Both the position numbers and the translations under genes were made by a program. This document shows, piece after piece, positions 1-64,000 of a DNA stretch of 64,000 bases; position 1 is the stretch's first letter, and the number at the start of each line of letters is the position of its first letter. The stretch is from Microcella alkaliphila (GTDB lineage Bacteria; Actinomycetota; Actinomycetes; Actinomycetales; Microbacteriaceae). The DNA lies in assembly GCF_002355395.1 (NCBI RefSeq), contig NZ_AP017315.1, positions 868,001-932,000 of the forward strand. The letters are read 5' to 3'. The notes under the pieces were generated by a model. The model had not been told where the DNA came from. It did no database searches and was given only the letters and a program-made list of their open reading frames with translations.

Positions 1-1
1 C

Positions 2-379
2 GAGCGCGCCTCGAATGCGACGGAACAGCATCCCGGTCTGCATGTGAACCTCGCCGTCGGGTACGGCGGTCGCCGCGAGATCGTCGAGGCGGTGCGGCGC
101 ATCATTCAGGGGCACTCGGCGGGCGGGGGGTCCCTCGACGACCTGGCCGAGAAGGTCACCCCCGACCACATCGCCGAGCACCTGTACACGGGCGGGCAAC
201 CTGACCCCGACCTCGTGATCCGCACCTCCGGTGAACAGCGCCTCAGCGACTTCATGCTGTGGCAGAGCGCGCACAGCGAGTTCTACTTCGTCGAGGCCCT
301 CGGGCCCGATCTGCGTGAGGTCGACTTCCTGCGCGCGCTGCGCGACTTTTCGAGGCGCCAGCGGCGCTTTGGACAGTGA
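2..379 (+). CDS. uppS: Isoprenyl transferase (undecaprenyl diphosphate synthase type), C-terminal part
   Basis: The reading frame is open from the left edge, so only the C-terminal half, about 125 residues, is visible. Enzymes of this cis-prenyltransferase family add isopentenyl units to make polyprenyl diphosphate, the lipid carrier for cell-wall precursors. The visible part holds the family hallmarks: a GYGGRREI segment, then DLVIRTSGEQRLSDF, whose Arg and Ser bind the pyrophosphate, and SEFYFVEALGPDLREVDF near the end. The stop is followed 47 bases later by the start of the aminotransferase-like gene on the same strand. The family call is secure. Whether the product is C50 decaprenyl or C55 undecaprenyl diphosphate cannot be read from this fragment. 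Confidence 0.95.
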   Translation, partial: ERASNATEQHPGLHVNLAVGYGGRREIVEAVRRIIQGHSAGGGSLDDLAEKVTPDHIAEHLYTGGQPDPDLVIRTSGEQRLSDFMLWQSAHSEFYFVEALGPDLREVDFLRALRDFSRRQRRFGQ

Positions 380-426
380 CGAGCACACGAGAAGTCTCAC
401 TGCACACCCCAACGAAAGGCGACACG

Positions 427-1557
427 ATGCCGACGCTCGATGAGTACGCTGCCGAGTTCACCGACGAACCCGGCTACCTCGACTTCGCCACGGTGGCTCC
501 GATCGGCGAGGCAGCTATGGGCGAGGAGCGGGCGCAGTCCCTGTTGTTGTCGAACGCCCGCTTCGGCTCGCTGACGGCGATCGTCGACCAGGAAGACCGG
601 GTGGATGCGGCCATCGCCGCCCTGCTCGACATCGAACCCGAACAGGTCGTCTTCCAGCCGTCGACGTCCCAGGCGCTCATGCACGTCGCGTTCGGGCTCA
701 CCGGTGGCATCGCCCTGTCGACGAGCGAGCATCCGGCGACCTCGTACGCGGTCGCTCGGGCCTCCGACGCTCTGGGCGTGCTGCAGGCCACCCGCTTCAC
801 CCCCGACCACGAGCGGGTGACCCCTGCATCGATCGCGGATGCCCTCACCGGCTCCATCGCGGCCGTCGCGGTCAGCGCCGTCGACGACCGAACGGGGCAC
901 CTCGTCGACCTCGACGGTATCCGCCAGGTGATTGGCGACCGGCTCCTCATCGTCGATGCGAGCCAGGCGCTCGGTGTCGTCGATGCGCCGTGGCAGGTGG
1001 CAGACGTTGTCGTTGGTACAGGTCGCACGTGGCTCCGGGCCGGCTACGGTACCGGCTTCCTCGCGCTCAGCGACCGCGCTGCCGAACAGCTCGTGCCGGT
1101 GTGGTCCGGCTGGCTGGCGGCGGCGGGCGACCACGGCGATGATCGCACCGATCAGGTCTCACCCCCAGTGAGCGGGGCGCGGGCGTACCGCGTCGGATAC
1201 GCCGACCCCACCGCCCAGGCGCGTTTGGCGGGCGCTGCGGAGGAGGTCGCCCTGGTCGGCGTCGGTGCGATCCGCGAGCGGGTGCTCGCGACGTGTGCTC
1301 AGATCATCGAGTTGGCCGACTTCGCAGGGCTCAGCGTGCTGTCGCCGCGCGACGACGCCGAGCGCGCGGGCATCGTCGTCATCGAGCCACCGCGCGGCGC
1401 GGTCACGGCGCTCACCGCGGCCCTGCACAACCACGGCATCACCGCCGCCAGGATCGGTGGGGCGGTGCGCCTGTCGGCCCACGTGTCCACGCGCGACGAC
1501 ACGCTCGACCTCCTGCGCCTCGCCTGTGCCGAGTTTCAGAACATGACGGTCGCGTGA
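427..1557 (+). CDS. Aminotransferase class V-like protein lacking the PLP-lysine
   Basis: This 376-residue protein has the fold pattern of class V PLP enzymes (SufS, EgtE and relatives). Visible elements are FQPSTSQALMHVAF (phosphate-binding region), STSEHPATSY, an Asp in LLIVDASQALG that would contact the pyridine nitrogen, and the GTGFLAL segment after the active-site loop. The loop that normally reads H-K-W-L or R-K-W-L reads GRTWLRAGYGTGF, so the Schiff-base lysine is a threonine (ACG codon near 1042). I chose the ATG at 427 because AAAGG lies about 9 bases upstream. A GTG at 376 would overlap uppS. The substrate is unknown. It may be an enzyme with altered chemistry or a non-catalytic homologue. 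Confidence 0.8.
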   Translation: MPTLDEYAAEFTDEPGYLDFATVAPIGEAAMGEERAQSLLLSNARFGSLTAIVDQEDRVDAAIAALLDIEPEQVVFQPSTSQALMHVAFGLTGGIALSTSEHPATSYAVARASDALGVLQATRFTPDHERVTPASIADALTGSIAAVAVSAVDDRTGHLVDLDGIRQVIGDRLLIVDASQALGVVDAPWQVADVVVGTGRTWLRAGYGTGFLALSDRAAEQLVPVWSGWLAAAGDHGDDRTDQVSPPVSGARAYRVGYADPTAQARLAGAAEEVALVGVGAIRERVLATCAQIIELADFAGLSVLSPRDDAERAGIVVIEPPRGAVTALTAALHNHGITAARIGGAVRLSAHVSTRDDTLDLLRLACAEFQNMTVA

Positions 1558-1730
1558 ACGCGCGCGTGTTCTCGCGTGTCGTTCCCGCGCATCCCTCGCG
1601 TCGGGCGTAGCGTCAGCGGCATCGGGCACCGCGCCCGATCGAGACGGCCGGACGCTCGTCTCGCGAGCCCCCGGCCGACCTCGTAGAACTGGTTCCGGGT
1701 GCGCCGGAGGTGCCCCGGGGATGGAGCACC

Positions 1731-3083
1731 GTGGCCGCGACTCGCACCTCTCGTTCCTCGTCCAACGCGACCGAGCAGAAGGCGGAGGTGGCGCAGCGGA
1801 CGTACGTGCTCGACACCTCGGTTCTGCTGAGCGACCCGAAGGCGATGTTCCGCTTTGCGGAACATGCCGTCGTGTTGCCGGTCGTCGTCATCGGCGAGCT
1901 GGAGGCTAAACGCCACGACCCCGAGATTGGGTACTTCGCCCGTCAGGCGCTGCGCAACCTCGATGAGCTGCGCATCACGCACGAGCGTCTCGACTTCCCC
2001 GTCGCCGTCGGCGACGAGGGCGGCAGCCTGCGCGTCGAGCTGAATCACTCCAACCAGTCAGTGCTGCCGAGCGGCTTGCAGCTCGGCGACAACGATTCGC
2101 GCATCCTCGCCGTAGCGATGAACCTCGCCGCAGAAGGGATGCACGTGACGGTCGTCTCGAAAGACCTCCCGATGCGTGTCAAAGCGTCATCGATCGGCCT
2201 CGCGGCCGAGGAGTACCGGCACGAGCTCGCCGTCGACTCCGGCTACACCGGAATGGCCGACGTCACCCTGTCGGCCGAGCAGATGGCCGACCTCTACGAC
2301 CGCGAGGTGGTGCGCTCGAACACGGTGCGCGAGCTGCCCGTCAACACCTCGCTCGTGATCCACTCCGACCGCGGCTCGGCGCTCGGCCGGGTCGTCGGCG
2401 ACGACGAGATCCAGCTCGTCCGCGGCGACCGCGACGTCTTCGGCCTGCACGGCCGCTCGGCCGAGCAGCGGCTCGCGATCGACCTGCTGATGGACCCCCA
2501 GGTGGGCATCGTATCGCTCGGCGGTCGAGCGGGTACCGGCAAGTCGGCGCTCGCGATGTGCGCGGGCCTCGAGGCGGTGCTCGAGCGTAACCAGCAGCGC
2601 AAGATCATGGTCTTCCGCCCGCTCTACGCGGTCGGCGGGCAAGAACTCGGCTACCTGCCGGGCGATGCGAGCGAGAAGATGAACCCGTGGGCGCAGGCCA
2701 CGTTCGACACCCTGTCGAGCGTCGTGTCACAGAACGTGCTCGACGAGGTCGTCGACCGCGGCCTGCTCGAGGTGCTGCCGCTGACGCACATTCGCGGACG
2801 CTCGCTGCACGACGCCTTCGTCATCGTCGACGAGGCGCAGTCCCTTGAGCGCAACGTTCTCTTGACCGTGCTGTCCCGCATCGGCCAGAACTCCAAGGTG
2901 GTGCTCACCCACGACGTCGCGCAGCGCGACAACCTCCGTGTGGGCCGCCACGACGGCGTCGCGAGCGTCATCGAAACGCTGAAGGGGCACGCGCTGTTCG
3001 GCCACATCACGCTCACCCGCAGCGAGCGCAGCGCCATCGCCGCGCTCGTCACCGACCTGCTGGAGGGCAACGAGCTCGCGTAG
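1731..3083 (+). CDS. PIN domain-PhoH family ATPase
   Basis: This protein of about 450 residues joins an N-terminal PIN nuclease domain (first acidic motif [11 protein letters not shown] around residue 30) to a C-terminal PhoH ATPase. The ATPase shows Walker [12 protein letters not shown], Walker [10 protein letters not shown], and a sensor-like [16 protein letters not shown]. Mycobacterial PhoH2 with this architecture is an RNA helicase and sequence-specific RNase. The same activity is inferred here. GTG 1731 is preferred because a purine-rich GGGGATGGAG precedes it; GTG 1710 is also possible. The gene stands alone downstream of the aminotransferase-like gene. No PhoAT-like antitoxin precedes it, although the 170 bases upstream are not coding. 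Confidence 0.92.
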
Positions 3084-3138
3084 AGGCGCCGAGTCTGGGT
3101 GCCGCATCCCGATCCTGCTGAGGGCTCATCACGAGCGG

Positions 3139-3230
3139 TAGGGTGAGGGCGCGGGCCGGGGTGCGGACCGCGTGCGCTTCGGAACCGGTGGTGCGGATCG
3201 GAGAGCTGCTCGGCATCCCGGCCCGTTTTT
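3139..3230 (+). ncRNA. Candidate small structured RNA or long-loop terminator after phoH
   Basis: The bases 3152-3164 pair perfectly (one G-U) with 3213-3225, forming a 13-bp stem that closes about 48 bases. It is followed directly by five T residues at 3226-3230. A TAGGGT element at 3139-3144 sits where a -10 box would be if transcription began near 3151. This layout fits an independently transcribed RNA of about 80 nucleotides ending in its own terminator, or a terminator for the PhoH gene with an unusually large loop. I found no match to SRP RNA, tmRNA or 6C RNA signatures. Confidence 0.4.
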
Positions 3231-3273
3231 CGTGACCGCAGGGCCACGTTATTCGCGTCCGTCGCCGCGGTGA

Positions 3274-3546
3274 TTAGTTCGAGACCGAGTCGAGCAGCTC
3301 GCCCACCGTGTGCGCGCTCTCGAGAGGGTGCCGCAGCGGCCGGTCGCGCAGGATGCGGTACGTGTTCCGCCGTCCGTCGCGGAATTTTTCGAGGTAGCCG
3401 GCATCGACCAGCTCGCCGAGGATGCGCACGACCGCCCGCTCGGTGATGCCGACCTGCTCGGCGATGTCGCGCACGCGCAGGGATTCGTCGTCGGAGAGGC
3501 ACACGAGCACGTGTGCGTGATTGGTGAGAAACGTCCACTCCGACAC
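3274..3546 (-). CDS. Winged-helix transcriptional regulator divergent from dabB
   Basis: This 90-residue protein is a single winged helix-turn-helix domain. DIAEQVGITERAVVRILGEL is the recognition helix region and GYLEKFRDGRRNTYRI forms the wing, as in MarR/ArsR-like regulators. It lacks an obvious ligand or metal site. Start choice: GTG 3546 lies six bases after TACAGT (minus strand, 3558-3553), the spacing of a leaderless transcript. An ATG at 3576 would add ten residues. It is divergent from the inorganic carbon operon, so it probably controls that operon. This inference rests on position and on the palindrome in the shared promoter region. Confidence 0.8.
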   Translation of the reverse strand: MSEWTFLTNHAHVLVCLSDDESLRVRDIAEQVGITERAVVRILGELVDAGYLEKFRDGRRNTYRILRDRPLRHPLESAHTVGELLDSVSN

Positions 3547-3601
3547 CCCTCCACTGTAGGCGCGGGATGCACGCATCGTGGCGATTCTTTACGCGTCAGT
3601 C

Positions 3602-3629
3602 TTTACATGTAACAGATTGCCTGTATTGT
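3602..3629 (+). promoter_or_regulatory. dabB promoter with overlapping palindrome
   Basis: TTTACA at 3602-3607 and TATTGT at 3624-3629 are separated by 16 bases and resemble a housekeeping sigma promoter. A perfect 10-base palindrome, TTACATGTAA, at 3603-3612 overlaps the -35 box. The heptamer TCTTTAC also occurs upstream near 3585 and again near 3599. The arrangement suggests repression by a dimeric factor, most simply the divergent winged-helix protein. Confidence 0.55.
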
Positions 3630-3652
3630 GTGACGCGATAGGAGGTTCACGC

Positions 3653-4990
3653 ATGGTTCCCGATCTCAGCCTTACTGAGCTGGTGCGGCTTGATGCCGTC
3701 ACACTGCTGCTGCTCGCGCTCGTTCTCCTCGTCGCCCTCGCGGTGCTGCCCTACGCGCACCGCAGCCTGCGCGGAGACCGCCACGGCACATCCGTCACGG
3801 CGGCCCTCGCGCTCGTCTTCGTCGCGTCCGCCGCGCTCGTCGTGCTCGCCCCGCTGCCCGCCCAGGCGATCGCGTGGAGCACGGCGACCCTCGGCGTGAT
3901 TGCCGCGCTCGGTCTCGGCGGGGGAGCGTCGGCTACCCGGCGCCCCGCTACTTGGCTGATCGCCTCCGACGTGCTCGTCTGGGCCGCCGTCATCGTGGGG
4001 CCCGGCACCGCCGCCGCCATCCTTCTGGTGGGAGCGGCCATCATCCGCGCCGCCGGGGTTCCCGCCCACGGCTGGCTGCTCGATGCTCTACGCGCGCCGA
4101 CGCCCGTGAGTGCAGCACTGCACGGCGGTGTCGTGAACGGCGGCGCGATCCTGCTGATCCTGCAACTGCCGGCCATGAACGCCGGCGCCGCGCCGCTCAT
4201 CGTCGCGGCCGCCTTCGGGGCGCTCGCCATCGTCGTCGGTGGTGCCGGCCTTGCCGCCCGCCCCGACATCAAGGGCAAGCTCGTGCTGTCGACGGTGGCG
4301 CAGCTCGGCTTCACGCTGCTCTGCATCGGGCTGGGCTTAACGGTCGCGGCGCTGCTGCACCTCGTCGCACACGGCTGGTACAAGTCGTCCCGCTTCCTGT
4401 CCTCCGGTGACGGCGTCGACCGGCGTGCCCGCGAGCGCCGCGCTCCTGCCGCCCACCGTCGAGTCCTGCCGCGCGCGGGCGCCCCGCTCGGCGCAACCGT
4501 CGCCGCGGTCGCTGTCGTCGCCGGCGTGCTGGTCGCCTACCCCGGCGCGGTATCGCTCGGCGGCGCGGTCATCACCCTCATGATCGGTCTCGCCTTCGCC
4601 ACCGCGGCTGGCCGGCTCGTCGCCCACGCGGTCACGACCGGTGAGGCGCTCACGCGACTCGCCGCCTCTGCCGCCCTGTCGTTCGCCGCCGCTCTCGCCC
4701 TCGGCTCACTCACCCGGATGCTCGGCCCCGCCCTCGGCGCACCCCTCGCCACCCCGGCGGCATCCGTCGCGCTCGCCCTCGCCGCCGCCCTTGCGGTTCT
4801 TCTGCTGGCCGTCCTCCGACGGACGGCAGCGGGGGCGTCTTTCGAGCGCGCCGCTCTCGCGGCGGCGCTCGCCCTGGGTGCGGCACCGAGGACGCGACTC
4901 GCTCAGAGCCGCACGCGTGCCACAACGACAGCACCCTCCATATCGTCCGCAACCCAGCCCACCACCCACCGCCAGGAGGTCGCCGCGTGA
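3653..4990 (+). CDS. dabB: Inorganic carbon transporter membrane subunit DabB (NuoL-like)
   Basis: This integral membrane protein of about 445 residues belongs to the proton-translocating NuoL/MrpA-like family. Hydrophobic helices run along its length. The conserved core reads APTPVSAALHGGVVNGGA, followed by a KGKLVLSTVAQLGF helix and HLVAHGWYKSSRFL, which are typical of DabB. DabB forms the ion channel that couples a cation gradient to CO2 hydration by DabA. The ATG at 3653 has GGAGG seven bases upstream. Its stop overlaps the GTG of dabA (GTGA), so the two are translationally coupled. The central loop near residue 270 is Arg-rich and the C-terminal tail is Thr/Ser-rich, so the protein is somewhat shorter than many homologues. 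Confidence 0.9.
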   Translation: MVPDLSLTELVRLDAVTLLLLALVLLVALAVLPYAHRSLRGDRHGTSVTAALALVFVASAALVVLAPLPAQAIAWSTATLGVIAALGLGGGASATRRPATWLIASDVLVWAAVIVGPGTAAAILLVGAAIIRAAGVPAHGWLLDALRAPTPVSAALHGGVVNGGAILLILQLPAMNAGAAPLIVAAAFGALAIVVGGAGLAARPDIKGKLVLSTVAQLGFTLLCIGLGLTVAALLHLVAHGWYKSSRFLSSGDGVDRRARERRAPAAHRRVLPRAGAPLGATVAAVAVVAGVLVAYPGAVSLGGAVITLMIGLAFATAAGRLVAHAVTTGEALTRLAASAALSFAAALALGSLTRMLGPALGAPLATPAASVALALAAALAVLLLAVLRRTAAGASFERAALAAALALGAAPRTRLAQSRTRATTTAPSISSATQPTTHRQEVAA

Positions 4991-7443
4991 CCACGTCCAC
5001 TCCCGCACCCCGTGACGGCGCCGTGCTCAGCGCTCCGGCCGCCGTGACGGGCCCCAGCGCCGCCGACCTGCAGCGCGTGCGCGCCTTCGCCGACGTCGCC
5101 CTCGACGTGATCGGCGACTACTACGGCCTCGACGCCGCAGTCGCCGTCAACCCGCTGCTGCCCCGGCTCGCCGCCGGCTTCGGGGTCGCGGCGACGGAGG
5201 GGGCGGCCGCGGTCGGTGCCGCCGGCTCAATCGGCGAGGCAGGCTTTCGACAGCTGCTCCGCTCCGGACGGATCCGCCGCGCCGATCTGGCGGCGGCTCT
5301 GCGCAGGCGGGGCACATCCTCCGATGCGGGGGCGGGTGCGGACAGCGACGACGCGATCGTGGAAGCGTTCCTTGCCGCTGCCCCGAGCATCCCGGTCGCG
5401 CCCGATGTCGACCGGCTGACGGCCCGCGTCGACGACCGCCTCAGTCGTTTCGCGCGCAGCTGGTTCGCCGATGGTGAGGCGGCGTGGTCGGTGCGGGGCG
5501 GTGCCGGCTTCTACGGCGACTGGCGGGCGCTCGCCCTCGTCGACCCGACGCTGCGTCCCCGCGCCCGGCGCTTGCTGCGGGAGCTGCCGGAGCGCGCCGA
5601 TGGCGTTATCGCCCGCCACCTCGCCGGCCGACGCCTCGACTACACGGACGCACTCGAGCTGCTCGGCCGGCACCTCGCCCGCACGTCCGGGTGGACGTCG
5701 GCGCTGCGCCGCCGCTCGAGCGTCGAGCGCGACATCGACGCGGTCGAGTTCCTCGCCGTGCGCCTCGCACTGACGACGATCCTCGGGGCGCCCGACCCGG
5801 CCGCCCCCGCCGCGCCCGAGTTGACGGCCGAGCGCCTGCTCGTCTGGCAGGAGGCCGCCGAAGCCGCCACGCACGACGCCCTGTTGCGCGCCGTGCGCCT
5901 TCCCGCGCGGCGCGGCGTGGCCGGTGCCGGCGACGAGATCCGCACCCCCGAGGCCGCTCACATCGTCTGCTGCATCGACGTGCGCAGCGAGGGCCTCCGC
6001 CGCCACATCGAGGCGGTCGGCCCCTACGGGACGAGCGGATTCGCCGGCTTCTTCGGCGTGGCCGCCCGCGTCACCCCGCTGGGAGCGGGCGCCGGACTCG
6101 ACTCGTGCCCGGTGCTGCTGTCGCCGCGGCACGCGATCGACGAGCGCCCTCGCCCGGGCGCGGCACCGCGCGCGCGAACGGCCCTGGACCGCTTCCGCTC
6201 GGGCCTCGCCTGGCGCGGTTCGCTGCGGGCCCCCGAGCGTTCCGTCGGCTCGGCGCTCGGCTGGGCGGAACTCAGCGGCTGGATGCTCGGCCCGCTCGCC
6301 GCGCTCCGCTCGGTCGCGCCCGGCGCGCTCGGCGAGGCCACGCGCCCCGACGAGTTGCGCTCGGCGCCTCCGACGCTGTTCGACCTCGACTCGGCGATGT
6401 CGGTCGATGAGCAGGTTCTGACGGCTGAGAACATCCTCACCACGATGGGCATGACCCGCGACTTCGCACCCGTCGTGCTACTCCTCGGGCACGGGGCGAC
6501 GACCACGAACTCGCCGTTCCGCACTGCGCTCGACTGTGGCGCGTGCGGCGGGCACCGCGGCGCGAGCAACGCCCGCATCGCGGCGGCCCTGCTCAACGCG
6601 CCCACTGTGCGTGAGGGGCTCGCTGCCCGCGGCATCACGATCGACGACACGACGATCTTCCTCGGCGGCGAGCACGACACGGTCACCGACCGCGTCACCG
6701 TTCACGACACGCACGCCCTCAGCGGGCGGCACCAGCTCACCGTCAGCGCGCTGCGCGCCGACCTCGCCGTGGCGGGAAAGCGACTGCGCCGCGAGCGACT
6801 CGCCGATCTGCCGGGCGGGCGCCGGGCGGGTGCCGAGGCCGAGGTTGAGCGGCGCGCCGCAGACTGGGCCCAGGTCTTCCCCGAGTGGGGTCTCGCCCGC
6901 AACGCCGCGATCATCATCGGTCCGCGTGACCTCACCCGCGGAGTCGATCTCGGTCGTCGCACGTTCCTGCACAGCTACGACCCGGAGACCGACTCCGAGG
7001 GCGTCGCGCTCACCACGATCCTGACCGCCCCGCTCGTCGTTGCCCACTGGATCAACGCCCAGTACTACTTCTCGACCGTCGACCCCGAGGTCTTCGGCGC
7101 GGGCAGCAAGACCGTACACAATCTCGTTGGCGGCCTCGGCGTGCTCACTGGCCCCGACGGCGACCTGCGCATCGGACTTCCCCAGCAGTCCGTGATGACC
7201 CGGGAGGGCCACCACCACGAGCCGGTGCGCCTCCTCGCCATCGTGGATGCGCCGCTCGCACGCATTGACCGCATCATCGAGCGCCACGACATCGTTCGCG
7301 ACCTGGTTGTCGGCGAGTGGGTGCGCCTTGTCGCCCCCGCGACAGACGGCCACGGCTGGGTCGAGCGCCGCGCCGATGGCTGGCATCCACGCATCCCGAC
7401 CGACAACACTGATCAGACGACCGACACGAAGGAGGCGGCATGA
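4987..7443 (+). CDS. dabA: Inorganic carbon uptake subunit DabA (DUF2309)
   Basis: This 818-residue protein is the DabA/UPF0753 family, a carbonic anhydrase-like zinc protein that hydrates CO2 to bicarbonate in one direction at the inner face of the membrane. All four residues that bind zinc or act in catalysis in the characterised Halothiobacillus protein have counterparts with the same spacing: C329 and D331 in CCIDVRSEG, H502 in LGHGATTTNSPF, and C517 in DCGACGG. An AGGAGG ribosome site precedes the GTG start inside the end of dabB. The product acts as a DabAB complex. Finding it in a probable heterotroph suggests supply of bicarbonate for carboxylases rather than carbon fixation. Confidence 0.93.
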   Translation: MTTSTPAPRDGAVLSAPAAVTGPSAADLQRVRAFADVALDVIGDYYGLDAAVAVNPLLPRLAAGFGVAATEGAAAVGAAGSIGEAGFRQLLRSGRIRRADLAAALRRRGTSSDAGAGADSDDAIVEAFLAAAPSIPVAPDVDRLTARVDDRLSRFARSWFADGEAAWSVRGGAGFYGDWRALALVDPTLRPRARRLLRELPERADGVIARHLAGRRLDYTDALELLGRHLARTSGWTSALRRRSSVERDIDAVEFLAVRLALTTILGAPDPAAPAAPELTAERLLVWQEAAEAATHDALLRAVRLPARRGVAGAGDEIRTPEAAHIVCCIDVRSEGLRRHIEAVGPYGTSGFAGFFGVAARVTPLGAGAGLDSCPVLLSPRHAIDERPRPGAAPRARTALDRFRSGLAWRGSLRAPERSVGSALGWAELSGWMLGPLAALRSVAPGALGEATRPDELRSAPPTLFDLDSAMSVDEQVLTAENILTTMGMTRDFAPVVLLLGHGATTTNSPFRTALDCGACGGHRGASNARIAAALLNAPTVREGLAARGITIDDTTIFLGGEHDTVTDRVTVHDTHALSGRHQLTVSALRADLAVAGKRLRRERLADLPGGRRAGAEAEVERRAADWAQVFPEWGLARNAAIIIGPRDLTRGVDLGRRTFLHSYDPETDSEGVALTTILTAPLVVAHWINAQYYFSTVDPEVFGAGSKTVHNLVGGLGVLTGPDGDLRIGLPQQSVMTREGHHHEPVRLLAIVDAPLARIDRIIERHDIVRDLVVGEWVRLVAPATDGHGWVERRADGWHPRIPTDNTDQTTDTKEAA

Positions 7444-7763
7444 CCGTCGAAGGACTCTCTCCCATGACCAAGGTCGAGGTGGTGGTGCGCTCGACCGACG
7501 CCGACGCCGTCTCGCGCCAGATCGTCAGCGCGGGCGCAACCGGCTACACGAGCCTGCCCGGTGTGACCGGACTCGGGCACCACGGAGCCCACGACGGGCG
7601 TGCTCTCTTCAACGACCAGGATGCTCTCACGCTGACGATCACGGTCGTTCCCGACGACCGCGCCCCCGCTCTGATCGCGGGCCTGCGCGAACTGCTCGAG
7701 CGGCGGCCCGGCGTGATGTTCGTCTCGACCGTGTCGGTGAGCCGCCCCCACTACTTCCAGTAG
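7440..7763 (+). CDS. PII-like small protein of the dab operon
   Basis: This 107-residue protein has the alternating beta-alpha-beta pattern of the PII/GlnB-like fold: KVEVVVRSTDADAVSRQI, a short loop with GVTGLGHHGAHDGRALF at the T-loop position, then LTLTITVVPDD and a helix-strand ending in VSTVSVSRP. PII-like proteins are known beside bicarbonate transporters, where they bind nucleotides and gate transport. The same role for DabAB is inferred. Its ATG overlaps the dabA stop (ATGA) and a GGAGG lies upstream, so it is the third gene of the operon. There is no uridylylation tyrosine as in GlnB. It could also be a diverged DUF3240-type protein. Confidence 0.65.
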   Translation: MTVEGLSPMTKVEVVVRSTDADAVSRQIVSAGATGYTSLPGVTGLGHHGAHDGRALFNDQDALTLTITVVPDDRAPALIAGLRELLERRPGVMFVSTVSVSRPHYFQ

Positions 7764-7778
7764 GGGCGGCTAGGCCGC
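7741..7778. terminator. Hairpins between the convergent dab operon and fumC
   Basis: GCCGCCCC at 7741-7748 pairs with GGGGCGGC at 7763-7770, with a further ACT/AGT pairing inside. An alternative hairpin, GCGGC-TAG-GCCGC, lies at 7766-7778. There is no T-run, as is common in high-GC actinobacteria. The site overlaps the end of the PII-like gene and lies just before the fumC stop on the other strand, so it may serve both. Confidence 0.45.
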
Positions 7779-7781
7779 AGG

Positions 7782-9188
7782 CTAGAGGCCGGGCGAGGTC
7801 ATCGAGAGCACGTCGAGCAGCTCGTCGAGCTGCTGCTCGGTGATCTCGCCGCGCTCGACGAAGCCGAGGTCGATGACGGCCTCGCGCACGGTGAGCCCCG
7901 TGGCGACCGAGTGCTTGGCGACCTTCGCCGCGGCCTCGTAGCCGATGACGCGGTTCAACGGAGTCACGATCGAGGGCGACGACTCGGCGAGCGCACGCGC
8001 GCGGTCGAGGTTCGCCTCCAGCCCCCGCACGGTCTTGTCTGCGAGCACACGGGTCGAGTTCGCGAGTAGTCGGATCGACTCGAGCAGCGAGGTTCCCATG
8101 ACGGGGATGGCCACGTTCAGCTCGAACGAGCCCGATGCGCCGGCCCAGGCGATGGTCGCATCGTTGCCGACGACCTTCGCGCACACCATGAGCACGGCCT
8201 CGGGTACGACGGGGTTGACCTTGCCCGGCATGATCGACGAGCCCGGCTGCAGGTCGGGAATGTGCAGCTCGGCAAGGCCGGTGTTGGGACCAGAGCCCAT
8301 CCAGCGCAGGTCGTTGCAGATCTTTGTCAGCGAGACGGCGATGACGCGCAGAGCGCCGCTCGCCTCGACGAGCCCGTCACGGGCGCCCTGGGCCTCGAAG
8401 TGGTCCTCGGCCTCGGTGATCGGCAGGCCGGTCGTCGAGGCGAGTTCGGCGATGACCTTCTGCGAGAAGCCGAGCGGCGTGTTGATGCCCGTGCCGGTTG
8501 CCGTGCCGCCGAGGGGTACTTCGGCGACGCGTTCGATCGTCGCCTGCACGCGGGCGATGCCGAGTCGCACCTGGCGGGCGTATCCGGCGAACTCCTGGCC
8601 GAGGGTGACCGGTGTGGCGTCCATGAGGTGTGTGCGGCCGGCTTTGACCGCGGTCTTCCACAGTTCGGCCTTTTCCTCGAGCGCCTCGGCGAGGTACTCG
8701 AGCGCCGGAATCAGATCGGCGAGGAGCGCCTCGGTGACGGCGAGGTGCACCGAGGTGGGGAACACGTCGTTCGACGACTGCGAGGCGTTCACGTGGTCGT
8801 TCGGGTGCACCGCGGTGCCGGCGTGCTGCGTGGCGAGCGTGGCGAGCACCTCGTTCATGTTCATGTTCGACGACGTGCCCGAGCCCGTCTGGTACGTGTC
8901 GACGGGGAAGTGCTCGAGGTGCGCGCCCCCGATGATCTCGTCGGCGGCGGCGACGATGCCGCGCGCGAGGGTCTCATCGAGGATTCCGAGTTCGGCGTTC
9001 ACGAGGGCCGCGGCGCGCTTGATCTGCGCGAGCGCCTTGATCTGCCCGGCCTCCAGGCGCGTGCCGGAGATGGGGAAGTTCTCGACGGCGCGCTGCGTCT
9101 GCGCGCGGTACAGCGCGCTCGTCGGCACGCGAACCTCGCCCATCGTGTCGTGCTCGATGCGGTACTCGGTCTCGGTGTTCTCGCTCAT
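7782..9188 (-). CDS. fumC: Class II fumarate hydratase
   Basis: FumC interconverts fumarate and malate in the TCA cycle, without an iron-sulfur cluster. The 468-residue length is normal. The superfamily signature [15 protein letters not shown] is intact, as are the [14 protein letters not shown] substrate segment and the [13 protein letters not shown] motif. The start is the ATG at 9188; the open frame extends upstream without a better start. It lies head-to-tail with the carbonic anhydrase gene, 58 bases downstream of it, and converges on the dab operon. Confidence 0.97.
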
Positions 9189-9246
9189 CGCGATGGTTCC
9201 GTTTCTGTAGAGAGGGAGGGGAGGTGGTGGTAGGTCTGGATGCTCG

Positions 9247-9885
9247 TCACACGGCACCGACGACGGCGTCGGCATTCACGCGGCCGTCATGCAGCTGGTA
9301 GTTGGCGCCGACGATCGCCAGACGCCCGGCGGCGACGGCTTCGCTGATGAGCTCGCTCGCGCTGAGGAGCGCCCCGACCGTGTCGCGCAGGTGCTGGCGG
9401 CCCACCTCGAACGCGTCGATGGTGTCGACGCCGGGCGAGCCCGCAGCGATGCGCACCCGCTGGACGGCCGGCATGATCTGCGTGACGAGTGAGCGGATGT
9501 GCGCGGGCAGGGTCGGAGCGTTCGGCCCGGCCTGATCGAGTGCGGCGCGGACGGCGCCGCACTCGTCGTGGGCCAGCACGACGATGAGCGGCACCTCGAG
9601 CACCGCCACGGCGTATTCGAGCGAACCGACGACGCTGTCGCTGACGATCTGGCCGGCGTTGCGCACGACAAACAGATCACCGAGGCCCTTGTCGAAGATG
9701 ATCTCGGCGGCAAGGCGACTGTCGCTGCATCCGAACAGCGCGGCGTCGGGCCGCTGGTAGCCGCTCAACTCGGTGCGACGTTCGGCGTCCTGGTGGGGGT
9801 GGCGGGGTTCGCCAGCGACGAAGCGGGCGTTGCCCTCTTCCATCTCACGCCACACTGCGGCGGGGGTGCGCTCGGCGGTCGTCAT
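9247..9885 (-). CDS. Beta-class carbonic anhydrase
   Basis: This 212-residue cytoplasmic enzyme interconverts CO2 and bicarbonate. The zinc site of the beta class is complete: C53 with D55 in [10 protein letters not shown], and the His and Cys of [18 protein letters not shown] is also typical. GAGGAG lies six bases upstream of the ATG at 9885. It sits 1.5 kb from the DabAB operon but on the opposite strand, in the group that ends with fumC. Together they would set the cytoplasmic bicarbonate level. A soluble anhydrase working beside DabAB could dissipate the accumulated bicarbonate, so the two may be used under different conditions. Confidence 0.95.
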
Positions 9886-9915
9886 GATCCTCCTCGTCGT
9901 GTCGCGACGCGACAG

Positions 9916-10563
9916 TCAGGGGGCGGTCAGCTCGCCGGCGATCGAGGTGGCGAGCAGAGTGAAGTCGGCTTCCTCTGCCGTGCCAAACAGCACGATTGTG
10001 CTGCTCTCGGTCTCGGTCACCAGTGCGTACTGGCGGTTCTCGAGCTGGCTATTCCCTCGTCGATCGTAGAGCGTCCACGTGACGCCGCCGATCTCGACCT
10101 CGTCTCCGGTGGTGCGTGGCTGACGCAACTGCTCAGCGAGCCAGGTGGGGTTGGCGTCGAAGCCCTGCAGAAGCGCGACGAAGCCGGCGCGGGTGGGCTC
10201 GGGGTCGGTGATGAATCCGACGTACCACTCGGTCACGCCGCCGGAGGCGGTGAGACCCGCGCGGTTGACCCACCAGCTGGGGGGAACAACGGGGGCGACG
10301 ATGTCGAAATCGGTTCCCGCGACCAGTTCGTCCGCGGTGGCGCGGTAGTCGATCGGCGGGGGCGTGGGGGCCTCGCGGACGACCACGACGATGAGGAAGA
10401 GCACGACGAGAAGCGATGCGGCGACCGAGAGAATCAGGTTGATCGTGGTCTGGTTGGCCCGCCGTTTCGCTCGGTTCGCGGCGACGCGGGCCGCTTTCTC
10501 TTCGGCAGTCTCGGGGCGACCGAGCTCCGCGACGATGGGGCGTCCGGTTGCCGGGTCGGTCAT
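9916..10563 (-). CDS. DUF4245 family membrane-anchored protein
   Basis: This 215-residue actinobacterial protein has a charged N-terminus (to about residue 38), one transmembrane helix ([21 protein letters not shown]), and an extracytoplasmic domain that matches DUF4245. That domain includes a WWVNRAGL segment and [11 protein letters not shown]. The function of the family is unknown. The start is the ATG at 10563, which overlaps the xseB stop (ATGA). It is therefore the third gene of xseA-xseB-DUF4245, a linkage commonly seen in actinobacteria. The gene-order association does not by itself imply a role in DNA repair. Confidence 0.85.
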
Positions 10564-10787
10564 GATGGATCGGCGGCGGCGCGCGCGGCGTCGAGCCGCT
10601 CTTTCGCGCCGATCAGCCAGGTTTCGCAGCGTCGGGCGAGGGCCTCGCCGCGCTCCCACAGGGCGATGGACTGCTCGAGTGTGGCGCCGCCCTGCTCGAG
10701 TTCGGAGACCACGCGAACGAGCTCGTCGCGAGCCTCCTCGTAGCTGAGGGTCTCGATGTCGGCCGGGGTCGCGCTCACGCTTGTCAT
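10560..10787 (-). CDS. xseB: Exodeoxyribonuclease VII small subunit
   Basis: XseB, 75 residues, binds in several copies to XseA to form exonuclease VII, which degrades single-stranded DNA into oligonucleotides. The helical hairpin [16 protein letters not shown] followed by [19 protein letters not shown] is the family signature. It starts one base after the xseA stop and ends overlapping the start of the DUF4245 gene, so the three genes are one operon. Confidence 0.95.
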
Positions 10788-10788
10788 G

Positions 10789-12039
10789 CTATTCGTCGCC
10801 TTCTGTGTCGGGGCCGGGAATGCGGGCGTCGGCGGCGATCGCGCCGTCGGCGAGGGTCACGCGCAGCCGTGCGCCGTCGACGACGTCGGAGGCGGCGCGT
10901 AGCACCGCACCGTCGGCCGTCTGAACGATGGCGTACCCGCGGTCGAGGGTCGACTGCGGCGAGAGCGAGCGCAGGCGAGCGCGCCGTTCGGCCAATTCGT
11001 CGCCAGCGCGCTCGATGCGGCGCTCGGTGAGCTCGGCGCCGCGGGCGACCAGCCGGGTGAGCTCGTCGGCGCGCGCATCGATGATCCATTCGGCGCCTGC
11101 GAGCACCGGGCGCGATCGCAGCTGGGCTAGGCGCTCGACCTCGGTGCGCACCTGCAGGGTGATGCGGGAGCGCAGACGCGTGCGGGCCTGGTCGACGCGC
11201 GAGAGCTCGTCGCCGACATCGGGAACGACGCGCTTCGCGGCGTCGGTCGGCGTGGATGCACGCAGGTCGGCGACATCGTCGAGGAGGGGGCGGTCGTTTT
11301 CGTGGCCGATTGCACTCACGACGGGCGTGGAGCAGGCGGCGACGGCGCGCACGACCCGCTCATCGCTGAACGGAAGCAGATTCTGAAAGTCGCCGCCTCC
11401 GCGCGCCACGATGATGACGTCGACGTCGGGGTCGGCATCGAGCGCCTCGATGGCGGCGACGAGTTCGCCGACCGCGCGGTCACCCTGCACGGCCGAGTGC
11501 TGCACGCGGAACGCGACCGATGGCCAGCGCAGGGCCGCGTTGCGCAGCACATCCTTTTCAGCATCGCTGTCTTTGCCCGTGACGAGCCCGATCAGACTCG
11601 GCAGGAAGGGGAGCGGATTCTTGCGCGCCGCGTCGAAAAGCCCCTCGGCGCGCAGGCTCTGCCGCAGCCGCTCAAGGCGTTCGAGCAGGTCGCCGAGGCC
11701 CACCCGTCGCACGTCGAAGACCTGCATCGTCAGGCTGCCGCCCTTGACCCACCAGTTGGCCTTGACGTGCATCACCACGCGGTCGCCCTGGCTGACGCCC
11801 TCGGGGATGCGTGAGCGCACTGACGACCAGATCACGAACGAGACGGTCGCGTCGGCGCTGAGGTCTTTGAGCTTGCCGTAGACGTTGCCGCCCGAGACGC
11901 CCCACTGGGTGATCTCGCCCTCGACCCAGACGGCGCCGAGCCGGTCGATCCACCCCTTGAGCTTCTGGGACAGCTCGGCGACGGGCCACGGCGCGTCGGC
12001 ACTGGTCGGCGCGGGCGTCACCGGAGCGGCGTCGGTCAT
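10789..12039 (-). CDS. xseA: Exodeoxyribonuclease VII large subunit
   Basis: XseA, about 416 residues, is the catalytic subunit of exonuclease VII. The N-terminal OB-fold ([22 protein letters not shown]) binds single-stranded DNA. The catalytic core includes [36 protein letters not shown] and [13 protein letters not shown], followed by a long coiled-coil region and a C-terminal [12 protein letters not shown] segment. The ATG at 12039 has GGAG four bases upstream. It faces the ABC transporter genes across a 114-base divergent region. This is a typical stand-alone DNA repair operon. Confidence 0.96.
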
Positions 12040-12153
12040 GGATCTCCGGTTTCCTCGACGGGGTGGCATCGCACTTGCGGCCAGGGTGGGCGCTCGCCAG
12101 GGTAGTAGATGGCCCCGACACCGCCGGTGTTCGCGTGAGCCGATGGGGGACGA

Positions 12154-13095
12154 ATGCCGACCGGAACACCGATCACGATTGAGAACCTGACGAAGCGCTA
12201 CGGCGCCGTCGCCGCCGTCGATGGCGTTTCCTTCACCGCCCAACCCGGCCGGGTCACGGGGTTCCTCGGCCCGAACGGCGCGGGAAAGACCACAACGTTG
12301 CGCGTGCTACTGGGGCTTGCGCGTGCCACATCCGGCACGGCCACATTCGGCGGCACCGCCTACGCGGCGCTCGATGATCCCGCGAGCCAGGTCGGAGCAT
12401 CCCTGTCGTCGGATGTTTTTCATCCCGGGCGAAGCGGCCGCGACCACCTGCGCGTTCTGCAGCTAGCCGCCGGCCTCGAACGCGACCGCATCGACGCGGT
12501 GCTGCAGCGCGTCGGCATGACCGATGCCGCCGACCGCCGGGTGGGCGGCTACTCCCTCGGCATGCGCCAGCGCCTCGGCCTCGCCGCCGCCCTGCTCGGC
12601 GACCCGGGAACGCTCGTGCTCGATGAGCCCATCAACGGCCTCGACCCTGCCGGCATCACGTGGATTCGCGTATTCCTGCGCGAGCTCGCCGCAGAGGGGC
12701 GCACGATCCTGCTGTCGTCGCACGTGTTGAGCGAGGTGTCGCAGACGGTGGATGACGTTGTTGTGATCGCGCGCGGACGCATCGTCATGGCGGGGGCACT
12801 CGCCGACCTCTCGGCCGGTGCCGTCGCCCGCGTGCGTGTGGACGCTGCCGACCGCAGCGCCCTCGCCTCGGCGATCGCCGCGGCCGGCGGCGTCGTCGAG
12901 ACGCCCACCGCAGGCCCCCTGGTCGTCACCGGCCTCGACGCCGACGGGGTCGGCCGCGCCGCGTTGGCGGCCGCCATTCCCCTCACGCTGCTCACCCCGC
13001 TCTCCGACGACCTCGAATCGGTCTTCCTGCGCCTCACGGCGGAACACCCCGATCCGGATGCTCGACCCGCCTCGAACGCGGAGGTCGCGGCATGA
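12154..13095 (+). CDS. ABC transporter ATP-binding protein (BcrA/DrrA type)
   Basis: This 313-residue ATPase has a full nucleotide-binding domain: Walker A GPNGAGKTTT, Q-loop region, signature YSLGMRQRLGLA, Walker B LVLDEPINGLDP and switch His in SSHVLSEV. The C-terminal 90 residues form the regulatory tail found in drug- and bacteriocin-export ATPases. It partners with the permease encoded just downstream, whose ATG overlaps its stop. GGGGGA precedes the start. The substrate cannot be deduced; the family exports antibiotics, lipids or peptides. Confidence 0.92.
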   Translation: MPTGTPITIENLTKRYGAVAAVDGVSFTAQPGRVTGFLGPNGAGKTTTLRVLLGLARATSGTATFGGTAYAALDDPASQVGASLSSDVFHPGRSGRDHLRVLQLAAGLERDRIDAVLQRVGMTDAADRRVGGYSLGMRQRLGLAAALLGDPGTLVLDEPINGLDPAGITWIRVFLRELAAEGRTILLSSHVLSEVSQTVDDVVVIARGRIVMAGALADLSAGAVARVRVDAADRSALASAIAAAGGVVETPTAGPLVVTGLDADGVGRAALAAAIPLTLLTPLSDDLESVFLRLTAEHPDPDARPASNAEVAA

Positions 13096-13916
13096 GCGCC
13101 CTCACGCGCGCCGTCGCCGCGGAACTGGTTCGCGTCTTCTCGCTGCGCACCTGGTGGGTGCTCGCCGTGGTGCTCGTGCTCTACGTCGGGGTCACCGCGG
13201 GCGGCTTCGCCTTCTTCGTGACCGCCGAGACGGAGGGCGGCCCCGGTCCGCTTCCCGCCGAGGTGGCCACGCAGCTGGTCTACAGCTCGACCACGAGCGT
13301 CGCCCTCGTCATTCCCCTGCTGTTCGGGGCGCTCGCCGCGACGAGCGAGTACCGCTGGCGCACTCTCACCCCCACGTTCCTGGCCCAGCCGCGTCGCCCG
13401 GTCGTCCTGTTCGGGCGCCTTGTCGTGGCACTGCTCGTCGGCGCACTCTATGGCGTGATCGGCGCGCTCACGTCGGTTGCCGTAGGTGCCGCCGTGCTCG
13501 CGGCAAACGGCGTCGACACCCTGCTCGGCGATCCCGACGTGCTCGGCTTGCTTGCTCGCACCGTGCTTGCCTGCGCCCTGTGGTCGCTTCTCGGACTGGG
13601 CTTGGGGGCCCTCTTGACCAGCCAGATCGCGGCCATCGTCATTGTGCTCGTCTTCACGCAGTTCGTGGAGCCGATCCTGCGCATCGTCGCCGGCGCCTGG
13701 GAGTGGTCGGCAGAGCTCGCCCGCTATCTCCCGGGTGCGGCCACCGACTCGCTCGTCGGTGCCGGCATCATCGCCTCCATCGGCCAGCTTGATCCCACCG
13801 TGCCGGGCGTGATCGAGCCGCTCACCCGACTCGAGGGGGGCCTTGTGTTGACCGCCCTGAGCGTGCTGCTCGTCGCGGTCGCGGCCGTGACCACCCTCCG
13901 CCGCGACGTTGAGTAG
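13092..13916 (+). CDS. ABC-2 type transporter permease
   Basis: This 274-residue membrane protein starts inside the stop of the ATPase gene (ATGA) and is its translocation partner. About six hydrophobic helices are seen (for example WWVLAVVLVLYVGVTAGGF and VALVIPLLFGALAATSEY). The TSEYRWRTLTPTFL motif is typical of the permeases of BcrAB-like and multidrug exporters. The pair probably works as a homodimer of both subunits in the membrane. No regulator is encoded next to it. Confidence 0.88.
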   Translation: MSALTRAVAAELVRVFSLRTWWVLAVVLVLYVGVTAGGFAFFVTAETEGGPGPLPAEVATQLVYSSTTSVALVIPLLFGALAATSEYRWRTLTPTFLAQPRRPVVLFGRLVVALLVGALYGVIGALTSVAVGAAVLAANGVDTLLGDPDVLGLLARTVLACALWSLLGLGLGALLTSQIAAIVIVLVFTQFVEPILRIVAGAWEWSAELARYLPGAATDSLVGAGIIASIGQLDPTVPGVIEPLTRLEGGLVLTALSVLLVAVAAVTTLRRDVE

Positions 13917-13966
13917 GGCCGCGCGCACGCGCATCCCCTATCAGGGGCGAATTCAGGGCCGACCCG

Positions 13967-13972
13967 TAGACT
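13967..13972 (+). promoter_or_regulatory. Leaderless -10 element of ispH
   Basis: TAGACT lies seven bases before the ATG at 13980, which places the transcription start at or next to the start codon. There is no ribosome-binding sequence between them. The same spacing is seen before many genes in this window. Confidence 0.6.
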
Positions 13973-13979
13973 CGACCCG

Positions 13980-15056
13980 ATGTCCACGATCACGAACGGC
14001 ACCCTCGGCCAGACGCTGACCGCGCCCGTCATTCCTGAGCGTCGCGAGCGGCTCACCCCGGTCGACGTCGACCGCCCCAAGCGCGTGCTGCTGGCCGCGC
14101 CGCGCGGCTACTGCGCCGGCGTCGACCGCGCCGTCATCGCCGTTGAGAAAGCACTCGAGCAGTACGGTGCGCCGGTCTACGTGCGCAAGCAGATCGTGCA
14201 TAACGTGCACGTCGTCAGCGAACTCGAGAAGGCCGGCGCGATCTTCGTCGACGAGGTCGACGAGGTGCCCGAGGGCTCGCACATCGTATTTTCGGCCCAC
14301 GGTGTGAGCCCCGCTGTCGTGAAGGGCGCGGCAGACCGCGAGCTGCAGGCCATCGACGCCACCTGCCCGCTCGTGACAAAAGTGCACCGGGAGGCCGTGC
14401 GGTTCTCGAAGCAGGACTACTGGATCCTCCTGATCGGTCACGAGGGCCACGAAGAGGTCGAAGGCACGATGGGGCACGCCCCCGAGCGCACCATTCTCGT
14501 GAACGACCCCGACGAGGCCGACCGCATCGAGGTGCCCGAGACCGAGAACCTCATCTGGTTGTCGCAGACCACGCTCTCGGTCGACGAGACGATGGAGACC
14601 GTGCGTCGCCTGCGCGACCGGTTCCCGCACCTGAAGGACCCGCCCAGCGACGACATCTGCTACGCGACGCAGAACCGTCAGGTGGCGATCAAGAAGGTCG
14701 CTCCTGACGCCGATCTCGTCATCATTGTCGGCTCGTCCAACAGCTCGAACAGCGTGCGTCTCGTCGAGGTCGCGCTGGAATACGGGGCGAAGGCGGCGTA
14801 CCGCATCGACTACGCCAGCGAGATTCGACAGGAGTGGTTCGAGGGCGTCGCGAGCGTCGGGGTGAGCTCGGGTGCGAGCGTTCCCGAGGTGCTTGTCGAG
14901 CAGGTGCTCGCCGACCTGCGTGATGCAGGGTTTGAGAACGTCGAGATTGTGAAGACCGCAGAGGAAGATCTGATGTTCTCGCTGCCGAAGGAACTCCGAA
15001 CGAACGCCACGGGAGAGCGCGACGAGCGCGCCCTTGGCGGTCGCACCCGGAGCTGA
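13980..15056 (+). CDS. ispH: 4-hydroxy-3-methylbut-2-enyl diphosphate reductase
   Basis: IspH is the last enzyme of the MEP pathway, reducing HMBPP to IPP and DMAPP with a [4Fe-4S] cluster. The three cluster cysteines are present in [18 protein letters not shown] and [10 protein letters not shown]. The catalytic Glu region ([12 protein letters not shown]) and the SSNSSNS substrate loop are also intact. At 358 residues it is slightly longer than Escherichia coli IspH, with an N-terminal extension and a charged tail. It is probably transcribed without a leader. The first kinase gene begins about 20 bases downstream. It supplies isoprenoid precursors for the UppS-type enzyme encoded at the left edge. 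Confidence 0.97.
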
Positions 15057-15075
15057 GGCGATAGGGCGCCGGGCA

Positions 15076-16317
15076 GTGCCGTCCGATCAGGTGCCCTCCG
15101 CGCCGCCGAGCGAGACGTTCGCGTCCTTGCCCGCGCCCCGGGGGGTGACGGCGGCGGGCCTCGTTCGAGGGCTCAGCGCCGCCATGCGGTGGATCGGGCC
15201 CGTGTCGGTACTGCTGGTGCTTGCCGTGATCGGCGAGACGGCTGTCGTGCTCGAGCACGGCCCCGCGTCCGTGCCGCTCGTGCTGACACTGCTTCCCGTC
15301 CTCGTCACGTCGCTGGCACTCGCCGTCCGCCCGAGCGTCGTCACGATGGTGACGCACCTCGGCGTGGGGCTCACCATCGGCACGGCGTATGCAGCGCTGG
15401 CCACCTCCTTCGCCGCACCACTCGGGGATCGCTCGGGCTTCCTGGTCGAGGGCGCTGCCGTCGCGCTGATCTTTGTCGGGGCGCTCGGCACCCGTGGCGT
15501 GGGTGGCATCGGCTGGATCCTCGCGGGGCTGGGCGTGGGAACGGTCGCCATCGCGCTCGGCGCCGTCATCGCGGGGGAGACGCCCCGGTTCTCGCCCGAC
15601 CGCATCATCGATGCGTTCATCATGATGTTCGCCTTCGCCGTTGTGGACATCGGGTGGCGGCGCAGCGGTGGCCGCCTGCCCGCTTTTCGCGATCTCGCCC
15701 GCGAGACGCGTCGAGCCGACGAGCGCCGACGCCGTGAACGTTCGGCCGCCGCTGTCGTGCACGACACCGTCCTGTCCGATCTCGCCGCCATCGCACACGG
15801 CGACGGCACCCTCGATGAGGGGATGCGCGCGCGCATCCGTACGGATCTCACGCGCTTGGAGGGGGCGAGCACCAGCGACACCGGTACCGTTTCGATTCTG
15901 CCCCGGGAGGGCACTTTCGGTCGCGCCCTGCTGGGCCTCGTCGAGGATTACCGTTGGCGAGGAGGCCGCATCGACCTGGTGGGAACGGATCTGCTGACCG
16001 ACGACGCCCTCGCGCCCGTCGTTGCGGAGGCGTTGCACTCGGCCGTCGCGGCGACGCTCGACAATGTGCGCCGCCACGCGTCGGCCACCCACGTCGAGCT
16101 GACGCTCGGGGGAGACGATGACCGCCTCACAGTGCTCATCGTCGATGACGGCCTCGGCTTCGACGTCGACGCGGTCGCCATCGACCGTCTGGGTCTCCGC
16201 GAGTCGATCATCGGACGCATGGAGCGCGCCGGAGGGTCCGCCAGGATCTGGTCGTCGGAAGCCGGTACGACGGTGCTGCTGTCGGGCCCCCGCGCAACCG
16301 CGGAGGCCGAACGATGA
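15076..16317 (+). CDS. Membrane histidine kinase (HisKA_3-like), module copy 1
   Basis: About six N-terminal membrane helices occupy the first 180 residues. A charged linker and a dimerisation helix with the phospho-acceptor AAAVVHDTVLSDLAAIA (His near residue 230) follow, then a GHKL ATPase domain. N box TLDNVRRHA, G1 DDGLGFD and G2 RLGLRESI are all intact, as in NarL/DesK-type kinases. GTG 15076 is preferred because TAGGGC precedes it and because a TTG at 15034 would overlap ispH. The next gene starts inside its stop (ATGA). No response regulator is encoded nearby, so its output is unknown. It is paralogous to the gene at 17506. Confidence 0.8.
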   Translation: MPSDQVPSAPPSETFASLPAPRGVTAAGLVRGLSAAMRWIGPVSVLLVLAVIGETAVVLEHGPASVPLVLTLLPVLVTSLALAVRPSVVTMVTHLGVGLTIGTAYAALATSFAAPLGDRSGFLVEGAAVALIFVGALGTRGVGGIGWILAGLGVGTVAIALGAVIAGETPRFSPDRIIDAFIMMFAFAVVDIGWRRSGGRLPAFRDLARETRRADERRRRERSAAAVVHDTVLSDLAAIAHGDGTLDEGMRARIRTDLTRLEGASTSDTGTVSILPREGTFGRALLGLVEDYRWRGGRIDLVGTDLLTDDALAPVVAEALHSAVAATLDNVRRHASATHVELTLGGDDDRLTVLIVDDGLGFDVDAVAIDRLGLRESIIGRMERAGGSARIWSSEAGTTVLLSGPRATAEAER

Positions 16318-17459
16318 CCCTCTGGTGGCGGCGCTCGGCGAACGAGGTCGACACGCTCAGCTGGCTGACCGCTTCGCTCGTGACCGCCTGGGTCCCTGTG
16401 CTGATCGTGGTTCTCGGTGCTGGCGCGGTGCTGGTCGGCGGGCAAGGCGCCGATGCGCCTAGCTTCCAGTGGGCGGCCGTGGCACTGGCCGCCCTGGCGA
16501 CCGGTGCGATCCATCTTGCGGCGCGCCCCACCCGTCGACGTTTCGGAACGGCGACGGCGATCGTCGTCGCCGTATTGGCGAGTTCGGCGGTTCTCGTCAG
16601 CGGATGGGGCATCGCGCGAGGGGGCCAGGGAGGCGCCGGCGAGCTCGTGCCCGAGTTGTGGTGGGCTCCAGTCGCGGTTGCGCTCGTCGTCATGTCGCTC
16701 AGCCCGTTCGTTCCCGGTCGCGTCTTCCTGCCCGCCGGAGCGATGGTTGCCGGTGCCAGCGTGCTGGGTGCTGCATTCGCGACAGAGCCGCTCGCGGCCG
16801 TCTCTCCCGGAGCGGAGGTGGTGATCGCCGCGTCCTCACCGCTGTTCGCGCTCATCGGCGGCACCTTCCTCACGCGCGCGCTCATCGATGAAGTGCAGGG
16901 CTGGCGCTCGGGCATCGTCGACACCATCGCGGCGCCGCCCGCGCGCGAGAAGGCCGTGTCGATCGTGGACCGCACCACGCACGGGGTGCTCAGCACGGAC
17001 GCAATGCCCTTTCTGCGGGCCATCGCCGATGGCGCGCCGGTGGACGCCGCCACGCGCGCGCGGGCGGCCGAACTTGCGACCGAGCTGCGCACCGCGCTCA
17101 TCGACCGTGAGGGCAGCGGCTGGCTCGGGGCCGTCGTTGCCACCCGGGCGGTGCACGTCACCGACCCGCACCGCCTTGCTGATCGCGTCTCCCTCGACCA
17201 GCGCGCGGCGATCCTCGCGCTCATCGACGGGGTGTTCTCCGACCAGACCGCCGGCGTGTATGCCGCGCGGCTGGAACTGGCTCCGGGTGGGGAGGGGAAC
17301 GTCGCTGTGGCGCTCACGCTCGATCTTGAGTTGCCGGAGGGGCGCCGCACCGCGGTGTTGGCCCCGTACTACCTGAGCGCTAAATCGGTCGTGCGCGACA
17401 TCTCGTGGACCAACGGACGCTCGCTCGTCGTCCGCTTCGGCGTCGACGGCGAGCGGTAG
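16314..17459 (+). CDS. Kinase-like membrane partner protein, module copy 1
   Basis: This 381-residue protein has an N-terminal half of about five to six membrane helices and a cytoplasmic C-terminal half. The first part of the cytoplasmic half resembles a dimerisation hairpin (STDAMPFLRAIADG, then RARAAELATELR) but lacks the His-Asp-Thr acceptor. The rest ends in SLVVRFGVDG at the place where a GHKL domain would end, but no N, G1 or G2 box is present. I read it as a degenerate kinase. It is coupled to the kinase gene by an ATGA overlap. The protein at 18689 is its paralogue, sharing LPEGRR, LAPYY and VRDI motifs in the same order. Function is inferred only. Confidence 0.6.
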   Translation: MTLWWRRSANEVDTLSWLTASLVTAWVPVLIVVLGAGAVLVGGQGADAPSFQWAAVALAALATGAIHLAARPTRRRFGTATAIVVAVLASSAVLVSGWGIARGGQGGAGELVPELWWAPVAVALVVMSLSPFVPGRVFLPAGAMVAGASVLGAAFATEPLAAVSPGAEVVIAASSPLFALIGGTFLTRALIDEVQGWRSGIVDTIAAPPAREKAVSIVDRTTHGVLSTDAMPFLRAIADGAPVDAATRARAAELATELRTALIDREGSGWLGAVVATRAVHVTDPHRLADRVSLDQRAAILALIDGVFSDQTAGVYAARLELAPGGEGNVAVALTLDLELPEGRRTAVLAPYYLSAKSVVRDISWTNGRSLVVRFGVDGER

Positions 17460-17505
17460 CCCCGCGGGCGCACGCGAGCGCTAGCCTGAGCGCGAGGGGA
17501 GGCCC

Positions 17506-18696
17506 ATGCCGACGGTCGCACTGCCGCGGGACATCGCCGCCGCCGTCGTGGTGTCGGGGCTCTCGACCGCCATGCGCGCCGTCGCGATCGGGGGTACGGC
17601 GCTGACCGTCGTCATGTCGGTCGACGTGGTTCTCTCGGCCGGGCTCGATCCGCTGCGTGCACCCATCGTTGCGGCGCCGGCGGTCGCGGTGCTCCTTCTC
17701 GCCGCGCTGTTGCTCATGCTGCCGTCCCGCGCGACCGCTGCGCTCTACCTGGCTGGCGGCGGGGTTGCCGCCGCGGCGTCCGTCGTCGCGGTGGTGGCGC
17801 TCGCCGAGCAGGGCGACGATCCGTTCATCCTGAATCGTGTTGCCACTGCGTTGCCGCTCGTCGGGGCCCTCGGCGGCAGCGCCCGCAGCGGGGTGCGCTG
17901 GACACTCGCCGCACTCGCCGTGTCCTACTCCGCTCTCGCGGCCGGCTGGTGGGCGGTCGGCACTCCCGGTCCGTTCGGCTACGGCCCGCTCATCGTGGGT
18001 GTCGTGTCACTCACGGGCTTCGGGTTGCTCGCCGCTGTGCGCTATCGCGCGAAGCAACGCGTTCCCGAGTTCTTGGCGGTGCAGCGAGCGGTCTTAATCG
18101 ATGAACGCGAGCGTGAATTGCAGCGACGCGCGGCGGCGGCCGTGCACGACACCGTCCTCGCCGATCTCGCGGTCATCGCAATGTCGGTCGGAACCGTCGA
18201 TGAGCGGATGCGCGACCACATTCTGCGGGACCTCGACGCGATCGTGCGCCCGACCGCCCGCCGAGTGTCGTCGTCCACGGCCGTGGCGGCAGCCTCCGCA
18301 CCGCTCGCCGACGCGCTACTCGAACTCGCCGATCACTACCGCTGGACCGGGGTGAGTGTGCAACTGAGCGGCGCCGAGGAACTCACGGCGGAGGTGCCTG
18401 CGCCCGTCGTCGACGCGCTCGTCGGTGCCACCCGCGCGGCGCTCGACAACGTTGCGGCACACGCCGGTACCGGCCAGGCCGAACTCGTCGTCGGTCAGCG
18501 TGACGACGCGATCGCGCTTCTCGTTGTCGACGCGGGTGTCGGTTTCGACCCCGACGCCGTCGGCGCCGATCGACTGGGCCTGCGCGAATCGATCGACGGA
18601 CGCATCCGCACGGTCGGTGGGTCGGTGCGCATCTGGTCCGGTGACGAGGGCACCACCGTCATGATGCGGGTTCCGCTCGGAGCGCGCGATGAGTGA
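17506..18696 (+). CDS. Membrane histidine kinase (HisKA_3-like), module copy 2
   Basis: This 396-residue protein repeats the architecture of the copy at 15076: about six helices, then the acceptor motif AAAAVHDTVLADLAVIA, then a GHKL domain with N box ALDNVAAHA, G1 DAGVGFD and G2 RLGLRESIDGR. GAGGGGAGG precedes the ATG at 17506, and TAGCCT lies 20-25 bases upstream, so this copy has its own promoter. The next gene overlaps it by eight bases. Membrane segments differ more between the copies than the kinase cores do, which suggests different signals. No partner response regulator is visible. Confidence 0.82.
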   Translation: MPTVALPRDIAAAVVVSGLSTAMRAVAIGGTALTVVMSVDVVLSAGLDPLRAPIVAAPAVAVLLLAALLLMLPSRATAALYLAGGGVAAAASVVAVVALAEQGDDPFILNRVATALPLVGALGGSARSGVRWTLAALAVSYSALAAGWWAVGTPGPFGYGPLIVGVVSLTGFGLLAAVRYRAKQRVPEFLAVQRAVLIDERERELQRRAAAAVHDTVLADLAVIAMSVGTVDERMRDHILRDLDAIVRPTARRVSSSTAVAAASAPLADALLELADHYRWTGVSVQLSGAEELTAEVPAPVVDALVGATRAALDNVAAHAGTGQAELVVGQRDDAIALLVVDAGVGFDPDAVGADRLGLRESIDGRIRTVGGSVRIWSGDEGTTVMMRVPLGARDE

Positions 18697-19885
18697 CCGT
18701 TCGCACGTGTCCCCCTGGTCGACCGACCCGATCAGCTGGGTGACGACCGCCGCGATTCCGGTGACGGCAACGGTCCTCGCCGTCGTCTACAGCGTGATCG
18801 AGGTGATCGCCGTTCCGCCGCGCGGCGGTGCCCTGCAGTGGCTCGGCATTCTGCTGCTCGCCGCATCGGGTGCGATCGTGCATGTGCGTACGCGTCCGCC
18901 GCGCGGAGTGCTGGGCGCACCCGAGATCATGACCATTTTCGGCTTGCTGAGCGCCGCCACGCTGTGCTCGGCTCTCGACCATCAGGGCGTCGCCTTTTCG
19001 ATCACATTTTGGTGGGCACCCTTCGGGGTGTCTCTCGTCCTCGTCGCGATGGCCCCCTACGTGCGTGCATCGAGTATTGCCGCGCTCGCTGTCGCGCTGG
19101 TGGGGGTTGTCTCGCTCATCGCCGTCGTGCTCATCATTCCCGACGATCCGAGCTGGCCGCCGGTCACGACCGCGCTCATCGTGGTCACCCCGGTCGTGGC
19201 CGGGGGTACCGTGAGCGCGGTGCTCTCCGGCAGCATCGTGCGCCGGCTCATGCGCTGGAGTGAGCGACCCCTCCCCGGGGCCCCCGTGATCGGACCGGCG
19301 GGCATCGATGACCGGGCGCTGGTGCGGGCCGTCGACGACGAAATTTCGGAGCAGTTGGCAGCCGCCGTCGCGTTTCTGCGCACCGTTGCCCGACGGGGCG
19401 AGGTCACCGACAGGGATGCGCGCCAGGCCCGTTCGTTGTCGCTCGAATTGCGGGCGCGGCTCATCGCCGACGCGTCGGCCACCTGGCTCGAGCGCGTCGT
19501 GCGCGGTCACCCCGTCGACCTCGACGACCCCGAGCGTCTCGCCGACCGGTTGAGCGTCTCGCAGCGCACCGCCCTCCGCGCGATGATCGATGCGCTGCTC
19601 GCGCATCCCGAATCGGGGTTCGTGTCGGCGAGTATTGCCCTGCGGGGCTCCGCATCGGGTGATGTCGCCGTCGCGATGCGCATCAACACGACCCTGCCCG
19701 AGGGGCGGCGCATCAGCTTCCTCGCGCCCTACTACGTCTCGTTGTCGTCTGCCGTGCGCGACATCCAGTGGCGCGACGGCGCGACTCTCAAGGTGGAGTT
19801 CGAGGCGCCCGCCGAAACGACAGCGGGGCGTGCGCCGCTCGTGCAACGCACGCCCCGGAGCGAGACGGCAGGGGAGCGGGACTAG
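18689..19885 (+). CDS. Kinase-like membrane partner protein, module copy 2
   Basis: This 398-residue protein has about six membrane helices to residue 190 and a cytoplasmic half that aligns with the partner at 16314. Shared features are a dimerisation-like hairpin (EISEQLAAAVAFLRTVA and RSLSLELRARLI) without an acceptor His, a VDLDDPERLADRLSVSQR segment, LPEGRRISFLAPYY and VRDIQW. As in copy 1, the ATP-binding boxes of a kinase are missing. It ends convergently with fba; the two stop codons share CTAG. A role as pseudokinase partner or signal-input subunit for the preceding kinase is an inference from gene coupling and repeat architecture. Confidence 0.6.
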   Translation: MSDRSHVSPWSTDPISWVTTAAIPVTATVLAVVYSVIEVIAVPPRGGALQWLGILLLAASGAIVHVRTRPPRGVLGAPEIMTIFGLLSAATLCSALDHQGVAFSITFWWAPFGVSLVLVAMAPYVRASSIAALAVALVGVVSLIAVVLIIPDDPSWPPVTTALIVVTPVVAGGTVSAVLSGSIVRRLMRWSERPLPGAPVIGPAGIDDRALVRAVDDEISEQLAAAVAFLRTVARRGEVTDRDARQARSLSLELRARLIADASATWLERVVRGHPVDLDDPERLADRLSVSQRTALRAMIDALLAHPESGFVSASIALRGSASGDVAVAMRINTTLPEGRRISFLAPYYVSLSSAVRDIQWRDGATLKVEFEAPAETTAGRAPLVQRTPRSETAGERD

Positions 19886-20910
19886 CGGCCCGAGTGCCCC
19901 GCCGAACCGAGCTGCTGCGTGGCCTCGACGACCCGCTTCGCCATCGCTGTTTCGGCGGCCTTGCCCCACGCGCGCGGGTCGTAGACCTTCTTGTTGCCGA
20001 CCTCGCCGTCAACCTTCAAGAAGCCGTCGTAGTTCTTCAGCACGCTGTCGGCGACCGAGCGGCTGTAGGCGTACTGCGTGTCGGTGTCGATGTTCATCTT
20101 GATGACACCGTTCGCGACCGCGGTGGCGATCTCCTCGTCGGTCGAGCCCGAGCCTCCGTGAAAGACGAGGTCGAGCGGCAGGGCGCCGGTGCCGTACTTG
20201 GCCTGGATGCCCTGCTGGATCTCGGCGAGCAGTTCGGGCCGTAGCTTCACATTGCCCGGCTTGTAGACGCCGTGCACGTTGCCGAAGGTGAGGGCGGCCA
20301 TGTAGCGGCCCTGCTCGCCCAGGCCGAGCGCCTCGACGGCCTGCTCGACGTCGCCGAGGGTCGTGTAGAGGGCGTCGTTCGAGCCCTCGTGCTGAACGCC
20401 GTCTTCCTCGCCGCCGACGACGCCGATCTCGACCTCGAGAATGGCGTTGATGTTCTTCATGCGGGGCAACAGCTCGCGGGCGATCTCGATGTTCTCGGCG
20501 AGCGGCACGGCCGAGCCATCCCACATGTGCGACTGGAAGATGGGGTTGCGTCCGGCCTTCACCTCGGCCTCGCTGGCCTCGATGAGCGGCATGACGAAGC
20601 CGTCGAGCGCATCCTTGGGGCAGTGGTCGGTGTGCAGGGCGACTGTGATGGGGTAGTTCTTGGCCACCTCGGTGGCGAACGCGGCGAACGCGAGGGCCCC
20701 CGAGGCGCGGGCCTTCACGCTCTGGCCGGCGAAGTAGTCGGCGCCGCCGGTCGTGACCTGCAGAATGCCGTCGGAGCCAGCCTCGGTGAGGCCCTGCAGA
20801 ACGGCGTTGATCGTCGACGACGACGACACGTTGATGGCGGGGTAGGCGAACCCGCCCTTCTTAGCCTTATCGAGCATCTCGGCGTACTGCTCGGGGGTGG
20901 CGATGGGCAT
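19882..20910 (-). CDS. fba: Class II fructose-bisphosphate aldolase
   Basis: This 342-residue zinc aldolase cleaves fructose 1,6-bisphosphate in glycolysis and makes it in gluconeogenesis. Zinc ligands and active-site residues are visible in ALHTDHCPKDAL, HMWDGSAVPL, EVEIGVVGGEEDG, FGNVHGVYKPG and VFHGGSGST. GAGGAG lies six bases upstream of the ATG at 20910. A TAGACT element (minus strand, 20955-20950) is the likely promoter and lies back-to-back with that of glpX. Both genes therefore share a control region, which suits enzymes acting on the same metabolite in opposite directions. Confidence 0.97.
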   Translation of the reverse strand: MPIATPEQYAEMLDKAKKGGFAYPAINVSSSSTINAVLQGLTEAGSDGILQVTTGGADYFAGQSVKARASGALAFAAFATEVAKNYPITVALHTDHCPKDALDGFVMPLIEASEAEVKAGRNPIFQSHMWDGSAVPLAENIEIARELLPRMKNINAILEVEIGVVGGEEDGVQHEGSNDALYTTLGDVEQAVEALGLGEQGRYMAALTFGNVHGVYKPGNVKLRPELLAEIQQGIQAKYGTGALPLDLVFHGGSGSTDEEIATAVANGVIKMNIDTDTQYAYSRSVADSVLKNYDGFLKVDGEVGNKKVYDPRAWGKAAETAMAKRVVEATQQLGSAGHSGR

Positions 20911-20949
20911 GGTGCTCCTCGTGCGTGGTGGGCTGTGGGGACGGCTCCG

Positions 20950-20984
20950 AGTCTAGCCAGCGTGGGGCGCCCGGCCGCTAGGCT
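20950..20984. promoter_or_regulatory. Divergent fba/glpX promoter region
   Basis: TAGACT on the minus strand (20955-20950) and TAGGCT on the plus strand (20979-20984) are -10-like elements only 23 bases apart. An inverted repeat, AGCCAGCG (20955-20962) against CGCTAGGCT (20976-20984, one inserted base), spans the same interval. A single bound factor could control both genes. Confidence 0.4.
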
Positions 20985-21056
20985 GGGGCGTGCGCTGTTC
21001 TACCACCCGGCGCGTCCGTTCATCCGCTTGATCGACGCCGAGAGAAGGACGCCACT

Positions 21057-22067
21057 GTGGTGACCACCGAAACCGGAACCCTGTTCCTGCACCCCGACCG
21101 CAACCTCGCCATGGAGCTGGTGCGCGCGACCGAGGCGGCCGCGATCCGCTCGGCCCCCTACATCGGACGCGGCGACAAGAACGCGGCCGACGGCGCGGCG
21201 GTGGATGCGATGCGCAAATTCTTGGGGACGGTGAACTTCACGGGCGTCGTCGTTATCGGGGAGGGCGAGAAAGACAACGCGCCGATGCTCTTCAATGGCG
21301 AGCAGGTCGGGACCGGGAACGGCCCGATGTGCGACATCGCGGTCGACCCGATCGACGGCACCTCGTTGACGGCGGCCGGCCGCAGCCACGCGATCTCGAT
21401 GATCGCGGTCGCCGATCGGGGAACCATGCTGGACGCCTCCAGCGTGTTCTACATGGACAAGATCGTCACGGGTCACGAGGGAATCGGCGTCGTCGACATC
21501 CGCCAATCGGTCGGCGAGAACATCCGAGCGCTCGCCGCGGCGAAGGGCAAGCGCGTCGACCAGATGCGGATCGCCGTGCTCGACCGGCCGCGCCACCAGA
21601 AGCTGATTGAGGAGATCCGCGAGGCGGGCGCTGGCACGCGCCTCATCCTCGACGGCGACGTCGCCGCGGGCATCAACGCCGCCCGCCACGACACCCGCAT
21701 CGACATGGCGATCGGCACGGGCGGCAGCCCTGAGGGTGTGGCGACGGCCTGCGCGGTGAAGGCGCTCGGCGGCTTCATTCAGGGACGCCTCGCCCCGGGC
21801 TCCGACGAGGAGCGCGAGAAGGGCGCCGCGGCGGGCCTGACGTTCGACCACGTCTACGAGGCCAACGAGCTCGTGAGCAGCGACAACACCTTCTTCGTCG
21901 CGACCGGAGTCACCGACGGCGAGCTGGTGCGTGGCGTGCTGCGCGACGGCCCGATGATCCGCACCGAGTCGATCGTGCTGCGCTCACGCTCCGGCACGAT
22001 CCGCCGCGTCGTCGCCGACCACCAGGTCTCGAAGTGGCTTGACGAGGACGAGGTGCTCGGGCTGTAG
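21057..22067 (+). CDS. glpX: Class II fructose-1,6-bisphosphatase
   Basis: GlpX, 336 residues, removes the 1-phosphate of fructose 1,6-bisphosphate and is the main FBPase of actinobacteria. The metal site motifs IGEGEKDNAPMLFNGE and VDPIDGTSLTA are intact, and the lithium-sensitive phosphatase fold is recognisable through DGDVAAGINAA and GTGGSPEGV. Two GTG codons stand in tandem at 21057 and 21060, with AGAAGGA upstream at a good distance for either. The gene is divergent from fba. It is a committed gluconeogenic enzyme, so opposite regulation to glycolysis would be expected. Confidence 0.96.
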   Translation: MVTTETGTLFLHPDRNLAMELVRATEAAAIRSAPYIGRGDKNAADGAAVDAMRKFLGTVNFTGVVVIGEGEKDNAPMLFNGEQVGTGNGPMCDIAVDPIDGTSLTAAGRSHAISMIAVADRGTMLDASSVFYMDKIVTGHEGIGVVDIRQSVGENIRALAAAKGKRVDQMRIAVLDRPRHQKLIEEIREAGAGTRLILDGDVAAGINAARHDTRIDMAIGTGGSPEGVATACAVKALGGFIQGRLAPGSDEEREKGAAAGLTFDHVYEANELVSSDNTFFVATGVTDGELVRGVLRDGPMIRTESIVLRSRSGTIRRVVADHQVSKWLDEDEVLGL

Positions 22068-22089
22068 CTCGGTTCGGATCCGCGCGACG

Positions 22090-22188
22090 CTAGGCCGCGT
22101 CGAGGCCGAGCACGTGACCGCAGAAGTCGTGCGCGGCATCGATGTCGGGAACGGCAAAACCGGCGAAGGCGAGGCGCGGGGCGATCAT
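22090..22188 (-). pseudogene. Truncated VOC (glyoxalase-like) protein, 32 residues
   Basis: A short frame starts at ATG 22188 and stops at 22090. Its product begins MIAPRLAFAGFAVPDIDAA and ends HDFCGHVLGLDAA, which is the first beta-alpha unit of a vicinal oxygen chelate (glyoxalase/bleomycin resistance) domain, normally about 120 residues long. The remaining three quarters are absent, and glpX ends only 22 bases away. A TAGCGT element lies six bases before the ATG (minus strand, 22200-22195), so the leaderless promoter still looks intact. I read it as a gene remnant with a surviving promoter. A functional micropeptide is less likely. Confidence 0.55.
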
Positions 22189-22235
22189 GTCGCAACGCTA
22201 CTCCGCCTCCGCCGGTCAAAATAGGGGCCGGTGCG

Positions 22236-23204
22236 CTACAGCAGGTTCGGGATTTTCTGCTCTTCGGCCGTATTCGCGCGCCGGAACCAGAAGGTCACGA
22301 AGGTCGCCACGATGACGATGAACAGTGAGTACATCGCCGGCACGATGAGAATCAGGCCGAGGTTCGGGTCGTTGGCGAATGTGGCCAGGACGATCGCGAT
22401 GGCGAGGGGGCCGTTCTGGATTCCGGTCTCGAGCCCGATTGTGCGCGCGTTCGCCGGGTGCAGGCGAATGAGTCGCGCGATCGTATACGCGATGAGGATG
22501 CCGAACAGGCCCAAGCCGATGGCGACCGTGTAGGTCTGCCACGGGGTAGAGGCCAGGAGGGCCCAGTTGCGCGGTACCCAGGTCGCGATGAGGAACAGAA
22601 TGAAGAACACCCCGATTAGCCCGCCCAGCAATTCCATGATCGCGCCGATATTGGCGCTGTAGCGGCGCAGAGTCATGCCGCCGATCACCGGTAGCAGCAA
22701 CATGAGGACCAGCGTCGCCACGATGTTTGCGAAGGGGATCTCCAGCTGGGAATCCTGCGTGAAGATGAACGAGCCGTAGATGGCGAGCGCGAGCGGCGTC
22801 ATCAGAATCGCCCACAGCGTCGAGTTGGTGGTCATGATCACGCTGAGGGCGAGATTGCCCTTCGAAAAGTAGGTGAAGATGTTCGACGTCGTCCCCGCGG
22901 GCACAGCGCCCATGAGCAGGGCGCCGAACGCGACGGGTATCGCGTACGCCGGGTCGAGCTGGAAGAGGAACAGCATGATCAGGCCGAACGCGAGCAGCGG
23001 CATGATGCCGAACTGTGTGACGAAGCCGATGATGAGGCCCTGGGGGCGCTTCAGTGCGAGCTTGAAGTCGCGCGGGGTCAGGCCGGCCCCGAGGCCGAAC
23101 ATGATCACGAACACCATGATCAAGAGCAGTGTCTGCTCAAAGTTGGTGACGACCTCGTCGGGGTTCACCTGCGTTGCCGCGGTGACGAGAAGGGACGTGA
23201 TCAC
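22236..23204 (-). CDS. Bile acid:sodium symporter family transporter
   Basis: This 322-residue membrane protein has about nine to ten hydrophobic helices. It fits the BASS/SBF family through its LGAGLTPRDFKLALKRPQ segment, GAVPAGTTSNIFTYFSKGNLA, and the crossing helix GLETGIQNGPLAIAI. These carriers move organic acids, sterol acids or pantothenate/pyruvate-like solutes with sodium. Its ATG overlaps the fadD stop (ATGA), so it is in an operon with an acyl-CoA ligase. The pairing suggests uptake of a carboxylic acid that is then activated to its CoA thioester. That link is inference from the operon. Confidence 0.85.
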   Translation of the reverse strand: MITSLLVTAATQVNPDEVVTNFEQTLLLIMVFVIMFGLGAGLTPRDFKLALKRPQGLIIGFVTQFGIMPLLAFGLIMLFLFQLDPAYAIPVAFGALLMGAVPAGTTSNIFTYFSKGNLALSVIMTTNSTLWAILMTPLALAIYGSFIFTQDSQLEIPFANIVATLVLMLLLPVIGGMTLRRYSANIGAIMELLGGLIGVFFILFLIATWVPRNWALLASTPWQTYTVAIGLGLFGILIAYTIARLIRLHPANARTIGLETGIQNGPLAIAIVLATFANDPNLGLILIVPAMYSLFIVIVATFVTFWFRRANTAEEQKIPNLL

Positions 23205-24937
23205 GACAGCTCCCTTCCTTGCGTCTCGATACTGGCGGTTTCGCTCGTGACCGCTTCAGCCCGCAGCTCGCGGCGGAGGATCTTGCCGATGGGGCTCTTC
23301 GGCAACTCGTCGACGAAGCGCACCGACTTCGGCACCTTGTAGGCGGCGAGCGATTCGCGGCAGTAGGCAATGATCTCGGCTTCCGTCGGGCGGGGGTCGT
23401 TCGCAACGACGTAGGCGCGAACGGCCTCACCGGTCTTGTCGTCGGGGATGCCGACGACGCCGACCTCGTTGACGCCGGGCATGGAGGCGATGCGCTCTTC
23501 GACCTCGTTGGGGAAGACGTTGAAGCCGCTGACGAGCACCATGTCTTTTTTGCGGTCGACGATCGTGAAGTAGCCGTCAGCATCCATTTCGGCAATGTCG
23601 CCGGTGCGGAACCAGCCGTCGAGCATCGCGTCTGCTGTCTCGTCGGCGCGTTGCCAGTAGCCCTTCATGATCTGCGGGCCGCGGGCGACGATCTCGCCGG
23701 GCTCTCCGACGCCAGCGTCGGTGCCGTCATCTTTCACACAGCGCACGTCGGTCGAGGGCACCGGAATGCCGATGGTGCCGTCTTTCACCTCGCCGCCGAA
23801 GGGGTTGAAGGTGAGCACGGGCGAGGTTTCGGTGAGGCCGTAGCCTTCGACGATGGGGGTGCCGGTGACCTCACGCCAGCGCTCGGCGACCGACTCGTGC
23901 AGGGCCATGCCCCCGGCTGCCGAGCCGATCAGGTGCTTCGGCGGGTTGTCGACGAACCAGCGCTCGTTGAGCAGGGCGTTGAACAGCGTGTTCACGCCCG
24001 TGGTCCACGTGATCTTGTAGTTCTCGAACGCGCGCTTCAGGTTGCTCGGTGGTCGCGGCGACGGCACGAGAATGTTGCGCGCGCCCATGTGGTAGAAGCC
24101 GATCAGGTTCACCGTGAAGGCGAAAATGTGGTACAGCGGCAGCGCCGTCAAAACGATCTCTTTGCCGGGGCGAATACTCTCGCCGAGCATCTGCAGCATC
24201 TGCATCGTGTTCGACACGAGGTTGCCGTGCGTCAGCATGGCGCCCTTCGACACACCCGTCGTGCCACCGGTGTACTGCAGGGCGGCGATCGATTCGAGGT
24301 CGACCCCGTCGAGGTAGCTGGAGCTGCGCCCCATGAGTTCGCGGCCGCGCGACAGCGCGGTTTGGAATGACGTGTGCTCGACCTCGATCTTCGGCAAGGA
24401 CCGGTTCCAGTACTTCTGCACGAGGCGAATGACGCCGGCGACGACCGGCGGGAAGAACTCGGCGATGCGGACGGTGATCACCGTCTGTATGCCGGTTGCC
24501 GACACCACCTCGGGCAGTCGGTCGGCGAACATGTCGATGATGACGAGAGCCTTCGCGCCCGAGTCGCTGAACTGGTGCGTCATCTCGCTCGCGGTGTAGA
24601 GCGGATTCGTGTTGACGAGCACGAGGCCGGCCTTGAAGATACCGAATGCCACGATCGGGAAGGCGAGGCAGTTCGGCATCTGCACGGCGACCCGGTCGCC
24701 CGGTTCGAGTTGCAACTCTTCGCGGAGGTACGCAGCAAAGGCGTCGGACAGTTCGTCGACCTGGTTGTAGGTCAGTGACCCGTTCATGCCGTTGGGCATG
24801 CACTGTGTGAACGCGATCTGCTCACCGTAATCGGTGGTCGCTTTCGACAGGAGATCGGGCATGTGCCGGAAGGGCGTTGCGACGAGCTCATGCTCGACGC
24901 CGCTCGGATAGTGGGCGAGCCAGGGGCGTTGGGTCAT
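23201..24937 (-). CDS. fadD: Long-chain fatty acid-CoA ligase
   Basis: This 578-residue AMP-forming ligase activates a fatty or related carboxylic acid to its CoA thioester. The P-loop-like motif YTGGTTGVSKGAMLTHGN, GYGLTETSPV, GWFRTGDIAEMD, the hinge DRKKDMVLVSGFN and the C-terminal catalytic Lys in KSPIGKILRR are all present. The start at 24937 is the first ATG followed by a well-conserved N-terminus; an upstream extension of eleven residues is unsupported. It is the first gene of the operon with the BASS transporter. A palindrome lies over its likely promoter at 24984-25000. Confidence 0.95.
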   Translation of the reverse strand: MTQRPWLAHYPSGVEHELVATPFRHMPDLLSKATTDYGEQIAFTQCMPNGMNGSLTYNQVDELSDAFAAYLREELQLEPGDRVAVQMPNCLAFPIVAFGIFKAGLVLVNTNPLYTASEMTHQFSDSGAKALVIIDMFADRLPEVVSATGIQTVITVRIAEFFPPVVAGVIRLVQKYWNRSLPKIEVEHTSFQTALSRGRELMGRSSSYLDGVDLESIAALQYTGGTTGVSKGAMLTHGNLVSNTMQMLQMLGESIRPGKEIVLTALPLYHIFAFTVNLIGFYHMGARNILVPSPRPPSNLKRAFENYKITWTTGVNTLFNALLNERWFVDNPPKHLIGSAAGGMALHESVAERWREVTGTPIVEGYGLTETSPVLTFNPFGGEVKDGTIGIPVPSTDVRCVKDDGTDAGVGEPGEIVARGPQIMKGYWQRADETADAMLDGWFRTGDIAEMDADGYFTIVDRKKDMVLVSGFNVFPNEVEERIASMPGVNEVGVVGIPDDKTGEAVRAYVVANDPRPTEAEIIAYCRESLAAYKVPKSVRFVDELPKSPIGKILRRELRAEAVTSETASIETQGRELS

Positions 24938-24983
24938 CGTTGATCTTTCGCCAAGGGTGGACCCCGGCACCTCATTGCACCAG

Positions 24984-25000
24984 GGATTGCCGCAATCCTA
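24984..25000 (-). promoter_or_regulatory. Palindromic operator over the fadD -10 box
   Basis: GGATTGC-C-GCAATCC is a perfect 15-base inverted repeat at 24984-24998. On the minus strand it overlaps a TAGGAT -10-like element (25000-24995) that would drive fadD with a leader of about 50 bases. A dimeric repressor of the TetR or GntR type would fit, but no such gene is adjacent. Confidence 0.5.
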
Positions 25001-25020
25001 GCGAGGGGGGCGAACGTGCC

Positions 25021-26352
25021 TCACTCGCCTCGCTGGTCGTCCACAGTCTCGAGCTCGCCCGGGGTCGACAGATTGTCGACAAGCTCCATCGCCGTGATTT
25101 CGCGCGGCCCCTCTTCGATGGATGCGAGCGGCCCGAGCACGGTCGACTCGTCGAGGCGCTGCAGCTTGCGCGCGCTCGGCAGCACCTGGCGTTCCATCGA
25201 CCCGACGAAGCCGTTGTAGTTCTTGACCGTGCCCTCGATCGAGCGGCCGAGCTTTTCGATGTGCCCGGCAAGTGTGCCGAGGCGGCCGTACAGCTCGCGG
25301 CTGAGGTCGAACAGTTGCTTGGCATCTTCGGTCAGAACGTCTTGTTGCCACGAGAACGCGACAGTCTTCAGTACCGACCAGAGAGTGACGGGCGAGGCGA
25401 GGGCGACGCGCTTCGAGAAGGCGTAGTCCATGATCGCGGGGTCGGCCTCCATGGCGCTGGAGACGAGCGACTCGCTCGGGATGAAGGCGATGACGAGCTC
25501 GGGGGAGGCGTCGAGCCCCGCCCAGTACGCCTTCGAACCGAGTGCGTCGATGTGCGAACGCACAGCCTTGACGTGCTGCTTCATGAGCGCCTCGCGCCGC
25601 GCGCCCTCGTCACCCGTGGCGGTGATCGCGATCTGGCTGGCCTCAAGGTAGGCGGTGAAGGGCACCTTTGCGTCCACCGCGATGTTCTTGCCGCCGGGAA
25701 GGTGAATGACCATGTCGGGGCGGCCCGCGCCCGCGTCGGAGCTGATGCTCGCCTGCGTGTCGAAGTCGACCCGCTCGATGAGGCCGGCGGCCTGAACAAC
25801 GTTGCGCAGCTGGGTCTCGCCCCACACGCCGCGTACGCTGTTCGACCGCAGGGCGCTCGCGAGCGACTCGGCGGTGGCGCGCAGTCGCTCTTCCGATTCA
25901 GTGGCCGACTTCAGCTGCTGCGTCAACTGCCCGTGCTGCTGGCTGCGCTGCGTTTCGAGCTCGGTCACCTTCGCCTGCATCGTGCGCAGTGTCTCTTGCA
26001 CGGGGGTAAGCGCCTGCAGCACCTTGCTGTCGGCGCGCTCGCGCTCCTCGCGGGCGCGCTGCTCGGCCTGGGCGCGCTCGACGAACTCGCGGTGGGCTTG
26101 CTGCGCCTGCGTCACCTGCTCACGTAAGCCGTCGGCCGTGGCTGTAAGCCCCGCGAGCTCGGCGGTGAGCTCGGCCCGCACCGCGGCCTCCTCGGCGCGA
26201 AGCTGGGCGAGCGCTGCCTCGTGTCGCGCAGCGACCACGGCGGGATCGTCACCGGTGGGCGTTGCCCCGCGCCGACCCAGCAGGATGCCGGCGACGGCAC
26301 CGACGATGAGGCCGAGGATGAGCCCGAGAGCGAGCGGTACGAGAAACTCCAT
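25021..26352 (-). CDS. rmuC: DNA recombination protein RmuC
   Basis: This 443-residue protein begins with a membrane helix (LVPLALGLILGLIVGAVAGIL) and continues as a long Ala/Glu/Arg-rich coiled coil to about residue 170. The RmuC domain follows, with RGVWGETQLRNVVQAAGL, GRPDMVIHLPGGKNIAVDAKVPF and WSVLKTVAFSWQQ. The domain is related to restriction-type nucleases. RmuC is thought to limit DNA inversions and rearrangements at repeats. The start codon ATG at 26352 is divergent from the LysR gene across 66 bases. It stands alone on its strand. Confidence 0.94.
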   Translation of the reverse strand: MEFLVPLALGLILGLIVGAVAGILLGRRGATPTGDDPAVVAARHEAALAQLRAEEAAVRAELTAELAGLTATADGLREQVTQAQQAHREFVERAQAEQRAREERERADSKVLQALTPVQETLRTMQAKVTELETQRSQQHGQLTQQLKSATESEERLRATAESLASALRSNSVRGVWGETQLRNVVQAAGLIERVDFDTQASISSDAGAGRPDMVIHLPGGKNIAVDAKVPFTAYLEASQIAITATGDEGARREALMKQHVKAVRSHIDALGSKAYWAGLDASPELVIAFIPSESLVSSAMEADPAIMDYAFSKRVALASPVTLWSVLKTVAFSWQQDVLTEDAKQLFDLSRELYGRLGTLAGHIEKLGRSIEGTVKNYNGFVGSMERQVLPSARKLQRLDESTVLGPLASIEEGPREITAMELVDNLSTPGELETVDDQRGE

Positions 26353-26418
26353 GTCCTAACTCTCGCAGGCACCCCCGACATCGCGGCGTCGCCGGCACGC
26401 GCGCCGTAGGGTGGCGTC

Positions 26419-27333
26419 ATGTCGACCACGCCCGGACGCCCCGAGTTGAGCGCCGACGACTTGCGCGTCTTGCTCGCCGTCGCCCGTCTCGGCCGGCTGA
26501 CCGCCGCCGCCGATCTTCTCGGCATCGACCACACCACGGTGCGTCGTCGACTCGACCGCCTCGAGGCGGCGCTCGGCGCGCGCGTACTCGACCGCGGTGT
26601 CGACGGCTGGCACCTCACGGGGCTCGGCCGCGATGTCGTAGAGCGTGCGGCGACCCTCGACGACGTGCTCGACCAGGTCGCGGCCATTGCCGAGGGCGAC
26701 CACACGGTGCGCGGCACGGTGCGCGTGGCGGCGCCCGATGGCTTCGGCTCGCTCATCATCGCGCCGGCGCTCGCGGACGTGCGCTCCGAGCATCCCGGAA
26801 TCGCGGTCGAATTGGTGACCTCCACCCGACCGCTCAGCCTGCGGGGGTCGGGCTTCGACCTCGCCGTGACCATCGGCCAGGCGGCGGGTGCGCGGGTCAC
26901 GGCCGAACCACTCACCGACTACGCGCTGCGGCTCTACGCGAGCCCTGACTACCTCGCGGCGCACCCGGCCGTTCGTACCGTGGGCGACCTCGCCGGGCTC
27001 GAGCTGATCTTCTACGTTGATGCGCTGCTGACCGTGCAGGAGCTCGACCTGGCGCCGGTGCTCGGCGGTATGCGCACGGGATTCGCCTCCACCAACGTCT
27101 TCGCGCAGCTGGAGGCGGTGCGGGCGGGCGCGGGCATCGGACTGTTGCACGCCTTCATGGCCGAGAACGATCCGCGTCTCGTGCCCGTGCTGCCCGACGA
27201 GGTCGAGTTCCGGCTGCGCTTCACCCTGTCGTCGCGGCCAGAAAGCCCAGCGGTCGGGGCCGTCGCGATCGTGCGGGATGCGCTGTTTCGGGCGGTCGAG
27301 AGCCGCCGCGCCGAGCTGCTGCCGGGCGGCTGA
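26419..27333 (+). CDS. LysR family transcriptional regulator
   Basis: This 304-residue protein has an N-terminal winged helix-turn-helix (DLRVLLAVARLGRLTAAADLLGIDHTTVRRRLDRLE) and a periplasmic-binding-like effector domain. It is unusual among LysR proteins in having DHTTVRRR in the recognition helix, a pattern seen in actinobacterial members. The gene lies in the same direction as mmsA, 146 bases upstream. It is probably that gene's regulator, acting at the inverted repeat between them. The effector is unknown; methylmalonate semialdehyde or an inositol or valine catabolite are candidates by context. Confidence 0.9.
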   Translation: MSTTPGRPELSADDLRVLLAVARLGRLTAAADLLGIDHTTVRRRLDRLEAALGARVLDRGVDGWHLTGLGRDVVERAATLDDVLDQVAAIAEGDHTVRGTVRVAAPDGFGSLIIAPALADVRSEHPGIAVELVTSTRPLSLRGSGFDLAVTIGQAAGARVTAEPLTDYALRLYASPDYLAAHPAVRTVGDLAGLELIFYVDALLTVQELDLAPVLGGMRTGFASTNVFAQLEAVRAGAGIGLLHAFMAENDPRLVPVLPDEVEFRLRFTLSSRPESPAVGAVAIVRDALFRAVESRRAELLPGG

Positions 27334-27360
27334 CGCGTCCGTCCCGCGGACCGTGCGCAG

Positions 27361-27400
27361 CGCGCATCCTGAATCTGCGTTTCTGCACATTGGATGCGCG
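27361..27400. promoter_or_regulatory. Inverted repeat between lysR and mmsA
   Basis: CGCGCATCC (27361-27369) and GGATGCGCG (27392-27400) are perfect 9-base arms around a 22-base spacer. The spacing suits a tetrameric LysR protein or a weak hairpin terminator after the LysR gene. The arms contain the GGATGC hexamer that is common across this window, so part of the match may be background. Confidence 0.4.
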
Positions 27401-27479
27401 GGCTTGACCCTTGAGCGCAGAACGTGCGTGACCGAGACTGGCAGCAGCGCACCCGCGCCCTCACCTCGGGAGAGAACCC

Positions 27480-28967
27480 ATGTCGATCGTCCAGCACTAC
27501 GTGAACGGGGCCGCGTTCGCCGGCACCTCGAGCCGCACCGCCCCCGTCTACAACCCGGCCCAGGGCGCCGTCGCCCGCGAGGTCGCGCTCGCGACGAAGG
27601 CCGACCTCGACCTGGCCGTCGCCGCCGCGAAGGACGCCCTGCCCGGCTGGGCGGGCACGAGCCTCGCTAAGCGCCAGCAGATCATGTTCGCCTTCCGCGA
27701 GGCGATGAACGCCCGCAAGAACGAACTCGCGGCGATCATCACCGCCGAGCACGGCAAGGTCACCTCCGACGCGCTCGGCGAGATCGCCCGCGGCATGGAG
27801 GTCATCGAGCTCGCCACCTCGCTGCCGCAACTAATGAAGGGCGAGTACAGCGAGTCGGTGTCGACCGGCGTCGACGTGTACTCGATCAAGCAGCCGGTGG
27901 GTGTGGTGGGCGTCATCAGCCCCTTTAACTTCCCGGCGATGGTGCCGCTGTGGTTTTTTCCGCTGGCGATAGCCGCCGGCAACACGGTTGTGCTGAAGCC
28001 GAGCGAGAAGGATCCCTCGGCCGCGATCTGGATGGCCGAGCTGTTCAGCGAGGTGGGCCTGCCCGCCGGCGTCTTCAATGTCGTCAACGGCGACAAGGAG
28101 AGCGTCGACGCGCTGCTCGACAACCCCGATGTCGCCGCCATCAGCTTCGTCGGCTCGACGCCGATTGCGAAGTACATCTACGAGCGCGGCACCGCGAACG
28201 GCAAGCGCGTTCAGGCGCTCGGCGGGGCGAAAAACCACATGCTGGTGTTGCCCGACGCCGACCTCGACCTCGTCGCCGACTCGGCCGTCAACGCGGGCTT
28301 CGGCTCGGCCGGCGAGCGCTGCATGGCGATCTCGGTCGTCGTCGCCGTCGAGCCGGTCGCCGACGAGCTGATCGCCAAGGTGCGCGAGCGCATGGCGACC
28401 CTGAAGGTCGGCGACGGCACCCGCAACTGCGACATGGGCCCGCTCATCACGAAGGAACACCGCGACAAGGTGGCCGGCTACCTCGATGTTGCCGAAGAGG
28501 ACGGCGCGACGATCGTTGTCGACGGTCGCGGCATCGAGGTCGACGGCGCGGCCGACGGCTTCTGGCTCGGCCCCACCCTCATCGACAACGTGCCCACCAC
28601 CTCGCGCGTCTACACGGAGGAGATCTTCGGCCCCGTGCTGTCGGTCGTGCGCGTTTCGTCGTACGACGAGGGCCTCGCGCTCATCAACTCGTCCCGCTTC
28701 GGCAACGGCACGGCGATCTTCACCAACGACGGGGGAGCGGCCCGCCGCTTCCAGAACGAGGTCACCGTCGGCATGGTCGGCATCAACGTGCCGATCCCGG
28801 TGCCGGTCGGCTACTACTCGTTCGGTGGCTGGAAGGACTCGCTGTTCGGCAACGCGAAGGCCTACGGCACGCAGGCGATCGGCTTCTTCACCCGTGAGAA
28901 AGCCGTGACTTCGCGCTGGCTCGACCCGTCGCACGGTGGCATCAACCTGGGCTTCCCGCAGAACTAG
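27480..28967 (+). CDS. mmsA: CoA-acylating methylmalonate-semialdehyde dehydrogenase
   Basis: This 495-residue aldehyde dehydrogenase converts (methyl)malonate semialdehyde to propionyl- or acetyl-CoA with CoA and NAD. The assignment to MmsA/IolA rests on the catalytic Cys in GSAGERCMAISV, the absence of the usual general-base Glu in the LGGAKNHMLVLPDAD segment, and the PFNFPAMVPLWFFPLAIA helix. GGGAGAG precedes the ATG. The pathway here is probably valine or inositol breakdown, but no other gene of either pathway lies in the window. The upstream LysR gene is the probable regulator. Confidence 0.94.
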   Translation: MSIVQHYVNGAAFAGTSSRTAPVYNPAQGAVAREVALATKADLDLAVAAAKDALPGWAGTSLAKRQQIMFAFREAMNARKNELAAIITAEHGKVTSDALGEIARGMEVIELATSLPQLMKGEYSESVSTGVDVYSIKQPVGVVGVISPFNFPAMVPLWFFPLAIAAGNTVVLKPSEKDPSAAIWMAELFSEVGLPAGVFNVVNGDKESVDALLDNPDVAAISFVGSTPIAKYIYERGTANGKRVQALGGAKNHMLVLPDADLDLVADSAVNAGFGSAGERCMAISVVVAVEPVADELIAKVRERMATLKVGDGTRNCDMGPLITKEHRDKVAGYLDVAEEDGATIVVDGRGIEVDGAADGFWLGPTLIDNVPTTSRVYTEEIFGPVLSVVRVSSYDEGLALINSSRFGNGTAIFTNDGGAARRFQNEVTVGMVGINVPIPVPVGYYSFGGWKDSLFGNAKAYGTQAIGFFTREKAVTSRWLDPSHGGINLGFPQN

Positions 28968-29043
28968 ACAGCCGCCACCGGCCCCGCTTGGTGACGCCGC
29001 GTGACACCCCGTGACCGTTCGTGTCGCTGCGTGTCGGGGATGC

Positions 29044-29073
29044 TCGACAAGGCTTCCCTGACGCCGCTAACGT
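29044..29073 (+). promoter_or_regulatory. osmC-family promoter, leaderless
   Basis: TCGACA (29044-29049, five of six consensus -35 bases) and TAACGT (29068-29073) are 18 bases apart. The ATG at 29080 follows six bases later, so the transcript should lack a leader. Upstream, 29000-29036 holds several GTGAC/GTGTC repeats, which could bind a regulator. Confidence 0.6.
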
Positions 29074-29079
29074 CCCCGC

Positions 29080-29646
29080 ATGACACTTCTCACCGACGCC
29101 CCCAGCACCCCGTCCACCATCCCCGCCGTCTCCATCGCTGAGCGGGCCGAACGCCTCAACGCGGCCGGCGCCGCCTGGTCGGAGCGCATCGCTGCCGACC
29201 CGTCCACCGCGAAGCTGACCTTCCGTGCATCCGGAATCGCGGAGGGGTCGGTCGCGACCACGATCCGCGCCGGAAAGCACCGATTCGTCGTGGACGAGCC
29301 GGAGGCGCTCGCCGGCGACGACGTCGCCGCGAGCCCCGTCGAGTACGCGCTCGGCGCCCTCATCTCGTGCCAGGTCGTCGTGTACCGCCTGTACGCGCGC
29401 GCCCTCGGAATCCGCCTGCTCGACATCGCGATCGAGGCGGAGGGCGACTTGGATGCGCGCAATCTGCTCGGCATCGACGACACGGTTCGCCCCGGCTTCA
29501 CCGCCGTACGCCTGACCATCACGCTGACCGGCCCCGAGTCGGCGGAACGCTACGAGTACCTGCGCGAGGTCGTCGACGCGCACTGCCCGGTGCTCGACCT
29601 CTTTCAGAACCCGACGCCGGTGACCGCGACCGTGCGCAAGGGGTAG
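29080..29646 (+). CDS. OsmC family peroxidase-like protein
   Basis: This 188-residue protein belongs to the OsmC/Ohr family, which reduces organic or fatty-acid hydroperoxides through two cysteines. The first is in the helix ALGALISCQVVVYRLYARALG and the second in DAHCPVLDLFQNPTPV. The family fold is also shown by LLDIAIEAEGDLDARNLLG. It has an N-terminal extension of about 40 residues not found in Ohr, and the Arg that pairs with the first Cys in Ohr is not obvious. It is therefore closer to the YhfA/OsmC-like group. It stands alone behind its own promoter. Confidence 0.88.
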   Translation: MTLLTDAPSTPSTIPAVSIAERAERLNAAGAAWSERIAADPSTAKLTFRASGIAEGSVATTIRAGKHRFVVDEPEALAGDDVAASPVEYALGALISCQVVVYRLYARALGIRLLDIAIEAEGDLDARNLLGIDDTVRPGFTAVRLTITLTGPESAERYEYLREVVDAHCPVLDLFQNPTPVTATVRKG

Positions 29647-29678
29647 ACCCTCCGGCGCCCGCGGCCGGCGGCCCGCGG

Positions 29679-30293
29679 CTAGGCCAGGGCAGCGGGGCGG
29701 CGGTCGGCGGCGTCCTCGTCGGCGCGCGGGCCGATCGCCCCGATGCGGGTGCCGCAGACGCTCGCCAGCTCGTCGACGCTCTCGACGCCGTGGCGCTTCG
29801 CCGCGTGCACGACGATCGCGGCACAGGCCTCGGCGTCGGCGAGCGCGTCGTGGTGGGCGAAGTCGTCGAAGCCCGCCGCCATGGCCGCGACCGGCAGGCG
29901 GTACGAGTCGAGGTGGTAGGTCTTGCGCGCCACCCGCAGGCTGCAGAGGTAGCGGGCGTCGGGCACGGCGAGCCCGCTCGCGAGGCACGCGGCCTGCAGC
30001 ACGCCCATGTCGAAGCCGGCGTTGTGGGCGGCGAGTAGGTCTCCGTCGACGAACTGCCACAAGCGGTCGAACTGCTCGCCCCACAGGGGTGCGTCGACGA
30101 TGTCGGCGGCCGTGATGCCGTGGATCCGCGTGTTCCACTCGTTCATCAGGTCGTAGCCGAACGGCGGGCGGATCAGCCACGACTCTTTGTCGACGACGCG
30201 ACCATCGCGCACCTTCACGAGCCCGACCGAGCAGGCGCTCGCCGCGTGGCCGTTGGCGGTCTCAAAGTCGATGGCGGTGAAGTCGAGGGGCAC
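29679..30293 (-). CDS. 3'-5' exonuclease, DnaQ-like (DEDDh)
   Basis: This 204-residue protein is a free-standing DEDDh exonuclease. Exo I is FTAIDFETANGHA, Exo II is AAHNAGFDMGVL and Exo III is HHDALADAEACA, so all acidic residues and the catalytic His are present. It resembles the epsilon proofreading domain and the actinobacterial exonucleases fused elsewhere to BRCT domains. Here the BRCT domain is absent and only a short charged tail follows. The GTG at 30293 is the first plausible start. It is divergent from the EamA transporter gene. Its role in DNA or RNA turnover is inferred from the family. Confidence 0.92.
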   Translation of the reverse strand: MPLDFTAIDFETANGHAASACSVGLVKVRDGRVVDKESWLIRPPFGYDLMNEWNTRIHGITAADIVDAPLWGEQFDRLWQFVDGDLLAAHNAGFDMGVLQAACLASGLAVPDARYLCSLRVARKTYHLDSYRLPVAAMAAGFDDFAHHDALADAEACAAIVVHAAKRHGVESVDELASVCGTRIGAIGPRADEDAADRRPAALA

Positions 30294-30363
30294 GGTGTTG
30301 ATGCTCGCATGAGCCCCCGACGTGGGCCTCCGGGCTCGCCGCGCGGCCCTAGCCTTGTACCTC

Positions 30364-31386
30364 GTGAATGGTCTTCGTCGCTTCAGCCCCCCGGTGCTGG
30401 CTCAGTTGTTCTGGGCGTCGAACTTCGTGGTCGCGGCCCTCGTCGTCGACGAGTTCTCGCCCATCGAGCTGACCTGGCTGCGCTGGGTCGGTGCCGCGCC
30501 GATTCTCGTGCTCGTCGCCTGGTGGCTCGAGAAGCCCAGCTGGCGGGCGGCGGTGCGCGAGTGGCCGCTGCACACGCTGCAGGCGATCCTCGGCATGGTC
30601 GGTTACACCCTGTTTCTCTACGCGGCGCTCGCGACGACGAGCCCTGTCACGGCGTCGGTGATCAGCGCCATCAATCCCGCGATCATCGCGTTGGCGGCGG
30701 TTGTCCTTCTCGGCGAGCGCATCCTGAAGCTCGGCGTCTTCGGCATCATCATCTCGACCGTCGGCGTGCTCATCGTCGTGTTCAGCGGCTCGACCGAGGG
30801 CGGGCTCGTCTTCTCTCCCGGCGACCTGCTCATGCTCGGCGCGATCAGCGTCTGGACGGCCTACGTCATCATCAGCCGTCGCGTCACGACCCCGCCGATC
30901 ACCGCCACCGCGGTGCAGGCGGCGCTCAGCATCGTCGTCATGCTGCCGCTGCTCGCCATCTTCGGGGCGCCGGGCCTCACCTCGGGCGTCAGTGCCGAGG
31001 CGTGGTTCGGCCTGGCGTGGATCATCGTCTTCCCGTCGGCGCTGGCGTACCTCTTCTGGAACATCGCGGTCACGAACCTCGGCCCCTCCAAGACCGGCGT
31101 CTTCTTAAACCTGCTGCCCGTCTTCACCGCCGTGATCGCCCTTGCCTTCGGCGACGTCATCACGATCGGCCAGGCGGTCGGCGGCGCGATCGTGCTCACG
31201 GGCGTGTTCTTGACCACGCGCCCGGGCGCGACGAGAGGGGCGGATGCTGCGCACCCGCCCACAGGACCGGTCGCCACCGCGGCGCCCGCCCCGCCCGCCG
31301 ACCCCGCCGAGGTGTCGGCGGAGGTGTCGGCCGCGTCGAGCGGCGCGCCCGACGCGCCCGCGGCGCCGGAGCCGCCGCGCTCGTAG
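30364..31386 (+). CDS. EamA family (DMT superfamily) transporter
   Basis: This 340-residue carrier has ten hydrophobic helices arranged as two EamA repeats, each with the pattern seen in QLFWASNFVVAALVVDEFSP and FGLAWIIVFPSALAYLFWN. Members export amino acids, metabolites or drugs. The last 50 residues form a hydrophilic tail rich in Ala and Pro that is not part of the fold. I chose GTG 30364 because TAGCCT lies eight bases upstream. A longer N-terminus from 30322 would precede that promoter. The substrate is unknown. Confidence 0.9.
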   Translation: MNGLRRFSPPVLAQLFWASNFVVAALVVDEFSPIELTWLRWVGAAPILVLVAWWLEKPSWRAAVREWPLHTLQAILGMVGYTLFLYAALATTSPVTASVISAINPAIIALAAVVLLGERILKLGVFGIIISTVGVLIVVFSGSTEGGLVFSPGDLLMLGAISVWTAYVIISRRVTTPPITATAVQAALSIVVMLPLLAIFGAPGLTSGVSAEAWFGLAWIIVFPSALAYLFWNIAVTNLGPSKTGVFLNLLPVFTAVIALAFGDVITIGQAVGGAIVLTGVFLTTRPGATRGADAAHPPTGPVATAAPAPPADPAEVSAEVSAASSGAPDAPAAPEPPRS

Positions 31387-31430
31387 CGCGAGGTGCGGCG
31401 CGGAATAGCCCCGCACATCCATGCGTTTGC

Positions 31431-32489
31431 ATGAGCATGACGCGCATCGGTTTTCTGTCGTTCGGCAACTGGAGCAACGTACAGGGGTCGCTGACCCGCA
31501 CGGGCGGCGACGCGATCCTGCAGGGCATCGACTTGGCCGTCGCGGCCGAGGAGGTCGGTGTCGACGGCGCGTTCTATCGCGTGCACCACTTCGCGAAGAA
31601 CTACTCGTCGCCGTACCCGATGCTCGCGGCTGCGGCGGCCCGAACGTCGCGGATCGAGCTCGGCACGGGCGTCATCGACATGCGCTACGAGAACCCACTC
31701 GCGATGGCCGAGAACGCGGCGGCGACCGACCTGATCAGCGGCGGGCGACTCCAGCTCGGCATCAGCCGGGGGTCACCCGAGACGTCGATTGCGGGCTATG
31801 AGGTGTTCGGGCACGTGCCGGGTGCGGCCGAGGGTGTGCGTGCCGACGAGACGGACGCCGATATGGCTCGCCGGCACACGGCGGCGTTCCGCGAAGCGAT
31901 CACGGGGGTGGGGCTAGCTCCCGGCAACCCGCAGATGGTCGGCACGGCGGGCCTGCTGCCGGTGACCCCGCAGTCGCCGGGCCTCGCGCAGCGCATCTGG
32001 TGGGGCGCCGGGACGAGAGCGACCGCCGTGTGGGCGGCCGAGCAGGGCATGAACCTGATGAGTTCGACGCTGCTCACCGAAGACACGGGCGTTCCGTTCG
32101 ACGAGCTGCAGGCTGAGCAGATCCGGCTGTTCCGCGACGCGTGGGCCGACGCCGCTCACGCGCACGAGCCGCGCGTGTCGGTGAGCCGCAGCGTGATCCC
32201 GCTGATCGACGACGAGACCGAGTACTACTTCGGGTTGCATGCCCAGGCGGAACAGCGCGACCAGGTCGGCATTCTCGACGGCGCCCGCTCGCGCTTCGGG
32301 CGCCAATACATCGGCACCCCCGACCGCCTCGCCGAGGAGCTGTCGCGCGACCAAGCGGTGCAGGCGGCTGACACGCTGCTGATCACGGTGCCGAACCAGC
32401 TCGGCGTCGAGTTCAACGCGCGCATCCTCGAGGCGATCATGCGCGACGTGGCGCCGGCGCTGCGCGCGCCGGTCGAGTCGCTGGCGTGA
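31431..32489 (+). CDS. LLM class flavin-dependent oxidoreductase
   Basis: This 352-residue protein is a luciferase-like monooxygenase: a TIM barrel starting TRIGFLSFGNWSNVQGS, with EVGVDGAFYRVHHF, RIELGTGVIDMRYENP and LQLGISRGSPE lining the FMN/F420 site. Members oxidise or reduce a range of organic substrates. The ATG at 31431 is preferred, with a second ATG two codons later. The open frame reaches 1.3 kb upstream but that part is antisense or out of frame to other genes and is not coding. No flavin reductase is adjacent, and the substrate is unknown. Confidence 0.9.
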   Translation: MSMTRIGFLSFGNWSNVQGSLTRTGGDAILQGIDLAVAAEEVGVDGAFYRVHHFAKNYSSPYPMLAAAAARTSRIELGTGVIDMRYENPLAMAENAAATDLISGGRLQLGISRGSPETSIAGYEVFGHVPGAAEGVRADETDADMARRHTAAFREAITGVGLAPGNPQMVGTAGLLPVTPQSPGLAQRIWWGAGTRATAVWAAEQGMNLMSSTLLTEDTGVPFDELQAEQIRLFRDAWADAAHAHEPRVSVSRSVIPLIDDETEYYFGLHAQAEQRDQVGILDGARSRFGRQYIGTPDRLAEELSRDQAVQAADTLLITVPNQLGVEFNARILEAIMRDVAPALRAPVESLA

Positions 32490-32554
32490 CCGCGGCGCGC
32501 GGACCCATTGCGTGAACAGTGCTGGGGGCGTCGACTCCGTCGTGAACTTGCGCG

Positions 32555-32602
32555 GGTTTGCGCATCTCGTGCGGTCATCGGTTGGCACGATCTGCGCGAA
32601 CC
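32555..32602. repeat. Imperfect inverted repeat, element A
   Basis: GGTTTGCGCATCTCGTGC (32555-32572) pairs at 15 of 18 positions with 32585-32602 around a 12-base loop. It lies in the gap between the LLM oxidoreductase and the small kinase. The core CTGCGCGAACCGGCTCGA recurs with one change in element B near 33735. Confidence 0.45.
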
Positions 32603-32645
32603 GGCTCGATCTCGAGCCGCCGCGACTGCGTGGCCGACTCGTGCG

Positions 32646-32651
32646 TAGGCT
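32646..32651 (+). promoter_or_regulatory. Leaderless -10 element of the small kinase
   Basis: TAGGCT lies six bases before the ATG at 32658 and no ribosome-binding sequence intervenes. Confidence 0.55.
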
Positions 32652-32657
32652 CGAGTC

Positions 32658-33116
32658 ATGGCGCGCATCCTCATCACCGGAATGTCGGGAGCAGGCAAAT
32701 CGACTCTGCTCGCCGAGTTGGCGCGCCGCGGCGTAACCACCGTCGACACCGATCACGGCGGGTACACGATCGACGATCGGCTGTGGCACGTCGAGAAGAT
32801 GGATGCTCTGCTCGCCTCCCACGATGAGCTGGTCGTCTCCGGCACGGTCGAGAACCAGGGCGCCTTCTATGACCGCTTCGCGGCGGTGGTGCTGCTGAGC
32901 GCTCCGCTGGGGACTCTGCTCGAGCGGGTGCGCGCCCGCGAGTGCAACGGCTACGGAAAGACGGCCGAGCAGCAGGATGACATTCGGCGTTACACCGCCG
33001 AGGTGGAGCCGCTGCTGCGCCGCAACGCAACGCACGAGCTCGACGGACGACGCTCGGTCCCTGAGCTCGCCGACGAGGTCGAGAGGTTGATGTGCGCGGC
33101 GGGGGAAGCCGCATGA
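32658..33116 (+). CDS. Small P-loop kinase (shikimate/adenylate kinase-like)
   Basis: This 152-residue protein starts ARILITGMSGAGKSTLLAEL, a canonical Walker A strand-loop-helix. A VDTDHGGY segment comes next at the substrate-binding position, then VVSGTVENQGAFY, VVLLSAPLGTLLERVRAR and a lid region rich in charged residues. The layout fits small-molecule or nucleoside kinases of the AAA_18 type. The substrate is not identifiable. It overlaps the phosphodiesterase gene downstream by ATGA, so the two are co-expressed. Confidence 0.82.
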   Translation: MARILITGMSGAGKSTLLAELARRGVTTVDTDHGGYTIDDRLWHVEKMDALLASHDELVVSGTVENQGAFYDRFAAVVLLSAPLGTLLERVRARECNGYGKTAEQQDDIRRYTAEVEPLLRRNATHELDGRRSVPELADEVERLMCAAGEAA

Positions 33117-33625
33117 AGCTGCTGCTGATCAGCGACACCCACCTGCCCGTGCGCGCCAACGAGCTACAGCCGCAGGTGTGGCAGCTCGTCGATGAGGCTG
33201 ACCTCGTGATTCACGCGGGGGACTGGGTCGATGAGGCGACGGTCGACGCGCTCGCGGGGCGCGCATCCCGCCTGGTGGGGGTGGCTGGCAACAACGACGG
33301 GCCTGCAATCTGGAAGCGACTGGGTGAGGTCGCCCACGTCGAGGTTGAGGGGGTGCGCATTGCCGTCATCCACGAGACGGGCGCCGCCGCCGGGCGCGAG
33401 AAGCGCTGCGACGAGCGCTTCGGGTCAGGCTCGTCCGACCCCGCCGATCTGCTGGTGTTCGGCCACTCGCACATCCCCTGGGATTCGACCACGCCCGGCG
33501 GCCTACGCCTGCTGAACCCCGGCTCGCCGACGGATCGCCGCCGCCAGCCCGTCGGCACCGTCATGAGCGTTGAGATCGCGGATGCGCGCATCCGGTCGGT
33601 CACGCTGGTCCCGACCCCGCGCTGA
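33113..33625 (+). CDS. YfcE/MJ0936-type metallophosphoesterase
   Basis: This 170-residue protein has the phosphodiesterase metal-binding motifs in order: LLLISDTHLPV (D and H), VIHAGDWVDE (D), GNNDGP (N), a central His in VIHETG, and VFGHSHIPWD (GHSH). Members hydrolyse phosphodiesters such as bis-pNPP and sometimes 2',3'-cAMP. Its start overlaps the stop of the small kinase gene, which suggests shared expression but not a shared pathway. The C-terminal LNPGSPTDRR motif is typical of the YfcE family. Confidence 0.92.
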   Translation: MKLLLISDTHLPVRANELQPQVWQLVDEADLVIHAGDWVDEATVDALAGRASRLVGVAGNNDGPAIWKRLGEVAHVEVEGVRIAVIHETGAAAGREKRCDERFGSGSSDPADLLVFGHSHIPWDSTTPGGLRLLNPGSPTDRRRQPVGTVMSVEIADARIRSVTLVPTPR

Positions 33626-33710
33626 CCGCCGCCCGTCTTCGCGTTTGGCGTGTGTGCCTCTGACGGCACGTGACACGAGCGGCACATTCGGGAATCGGGC
33701 ACCCGACATC

Positions 33711-33768
33711 GAGCGGGTGTGCGCACATCGTGCCTGCGCGAACAGGCTCGAACTGCGCAAACTCGCTC
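33711..33768. repeat. Imperfect inverted repeat, element B
   Basis: GAGCGGGTGTGCGCA (33711-33725) pairs at 13 of 15 positions with 33754-33768. Inside the loop a perfect small hairpin forms, GCCTG-CGCGAA-CAGGC, at 33732-33747. It occupies the 169-base gap between two convergent genes, so a terminator role is possible. It shares a core of about 18 bases with element A. Confidence 0.45.
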
Positions 33769-33794
33769 GCATGCGGCAGACTCTGCGACCAGGC

Positions 33795-35636
33795 CTACCG
33801 CCCGGCCGCGTACCCCTGCGCCCCGCGCGAGTTTGCGGCCGCGTACAACCACCCGCGTTCCGGGTCAACGCCCACGGCGCTCAGTCGCCCGAGCGTCCAC
33901 GGCCCGACCACGTTCACGTCGTGGCCGCGCGCCCGCAGCTCGGCGATGACCTCCTCGCCCGCCCGCGACTCGATCGTCAGCGACCGCGGCTGCACGGTGC
34001 GCGGCGCGAACGAGGCGACCATCGCATCCGTGTGGAACATGGGAGCGTCGATCGCCTGCTGCGGCTCGAAGCCGCCGACGATGCGGCGCAGCAGGTAGAG
34101 CAGCTGCCACTGGTCCTGCTGGTCGCCGCCCGGCGTGCCGAGCGCCTCCACCACGCGGCCGTCCCGCGCGAGCAGGGTCGGCGACAGCGTCGACCGCGGC
34201 CGCACCCCCGGCGTCAGCGCCGACGGCGACGCCTCGTCGAGCCACGTCATCTGCAGGCGCGTGCCCAGGCAGAACCCCAGCGCCGGAATCGTCGGCGACG
34301 ACTGCAACCAGCCGCCCGACGGCGTCGCCGAGATCATGAACCCCGAGCGGTCGACCACGTCGAGGTGGCAGGTGTCACCGCGCTGCGCGCCCGTACGGCG
34401 GTCGATCGTCGGCTCGCCCGACGCTGCCAGCGCGCCCGCCGAGCCATCCGACGCGTCGCCGACAGCACGCACCGGCGGCATCCACGGCTCACGCCCGCCA
34501 GGCCGCCCCGGCCGCACCTCGGTCGCCGCCGTCTCGCCGATCAGCGCGGCCCGCTCGCGTGCGTAGTCGACGCTCAACAGCTCATCCAGCGGTACCGACA
34601 TGCCGCGCGCCTCGAGCCCCGCCGGGTCGGCGAACCACGCGTCGCGGTCGGCGAGCGCGAGCTTCAGCGCCTCGGTGATCGTGTGGATGCCCTCGGCCGT
34701 CCCCGGGTCCAGCCGCCGGTCGTCTCCATCAAGCGAAGCCACCGCATCCAGAATTGCGAGCGTCATGAGTAGCGCGGGCCCCTGCGTCCACGCGCCGGCC
34801 TTCACGACGTCGAACCCGCGGAACGCCAGCCGCGCGGGCACCTCCTCCGCCGGCGCAAACGCGGCGACGTCGGCCGCCGTCATGACACCGGCGTGGTCGC
34901 CACCGTCCGCGTGCCGCGCCGGCGTCGCCACGAACTCCTCGACCGCCTCGCCGACGACGCGGCTCCAGTGGTCAATCGCGGCCCGGATGCGCTCCTCACG
35001 CGACCCGGACTGCTCACCCGCTGCGATCATCCCGTTCACCAGCGCCGCGTAGGCGGCGTTCGTCACGCGCGATTGCGGCGCGGGCGCCGCCCCGTCGACG
35101 AGCCACTGCGCGGCCGACGTCGGCCAGTGCTCGCTGAACAGCGAGGTGACGCGCTCGATGACGCGGGTCACGTTCTCGTGCACGGGGTAGCCGTCCCGGG
35201 CGAGGTCGCGGGCGAAGGCGAGCACGTCGCGCAGCTCCCAGGTGCCGCGGGTGGCGAGCAGGTGCAGCCAGGCGACGACCGAGCCGGGCACGGCGGCGGC
35301 GAGCGGCCCCGCGCCCGGCACCTCGTCGAGACCCAGGCCCCGATAGTGCTCGATGGTCGCGGCGGCCGGCGCGGCACCCTGGCCGGCAAGCACGTAGGGC
35401 GCTTCGCCGGCGGGCGCGATCAGCGCCGTGAGGTCGCCGCCCGGCCCGTTCAGGTGCGGCTCGACAACGTGCAACACGAACGCGGCCGCGACGGCGGCGT
35501 CGGCCGCGTTGCCTCCGCGCTCGAGCACCGAGTTCGCGGCGGCCGTCGCCAGGTAGTGCGTGCTGGCGGCCATGCCGAAACTGCCGCGCAGTTCGGGGCG
35601 GGTGCGGTCGGGGGAGGGCGGCGTGAACGCATGCAT
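33795..35636 (-). CDS. Gamma-glutamyltransferase family protein (YwrD-like)
   Basis: This 613-residue protein belongs to the Ntn-hydrolase family that processes gamma-glutamyl compounds such as glutathione or, in related clades, cephalosporins. The precursor would self-cleave before the nucleophile Thr in GDTCHLDVVDRSGF. TPSGGWLQSSP, GTPGGDQQDQWQLLYL and the N-terminal HLNGPGGDL are typical of the YwrD-like clade. No signal peptide is seen, so it is probably cytoplasmic. The ATG at 35636 lies six bases after TACGGT (minus strand), a leaderless arrangement. The gene is divergent from ychF. Confidence 0.92.
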   Translation of the reverse strand: MHAFTPPSPDRTRPELRGSFGMAASTHYLATAAANSVLERGGNAADAAVAAAFVLHVVEPHLNGPGGDLTALIAPAGEAPYVLAGQGAAPAAATIEHYRGLGLDEVPGAGPLAAAVPGSVVAWLHLLATRGTWELRDVLAFARDLARDGYPVHENVTRVIERVTSLFSEHWPTSAAQWLVDGAAPAPQSRVTNAAYAALVNGMIAAGEQSGSREERIRAAIDHWSRVVGEAVEEFVATPARHADGGDHAGVMTAADVAAFAPAEEVPARLAFRGFDVVKAGAWTQGPALLMTLAILDAVASLDGDDRRLDPGTAEGIHTITEALKLALADRDAWFADPAGLEARGMSVPLDELLSVDYARERAALIGETAATEVRPGRPGGREPWMPPVRAVGDASDGSAGALAASGEPTIDRRTGAQRGDTCHLDVVDRSGFMISATPSGGWLQSSPTIPALGFCLGTRLQMTWLDEASPSALTPGVRPRSTLSPTLLARDGRVVEALGTPGGDQQDQWQLLYLLRRIVGGFEPQQAIDAPMFHTDAMVASFAPRTVQPRSLTIESRAGEEVIAELRARGHDVNVVGPWTLGRLSAVGVDPERGWLYAAANSRGAQGYAAGR

Positions 35637-35642
35637 CCCGCC

Positions 35643-35683
35643 ACCGTAACCCGCGCATCCGGGCACCCACCCGAAGGTAGGCT
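35643..35683. promoter_or_regulatory. Divergent ggt/ychF leaderless promoters
   Basis: TACGGT on the minus strand (35648-35643) is six bases from the ggt-like ATG, and TAGGCT on the plus strand (35678-35683) is eight bases from the ychF GTG. The whole regulatory space between the two genes is 55 bases. Confidence 0.5.
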
Positions 35684-35691
35684 TGCCCCCC

Positions 35692-36765
<1,074 letters not shown>

Positions 36766-36814
36766 CAGCGTGGTCTTGCGACTCGTTGTCGACGCCGCGC
36801 AATCGTTTGTCATG

Positions 36815-38212
36815 TCAGATGGCCGGCGCATTCTCGGCGATCCGCGAGCCAACGAGTTCGTGAACGACCGCGTCGAGCTCCCATAGCCATCCTGGATGCC
36901 CGCTTTCTGCCGAGAGCGTCTTGGCCGCCCACGGGTACCACTTCCACTGCGCTTTCTGCACAGGATCGGTCGGGATGAAACGCCCATAGTGCGCGGCGGC
37001 GTTCCGCCGCCCATACACTGCCCGAATGAAGGCATAAAGGTCGCCGCCGTCGGGCCATTGGCGCCCGGCGAGGCTGCCTGATCTGACAAGTTCGAACACG
37101 CGAGGAGCGGCTTGGCTTGTTGTGCCCCCCTCCGGCCACTGGGAGCCGTCGTCGAGGAACACTTTCGCGCCGTCAGGGATCTCGTTGATCGCTATCGTTT
37201 CGAGAACGGCCCAGAGCTTGAAGTATCTAGAGTCTTCCTGCTTCTCGCGTCGGGCTTCGAGATAGAGATTGACATACAACTCCACTTCGGGTGCCGCAGC
37301 GATTGCGCCGCCAACACGGAGGACCTCGCGAGAGCTTTCACCGCCCATGAATCCGCCGATGAGGTTCCCGGGGTCGCTTTTGCGGAGGTTTCGGAAGCGG
37401 ATGTGTTGTGGCGCACGGCGCTCGAGTGCGACCATGATTGGCCGGGGTGCCGCGTATCGCAGGTAAGCGAGGGCGAGCACGAGCTTGTCTGTCTCGGCCA
37501 TAGCGAGAGCATCGGCTTCGGTCTCGTCTTCTGCCCAGATCTGCGGGAACTCGAACACCGCGAAGTCGTTGCGGCGAAGTTGTTGATTCCATGCTTCGTC
37601 ATCGACGCGTCCTGGCCATATAAGACGCTCGAGGGAGGCATTTATGAGATCACGAAGGTCGCCGTCGTTGACCTCGAGCATCTGCGGGTGCACGACGCCG
37701 TGGGTGGTCGGGATCTGCTGGGTGATCAGTAACCCTTCGATGAAGACGGCCGCACGGAACTGAGAGCCCTGACCGGCCGTGCCGAGTGGTTGATTGAATC
37801 GTGCCTCTCTCCGCCTTTGCAGGTCCAGGTACAAGTCGACGACCTTGTCACTCGCCGTTTTCGGTGAGTTCAGTGCTGTCATCGACACGAACTCGGGATA
37901 GACGACTTCCTGCGCGAGCGGAGGTTGCTTTGACGAGGGATCAAACGGCGGCGGTGCGATCCCGGCCGCCGAGACGAAGACGACGCATTCGCGGTCGATC
38001 TCGAATCCGGAAGCGTGGTGCCAGCTTCCTGTGCCGTCGTCCCCGATCTCCATTGAGAATGACATCGCCATCATCAGCGGTTCGATGTCGTCACTCGATT
38101 CGATCTGCACACTGATGGTCGTATTCGACCACTCCGGCGCATCGTTGACGAAAACGGTGAACGGTTGCCCCATCTCGAGGACATAGGGCTCGATCCGAGC
38201 ATTAAAGGTCAC
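36815..38212 (-). CDS. Putative HEPN-like protein of a defence-type island
   Basis: This 465-residue protein has no recognised full-length homologue. The first 120 residues look beta-rich. A central helical part follows (about 130-310). The C-terminal 110 residues read like a HEPN domain: a helix DSRYFKLWAVLETIAI and, about 65 residues later, YGRRNAAAHYGRF. That contains R-x4-H, the catalytic motif of HEPN ribonucleases. ApeA and several abortive-infection proteins share this plan. The GTG start overlaps the TGA of a small upstream ORF. Base composition is visibly lower in GC than the neighbours. A defence or toxin role is inference from motif and context. Confidence 0.5.
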   Translation of the reverse strand: MTFNARIEPYVLEMGQPFTVFVNDAPEWSNTTISVQIESSDDIEPLMMAMSFSMEIGDDGTGSWHHASGFEIDRECVVFVSAAGIAPPPFDPSSKQPPLAQEVVYPEFVSMTALNSPKTASDKVVDLYLDLQRRREARFNQPLGTAGQGSQFRAAVFIEGLLITQQIPTTHGVVHPQMLEVNDGDLRDLINASLERLIWPGRVDDEAWNQQLRRNDFAVFEFPQIWAEDETEADALAMAETDKLVLALAYLRYAAPRPIMVALERRAPQHIRFRNLRKSDPGNLIGGFMGGESSREVLRVGGAIAAAPEVELYVNLYLEARREKQEDSRYFKLWAVLETIAINEIPDGAKVFLDDGSQWPEGGTTSQAAPRVFELVRSGSLAGRQWPDGGDLYAFIRAVYGRRNAAAHYGRFIPTDPVQKAQWKWYPWAAKTLSAESGHPGWLWELDAVVHELVGSRIAENAPAI

Positions 38213-38385
38213 TCTTGGACGTTACCAACATCGCACTGCTCCGGGATGCTGACAGTGTCACGGGCCACGGCATCCACCCGCATTAGCAGGCTCCGCATCG
38301 TGGTGATGCCTTTCAGCAACGTAACCCGGTCGAGTTCCGCTTCAACTTGTAGCGCGCGTTGGCACCTCGAAAAAGAACGACCCAT
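38209..38385 (-). CDS. Small ORF coupled to the HEPN-like gene
   Basis: This 58-residue frame starts at ATG 38385 and ends in a TGA that overlaps the GTG of the HEPN-like gene (GTGA). The product is mostly helical, with VEAELDRVTLLKGITTMR and a second helix RSLLMRVDAVARDTV. It has no recognised domain. Overlapping stop and start codons suggest translational coupling. It could be an antitoxin or regulator of the downstream gene. The frame is short and stays open further upstream, so it could also be chance. Confidence 0.35.
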   Translation of the reverse strand: MGRSFSRCQRALQVEAELDRVTLLKGITTMRSLLMRVDAVARDTVSIPEQCDVGNVQE

Positions 38386-38478
38386 CCCGGGTTGAGTCGG
38401 TGGTTGCCAGTAGCGTGACAGCAGCGCGCTTGCGCGACCGCTGTGCCGGAGCGGCTTCCTCCAACAGTTGGGTGATCC

Positions 38479-39432
38479 GTGTCTACTACTCCGGGAATTG
38501 AGCTCTACCGATCCGCGACGGGCCAAGTCGAGCTCGCTGTCAGAGCCGACGGCCGAAACGTTTGGCTGACCAGGGCGCAACTGGCCACGCTATTTGGTCG
38601 AGACGTGAAGACGATCGGCAAGCACGTGGCTAATGCCCAAAACGAAGAACTCGATGGCATGTCAACTGTCGCAAAATTTGCGACAGTTCAGTCCGAAGGC
38701 GGTCGTGAGGTAACTCGCCAGGTCGAGCACTACAACCTCGACATGGTTCTCTCCGTCGGCTACCGGGTGAAGTCACCGGAAGGCATTCACTTCCGGCGCT
38801 GGGCGACCACCGTTCTCCACCAGTACGTCCTTGATGGCGTGGCGTTCGACGCGCGACGCCTCGAACAGCTCGGCTCAATCGTCCGGGTGCTCTCGCGCTC
38901 AACGGATGAGTTGGTTGCCGGCGTCGCTGAGGTCGTCGACCGCTACCTGCCGAGCCTCCGCTCTCTCCGCGCCTACGACGAGGGTGACATCCCCACCTCT
39001 GGAGGCTCAGCACCAACGTGGCAACTGACCTACGACGAAACTCGCGCGCTCATCGACCAGGTCGGTGAAGAGTTTCCGGCCGACACCCTATTCGGCGGTG
39101 AGCGCGGTGACGCGCTTCGCAGCGTCATCGCGACCTTGTACCAAGGGTTCGGCGGCGTTGAGCTCTATCCGAGCGTCGAACTCAAAGCCGCCAACCTTCT
39201 GTACCTCGTTGTAAAGGATCACCCGCTCACCGACGGCAACAAACGCAGTGCGGCAGCTCTGTTCGTCCACTTCCTGCAACGCAACGGGATGCTGATCGAC
39301 GCCAACGGCGAATCGCGCGTCTCGAACAACGCGCTCGCGGCGATCACCCTCATGGTCGCAATGAGCGACCCGAAGGAGAAAGAGCTGATGATCGCCCTGA
39401 TCGCCAGCATGCTCTCCAGCGAAGGCGAATAG
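38479..39432 (+). CDS. RhuM-Doc (Fic/DOC) fusion protein
   Basis: This 317-residue protein fuses two domains. Residues 1-125 match the Virulence_RhuM family: VWLTRAQLATLFGRDVKTIGKHV, a DNA-binding-like helix pair, then YNLDMVLSVGYRVKSPEG and FRRWATTVLHQYVLDGVAF. The C-terminal half is a Fic/DOC domain with the motif HPLTDGNKRSAAALF. The K-R ending is like Doc toxins, which phosphorylate EF-Tu, rather than AMPylating Fic proteins. The start is a GTG with no clear ribosome site. It is divergent from the HEPN-like gene and lies in the same lower-GC block, so it probably belongs to a mobile or defence-related unit. Its target is unknown. Confidence 0.85.
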   Translation: MSTTPGIELYRSATGQVELAVRADGRNVWLTRAQLATLFGRDVKTIGKHVANAQNEELDGMSTVAKFATVQSEGGREVTRQVEHYNLDMVLSVGYRVKSPEGIHFRRWATTVLHQYVLDGVAFDARRLEQLGSIVRVLSRSTDELVAGVAEVVDRYLPSLRSLRAYDEGDIPTSGGSAPTWQLTYDETRALIDQVGEEFPADTLFGGERGDALRSVIATLYQGFGGVELYPSVELKAANLLYLVVKDHPLTDGNKRSAAALFVHFLQRNGMLIDANGESRVSNNALAAITLMVAMSDPKEKELMIALIASMLSSEGE

Positions 39433-39437
39433 CCCCG

Positions 39438-40013
39438 CTACGCGCTGAGTTCCTCCCGCAGGCGCGGTTCGACCCGGTTCGCCGGCACCGCCCCCGACTT
39501 GTCGGCGTAGAACGCGCGGATGCGGTCCATGTCGGCCGGGATGTCGCCCGTTAGCTCGAACGTCGGCCCGAGCCCGATCGTCATCGTCGTGCGGTCCACG
39601 TAGCCGAGCGTCACCGGCAGCCCGGTCTCCCGCGCGATCCGGTAGAAGCCGGACTTCCAGTGCGAGTGACCCTTGCGCGTGCCGTCTGGCGTGACGACCA
39701 GGCCAAACACCTCGCCGGAGCGTATGCGGTCGACCACTTCCTGCACGACGCGACCGGGAGCATCCCGGTCGACGGGGATACCGCCCCAGCTGCGCATGAT
39801 GGGCCCGCGCCAGCCGCGGAACAGGCTCTTTTTGCCGAGCCATCGAATGTGCATGTCGAGTTTCCAGGCGATGCCGAGCATGAAGACGAAGTCCCAGTTC
39901 GACGTGTGCGGGGCGCCGATCAGTACGGTCGGGCGATCGGGCGCGGCCTCGGTGACGAGCTTCCAGCGGCTGAACGTCCAGAACAGGCGGGCGACGAGGC
40001 GGCGTACGAACAC
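39438..40013 (-). CDS. PlsC-like 1-acyl-sn-glycerol-3-phosphate acyltransferase
   Basis: This 191-residue protein has the glycerolipid acyltransferase motifs: GAPHTSNWDFVF (H-x4-D catalytic pair), LFRGWRGPIMRSWGGIPVDR, and TPDGTRKG (P-E/D-G-T-R substrate site). It is shorter than typical PlsC and belongs to the small acyltransferase group, so its acyl acceptor is uncertain. The GTG at 40013 follows a TAGGCT element (minus strand, 40025-40020) by six bases, indicating a leaderless mRNA. It is divergent from a VOC gene and is the first conserved gene after the island. Confidence 0.88.
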   Translation of the reverse strand: MFVRRLVARLFWTFSRWKLVTEAAPDRPTVLIGAPHTSNWDFVFMLGIAWKLDMHIRWLGKKSLFRGWRGPIMRSWGGIPVDRDAPGRVVQEVVDRIRSGEVFGLVVTPDGTRKGHSHWKSGFYRIARETGLPVTLGYVDRTTMTIGLGPTFELTGDIPADMDRIRAFYADKSGAVPANRVEPRLREELSA

Positions 40014-40019
40014 TCATCA

Positions 40020-40075
40020 AGCCTAAGTTGCCGTGTGGGGATGCCCTGTCGCCGAGCGCGCGACGGCGCTAGCGT
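40020..40075. promoter_or_regulatory. Divergent leaderless promoters for plsC-like and VOC genes
   Basis: TAGGCT on the minus strand (40025-40020) and TAGCGT on the plus strand (40070-40075) each end six bases before the start codon of their gene. Neither gene has a ribosome-binding sequence. Confidence 0.5.
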
Positions 40076-40081
40076 CGGGGA

Positions 40082-40465
40082 ATGATCACGGGCATCCACA
40101 CCATCGTGTACAGCGACGACCCTGAGGCGACGCGCGCCTACTTCCGCGACGTCATCGGGTGGGAATTCATCGAAACGTCGCCGGGCTGGCTGATCTTCGC
40201 CACCGGCCCCAGCGAGGGCGGGGTTCACCCGCGCACCTGGCCTGGCCAGGAGACTCCGTACGAGCAGCGCCACGAACTCTCCTTCTTCTGCGACGACCTG
40301 GATGCGACGCTCGCCGAGTTGCGGGCAAACGGCGCGGTGATCGACGAGGAGGTCTGGCAGCGCGAGTACGGGCGAGGCCTCAGCATCCCGGTTCCCGGCA
40401 TTGGCCGAGTGATGCTCTACGAGCCGAGCTACGAGCCTGCGTGGGAGGGGGCAGCAAGGCGGTGA
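40082..40465 (+). CDS. VOC family (glyoxalase-like) protein
   Basis: This 127-residue protein is a complete VOC domain: two beta-alpha-beta-beta-beta units beginning with GIHTIVYSDDPEATRAYFRD and HELSFFCDDLDATLAELRA. Potential metal ligands are the first His (H6), the His of RHELSFF and the Glu in VMLYEPSY. Members include lyases, dioxygenases and resistance proteins. The substrate is unknown. Its stop overlaps the GTG of the next gene (GTGA), so it heads an operon with the DUF5519 and GNAT genes. Confidence 0.9.
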   Translation: MITGIHTIVYSDDPEATRAYFRDVIGWEFIETSPGWLIFATGPSEGGVHPRTWPGQETPYEQRHELSFFCDDLDATLAELRANGAVIDEEVWQREYGRGLSIPVPGIGRVMLYEPSYEPAWEGAARR

Positions 40466-40938
40466 CACCGACGCCAGCGCGCCCGGGAACTCGCCCACGC
40501 GTCTCGACCGAGGGACCGCAGCGGCAGTTGGATCAGCACTCGCCGCCCGCCATCTGGGGCGAATTCGTCGCGGCGGTGTTCGCGCTACCCGGCGTCGTCG
40601 AGGGGCACAGCGCGGTCTCTCCCGCGTCGAGCCGTGCGGTGCATGTCGATGGGGTCGATGCCCCCAGTGAACCTGGCCGCTCGCTGGCGCCGATGGGGGA
40701 GAGGTTCGAGCCTGTGCACCTCCACGGCGTCGAGGACACGTCGTTGCATCTTGTGCTGCCGCCTATCCGAGGCGCTGAATTGGTTGAGCTCGGCTGGGCC
40801 GAACCGCATCAATATGAGGATCACGGCACGGAGTTCCTCCTTTACGGCCCACGAGATGCGACCGAGCTGCAGGTCATCGTCGACATTGTCCGCGAGTCGC
40901 TCCTTTGGAGCGTGAGTCATCTGGGCCGCGAGGCATGA
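40462..40938 (+). CDS. DUF5519 (luciferase family) protein
   Basis: This 158-residue protein matches the DUF5519 pattern: a GV-x-H segment (LPGVVEGHS), then a conserved His-rich core with VHLHGVEDTSLHLVLPP, ELGWAEPHQYE and LLYGPRDATELQVIVDIV. The repeated His residues and the GW-x2-PH pattern suggest a metal or cofactor site, but the family function is unknown. The GTG start overlaps the VOC stop, and its own stop overlaps the GNAT start. The first 25 residues are variable and Pro/Arg rich. Confidence 0.8.
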   Translation: MTPTPARPGTRPRVSTEGPQRQLDQHSPPAIWGEFVAAVFALPGVVEGHSAVSPASSRAVHVDGVDAPSEPGRSLAPMGERFEPVHLHGVEDTSLHLVLPPIRGAELVELGWAEPHQYEDHGTEFLLYGPRDATELQVIVDIVRESLLWSVSHLGREA

Positions 40939-41450
40939 GCGACATCCTTCGCGAGGCGACGGAGGCGGACGTGGAGGCCGTGACGCGACTCGTCCACGCC
41001 GCCTATGCAGAGCATTCAGATGTGGGGTTGAACTTCACCGCGACTGACCAGTCTGAGGCGGTGACTCGCTACCGCCTGTTTGCCGGGCAGTCGTGGGTGA
41101 TTGACCGTGGTGGTGAGGTCGTCGCGACGGCGACGGTCAGTCTCCCGCCGGGCGAGCACATCCAGCGATTGTCTGCCGTCGCGCGGACGCCGAAAACAGC
41201 ATGGCTCAACCAGCTCGCTGTACACCCGACGCATCGTGGTGCCGGTCTCGCGCGACGGCTTCTCGAGACCGCGATTGGGTTCGCGCACGACCGGGATGCG
41301 CGCGCGCTCGGTCTCGACACCGCGGCGCCCGCACTCGGCATCCGGGCGCTCTACGCACATTGGGGCTTTGTCGAGCGAGAGACCGTTCAGTGGCAAGGGA
41401 AGACTTACGACAGTGTGGTGATGTCTCGGACTGTGGTGGACGACAGGTAG
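40935..41450 (+). CDS. GNAT family N-acetyltransferase
   Basis: This 171-residue protein is a GNAT acetyltransferase. Motif A, which binds the acetyl-CoA pyrophosphate, is LAVHPTHRGAGLARRLLE. The N-terminal helix (EATEADVEAVTRLVHAAY) and the C-terminal GIRALYAHWGFVERE are typical. It transfers acetyl from acetyl-CoA to an amine whose identity is unknown. ATG 40935 overlaps the previous stop (ATGA), making it the third gene of the VOC-DUF5519-GNAT operon. A small-molecule detoxification role for the operon would be a guess. Confidence 0.9.
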   Translation: MSDILREATEADVEAVTRLVHAAYAEHSDVGLNFTATDQSEAVTRYRLFAGQSWVIDRGGEVVATATVSLPPGEHIQRLSAVARTPKTAWLNQLAVHPTHRGAGLARRLLETAIGFAHDRDARALGLDTAAPALGIRALYAHWGFVERETVQWQGKTYDSVVMSRTVVDDR

Positions 41451-41482
41451 AGCGCCATTCGCTCTCCTGCCAGACTGGCGCG

Positions 41483-41803
41483 GTGACGAACTCCTCGCAG
41501 AATCCGCAGACTCCGGGCAACCCGTACGCCAGCCAGCAGGGGCCCGGTGGCTACCCTCCGCGCACCAATGTCTTGGCGATCGTCGCGCTCATCACCGCGT
41601 TCATCGCGCCACCCGCCGGTTTGGTTCTGGGCATCATCGCGTACCGGCAGATCGACCGCACCGGCGAAGAAGGCAAGGGTCTCGCGCTGGCGGGCGCCAT
41701 CGTCGGCGGAGTGTTCACGGGCTTCATCCTGATGTTCTTCATCGCGTGGCTCGGAATGTTCCTCTCGTTCTTCGCCAGCTTCGCCACCTTGGGTGCCTTC
41801 TAG
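41483..41803 (+). CDS. DUF4190 small membrane protein
   Basis: This 106-residue protein has a Gln/Pro/Gly-rich N-terminal tail (about 25 residues) followed by two hydrophobic helices, with the family pattern NVLAIVALITAFIAPPAGLVLG and YRQIDRTGEEGKGLALAGAIVG. DUF4190 proteins are common actinobacterial membrane proteins of unknown role, often with the same kind of tail. The GTG at 41483 follows shortly after CAGACT, a poor -10 box. It is downstream of the GNAT gene but separated by 32 bases. Confidence 0.85.
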   Translation: MTNSSQNPQTPGNPYASQQGPGGYPPRTNVLAIVALITAFIAPPAGLVLGIIAYRQIDRTGEEGKGLALAGAIVGGVFTGFILMFFIAWLGMFLSFFASFATLGAF

Positions 41804-41905
41804 ACGCCCGACCCCGATGCGCACGGATGCACGTATGTGCTTCTGCAGGCACGTGCCGTCAGCGGCACGCACGCATGGCGCCATCGCTTTCCCCGCGCCT
41901 ACTGC

Positions 41906-41911
41906 TAGCGT
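41906..41911 (+). promoter_or_regulatory. Likely -10 element of the heliorhodopsin gene
   Basis: TAGCGT lies 32 bases before the proposed start at 41944. It would give a short leader that contains AAGGGAG at 41930-41936. It also lies downstream of the alternative ATG at 41875, which argues against that start. Confidence 0.45.
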
Positions 41912-41943
41912 TCGCGGCACCCACTGAACAAGGGAGTTTCCTC

Positions 41944-42765
41944 CTGGCCCGTGCATCCCGATCCGCGCCCGAACGCACCGTCGACCAGAAGATCGGCCGT
42001 CTGCGCATCTACAACGTCGTCGCCGGCAGCCTCCACCTCGTGCAGGCCATCGGCTTTGCCATCGTGCTGACGATGCTCAGCACGCAAGTCACGTTCGCCG
42101 TCACGGCCGACTACCTGGCTGGCCCTCCCGGGTTCCCGATTCCGCCCGAGCGCGTCGAACTGTTCGACGTGAACGTCGGCATCGGTGTCGTCGCCTTCCT
42201 CGCGCTGAGCGCCTTTTTCCACTTCCTCATCTCGTCGCCCGTGTTCTACGGCCGCTACAAGGCGGGCCTCCTGCAGAACCGCAACTACTTCCGCTGGGTC
42301 GAGTACTCGCTGAGCTCCTCGATCATGATCTGGCTCATCCTGCAGATCAACGGCGTGACCGACGTGGGCGCCCTCGCCGCTGTCTTCGCGGCCAACGCGG
42401 CGATGATCCTGTTCGGAGCGCTTCAGGAGAAGTACGAGCAGCCCGGCTCTGGCGGAATGCTGCCGTTCATCTTTGGCTCGATGGTCGGCCTGGTGCCGTG
42501 GATCATCGTCGTGGTCTACTTCGCTCGAGCCGGCAGTCAGAGCGACGCCGAGACTCCCGCCTTCGTCATCGGCATCGTGATCTCCCTGTTCCTCTTCTTC
42601 AACACCTTCGCCGTCAACCAGTGGCTTCAGTACAAGCAGGTCGGCAAGTGGAAGGACTACCTCGTCGGCGAGCGCGCCTACATCACGCTCAGCCTCGTCG
42701 CGAAGACGGCGCTCGCCTGGCAGGTGTTCTCGGGCGCGATCATCCCGGTGCTGACTGAGGGCTAG
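41944..42765 (+). CDS. Heliorhodopsin
   Basis: This protein of about 273 residues has seven membrane helices and the heliorhodopsin family sequence. Conserved stretches are YNVVAGSLHLVQAIGF in helix A, YFRWVEYSLSSSIMIWLI in helix C, GLVPWIIVVVYF in helix E, and TFAVNQWLQYKQVGKWKDY followed by LSLVAKTALAWQVF. The last has the retinal-binding Lys in helix G. Heliorhodopsins are inverted in the membrane, bind retinal, and do not obviously pump ions; a signalling role is proposed. No retinal or carotenoid synthesis gene is nearby. There is no ATG, GTG or TTG between 41878 and the first helix. The best start is a CTG at 41944 with AGGGAG seven bases upstream. ATG 41875 is the alternative. Confidence 0.9.
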   Translation: MARASRSAPERTVDQKIGRLRIYNVVAGSLHLVQAIGFAIVLTMLSTQVTFAVTADYLAGPPGFPIPPERVELFDVNVGIGVVAFLALSAFFHFLISSPVFYGRYKAGLLQNRNYFRWVEYSLSSSIMIWLILQINGVTDVGALAAVFAANAAMILFGALQEKYEQPGSGGMLPFIFGSMVGLVPWIIVVVYFARAGSQSDAETPAFVIGIVISLFLFFNTFAVNQWLQYKQVGKWKDYLVGERAYITLSLVAKTALAWQVFSGAIIPVLTEG

Positions 42766-42809
42766 CCCGACTCCTCGAGCTGCCCGCTCGCCGGCCATTT
42801 GGCGCAACA

Positions 42810-42848
42810 CCGCGCGTTCGTTCGGCCGGTCTTGCACCGAACGCGCGG
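42810..42848 (+). terminator. Inverted repeat after the heliorhodopsin gene
   Basis: CCGCGCGTTCG (42810-42820) and CGAACGCGCGG (42838-42848) are perfect 11-base arms around a 17-base loop, 45 bases past the heliorhodopsin stop. There is no T-run. A terminator is the simplest reading. The rest of the gap to 42971 shows nothing I can interpret. Confidence 0.4.
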
Positions 42849-42983
42849 GTTGAGCGGTGAGGCGGCACCCGGCCCGGCGCGCATTGCCCTGACCGCGCAG
42901 CCCTCGCGGCCGCGCGCGCCCGCCCGTCTCCGCCCCATCCCACCTCTCGTGTTCACCCCCACCCCGGGTCTACGCTCGCGCTC

Positions 42984-43412
42984 ATGGAGCTCATCCCGAT
43001 CAACTGGCTCGCCGTCGGCGTCGCCTTCGTCGTCGTCTTTCTCGCCGGCGCCGTCTGGTTCGGCCCGAAGACGTTCTTCCCCGTCTGGTGGCGGGCACTC
43101 GGCAAAGACCCCGACGACATGGGCAGCGGCGGCATGAACATGGCCGTCATCTTCGGCGGCACCGCCATCGCCGCCGCCGTGCAGGTCATCGGCATCGCCC
43201 TCGCGATCGGCGTCGCAACCCTCGCGTTCGGTGCCGTCGGCCCGGTCGGCGGCCTGCTCATCGGCTTCACCCTCGGCGTCGTCTTTACGGCCGCCGGCTC
43301 GCTCTCGCACCGCCTGTTCGGGCAGCAGGGCTTCCGCGTGTGGCTGATTGAGGTGGGCAGCGACGTGCTCAACTACACCCTCGCCGGGCTGATCATCGGC
43401 CTCTTCGGTTAG
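42984..43412 (+). CDS. DUF1761 membrane protein
   Basis: This 142-residue protein has four hydrophobic helices and the DUF1761 pattern: INWLAVGVAFVVVFLAGAVWFGPKTFFPVWWRALGK-like start, then a long small-residue helix pair, and a C-terminal helix before GLIIGLFG. The function of the family is unknown. The ATG at 42984 follows TACGCT (42971-42976) by seven bases, indicating a leaderless mRNA. It is followed by two short genes on the same strand, the first of which uses a -10 box that overlaps this gene's stop. Confidence 0.85.
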   Translation: MELIPINWLAVGVAFVVVFLAGAVWFGPKTFFPVWWRALGKDPDDMGSGGMNMAVIFGGTAIAAAVQVIGIALAIGVATLAFGAVGPVGGLLIGFTLGVVFTAAGSLSHRLFGQQGFRVWLIEVGSDVLNYTLAGLIIGLFG

Positions 43413-43422
43413 CCTGCCGCGC

Positions 43423-44016
43423 GTGACGCCCACGCCGCCTGAATCCGCCGCCGACGCGGTCGAATGGATGCACGCCGACGACCGCGCGGCGCTCGCCGTC
43501 ACGGTCGCGCGGCTCACGCAGGCCGCACACCCGCACGATCACTTCGGCACGACGATCGGCGCGCGCAAGAGTCTGGGGTTCCTCCCGCGCGAGCAGACGT
43601 ATCGCCGGGCCGGGGTGGGCTGGCGGCTCGGGGTCGTCGCGGTCGACACCGATGGGCGGCTGTACGTCGTCGGCCAGATCGTGCGCGCAACCCGGCAGGT
43701 GCTGCCCGGCCACCAGGCCGAGTCGGCGCGCGAGCGGCGGGCAATGAAAGAGCAGCTCGTCGACGTGGGCTTCCCCGACGGCGCGACCGTGTTGCTCGAC
43801 GCCACCCCCGTCGCGAGCGGCGCTGCCGAAGCCGCCGGCCCGGTCGTCGTGCGCGACGGCCGCATTCTTATTCGGTGGATGCCCGGCGCGCCCGACAGTG
43901 CCCTGATGCCGCTTCCCAGCTACCTGGCCGAGCGCACCGAGCTCGCGCTCGCGCCGGCCGACCCGGCGCTCGCCGCCGCGCAGGCCGACCACGCGACAGA
44001 AACGGAGGCGCCGTGA
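43423..44016 (+). CDS. Hypothetical protein, actinobacterial type
   Basis: This 197-residue soluble protein has no domain that I recognise. Residues 60-120 form an alternating strand pattern (WRLGVVAVDTDGRLYVVGQIV) followed by a charged helix RQVLPGHQAESARERRAMKE. The C-terminal 40 residues are rich in Ala, Asp and Pro. GTG 43423 follows TAGCCT (43410-43415) by seven bases. Its stop overlaps the GTG of the DUF2461 gene, so the two may be co-translated. Codon use is like that of neighbouring genes, which supports it being real. Confidence 0.7.
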   Translation: MTPTPPESAADAVEWMHADDRAALAVTVARLTQAAHPHDHFGTTIGARKSLGFLPREQTYRRAGVGWRLGVVAVDTDGRLYVVGQIVRATRQVLPGHQAESARERRAMKEQLVDVGFPDGATVLLDATPVASGAAEAAGPVVVRDGRILIRWMPGAPDSALMPLPSYLAERTELALAPADPALAAAQADHATETEAP

Positions 44017-44672
44017 CGTTCGCCGGCTTCCACCCCGATGCTCCACGCTTCTACGCCGAACTCGCCGAGAACAACACGCGCGAGTGGTGGCAGGCGAATA
44101 AGGCGCGCTACGCCGAGACGGTGCGCGGGCCGGTCGAGCAGCTCGCCGATGTGCTCGGCGCCGAGTTCGGGCCGGTGAAGATCTTCCGCCCGCACCGCGA
44201 CGTGCGCTTCAGCGCCGACAAGCGGCCCATCAAGGATCACATCGGCTTCGTGACGACCCCCGCCGACGGCACCGCGCTCCACGGCCAGCTCAACGAGCAC
44301 GGCCTGATGCTTGCCGGCGGCGTCTACCAGCCGAGCCGCGACCAGCTGCGCCGCTTCCGTGCCCTCGTCGACGACAACCGGCTCGTCGGCGACCTCGAAG
44401 CGACTCTGGAGGAGCTTGAGGAGAGCGGCTTCACGATTATGCGGGAGGGCGCGCTCGCGACGGCTCCGCGCGGATACCCGCGCGAGCATCCGAAAATCGC
44501 GCTGTTGCAGCTGACGAGCCTCGCGATCGCGCGCACGCACCCGATCGACGACTGGATGTTCGGGGCTGAGGCCCTAGGCCGCATCCTGCAGGGATGGCGC
44601 CTCGTCTCGGACTGGAACGCCTGGCTGGTCGAGAACATCGGCCCCGCGGTCGACCCGGCGGCGGCGCGGTAG
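44013..44672 (+). CDS. DUF2461 family protein
   Basis: This 219-residue protein starts FAGFHPDAPRFYAELAENN and continues TREWWQANKARY, the signature of DUF2461 (TIGR02453). Further family segments are KIFRPHRDVRFSADKRPIKDH and PRGYPREHPKIALLQLTSL. The fold and function are unknown; members are widespread in bacteria and fungi. GGAGG precedes the GTG, which overlaps the stop of the previous gene. Its last 99 bases overlap the 3' end of the EamA gene on the other strand. Confidence 0.88.
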   Translation: MTFAGFHPDAPRFYAELAENNTREWWQANKARYAETVRGPVEQLADVLGAEFGPVKIFRPHRDVRFSADKRPIKDHIGFVTTPADGTALHGQLNEHGLMLAGGVYQPSRDQLRRFRALVDDNRLVGDLEATLEELEESGFTIMREGALATAPRGYPREHPKIALLQLTSLAIARTHPIDDWMFGAEALGRILQGWRLVSDWNAWLVENIGPAVDPAAAR

Positions 44673-45548
44673 GACGCGGCGGGCGGCTCCGGCCACGGCG
44701 GCGCGAATGGGCGCCTGCCCGATCAGGATGCCCGCGAACACGAGCGCGATGCCGCCGAATTGCAGGGCGGTGAGCGTCTCGCCGGTGACGGCCACGCCGA
44801 GCAGCACGCCCGTGACGGGGTTGAGCAGGCCGATGAGGCCCACGGCAGCGGCCGGGAGCTTCCGCAGGCCCATGTTCCAGCCGACGAACGCGGCGAGGGT
44901 TGCGACGAGGGAGAGGTAGGCGAAGGCGCCGAACTCGGTCGCCGTAACGGGGGCGGGCGCACCTTCGACGAGGACGGCGACGGGAACAATCGCGAGCCCA
45001 CCCGCGGTCAGCTGCCACGCCGTCATCGGCAGCAGGGGAGCACTGCCGCTCCAGCGCTTCGTGAAGATGAAGCCGACCGACGACATGAGCATGGCCGCGA
45101 GCGAGGCGAGCACGCCACCCGTGTTCACGGTGCCCGAGCCGGTCGCGAGCAGCGCGACGACGCCTGCGAAGCCGAGCCCCGCGCCGATGAGCGAGAACAG
45201 CTGCGGCTTCTCGCGAATCACGCCCCAGGCGACGAGCATCATCGCGATCGGGGCCATCGCCATGATCATCGACGCAATCGACGACGGCAGCAGCTGGGCG
45301 GCGACGTAGATCAGCACGAAGAATGCACCGATGTTCAGCACGCCGAGCACGAGCGAGCGCCACCACCAGACGCCGCGAGGCAGCACGCGCACGAACAGCA
45401 GCAAGAGCAGGCCGGCAGGCAGGGCCCGCCAGACGGCGCCCCACAGCGGGGCGTCGGCGGGTAGCCACGTCGAGGTGACGACGTAGGTCGAGCCCCACGC
45501 GATGGGCGCGATCGCGGTGATGAGCATCCAGCGCCAAATATTTTCCAT
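44574..45548 (-). CDS. EamA family transporter under MarR control
   Basis: This 324-residue carrier has ten membrane helices in two EamA repeats (AIAPIAWGSTYVVTSTWLP and AYLSLVATLAAFVGWNMGL), as in YedA/RhaT-like exporters. The tail after residue 280 is Arg-rich and overlaps DUF2461 on the other strand. ATG 45548 is chosen because TATTAT lies seven bases upstream on the minus strand (45561-45556). An ATG at 45557 and one at 45527 are alternatives. It is divergent from a MarR regulator, with operators over both promoters, so it probably exports the compound that the MarR protein senses. Confidence 0.88.
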   Translation of the reverse strand: MENIWRWMLITAIAPIAWGSTYVVTSTWLPADAPLWGAVWRALPAGLLLLLFVRVLPRGVWWWRSLVLGVLNIGAFFVLIYVAAQLLPSSIASMIMAMAPIAMMLVAWGVIREKPQLFSLIGAGLGFAGVVALLATGSGTVNTGGVLASLAAMLMSSVGFIFTKRWSGSAPLLPMTAWQLTAGGLAIVPVAVLVEGAPAPVTATEFGAFAYLSLVATLAAFVGWNMGLRKLPAAAVGLIGLLNPVTGVLLGVAVTGETLTALQFGGIALVFAGILIGQAPIRAAVAGAARRVLPRRRRVDRGADVLDQPGVPVRDEAPSLQDAA

Positions 45549-45582
45549 GGAAGACATAATATCTTCCAGGGAAGGTAATATT
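45543..45582. promoter_or_regulatory. Double TTCC-N2-GGAA operator between EamA and MarR genes
   Basis: Two perfect TTCC-N2-GGAA palindromes lie at 45543-45552 and 45564-45573, with centres exactly 21 bases apart, about two helical turns. The first covers the proposed EamA start; the second lies between TATTAT (EamA, minus strand) and TAATAT (MarR, plus strand, 45576-45581). A regulator bound there would block both leaderless promoters. The flanks are AT-rich and partly symmetric, unlike the surrounding DNA. Confidence 0.7.
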
Positions 45583-45588
45583 CCCCGC

Positions 45589-46227
45589 GTGAGTAATTTC
45601 TCAGGCAGCGACGCCGACGCCCCGCGCGAGACTGACCCTCGCGAGGCCGACCCTCGCGAGGCCGACCCCCGCGAGGCTGACCCTCGCGAGACCGACCCGC
45701 GCGACAGCGACCGGGTCGCGAGCATTCAAGCCGAGTGGCGCCGCGAACGCCCCGAGATCGACCCAAGCCCGCAGGGCATTATCGGGCGCCTGCACCGCGT
45801 CGCCGCATACCTCACGACCGAGCTCGAGGCGGTCTATCGAGAGTTCGATCTCTCGACCGGTGAGTTCGACGTGCTCGCCGCGCTGCGCCGCGCGGGGGAG
45901 CCTTACGAGCGCACCCCCAGCGAGCTGGCCGAGCGCACCATGATCACGAGTGGCGGCCTCACGAAGCGCTGCGACCGCCTCGAGACGGCCGGGCTGATCG
46001 AGCGCCGGGTCGCCGAATCTGACCGCCGCGGTCGCGTCGTCGCGCTGACCCCGGCCGGCCTCGACCTGATCGATCGCGCCTACGCCGCCCACATGCGCAA
46101 CGAGCATCGGCTCATCGCCGCCCTTGATGAGGATGATCGGGGCGCGCTCCAAGGAGGGCTCGCGCGCTGGCTCGCCCACTTCGAGGCGCCGGGCCGCGTC
46201 ATCGAGGCCTTGCCAGCAAAAACATGA
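45589..46227 (+). CDS. MarR family transcriptional regulator with repeat tail
   Basis: This 212-residue protein has a MarR winged helix core from about residue 60: IGRLHRVAAYLTTELEAVY, then FDVLAALRRAGEPYERTPSELAERTMITSGGLTKRCDRLE (recognition helix and wing), and VVALTPAGLDLIDRAYAAHM. The first 50 residues are not part of the family and contain five copies of an acidic E-x-D-P-R repeat. GTG 45589 follows TAATAT by seven bases, so the mRNA should be leaderless. It probably represses itself and the EamA exporter through the two palindromes. Confidence 0.9.
   Translation: MSNFSGSDADAPRETDPREADPREADPREADPRETDPRDSDRVASIQAEWRRERPEIDPSPQGIIGRLHRVAAYLTTELEAVYREFDLSTGEFDVLAALRRAGEPYERTPSELAERTMITSGGLTKRCDRLETAGLIERRVAESDRRGRVVALTPAGLDLIDRAYAAHMRNEHRLIAALDEDDRGALQGGLARWLAHFEAPGRVIEALPAKT
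45628..45702 (+). repeat. Five tandem 15-base repeats in the MarR N-terminus
   Basis: Five in-frame copies of a 15-base unit encode E-(T/A)-D-P-R. Third positions vary between copies (CCT, CCC, CCG), so the array is not very recent. The encoded stretch is acidic and disordered and precedes the DNA-binding core. Copy number could vary between strains by slippage. Confidence 0.85.
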
Positions 46228-46251
46228 AATTCGTATCAGTAGAATGTGCTC

Positions 46252-47406
46252 GTGGATCTTCTTGATGTCGGCCGTGTCGTCCTGGGCCTCGCGCTCCTGA
46301 TCGCCGGCGGGGAGGCGCTCGTGCGCGGCGCCTCAACCCTCGCCACACGCCTCGGCATCGCGCCGCTCGTCGTCGGCCTTGTCATCGTGTCGGCGTCGAC
46401 CAGCGCGCCCGAGCTTGCGGTCACCGTCGGCGCCGTCGCCGCTGGCGACCCCGACCTTGCGGTCGGCAATGTCGTCGGCTCGAACATCGTGAACGTGCTG
46501 TTCATCCTCGGCCTATCGGCGATGTTCCTGCCGCTCATCGTGAAGCGGCAGCTGGTGCGCTTTGACATTCCGGTCATGGTCGGCATCACGATCTTGTTGC
46601 TCGCGCTCTCGCTCGATGGGGAGATCACGCAACTCGACGGCATCTTGCTCTTTGCCGCCGCAGCCGTTCACGTGGCCATGAGCTTCTGGTTCAGCAAACG
46701 CGACCCCGAGCTCGCGGGCGATCTCGACATTCCGGCGGCCCCGTCCAAACTGTCTCCCGCTGCGCAGATCGCCGCAGCCGTTGCCTTCGTGCTCGTCGGT
46801 ATCGGGCTGCTGGTTCTCGGCGCAGGGTTCCTGGTTGAAGGCGCGTCCAACATTGCAACCGGGTTTGGCGTCTCGAGCCTCGTCATCGGCCTCACCGTCG
46901 TCGCCATCGGCACGAGCCTGCCCGAACTCGTCACCTCGATCGTCGCGGTGCGCCGGGGTGAGCGCGACATTGCGGTCGGGAACATCGTTGGCAGCAACAT
47001 CTTCAACATCGGTGTCGTGCTCGGAATCCCCGCGATGTTCTTCCCGGCGGGTATTCCCGTCGCCGCGTCGGCCATCGCACTCGATCTGCCGCTCGCCCTC
47101 GCCGCCGCGGTCGCGCTGCTGCCGATCGCCTTCACCGGATTCGCGATCGCGCGCTGGGAGGGCGGTCTTTTCGTCGCCCTTTACGTTGCGTACACCGTGT
47201 ACCTGATCCTGAACGCGGTGCAGCACGACGCCCTCAGCGGTTTCACGACGGTCATGGTCTTCTTCGTTTTGCCGCTCGTCGCGATCACCCTGATCGCCAT
47301 CACGGCGTACGAGGTGGGTCTCATCAGGGGTCGCAGGCAGGCCGCCGACCCCGAGCGAGATTCGGCGGCGCCTAGCCCAGCAGACCCTTCATCTGCGAGT
47401 AGATGA
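46252..47406 (+). CDS. CaCA family calcium/sodium antiporter (YrbG-like)
   Basis: This 384-residue membrane protein has ten helices in two inverted repeats, each with the alpha motif of cation/calcium exchangers: SASTSAPELAVTVGA with GNVVGSNIVNVLFILG, and AIGTSLPELVTSIVA with GNIVGSNIFNIGVVLG. It exchanges calcium for sodium or protons. GTG 46252 follows TAGAAT (46240-46245) by six bases; an upstream GTG at 46246 is less likely. The C-terminal tail is hydrophilic. Its last 35 bases overlap the end of the SDR gene on the other strand. Confidence 0.94.
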   Translation: MDLLDVGRVVLGLALLIAGGEALVRGASTLATRLGIAPLVVGLVIVSASTSAPELAVTVGAVAAGDPDLAVGNVVGSNIVNVLFILGLSAMFLPLIVKRQLVRFDIPVMVGITILLLALSLDGEITQLDGILLFAAAAVHVAMSFWFSKRDPELAGDLDIPAAPSKLSPAAQIAAAVAFVLVGIGLLVLGAGFLVEGASNIATGFGVSSLVIGLTVVAIGTSLPELVTSIVAVRRGERDIAVGNIVGSNIFNIGVVLGIPAMFFPAGIPVAASAIALDLPLALAAAVALLPIAFTGFAIARWEGGLFVALYVAYTVYLILNAVQHDALSGFTTVMVFFVLPLVAITLIAITAYEVGLIRGRRQAADPERDSAAPSPADPSSASR

Positions 47407-48190
47407 GGCCGGCGGCCTTCTTCGGGTTCAGGCGCGACAGGCGCGACATGAACCGCGCATCCTGGCCGATGAAGATCTCGTAGCTGCCCTTCTCGATCGC
47501 CTCGATGATCTGGCTCCCCGCCTCGGCGGGCGCCGTCGTCTTGCGGGCCTTGTCTCCCGCCGCCTCCGTAAGCTTCTGCATTTCTTCGTCGGTCATGACC
47601 CCAGAGTTGATGCTGATGTTCGTGCCAATCGCGCCGGGGAAAACCCCGGTGACCGATACGCCCGTCTCCATGAGTTCCGAGTGCAGGGCGCGGCTCAACT
47701 GGGCGACGGCCGCCTTGGTCGCGCCGTAGACCCCTTGGCCGGGAACGGGCGCATAGGCACCCATGCTCGCGACGTTCACGATCGCCGCCTCGGGGCGCGC
47801 GACGAGGTGCGGCAGGAACGCCTTGATCGTGTTCAGCACCCCGTAGAGGTTCACGTCGATGACGCGCTCGATCTGGTCCCAGTCGAGGTCGTTCACCGGC
47901 ACGAACTTCTGAATGATGCCGGCGATGTTGAGCAGGCCGTCGACCTGGCGGTGCTGGGCGATGATCGCGGCCGGCAGGGCGAGCACGGCGTCGCGGTCGG
48001 TGATATTGACGACGTGGGTGGTGACACGGCCGGGCAGCCCCTCGGCGAGGGCCGCGGTTTCGGCGAGCCCCGACTCGCTGAGGTCGAGCGCGGCGACGTG
48101 GCCACCCTTTCGGGCGATGCCGAGGGCAACCTCGCGGCCAATGCCGTTCCCGGCTCCGGTGATGGCGAAAACTTTGCCGGTGATCTGCAT
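47372..48190 (-). CDS. Short-chain dehydrogenase/reductase
   Basis: This 272-residue enzyme is a classical SDR. The cofactor motif is TGAGNGIGREV, followed by LNIAGIIQ (NNAG equivalent), catalytic Ser in VNVASMGAYAP and the YGATKAAV active-site Tyr and Lys. The Asp after the second strand (AALDLSES) suggests NAD rather than NADP. AGGAG lies upstream of the ATG at 48190. The substrate is unknown; the long C-terminal helix region is seen in SDRs acting on lipophilic alcohols. It ends convergently with the antiporter gene. Confidence 0.92.
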   Translation of the reverse strand: MQITGKVFAITGAGNGIGREVALGIARKGGHVAALDLSESGLAETAALAEGLPGRVTTHVVNITDRDAVLALPAAIIAQHRQVDGLLNIAGIIQKFVPVNDLDWDQIERVIDVNLYGVLNTIKAFLPHLVARPEAAIVNVASMGAYAPVPGQGVYGATKAAVAQLSRALHSELMETGVSVTGVFPGAIGTNISINSGVMTDEEMQKLTEAAGDKARKTTAPAEAGSQIIEAIEKGSYEIFIGQDARFMSRLSRLNPKKAAGLIYSQMKGLLG

Positions 48191-48235
48191 GACGCTCCTT
48201 GACTGTGGTGCGCGCGATGGCGCGATTCTCACAGG

Positions 48236-48841
48236 CTAGGGCTCGTTCGACCGATCGGTCAGGGCCGAACGTCCCGCATCGTGAATGCGATGAGTCTCGC
48301 CGCGCCTGGGCGGTGTGTAGGTGCAGGTGTCGCCCGAGCAGAGCGTCGGCTTTTCGCGAGACACGCGCCGCGCAAGCTCGCACCCCAGGCAGTAGCCGAA
48401 GGCGGCCTCCGCGAACAGCAGCGCGAGGCAGATCGCGCAGATGGTTTGGGCAATTGCGGGCGCGAGCCCGAGCCAGCCCAACGCGAAACAGCCGGTGAGC
48501 GCCATGCCGAAGCCGAGCATCCAGGCGAGCTTCTTTGATCGGGCGTCGACCCATTCGGGGCGCTGCGGCCGCGTGATGAGCGTGCCGAGCGCGAGCGTCG
48601 GCGTCCACCGGGTGCCGACGAACAGGCGCAGGTACATCTCGAGGGCGAAGGCGATGCCGAACAGCTGCATCGGCCGCAAGTCTCCCGTCAGCACGCTGTG
48701 CTGCCACGCGGCGAATCCGGCAAGAAACAGGATGCCCGCCGACGCGCGCACGGCGCGCTCGTTGACGACGGGAACATCGATTCCGATAACCCACTGCCCA
48801 ATCACCGGTCGTTCGCGCACTTCGGGGGGTGTGGTCGACAT
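48236..48841 (-). CDS. DUF4395 membrane protein, CsoR/CstR-type promoter
   Basis: This 201-residue protein has four hydrophobic helices and the DUF4395 pattern: VPVVNERAVRASAGILFLAGF, FALEMYLRLFVGTRWTPT and a C-terminal Cys pair region AFGYCLGCELARR. Two further Cys occur in TLCSGDTCTY. DUF4395 proteins are often linked to rhodaneses, thioredoxins or sulfide/persulfide handling, but the function is not established. ATG 48841 follows TATAGT by six bases, and a perfect palindrome lies over the promoter. The Cys pairs suit a thiol or metal function, which remains an inference. Confidence 0.85.
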   Translation of the reverse strand: MSTTPPEVRERPVIGQWVIGIDVPVVNERAVRASAGILFLAGFAAWQHSVLTGDLRPMQLFGIAFALEMYLRLFVGTRWTPTLALGTLITRPQRPEWVDARSKKLAWMLGFGMALTGCFALGWLGLAPAIAQTICAICLALLFAEAAFGYCLGCELARRVSREKPTLCSGDTCTYTPPRRGETHRIHDAGRSALTDRSNEP

Positions 48842-48847
48842 GCCGAC

Positions 48848-48866
48848 ACTATACCCCATGGGGTAT
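48848..48866 (-). promoter_or_regulatory. DUF4395 promoter with CsoR/CstR-like palindrome
   Basis: ATACCCCATGGGGTAT at 48851-48866 is a perfect 16-base palindrome. It overlaps the TATAGT -10 element (minus strand, 48853-48848). ATACCC...GGGTAT is the operator form of the CsoR/CstR/RcnR family of copper- or persulfide-sensing repressors. No gene of that family lies in this window, so the repressor must be encoded elsewhere. Confidence 0.65.
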
Positions 48867-48934
48867 CTGAACGGTCGCGTGCGGTCGCTCCCGAGCCACC
48901 GCCCATTGCCAGGTACCGGTGCCACGCTTGCGGC

Positions 48935-49576
48935 ATGGCCGTCCTGCCGATGTTCCCGCTCGGGTCCGTGCTGTTTCCGTACATGCCGACCGCGCTGCGC
49001 ATCTTCGAAGAGCGCTACATCGTGATGCTTTCCGAGATCCTCGGCAACGAGCCGGCCGAGTTCGGCATCGTGCTCATCGAGCGCGGCAGTGAGGTTGGCG
49101 GGGGAGAGCAGCGCTTCCCGATCGGAACCGTCGCCCGCATCACCCAAGTGCAGACGAGTGAGGGCTTCATCGGCCTCGTCGCGCAGGGCGACCGGCGCAT
49201 CGAGGTCACCGAGTGGCGTCCCGACGACCCGTACCCGCTTGCCGACGTGCGCGAGGTGCCGAGTTTCAACGTCGACGACGAAGTTTTGCCGCTCATGGCC
49301 GAGGTCGACTCGGTGGTGCGTGCCACGATCGCCCAGGCGAGCGAGTTCATGGAGGTTCCGTGGCCGGCCGATATCCAGCTCGATGACGATCCCCGAGCAT
49401 CCATCTGGCAGTTGGCGGCGATCGCGCCGCTCGGCCCGCTCGACCAGCAAAAGCTGCTGCGCAGCGAGACACCCGAACAGCTGCTCACGGCGACGCGCGA
49501 ACTCACCCTCGAGGCCGCCGAGATGCTGACCCTGACCGGCGACTGGGACGACGAGATCGATACCCTCGAGCCGTGA
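48935..49576 (+). CDS. LON N-terminal substrate-binding domain protein
   Basis: This 213-residue protein matches the LON_substr_bdg domain alone, without the AAA or protease parts: VLPMFPLGSVLFPYMPTALRIFEERY, FGIVLIERGSEVGGGE and GTVARITQVQTSEGFIGLVAQGDRRIEV. Free-standing forms are common in actinobacteria; their role, perhaps as adaptors or chaperone-like proteins, is not known. A CACGCT element lies six bases before the ATG at 48935, again suggesting no leader. Its stop overlaps the GTG of a small membrane protein gene. Confidence 0.92.
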   Translation: MAVLPMFPLGSVLFPYMPTALRIFEERYIVMLSEILGNEPAEFGIVLIERGSEVGGGEQRFPIGTVARITQVQTSEGFIGLVAQGDRRIEVTEWRPDDPYPLADVREVPSFNVDDEVLPLMAEVDSVVRATIAQASEFMEVPWPADIQLDDDPRASIWQLAAIAPLGPLDQQKLLRSETPEQLLTATRELTLEAAEMLTLTGDWDDEIDTLEP

Positions 49577-49755
49577 CCCCGATCGACGCCCTGCCGATTC
49601 CTGCCGACCCCGCGACCGCGTCGTGGGCGATTCCGGTGTTCGCGCTCATGGCGCTCACCACCGTCATCGTGCTCGTCTGGCAGACGGTCCGCTACTTCCG
49701 CGACAACCGCGACGACGATCAGGATGCGCGCCGCGGCCCCGACGACGCGGCGTAG
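49573..49755 (+). CDS. Small single-helix membrane protein
   Basis: This 60-residue protein has one membrane helix (WAIPVFALMALTTVIVLVW) and a charged C-terminal tail, VRYFRDNRDDDQDARRG. It overlaps the stop of the LON-domain gene (GTGA), so the two are coupled. It has no recognised family, but small proteins of this plan often act as membrane anchors. The glycine riboswitch leader begins 20-60 bases downstream. Confidence 0.65.
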   Translation: MTPIDALPIPADPATASWAIPVFALMALTTVIVLVWQTVRYFRDNRDDDQDARRGPDDAA

Positions 49756-49814
49756 CGCAGGGAACACGCCGGCTTGGTACGCTGAGCTCACAACTGCACA
49801 CTCGGCCGTCACAG

Positions 49815-50025
49815 CGCGCGGAAGAGTCCCCGGCCACGCCGGGGCGCCGAAGGAGCAAGCCTCCCCGCCAATCTCTCAGGCACCCGTACCGCGCGCCGCA
49901 GGCCACTCTGAAAAGCAGGGCGAGCATCCCCAGCGATGCCCGACTCTCGCCCACGGTGAAAGCGCGACCGGCATGGCCCGGCCCGCGAAGCTCTCAGGCA
50001 CCATGACAGAGGGGGAGTTCCGAAG
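49815..50025 (+). promoter_or_regulatory. Tandem glycine riboswitch
   Basis: Two aptamers are read from the conserved cores. The first runs from GGAAGAGTCCCC to about 49900 and includes GCCGAAGGAGCAAGC and CTCTCAGGCA. The second includes GGTGAAAGCGCGAC, GCTCTCAGGCA and GACAGAGGGGGAG. A short linker joins them. The tandem arrangement lies upstream of gcvT, the position known for glycine riboswitches that switch on glycine cleavage when glycine is high. A TACGCT element at 49778-49783 is the likely promoter. Confidence 0.93.
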
Positions 50026-50054
50026 CCCCGCACCGTCGCGCCCAAAGGAACTCC

Positions 50055-51194
50055 ATGACCGAGTCCGTCACACCCCCGCCGAAAGCCTCGCCGCTGCACG
50101 CCGAGCACGAGTCGCTCGGCGCCTCGTTCACCGACTTTGGCGGCTGGCTCATGCCGGTGCGGTACAGCTCCGACCTTGCCGAACACCACGCGGTGCGCAG
50201 GGCCGCCGGCCTGTTCGACATCTCGCACATGGCCGAGATCGCCGTCAGCGGACCGGACGCCGGCGCCTACCTCGACGAGGCGCTCGCCGGCCGGCTCTCG
50301 ACCCTGCCGCTGATGAAGGCGAAGTACTCGCTGCTGCTGGCCGACAACGGTGGCATCATCGACGACCTCATCGTGTATCGCACGGGCGAGGTCGAGTGGT
50401 TGGTCGTCGCGAACGCCGGCAACCGCGGGCCCGTCGTCGAGGCACTGCACGCCCGCCGCGGCGTCCACGAGGTCGAACTCGTCGACCTCACCGAGCAAAC
50501 AGCGCTGATCGCCCTGCAGGGGCCGGCAGCCCAGCGCATCCTTGAACGCGTCGAGGGCCTCGGTACCACCGATGAGCTGTCGCTCGGCACCACGATCGAG
50601 ACGCTCCGCTACTACGCCGCGATGGGCATGGCGTGGCGCGGCGGGTCTGTTCTCGTTGCCCGCACCGGCTACACCGGCGAGGACGGCTTCGAGCTCTACG
50701 TCGACGTCGCCGACGCGGCCGAGCTGTGGCGCGCGATTCTTGCCGAGGGAGAGGCCGACGGACTCGTGCCCTGCGGGCTCGCCGCCCGCGACACGCTGCG
50801 CCTCGAAGCGGGGATGCCCCTCTACGGTCACGAGATCGGTCGCGAGACCCTGCCGGTGCAGGCGGGGCTGGGCCGCGTCGTCGTGACCGACAAGCCGCAC
50901 TTCGTCGGCAAGGAGGCCGTCGAGAAGGGCCCCGCGGCCGACGCGCCGATACTTGTGGGGCTCGTCGGCGAGGGCCGGCGCGCCGCCCGCGCCGACTATC
51001 CCGTCGTCGACGGCGACCGCGAGGTCGGCGTCGTGACGAGCGGGGCGCTGTCGCCCACGCTCGGCGTCCCGATCGCGATGGCGCACGTGCATCCCAATGT
51101 CGCCGCTCACGGAACGGCGCTCGCCGTCGACGTGCGGGGCACGCCCATCCCGTTTTCTGTTGTTCCCCTTCCCTTCTACAAGCGAGAGGCGTAA
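50055..51194 (+). CDS. gcvT: Glycine cleavage T protein (aminomethyltransferase)
   Basis: GcvT, 379 residues, transfers the one-carbon unit from aminomethyl-lipoyl-GcvH to tetrahydrofolate, releasing ammonia. Family segments are [64 protein letters not shown] and [19 protein letters not shown]. The ATG at 50055 has AAAGGAA upstream and lies 30 bases after the riboswitch. It is the first gene of gcvT-gcvH-gcvP; the shared GcvL (lipoamide dehydrogenase) is not in this window. Confidence 0.97.
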
Positions 51195-51197
51195 GCC

Positions 51198-51569
51198 ATG
51201 AGTGTTCCGAGCGACCTGCAGTACACGGCCGAGCACGAGTGGGTGCGCGTCGAGGGTGACGTCGTCACCGTCGGCATCACCCAGTACGCAGCCGATGCCC
51301 TCGGTGACGTCGTCTACGTCGACCTGCCCGCCGTAGGAGCCGCCCTCACCCCGGGTGCGGTTGTCGGCGAAGTCGAGTCGACGAAGTCGGTGGGCGAGCT
51401 GTTCGCCCCTGTTTCCGGTGAGGTCGTCGAAGCAAACCAGGCCGTCGTCGACGCCCCCGAAACCATCAACGCCGACCCCTACGGCGACGGCTGGCTCGTG
51501 AAGGTGCGCGTAGCCGAGACGCCCGCCTTGATGAGCGCCGACGAGTACCGCGCCCTCATCGGCGAGTAA
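51198..51569 (+). CDS. gcvH: Glycine cleavage H protein
   Basis: GcvH, 123 residues, carries the lipoyl group that shuttles the aminomethyl intermediate between GcvP, GcvT and GcvL. The lipoylated Lys is K63 in [18 protein letters not shown]. The HEWVRVEGD start and [10 protein letters not shown] end are typical. It lies three bases after gcvT. Confidence 0.97.
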
Positions 51570-51601
51570 CCACACCAGCGACAGAAGAGGCTCACCACCG
51601 C

Positions 51602-54544
<2,943 letters not shown>

Positions 54545-54628
54545 CGGCGACCGCCTCAATCGGCGTCCGGCAGCGTTGATGTGCGCGCCTGCGGCGCGAC
54601 TGAGGCCTTCGCGTAGGACGAGTCGCGC

Positions 54629-55147
54629 CTACGAGGCGGCGTCGTCGCGAACCGCGCCGGCGTCGCCTCGCGCGTCGAGCATCCGCAATTGCTCCTGGAT
54701 GCGCGCCGCGCTCTGAAAACGCACGCCGAGAAGAGCGACATGCTTCCATCGCAGCACGCCATCGGCGTCGATGATGAAGATCGAACGTCGCGTGCCGATG
54801 CCGAACATGTTCACGCCGTACTGCTCGACGACGTCGCCCTTCTCATCGGCCAGCAGCGGAAACGACAATCCCTGGCGAGCGGCGAACGATTCGTGGCTTG
54901 TCGCGTCTTGCCGACTGATGCCCCACACCTGGGCACCCAGCGCTTCGAAGCCCGCGAGCTCTGACTGGTACGAGCAGAGCTGCGCGGTGCAGGCCGCCGA
55001 GTTGTCGGCCGGGTAGAACGCCAACACGACGGGCGCGCCGCGCATGTCGCGCAGAGAGAAGTGCCGGTGCTGTGCGGTGCCGTCAACGACGGTGACGCCG
55101 GGCAGCGTGAAGTCGGGGGCGGGGCGGCCAATCTCGAGGGCGGGCAT
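54629..55147 (-). CDS. Peroxiredoxin (AhpC/TSA, BCP-like)
   Basis: This 172-residue thiol peroxidase is close to the BCP/PrxQ group. The peroxidatic Cys is in FYPADNSAACTAQLC; the usual PxxxTxxC motif has Ser for Thr. The second Cys five residues later is the resolving one, as in PrxQ. FPLLADEKGDVVEQYGV and RRSIFIIDADGVLRW are family segments. It reduces peroxides using thioredoxin. ATG 55147 follows a TAACGC element; a GTG two codons earlier is possible. It shares its strand with the CPBP gene, which ends 11 bases upstream of it. Confidence 0.93.
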   Translation of the reverse strand: MPALEIGRPAPDFTLPGVTVVDGTAQHRHFSLRDMRGAPVVLAFYPADNSAACTAQLCSYQSELAGFEALGAQVWGISRQDATSHESFAARQGLSFPLLADEKGDVVEQYGVNMFGIGTRRSIFIIDADGVLRWKHVALLGVRFQSAARIQEQLRMLDARGDAGAVRDDAAS

Positions 55148-55157
55148 CGCCACAGCG

Positions 55158-55988
55158 TTACTCGGGTACCCCGAAGACGCCTGGGAACGCGGTCGCCGCC
55201 CAGGGGTATCCCACGAAGATCACAGCGTCGAGCACGGAGTGGGCGATCACGAGCGGCATCAGGCGCCCGTAGCGCTGGTACAGCCACCCGAAGATGATGC
55301 CCATGGCGACGTTGCCGAAAAATGCCCCGACCCCCTGATACAGGTGGTACGCGCCGCGCAGCAGAGCGCTGGTCAGAATGATCGTCCACGGCCCCCAGCC
55401 GAGGTCACGCAGCCGGGCGAAAAGATAGCCGACCCCGATGACCTCTTCGAGCACGCCGGCCCGCACGGCAGCCAAAAGAAGAACAGGTACCGTCCACCAG
55501 TACGCGCCGAGGTCGGTGGGCACCACGGTGACGGTGAGCCCGAGTTCGCGACCGCCCAGGTAGACGAACAGCCCAGGAATGCCGATGAGTGCGGCCAGTC
55601 CGATCCCGTCGCGGGTGTCACGCCACGGCCGCATGCCATCGATGCCCAGCTTCCCAAGGTGCGGGCGCTGTGGTTGCCAGAGCAGGAAGATCACGAGCGC
55701 GACGGGCACGAGGGCTGCGACGGTGCCGAGCAGCTGGTACAGCAGGTCGAATATTTCGCGCTGGTCACGCGACACGTTGATTGATGCCGTTTGCTGGCTG
55801 AGGGGAACGTCTCGCGTCGCCCGGTTGATGATGTTGACGATGGAATATAGGGCGCTCATGCCCAGCGACAGGCCGAGGACGATGAGGATTTCCGCGCGGA
55901 TCCGACGAGGGCTGGAAGGCGGTGAGGACGCGGTCACGTCTCCATTGTGGGGGGACCGCAATCTTGGAGACGCTGTGCCCGTGCTCAT
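55158..55988 (-). CDS. CPBP family membrane protein (Abi-type)
   Basis: This protein of about 276 residues has six to eight membrane helices and the CPBP motifs: VLEEVIGVGYLFARL (Glu-Glu), LLRGAYHLYQGVGAFFGN (R-x6-H region) and AHSVLDAVIFVGYPW. CPBP proteins include CAAX prenyl proteases and bacteriocin self-immunity proteins. Catalysis has not been shown for most actinobacterial members. The usual EExxxR is EEVIGVG here, so the Arg is absent. ATG 55988 is used; GTG 55937 is an alternative start. The function is uncertain. Confidence 0.85.
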   Translation of the reverse strand: MSTGTASPRLRSPHNGDVTASSPPSSPRRIRAEILIVLGLSLGMSALYSIVNIINRATRDVPLSQQTASINVSRDQREIFDLLYQLLGTVAALVPVALVIFLLWQPQRPHLGKLGIDGMRPWRDTRDGIGLAALIGIPGLFVYLGGRELGLTVTVVPTDLGAYWWTVPVLLLAAVRAGVLEEVIGVGYLFARLRDLGWGPWTIILTSALLRGAYHLYQGVGAFFGNVAMGIIFGWLYQRYGRLMPLVIAHSVLDAVIFVGYPWAATAFPGVFGVPE

Positions 55989-56144
55989 GTGAGCATCCCC
56001 ACAACGGTTGGTGCACGGCGCCCGCACTGTATCTGCACTGAGTAGCGCGCTTCGGCGCACTCGGAGGGGAGGCGCGCACGATTAATGCGCAGGATGCTCG
56101 TTTGGCGCATGTAATCGCCGTTTTCCCCAGGCTCGGCTCAATCG

Positions 56145-56176
56145 CGTTACTGGTGTGTAACGAATGGGCCTAGGGT
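56145..56176 (+). promoter_or_regulatory. Probable opp promoter with inverted repeat
   Basis: TTACTG (56147-56152) and TAGGGT (56171-56176) are 18 bases apart and could drive the opp operon with a leader of about 90 bases. A perfect inverted repeat, CGTTAC-TGGTGT-GTAACG (56145-56162), overlaps the -35. The rest of the 284-base gap shows only GC-rich sequence and a TAAGGG motif. Confidence 0.4.
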
Positions 56177-56272
56177 TTGGCCTTGGTGTGCCCCCCTCTT
56201 TAGGGTCATATCCAACAGGCGTAAGGGTGCGCTCGGAACGTGCCCTTGCGATCCACTTGCACAGGAGGAAAA

Positions 56273-58084
56273 TTGCGTATCAGCAGATTCGGGGCCCTGA
56301 CGGCCACCGTGGCGGCTAGCGCTCTCGTTCTCTCCGCTTGCTCGGCTCCCGAGCCAGGCGCGGAGATCGTAGAGGGTTCGTCGATTGTCGTCGCGTGGAA
56401 CCAGGCGTTCTACTCGTACAACGATGCAACGTCGTTCGGCAACGCCACGGCCAACGCCAACATCACCTACATGACCAACGCCGGGTTCAACTACTACAAC
56501 AACGAGCCCGCGCTCGTTCGCGATGAATCGTTCGGTACCTACGAGGTCATCAACGAAGACCCGCTCACCGTCCAGTACACGATCAACGACGACGTCGTCT
56601 GGTCGGACGGCACCCCGGTCGACGCAGCCGACATGCTGCTCGCGTGGGCCGCCAACTCGGGCAACGTCAACACGCCGGACTTCGACCCCAGCGAGTTCAC
56701 CGACCCTGAGACCGGCGAGTTCACCGACGACTTCCCGACCGACGTGGTGTTCTTCGACACGGCGGGTGGCGTGGGTCTGCCGCTGGTCACCCAGACTCCC
56801 GAGATCGACGGCAAGTCGATCACGCTCGTCTACGACGAGATCTTCGTTGACTGGGAGCTCGTGTTCGCTGTGGGCGTGCCCGCGCACGTGACCGCCGGCA
56901 AGGCTCTCGGCATTGAGGACCCGGCCGAGGCGAAGCAGGCGCTCATCGACGCCGTGCAGAACAACGACACCGAGGCGCTTGCCGCGATCTCGTCGTTCTG
57001 GAACTCGGGCTACAACTTCAGCGAGATGCCGGCCGACACTGACCTCGTCATTGGCTCGGGCCCGTACACGATCACCGACTTCGTGGCCGACCAGTACATC
57101 ACCCTGACCGCCAACGAGAACTACGTCGGTGACCGTCAGCCGCAGATTCAGGAAGTCACCGTTCGCTTCATCAGCGACCCGCTGGCCGCCGTCCAGGCGC
57201 TCGCCAACGGTGAGGTTGACGTCATCTCGCCCCAGGCCACGGCAGACGTTGCCGACGCGCTTGCCGCGCTCGACAACATCAACGTTCTTGGTGGCGAAGA
57301 CGCGGTCTACGAGCACGTCGACCTGCAGTTCGCGAACGGTCGCAATGACACGTTCGAGAACCCGCTCCTCCGCGAGGCGTTCCTCCTCACGATCCCGCGT
57401 CAGCAGATCGTCGAGACCCTCATCCAGCCGCTGAACCCCGACGCTCAGGTGCGCAACTCGCAGCTGTTCGTTCCGGGTGCCCCCGGCTACGACGAGACCG
57501 TCGAGAACAACGGCATGGCCGAGCGCTTCGGCGAGGTTGACATCGAGCGGGCTCAGGAGCTCATCGCCGAGTCTGGCGTTGACAACCCGCCCGTCTGCAT
57601 CCTCTACGCGAACAACAACCCGCGTCGTGTCGACATCTTCGCGCTCATCCAGCAGTCGGCTACCCAGGCCGGCTTCGCCGTCGAAGACTGCGGAAGCGCC
57701 GAGTGGGGTGGCCTCCTCGGCACGCCGGGCGCCTACGACGCCGTGTTCTTCGGCTGGCAGTCGACGAGCCTCGGCGTGACCAACTCGTCGTCGACGTTCC
57801 TCAGCACCGGCGGCAACAACCTGAACTTCTACTCGAACGCTCAGGTTGACGCGCTGCTGAACGAGCTGGACACCACGCTTGACGAGGAGCGACAGATCGA
57901 GATCCAGATCGAGATCGACCGCCTCCTGATGGACGACTTCTACGGAGTCACCATCTTCCAGTTCCCGGCAGTGACCGCCTACAGCGACCGAGTGACGGGT
58001 GTCAACCCGGGGCCGCTGTCGCCGACCATCTTCTGGAACATCTGGGATTGGGAGCCGACTGACACGAACATCGTCGAGGAGTAA
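56273..58084 (+). CDS. Oligopeptide ABC transporter substrate-binding lipoprotein
   Basis: This 603-residue protein is a family 5 extracellular solute-binding protein (OppA/DppA type). A lipoprotein signal ends at LVLSAC with the lipidated Cys at about residue 23. Family segments are DPLTVQYTINDDVVWSDGTPVDAADMLLAW and KQALIDAVQ-like lobes. The TTG start at 56273 has AGGAGG five bases upstream and gives a signal of normal length; no better start was found. It is the first gene of the opp operon. It captures peptides or a similar ligand outside the membrane for the permease pair encoded next. Confidence 0.95.
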   Translation: MRISRFGALTATVAASALVLSACSAPEPGAEIVEGSSIVVAWNQAFYSYNDATSFGNATANANITYMTNAGFNYYNNEPALVRDESFGTYEVINEDPLTVQYTINDDVVWSDGTPVDAADMLLAWAANSGNVNTPDFDPSEFTDPETGEFTDDFPTDVVFFDTAGGVGLPLVTQTPEIDGKSITLVYDEIFVDWELVFAVGVPAHVTAGKALGIEDPAEAKQALIDAVQNNDTEALAAISSFWNSGYNFSEMPADTDLVIGSGPYTITDFVADQYITLTANENYVGDRQPQIQEVTVRFISDPLAAVQALANGEVDVISPQATADVADALAALDNINVLGGEDAVYEHVDLQFANGRNDTFENPLLREAFLLTIPRQQIVETLIQPLNPDAQVRNSQLFVPGAPGYDETVENNGMAERFGEVDIERAQELIAESGVDNPPVCILYANNNPRRVDIFALIQQSATQAGFAVEDCGSAEWGGLLGTPGAYDAVFFGWQSTSLGVTNSSSTFLSTGGNNLNFYSNAQVDALLNELDTTLDEERQIEIQIEIDRLLMDDFYGVTIFQFPAVTAYSDRVTGVNPGPLSPTIFWNIWDWEPTDTNIVEE

Positions 58085-58097
58085 ACCTCCGCCGACG

Positions 58098-58159
58098 ACT
58101 GACTTTCGCGTCAGTTCTCCCTGAGAGCGCTGGGGTCGCTACAAGCGGCCCCAGCGCTC
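58098..58159 (+). other. Intercistronic hairpins between oppA and oppB
   Basis: ACTGAC-TTTCGC-GTCAGT at 58098-58115 is a 6-bp hairpin. Downstream, GAGCGCTGGGG (58125-58135) pairs perfectly with CCCCAGCGCTC (58149-58159). An inner CGCT/AGCG stem leaves a 3-base loop, giving about 16 pairs in all. Such a stem after a binding-protein gene usually protects its mRNA and reduces read-through into the permease genes. Confidence 0.7.
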
Positions 58160-58208
58160 CCCCCTGGTAGGCACCCTCCTCCCATCCCAGATAGGCACAA
58201 CCACCCCT

Positions 58209-59732
58209 ATGCTCACGTTCGTCATCCGGCGCCTGATCGCGTCGGTCTTCGTCTTGCTGGCCGCAACGTTCCTCATGTACAACCTGGTCGCCTTCTCCGG
58301 TGACCCCCTTGAAGATCTGCGCGCCAGTCAAGCTCCCAACCGGGAGCAACTCATTGAGGCTCGAGTCCGCCAGCTGAACCTGGACGTGATTCCGCCTCTT
58401 CGCTACTTCATCTGGTTCGGCGGCATTATTCGCGGAGACTTCGGCGTCAGCGTTGAAGGCCGAGACGTCAACGCGATGCTCGCCCAGGCCATCGGCTCGA
58501 CCATCCAGCTCGTCACGATCGCGACGATCGTCGCGATCATCCTGGGCCTGATCGTCGGTATCACCACGGCCCTTCGTCAGTACTCCGGCTACGACTACGC
58601 CGTCACCTTCATCGCGTTCTTGTTCTTCTCGCTGCCGATCTTCTGGGTCGCGGTACTGCTCAAGCAGTTCGTGGCCATCGGGTTCAACGATTTCCTCGAG
58701 CGAAATCCGGTCGTCCCGACCAACGTGATCATCGGCATAGCCGTGGTGTCGGCGATCCTGTGGTCGTCGATCATTCCGGGTAAGTTCCGCCGGAAAGCGA
58801 TCACCGCGCTGGTGGCGGGTTCCGCCGCGACGATCACGCTGTTCTACATGAACGCGGTCGACTGGTTCAGCGTGCCGCAGATCGGCATCGTTGGGGTGGT
58901 CCTCACCGGCGTGGGTGCAGCCTTCGCCATGACCGCGATCATCACGGGGCTGCAGAACCGTCGCGCGCTCATCGCTGCGCTCGTGACGGCCGCCATCGGT
59001 GTTGCCTTCTATTTCCCGTTCATGACGTATATCTCGTTCTTCATCACCGAGTGGTGGATGCTCTTGGCGCTTGCTCTCGCGGCCGTGGCCGTGAGCGTGG
59101 CCGTCGGTTACTTCCTCGGTGGCCACGACCGCGGCTCGATCATGCGCATCACGGGCTTCACCGGCTTCATTACGGCGTTCGTCATCGCTCTTGATCGCTT
59201 CATGCAGGTCTGGCCCGCCTACGCCAACTCGGGCCGCATCCGCGGTCGCCCCATCGCGACCATCGGCTCGTCGACCCCTAACCTTCAGGGCTCGCTCTGG
59301 GTGGAGGGCGTCGACATCTACACCCATCTTTTGTTGCCGACGATCGCCTTGATCCTCATCTCATTCGCGACGTACACCCGCTACTCACGCGCGAGCATGC
59401 TCGAGGTGATGAATCAGGACTACATCCGCACAGCACGGGCCAAGGGCCTCGCCGAGCGAACGGTCGTCGTTCGTCACGGTTTCCGCAACGCGCTCATCCC
59501 CATCGCCACCATTGTCGCCTTCGACATTGGCGGTTTGGTCGGTGGTGCGGTCATCACCGAGACGGTTTTCGGCTGGACCGGTATGGGCCAGTTGTTCGTC
59601 AACGGCCTGAATCGCGTTGACCCGAACCCCGTCATGGCCTTCTTCGTCGTCGTCGGCGGTCTGGCGATCCTGTTCAACATGATCGCCGACATCGTCTACG
59701 CAATCCTCGATCCGCGAATCCGAGTGTCGTAA
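58209..59732 (+). CDS. Oligopeptide ABC transporter permease OppB, long form
   Basis: This 507-residue permease has the OppB N-terminal helix (TFVIRRLIASVFVLLAATFLMYNL) and a C-terminal binding-protein-dependent domain with the EAA loop YIRTARAKGLAERTVVVRHGFRNAL. It is about 180 residues longer than usual OppB/DppB. The extra part lies between the third helix and the EAA loop, from about residue 140 to 350, and carries several more hydrophobic helices. This long form is known in actinobacteria. The RBS is weak. oppC starts two bases after its stop. Confidence 0.93.
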   Translation: MLTFVIRRLIASVFVLLAATFLMYNLVAFSGDPLEDLRASQAPNREQLIEARVRQLNLDVIPPLRYFIWFGGIIRGDFGVSVEGRDVNAMLAQAIGSTIQLVTIATIVAIILGLIVGITTALRQYSGYDYAVTFIAFLFFSLPIFWVAVLLKQFVAIGFNDFLERNPVVPTNVIIGIAVVSAILWSSIIPGKFRRKAITALVAGSAATITLFYMNAVDWFSVPQIGIVGVVLTGVGAAFAMTAIITGLQNRRALIAALVTAAIGVAFYFPFMTYISFFITEWWMLLALALAAVAVSVAVGYFLGGHDRGSIMRITGFTGFITAFVIALDRFMQVWPAYANSGRIRGRPIATIGSSTPNLQGSLWVEGVDIYTHLLLPTIALILISFATYTRYSRASMLEVMNQDYIRTARAKGLAERTVVVRHGFRNALIPIATIVAFDIGGLVGGAVITETVFGWTGMGQLFVNGLNRVDPNPVMAFFVVVGGLAILFNMIADIVYAILDPRIRVS

Positions 59733-59734
59733 TC

Positions 59735-60817
59735 ATGACCACTACGCCAGTAAACGAACCGGGACACAACGACCCCGGCACGGTCGAATCCGCTGAAAAC
59801 GCGATCGAGATGAAGGAGGTCGAGGGCCTCAGCCAGTCTCAGATCGTCCGCCGCCGGTTCTTCCGGCACAAGGGCGCCATGGTCTCGCTCGCGGTACTCG
59901 TCTTCATCGTCGTGCTCGCCTTCTCGAGCGTCGGAATCGACTTCCAGATCTTCGAACTCACCGTCAAGACCGCCGGTTGGTGGCAGTGGACGTGGACCGA
60001 GATTCCGCCGTCGCAGAACCGCGGTGTGCCAACGCTGAGCATCATCCCCGAGTTCCTCGGCGGCAACGGCATCCGACTCGGCGATCACCCGTTCGGCCAA
60101 GACACGGTCGGCCGTGACATCTTCGCGGTTGTCATGCGCGGCACGCAGCAGTCGATCACGATCATGGTGATCGTCGGTTTGCTCGCCACGCTCATCGGCA
60201 CCGTCATCGGCGCTGTCTCGGCCTACTACCGCGGCTGGGTCGACTCGGTGCTCATGCGCTTCACCGACATCATCATCACGATCCCCGTGCTCGTCGTCGG
60301 CGCCGTCGTGGGCCGTGCGATCGGCGGCCAGGGCGCGTTCTTCCTCGCCCTGGTGCTCGGCTTCTTTGTGTGGACTGGCCTCGCCCGTCTGGTGCGTGCT
60401 GAAGTGCTGAGCCTTCGAGAACGCGAATTCGTCGACGCCGCCCGCGTTGCCGGTGCGAGCGACAGCCGCATCGTGTTCAAACACATCCTGCCGAACGCGA
60501 TCGGCGTGATCATCGTCAACACCACGCTACTCATGGCCGCCGCGATCTTGCTCGAGACCGGCCTCAGCTTCCTCGGCTTCGGTGTGACCGCACCCGACAC
60601 CTCGCTCGGCAAGATCATCAGCGACAACCAGGCGGCGTTCAACACGCGTCCGTGGCTCTTCTGGTGGCCGGGTGTGTTCATCATCGCAATCGCGTTGTCG
60701 ATCAACTTCATCGGCGACGGCTTGCGCGACGCCTTCGACCCGCGTCAGAAGCGACTGCCCAGTGAGCGCGCACTGAAGAAGGCAGAAGCGGCTCGCGCCG
60801 CCGCCCAGGCACGCTGA
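59735..60817 (+). CDS. Oligopeptide ABC transporter permease OppC
   Basis: This 360-residue permease has an N-terminal cytoplasmic segment, a first helix GAMVSLAVLVFIVVLAFSSV, an extracytoplasmic loop of about 70 residues containing HPFGQDTVGRDIFAVVMRGTQ (the OppC signature), and five more helices. The EAA loop reads FVDAARVAGASDSRIVFKHILPNAIG. It pairs with OppB to form the channel. The ATPase gene oppDF is 660 bases downstream, beyond an opposite-strand gene. Confidence 0.94.
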   Translation: MTTTPVNEPGHNDPGTVESAENAIEMKEVEGLSQSQIVRRRFFRHKGAMVSLAVLVFIVVLAFSSVGIDFQIFELTVKTAGWWQWTWTEIPPSQNRGVPTLSIIPEFLGGNGIRLGDHPFGQDTVGRDIFAVVMRGTQQSITIMVIVGLLATLIGTVIGAVSAYYRGWVDSVLMRFTDIIITIPVLVVGAVVGRAIGGQGAFFLALVLGFFVWTGLARLVRAEVLSLREREFVDAARVAGASDSRIVFKHILPNAIGVIIVNTTLLMAAAILLETGLSFLGFGVTAPDTSLGKIISDNQAAFNTRPWLFWWPGVFIIAIALSINFIGDGLRDAFDPRQKRLPSERALKKAEAARAAAQAR

Positions 60818-60825
60818 TGCAGGCC

Positions 60826-61425
60826 CTACAGCGCGGCACCCAGGATGCCGGCGAGCGTGAGACCCGCAAGCGCCAGCAGGGTGGCGACGTGCCAGACGCG
60901 CGTCACGGGGCGCGTGTCGGCATCCAGCAGGTTGTCGTCGCGCAAGAGCTCCCAGTGCCGGCGGATGTAATCGGCGGCCTGACCGCTCTCGCTCGCGAGG
61001 CTGTCGCCGGGGCGAATCGCGCCGGCGACCTTCGCCGACTCGGTCACCTTCGTGTCGTCGGGGCCGAGGCGGAATACCGTGTAGCGACCCGACGCGGGGG
61101 CCGCCCACGCCTCAATGCGGGCTCGCTCGGTGAACAGCGTCAGGGCGAACTTCGTGTCGATGCGCTGAATGGCGCCCCACGGCACGTGCCAGGTCGCAAG
61201 CGGGTTTCGCACCGTCACCTCGTCCTCGGTCACCAAAACGCTGGGCGACCAGTACATGGCAATGACGGACGCGGCGCCGAGAACGTACCACCAGCCGTAG
61301 CGCGCGAGACCCTCCAGGTCTCCGGCAAACAGGTAGCCCGACAGGGCGCTGGCCGCGATGATCGCGACCACCACACTCAAGACTCGACCGAACACGGGGC
61401 GAAAACGCACTGGCTGCAACCGCAT
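60826..61425 (-). CDS. PH domain-containing membrane protein
   Basis: This 199-residue protein has two N-terminal helices (RVLSVVVAIIAASALSGYLF and WWYVLGAASVIAMYW), a bPH2-like core with VLVTEDEVTVRNPLATWHVPWGAIQRIDTKFALTLF, and a C-terminal helix. Actinobacterial PH proteins of this kind are of unknown function. The gene is on the opposite strand inside the opp operon, between oppC and oppDF, and its transcript is antisense to the operon mRNA. It may be a later insertion, or an actinobacterial arrangement; the sequence alone does not decide. Confidence 0.85.
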   Translation of the reverse strand: MRLQPVRFRPVFGRVLSVVVAIIAASALSGYLFAGDLEGLARYGWWYVLGAASVIAMYWSPSVLVTEDEVTVRNPLATWHVPWGAIQRIDTKFALTLFTERARIEAWAAPASGRYTVFRLGPDDTKVTESAKVAGAIRPGDSLASESGQAADYIRRHWELLRDDNLLDADTRPVTRVWHVATLLALAGLTLAGILGAAL

Positions 61426-61478
61426 GCCACCAGCTTTTCAGACTCTGCCCCCACCACTCTCCTCACAAAGGACGCATC

Positions 61479-63158
61479 GTGAGCACCACCACCCCCACCC
61501 CGACGGCCGTTGAGACGGTTCTCGACGTGCACGGCCTCGGCGTCGACTTCTGGGTCGACGGCGAGTACTACCCGGCAGCCATCGACTTGAACTACCGCGT
61601 CAAGCGCGGTGAAGTGCTCGCCATCGTCGGCGAGTCCGGCTCCGGCAAGAGCTCGAGCTCGATGGCCCTTCTCGGCCTGCTGCCGCCCACCGCCCGTGTC
61701 ACCGGTTCAATCGAACTCCTCGGGCGCCAGATCGCCGGCCTCGACCAGCGCGAGCTGCGCCGGGTGCGCGGAAACCAGATCGCGGTCATCTTCCAGGAGC
61801 CGATGACGGCCCTGAACCCCGTCTACACGGTCGGCTTCCAGCTAGTGGAAACCCTCCGCACGCACTTCAGCATGACGCCTGCCGAGGCCAAAGAGCGTGC
61901 GATCGAGCTGCTGACCAAGGTCGAGATGCCCGAGCCGGAGATCGCCTTCAACAAGTACCCGCACCAGCTCTCGGGCGGCCAGCGCCAGCGCGCCATGATC
62001 GCCCAGGCGATCTCGTGTGACCCCGTGCTGCTCATCGCAGACGAGCCGACTACCGCACTCGACGTGACGGTGCAGGCCGAGATCCTCGAGCTGCTCCGCA
62101 GCCTCCGCACGCGCCTCGACTCGGCGATCCTCCTCATCACGCACGACATGGGCGTCGTCGCCGACCTCGCCGACTCGATGATGGTCATGAAGGACGGCCG
62201 TGTCGTTGAGCAGGGCACCGCCCTCGACATCTTTACGAAGCCGCAGCACCCCTACACGCAGTCTCTGCTCAGCTCGGTGCCGCACCTCGGCCAGCACTCC
62301 ACCGACGAGGGCTCCGCCGTCGCCGAGCGCACCGGACAGGACCCGATCCTGTCGTTCAAGGATGTGGCGATCGAGTACCCCAAGCGCGGCCGCGTGCCGG
62401 CCTTCCGTGCCGCCGACGGCATCAACCTTGACGTGTATCCGGGTGAGATCGTGGGCCTCGTGGGCGAGTCGGGCTCGGGTAAGACCACCCTGGGCCGCGC
62501 CGCCGTCGGCCTCCTTCCCATCAAGGAGGGCACGCTCATCTCGGCCGGCATCGACATTTCGAAGGCGAACGCCAAAGAGCTGCGCCCCCTCCGCCGCAAA
62601 GCTGGCATCGTCTTCCAGGATCCGGGCTCGAGCCTGAACCCGCGCATGCCGATCGGTGAGTCGATCGGTGAGCCGCTGTTCCTTGCCGGCGAGGCGAAGG
62701 GCGAGGCGCTGTCGAAGCGCGTCGAAGACCTGCTGACGTCGGTCGAGCTGCCGAAGAGCTACCGCAACCGCTACCCCCACGAGTTGTCGGGCGGTCAGCG
62801 GCAACGTGTCGGCATCGCGCGCGCCCTCGCCCTCGCCCCCGACCTGTTGATCGCCGACGAGCCGACGAGCGCGCTGGACGTCTCGGTTCAGGCCCGTTTC
62901 CTCGACCTGCTGCAGGATCTCCAGCAGAAGTTGCAGTTCGCCTGCCTGTTCATCAGCCACGACCTCGCGGTCGTCGATATGCTCGCGCACCGCATTGCGG
63001 TCATGCACCGGGGTAAGCTGGTCGAGCAGGGCCCGCGCGATCAGATTCTGCGCAACCCGCAAGACCCATACACTCAGCGCCTCATCGCCGCCGTGCCGCT
63101 TCCCGACCCGGTAGCGCAGCGCGAGCGTCGTGAGAGCCGCCAAGCCACCAAGGACTAA
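61479..63158 (+). CDS. Fused oligopeptide ABC transporter ATPase OppDF
   Basis: This 559-residue protein joins two full nucleotide-binding domains. The first has [25 protein letters not shown] and [12 protein letters not shown]; the second has [33 protein letters not shown] and [11 protein letters not shown]. Each is followed by an oligopeptide transporter C-terminal region ([16 protein letters not shown] and [17 protein letters not shown]). It powers OppBC. AAAGGA precedes the GTG. It is separated from oppC by the PH-domain gene on the other strand, so its transcription may depend on read-through or on an unseen promoter. Confidence 0.95.
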
Positions 63159-63163
63159 TTTTT

Positions 63164-64000
63164 ATGGCGCTCGCCACCCGCTCCGACCTGCGTAACGTGG
63201 CGATTGTTGCCCACGTCGACCACGGCAAGACCACCCTGGTCGACGCCATGCTTCGCCAAACCGACTCGTTCGCCGCGCACGCGCACGTCGAAGAGCGCGC
63301 GATGGACTCGAACGACCTCGAGCGCGAAAAGGGCATCACGATCCTCGCCAAGAACACGGCGGTGATTTACACCGGCAAGCACTCGGGGGGCCAAGAGATC
63401 ACGATCAACGTGATCGACACCCCCGGCCACGCCGACTTCGGCGGTGAGGTCGAGCGCGGCCTCAGCATGGTCGATGGCGTCGTCCTGCTGGTTGATGCCA
63501 GCGAAGGGCCCCTACCGCAGACCCGCTTTGTGCTGCGCAAGGCGCTTGCGGCGAAGCTCCCCGTCATCTTGCTCGTCAACAAGACCGACCGGCCGGATGC
63601 GCGCATCGAGGCCGTCGAGGAGGAAACGCACGACCTGTTGCTGGGTCTCGCCAGCGACCTGCAGGACGAGGTGCCCGACCTCGACGTCGATGCCATCCTC
63701 GACCTGCCCGTCATCTACGCCTCCGGCCGTGCCGGCGCGGCGAGCCGTACGCGCCCCGCTGACGGCTCGCTGCCCGACAACGACGACCTTGAGCCCCTGT
63801 TCGAGGCCATCCTCGAGCACATTCCGGCTCCGACGTACGACGACGAGCATCCCCTTCAAGCGCACGTGACGAACCTCGACGCCTCGCCGTTCCTGGGCCG
63901 TATCGCGCTGCTGCGCATCTTCAACGGCACGCTGAAGAAGGGCCAGCAGGTCGCGTGGGTGCGCCACGACGGCAGCCACCAGAACATGCGCATCACCGAG
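63164..64000 (+). CDS. typA: GTP-binding protein TypA/BipA, N-terminal part
   Basis: The frame runs off the right edge after about 279 residues. TypA/BipA is a ribosome-associated translational GTPase linked to stress and ribosome assembly. G1 is [17 protein letters not shown], switch I is [15 protein letters not shown]3 is [15 protein letters not shown] and G4 is [19 protein letters not shown]. The following segment [12 protein letters not shown] begins domain II. AAGGA lies nine bases upstream of the ATG at 63164. The rest lies outside this window. Confidence 0.95.

What the first reader, a model, noticed from the sequence alone, without database searches (positions are those of the whole stretch)
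36815..39432. Lower-GC island with a HEPN-like protein, a coupled small ORF and a RhuM-Doc fusion
Between ychF and a plsC-like gene lies a block with visibly lower GC. On one strand is a 465-residue protein ending in a helix pair with R-x4-H, the catalytic motif of HEPN RNases, preceded by a short ORF whose TGA overlaps its GTG. Divergent from it is a RhuM domain fused to a Doc-like domain (HPLTDGNKR). HEPN and Fic/Doc proteins are recurrent parts of anti-phage and toxin systems. The combination could be an undescribed defence unit; that is inference.
Basis: partly seen in the sequence, partly recalled or inferred. Interest (0 to 1): 0.72.

Follow-up and report, generated by a model that had tools for sequence, protein, structure and literature searches.

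The report
Hitchhiking HEPN gene cassette at ychF
A predicted RNA-cutting phage-defence gene sits alone on a small DNA cassette that has slotted into the end of the housekeeping gene ychF, a spot where related bacteria collect many different small cassettes, apparently using integration sites like those of phages.

Summary
RhuM-Doc is a real fusion (PADLOC candidate PDC-S23). The small ORF is judged not a gene, and the two proteins are not a unit: no RhuM relative at 6 of 6 other HEPN loci, no HEPN gene at any of 23 sister ychF loci, 6 of which carry RhuM-Doc.

The HEPN gene is a single-gene cassette of about 1.6 kb between direct repeats of the ychF 3' end (36742, 38329); it replaced the last ychF codons. 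The same cassette sits at ychF in Microbacterium and Curtobacterium. A near-identical sister is empty. In the window's family 36 of 398 genomes hold two or more same-strand repeat cores, and fetched loci show arrays of small units.

Distal repeats carry arms resembling viral sites beside large serine recombinases (window 22/30; control maximum 18/30 in 4,400). In genome G304 such a recombinase ends a roughly 24-kb ychF island. I read the cassette as an integrase-less element inserted in trans, carrying an ApeA/Tha-like anti-phage RNase. Mobility, agent and defence are inferred; 18 of 23 sister loci show no second core.

The parts
35683..36765 (+). ychF (host GTPase); its last codons, FRFSN-stop, are read as supplied by the inserted cassette (20 of 23 sister loci end FRFNV-stop)
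36742..36759 (+). att core copy 1 (attL), GTCGAGTTCCGTTTCAGC, at the ychF 3' end
36760..38328 (.). HEPN cassette body between the two att cores; similarity to the cassettes of L003 and L004 stops inside these limits
36815..38212 (-). 465-aa protein: N-terminal Ig-like beta-sandwich, mixed middle part, C-terminal HEPN domain; dN/dS about 0.185 between hosts
37868..38212 (-). residues 1-115: Ig-like beta-sandwich (predicted model)
36818..37327 (-). residues about 296-465: HEPN helical domain (predicted model)
36989..37006 (-). R403-N-A-A-A-H408, the R-x4-H motif
   Evidence: R and H kept in 22 of 23 family members, in all 7 rows of A3 and in a prophage relative
38299..38328 (+). left (P-like) arm of att copy 2; 22 of 30 bases match the arm beside the serine-recombinase gene of viral contig L094
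38329..38346 (+). att core copy 2 (attR), GTCGAGTTCCGCTTCAAC, followed by a genus-like ychF end (FRFNL-stop)
38209..38580 (-).
38479..39432 (+). RhuM-Doc fusion (PADLOC PDC-S23); older resident of the ychF-plsC gap, independent of the cassette
39220..39246 (+). HPLTDGNKR, Doc/Fic-type motif
39438..40013 (-). plsC-like acyltransferase, far border of the hotspot

Best explanation
The HEPN gene is the only cargo of a cassette of about 1.6 kb with no integrase of its own. The cassette carries a phage-type attP. An integrase acting in trans, most likely a large serine recombinase of the kind found beside the same core in viral contigs, inserted it into the ychF 3' end (attB). The insertion split the site into attL (ychF with new last codons) and attR (38329), and the same process builds arrays of small cassettes at ychF in related genomes. 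The cargo is most likely a stand-alone abortive-infection RNase: the beta-rich N-terminal part senses infection and the C-terminal HEPN domain, using R403 and H408, then cuts RNA. RhuM-Doc is a separate, older defence candidate next door. Shown by sequence: boundaries, repeats, replaced ychF end, empty site, the same cassette in other genera, motif conservation. Predicted: HEPN and Ig-like folds. Inferred: the serine recombinase as the agent, present mobility, RNase activity, phage sensing.
For: Repeats of the ychF end flank the gene. 20 of 23 sister ychF genes end FRFNV; the window's ends FRFSN and a genus-like end lies beyond the HEPN gene; sister L064 shows the same pattern (ychF end FRFQATSGQK, FRFNV end at a second core). 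Near-identical sister G014 is empty, under 20 bp from ychF to plsC. HEPN cassette at ychF in L003 (third interval) and L004 (first interval). Same DNA starting exactly at a core at different array positions: L073 core 2 and L088 core 1 (two genera), 87%; L074 core 3 and L087 core 1 (one genus), 95%. 36 of 398 family genomes hold 2 or more same-strand cores, reversed control 0. Distal arms match serine-recombinase sites: 11 of 41 at 18/30 or more, against 1 of 4,400 control 30-mers. Serine recombinases confirmed by Pfam beside the core in L092, L094, L095, L098. In G304 a relative (43%) starts 10-64 bp from a core with a matching arm, about 24 kb behind ychF. HEPN: 13 of the 15 best structural matches are HEPN proteins; R and H kept in 22 of 23; dN/dS 0.185. 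Defence setting: AbiD-type gene, Type I enzyme and Type ISP enzyme at ychF in other genomes; a relative in a prophage next to terminase.
Confidence: 0.6

Rival explanations
1. One reading: HEPN protein, small ORF and RhuM-Doc form one undescribed defence unit.
For: They are neighbours in one low-GC stretch; PMC3710099 (passages seen) lists the PrrC/RloC-type HEPN family as often found with RhuM-like or Fic/Doc-like genes.
Against: No RhuM relative at 6 of 6 other HEPN-family loci; no HEPN at 23 of 23 sister ychF loci, 6 of them with RhuM-Doc; an att copy separates the two; the small ORF spans that att copy.
Confidence: 0.04
2. The cassettes are remnants of prophages or larger islands integrated at ychF that lost everything but one or a few genes by deletion; they were never mobile as small units.
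For: Larger elements do integrate at this end: the roughly 24-kb G304 island with serine recombinase and Type ISP enzyme, L070 with a frame-broken tyrosine integrase and a HTH_17 protein, viral contigs L092-L098.
Against: The HEPN unit has the same limits and orientation in three genera at different array positions; whole units recur at other positions beginning exactly at the core; independent deletions would hardly stop each time at an intact att.
Confidence: 0.25
3. A tyrosine recombinase, not a serine one, moves the cassettes (integron-like or phage integrase in trans).
For: Tyrosine integrases lie beside the core in L070, L091, L098, L100; some cassette sites contain an imperfect inverted repeat (CGGAACTC-GGTG-GAGTTCCG in L074, seen by eye); the window's genome has 4 PF00589 matches.
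Against: Left arms of the cassettes match the serine-recombinase sites, while L091 and L100 arms match the host ychF side instead; the nearest PF00589 match in the window's genome is about 257 kb away.
Confidence: 0.25
4. The HEPN protein is not an anti-phage effector but a toxin or RNA-processing enzyme kept for stabilising the cassette or for host stress response.
For: HEPN proteins serve many roles (PMC3710099, passages); no PADLOC match; array cargo is broad.
Against: Large N-terminal part and no antitoxin-like partner gene found; relatives in a prophage beside terminase and in Agromyces loci with a NACHT protein and a DUF6791-ThiF protein.
Confidence: 0.3

Closest known systems
ApeA (HEPN anti-phage protein with a beta-rich N-terminal domain)
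   Same: Beta-rich N-terminal part followed by a C-terminal HEPN domain with R-x4-H; a source names the Agromyces relative P0021 'ApeA N-terminal domain-containing protein'
   Different: No Pfam match to any ApeA model; profile comparison with PF18739 hits aligns only 21 columns round the motif, probability 1.9
Tha, tail-activated HEPN system of S. aureus prophages (PMC11087260)
   Same: C-terminal HEPN with RN-x3-H in one protein, RNase, phage-carried (abstract and passages)
   Different: Tha-1 has 301 residues and no discernible N-terminal domain; no sequence comparison was made here
PDC-S23 (PADLOC candidate; RhuM-Doc)
   Same: Near full-length match of the neighbouring protein, E 1.7e-132
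   Different: Only a candidate defence family; not part of the HEPN cassette
Staphylococcal and enterococcal cassette chromosomes (SCC, ECC)
   Same: Direct-repeat att sites, multiple attR copies, large serine recombinases (ECC: abstract, outline and section 10 seen; SCC details otherwise recalled)
   Different: Units here are mostly 0.4-3.6 kb (exceptions 6.1 and 11.0 kb) and mostly without a recombinase; target is ychF
Mobile integrons and CIMEs (recalled)
   Same: Arrays of small, integrase-less units each bounded by a recombination site; mixed cargo
   Different: Site is the ychF 3' end; no integron integrase at the locus; arms resemble viral serine-recombinase sites; attC not tested

Membership tests
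HEPN superfamily | HEPN helical fold | tested here: met
HEPN superfamily | conserved R-x4-6-H | tested here: met
   R403 and H408 in 22 of 23 family members (P0019 is out of register there), 7 of 7 rows of A3, RNDVAH in prophage relative P0024
HEPN superfamily | RNase activity | not testable with these tools
   no experiment
ApeA | match to HEPN_Apea (PF18739) or an ApeA N-terminal model | tested here: not met
   no such Pfam match at E up to 1 or up to 10 for 5 relatives and the 7 rows of A3; hhalign probability 1.9
ApeA | beta-rich N-terminal region of about 300 residues plus C-terminal HEPN | tested here: met
   predicted model, strands between residues 4-114 and 150-275, HEPN from about 296; feature as given in PMC3710099 (passages)
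HEPN/MNT toxin-antitoxin | adjacent MNT antitoxin gene | tested here: not met
   the three neighbouring ORFs scanned (small ORF, RhuM-Doc, plsC) give no nucleotidyltransferase match
PDC-S23 (RhuM-Doc) | full-length match to the PADLOC models | tested here: met
   residues 7-314 of 317, E 1.7e-132
SCC/ECC cassette chromosome | own large serine recombinase (ccr) in the element | tested here: not met
   the cassette's only sizeable gene is the HEPN gene; no PF07508 in the window's genome
SCC/ECC cassette chromosome | direct-repeat att sites at the end of a conserved gene, with multiple attR | tested here: met
Integron | integron integrase at the array | tested here: not met
   no PF00589 match near the locus in the window's genome, nearest about 257 kb
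Integron | attC recombination sites | not tested
   no attC model was run
CIME (cis-mobilizable element) | flanked by attL and attR, no recombination genes, mobilised in trans | tested here: inconclusive
   anatomy fits; mobilisation not testable here

The most novel reading that the evidence does not exclude
The ychF 3' end in this actinobacterial family is the base of an integron-like cassette system built on phage large serine recombinases: small units, often with one or two genes (HEPN RNase, AbiD-type, NUDIX, GNAT and others), carry an attP, ride on integrases of ychF-specific phages or islands, and accumulate in arrays, each insertion rewriting the last codons of ychF.
Probability: 0.45. 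Interest if true: 0.8.

Novelty: new variant of a known kind. Interest (0 to 1): 0.62.

Why it matters
If right, a lone anti-phage gene can move between genera as a unit of about 1.6 kb without any mobility gene, by borrowing phage or island integrases. That would give a simple route for spreading defence genes outside classic defence islands. Because array limits can be read from sequence, the ychF gap becomes a place to look for new defence and accessory genes, and an excision or recombination assay can test the idea directly. The HEPN protein itself adds a one-gene candidate with an Ig-like N-terminal part.

Tried and rejected
One unit of HEPN + small ORF + RhuM-Doc: rejected on co-occurrence. 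ApeA membership: sequence tests failed; architecture alone is not enough. The whole-model fold search was filled by Ig-like folds and said nothing of the HEPN part, so the domain was folded alone. The 465-aa query found no genome contigs relative by its own words; the alignment A2 found 6. Viral contigs gave no HEPN relative, plasmids none, phages one at 26%. PDB sequence searches with the protein and with the profile gave nothing of use. The 10 PF07508 loci fetched from the genus (L107-L116, of 13 matches) have no core within 2 mismatches, so no ychF-specific serine recombinase was found in the window's genus. A second core was sought in 23 sister loci and found in 5. RhuM-Doc: no core at its far end, so its own way of arrival is unexplained. 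Literature: searches listed no paper that describes ychF 3'-end cassettes or arrays; for 46 only 15 of 603 hits and for 94 only 12 of 24 were listed. The related item seen is a pneumococcal prophage attB between a DUF951 gene and ychF (PMC8637289, passages). The library holds open-licence papers only.
Full report
What is there. The stretch 36766-39437 has GC 0.609 against 0.684 for the window; only 2 of 614 windows of the same size are as low, and both overlap it. It lies between ychF (35683-36765, plus) and a plsC-like acyltransferase (39438-40013, minus). It holds a 465-aa ORF on the minus strand (36815-38212) and a 317-aa RhuM-Doc ORF on the plus strand (38479-39432). The latter matches Pfam RhuM (1.3e-23) and Fic (1e-8) and PADLOC candidate PDC-S23 over residues 7-314 (1.7e-132).

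Not ApeA by test. No ApeA Pfam model matches. A profile of five PF18739 hits from five genomes of the same phylum aligned with A3 over 21 columns only, round RN..H, at probability 1.9. The architecture, a beta-rich N-terminal region before a C-terminal HEPN, is that of ApeA as given in PMC3710099 (passages). The working analogy is to ApeA and to Tha, a HEPN RNase of staphylococcal prophages triggered by tail proteins (PMC11087260, abstract and passages).

A cassette in the ychF 3' end. blastn of the region against the relatives showed repeated copies of the ychF end. In the window the core GTSGAGTTYCGNTTYARC occurs on the plus strand at 36742 and 38329 and nowhere else on that strand in 64 kb within two mismatches. 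Of 23 sister ychF loci of the same genus, 20 end FRFNV-stop and three end FRFQATSG(N)QK-stop. The window's ychF ends FRFSN-stop, and a genus-like end (FRFNL-stop) stands beyond the HEPN gene. That is what insertion into the ychF 3' end leaves: the element supplies the new last codons. Sister L064 shows the same picture, with an FRFQATSGQK end on ychF and an FRFNV end at a second core 372 bp on. Sister G014 (ychF 97% identical) has fewer than 20 bp between ychF and plsC. Sister G006 (98%) has another gene in the place of HEPN; it resembles the L086 gene that matches NUDIX, and its DNA becomes alignable with the window again about 40 bp behind the window's second core and runs on through a broken RhuM-Doc. 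Against the model, no distal core was found in G006 even at four mismatches, and in 18 of 23 sister loci no second core appears within two mismatches (reversed-pattern control 0 in 313 kb). HEPN is absent from 23 of 23 sister loci, from 59 of 59 other genomes in a first survey and from 397 of 397 other genomes of the family sample; some genomes are in both samples.

The same cassette elsewhere. Microbacterium halimionae (L003) and Curtobacterium sp. MCBD17_032 (L004) carry the HEPN gene behind ychF, in the same orientation, between two cores: third interval of a five-core array in L003, first interval in L004. Similarity is 86% and 78% at DNA level and stays inside the cores.

Arrays. Of 398 genomes of the window's family 275 have an exact core match and 36 have two or more on one strand (counted by me in the table); the reversed-pattern control is 0 in the rows shown. 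Coordinates were printed for 17 of the 36; in 15 the copies lie on one contig, neighbours no more than 11 kb apart; in two they lie on different contigs. I fetched those 15, plus five others without two same-strand exact cores. Intervals run mostly from 0.4 to 3.6 kb, with 6.1 and 11.0 kb as exceptions. Whole units recur at different positions: DNA starting exactly at core 2 of L073 equals that starting at core 1 of L088 (87%) and of L078/L079 (73%), in another genus; core 3 of L074 equals core 1 of L087 (95%, 700 bp), within one genus. Cargo named by Pfam in 20 array proteins (one without a match): GNAT, HATPase-DUF4325, an IS transposase, LON-substrate domain, MerR, AAA_33, HepT-GNAT, hydrolases, ADH, glyoxalase, methyltransferase, HTH, NUDIX, DUF6414. 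PADLOC on 39 array proteins plus the window's two showed 25 of 55 families; AbiD is in L072 and a partial DrmA match is the HATPase protein two intervals from HEPN in L003. So the array is a general store that includes defence genes. Behind ychF in other genomes lie a Type I restriction system (L118; hsdM and hsdR by PDB matches) and, in G304, an island of about 24 kb with a Type ISP enzyme related to LlaBIII.

The likely agent. A scan of viral contigs for the core with its following codons gave 10 loci. In four (L092, L094, L095, L098) a large serine recombinase (Resolvase plus Recombinase) starts within 70 bp. In L091 and L100 a tyrosine integrase starts within 90 bp, and L098 has one on the other side; L093 shows the same ORF as L091 and was not scanned; L096, L097 and L099 hold ychF or its end. 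The 30 bases left of distal cores were compared with the four serine-recombinase sites: mean best identity 15.4 of 30 against 9.7 (SD 2.0) for 4,400 random 30-mers of the same regions; 11 of 41 reach 18, 1 of 4,400 does; the window's copy has 22 with L094. The right arms differ little from control (12.5 against 10.4). In G304 ychF ends at C2:661468 and a serine recombinase 43% identical to that of L094 starts 10-64 bp from the core at about C2:685691, whose left arm has 19 of 30 with L094: an island at ychF with its own recombinase at the far end, followed by another small interval. The window's own genome has no such recombinase, and tyrosine integrases also use the site (L070), so the agent stays an inference.

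RhuM-Doc is separate. It lies behind ychF in 6 of 23 sister loci, broken in one, always without HEPN; 6 of 6 other HEPN loci have no RhuM relative under E 1. No second core marks its far end.

How it probably works. Shown: anatomy, boundaries, recurrence, selection on the gene. Predicted from models: Ig-like part and HEPN fold. Inferred: the N-terminal part recognises a phage product and frees or aligns a HEPN dimer that cuts RNA, stopping phage and cell. Confidence in steps: cassette at ychF 0.9; serine recombinase as agent 0.6; HEPN RNase 0.85; anti-phage role 0.6.

Known or new. HEPN defence RNases, PDC-S23 and serine-recombinase cassette chromosomes (ECC: abstract, outline and section 10 seen) are known. 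Small attP cassettes in arrays at ychF were not found in print in searches of an open-licence library (listings seen, two of them capped). I rate it a new variant of a known kind.

Noticed in passing
L117:4103-8878 and 14261-15682 (G304, ychF at C2:660401-661468): Island of about 24 kb behind ychF with its own large serine recombinase next to an att core, a Type ISP restriction enzyme related to LlaBIII/LlaGI and, by eye only, an OLD-like ATPase.
   Followed up: partly
L118:7432-13693 (G068): Type I restriction-modification genes between ychF and the first att core found (the specificity gene by eye only).
   Followed up: partly
L005 and L006 around 7592-17419 (Agromyces): A 42-43% HEPN relative sits behind a tyrosine integrase; near it a TrwC relaxase and a DUF6791-ThiF protein (scanned in L005) and a NACHT protein (scanned in L006); no ychF hit there.
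   Followed up: partly
L106:4596-6029 (MW584185 gp45): Distant HEPN relative in a Mycobacterium prophage directly before the terminase genes, R-x4-H kept.
   Followed up: partly
G000:C1:1450482-1450715: Second, partial RhuM-like match in the window's genome with a stop inside.
   Followed up: no
L073, L075, L077, L078, L086, L088: A recurring piece of about 0.3 kb shared by many cassettes, by eye near HigA-like or kinase genes; possibly a toxin-antitoxin module.
   Followed up: no
L074:7966-8607: GNAT domain followed in one ORF by a HepT-like HEPN domain inside an array interval.
   Followed up: no
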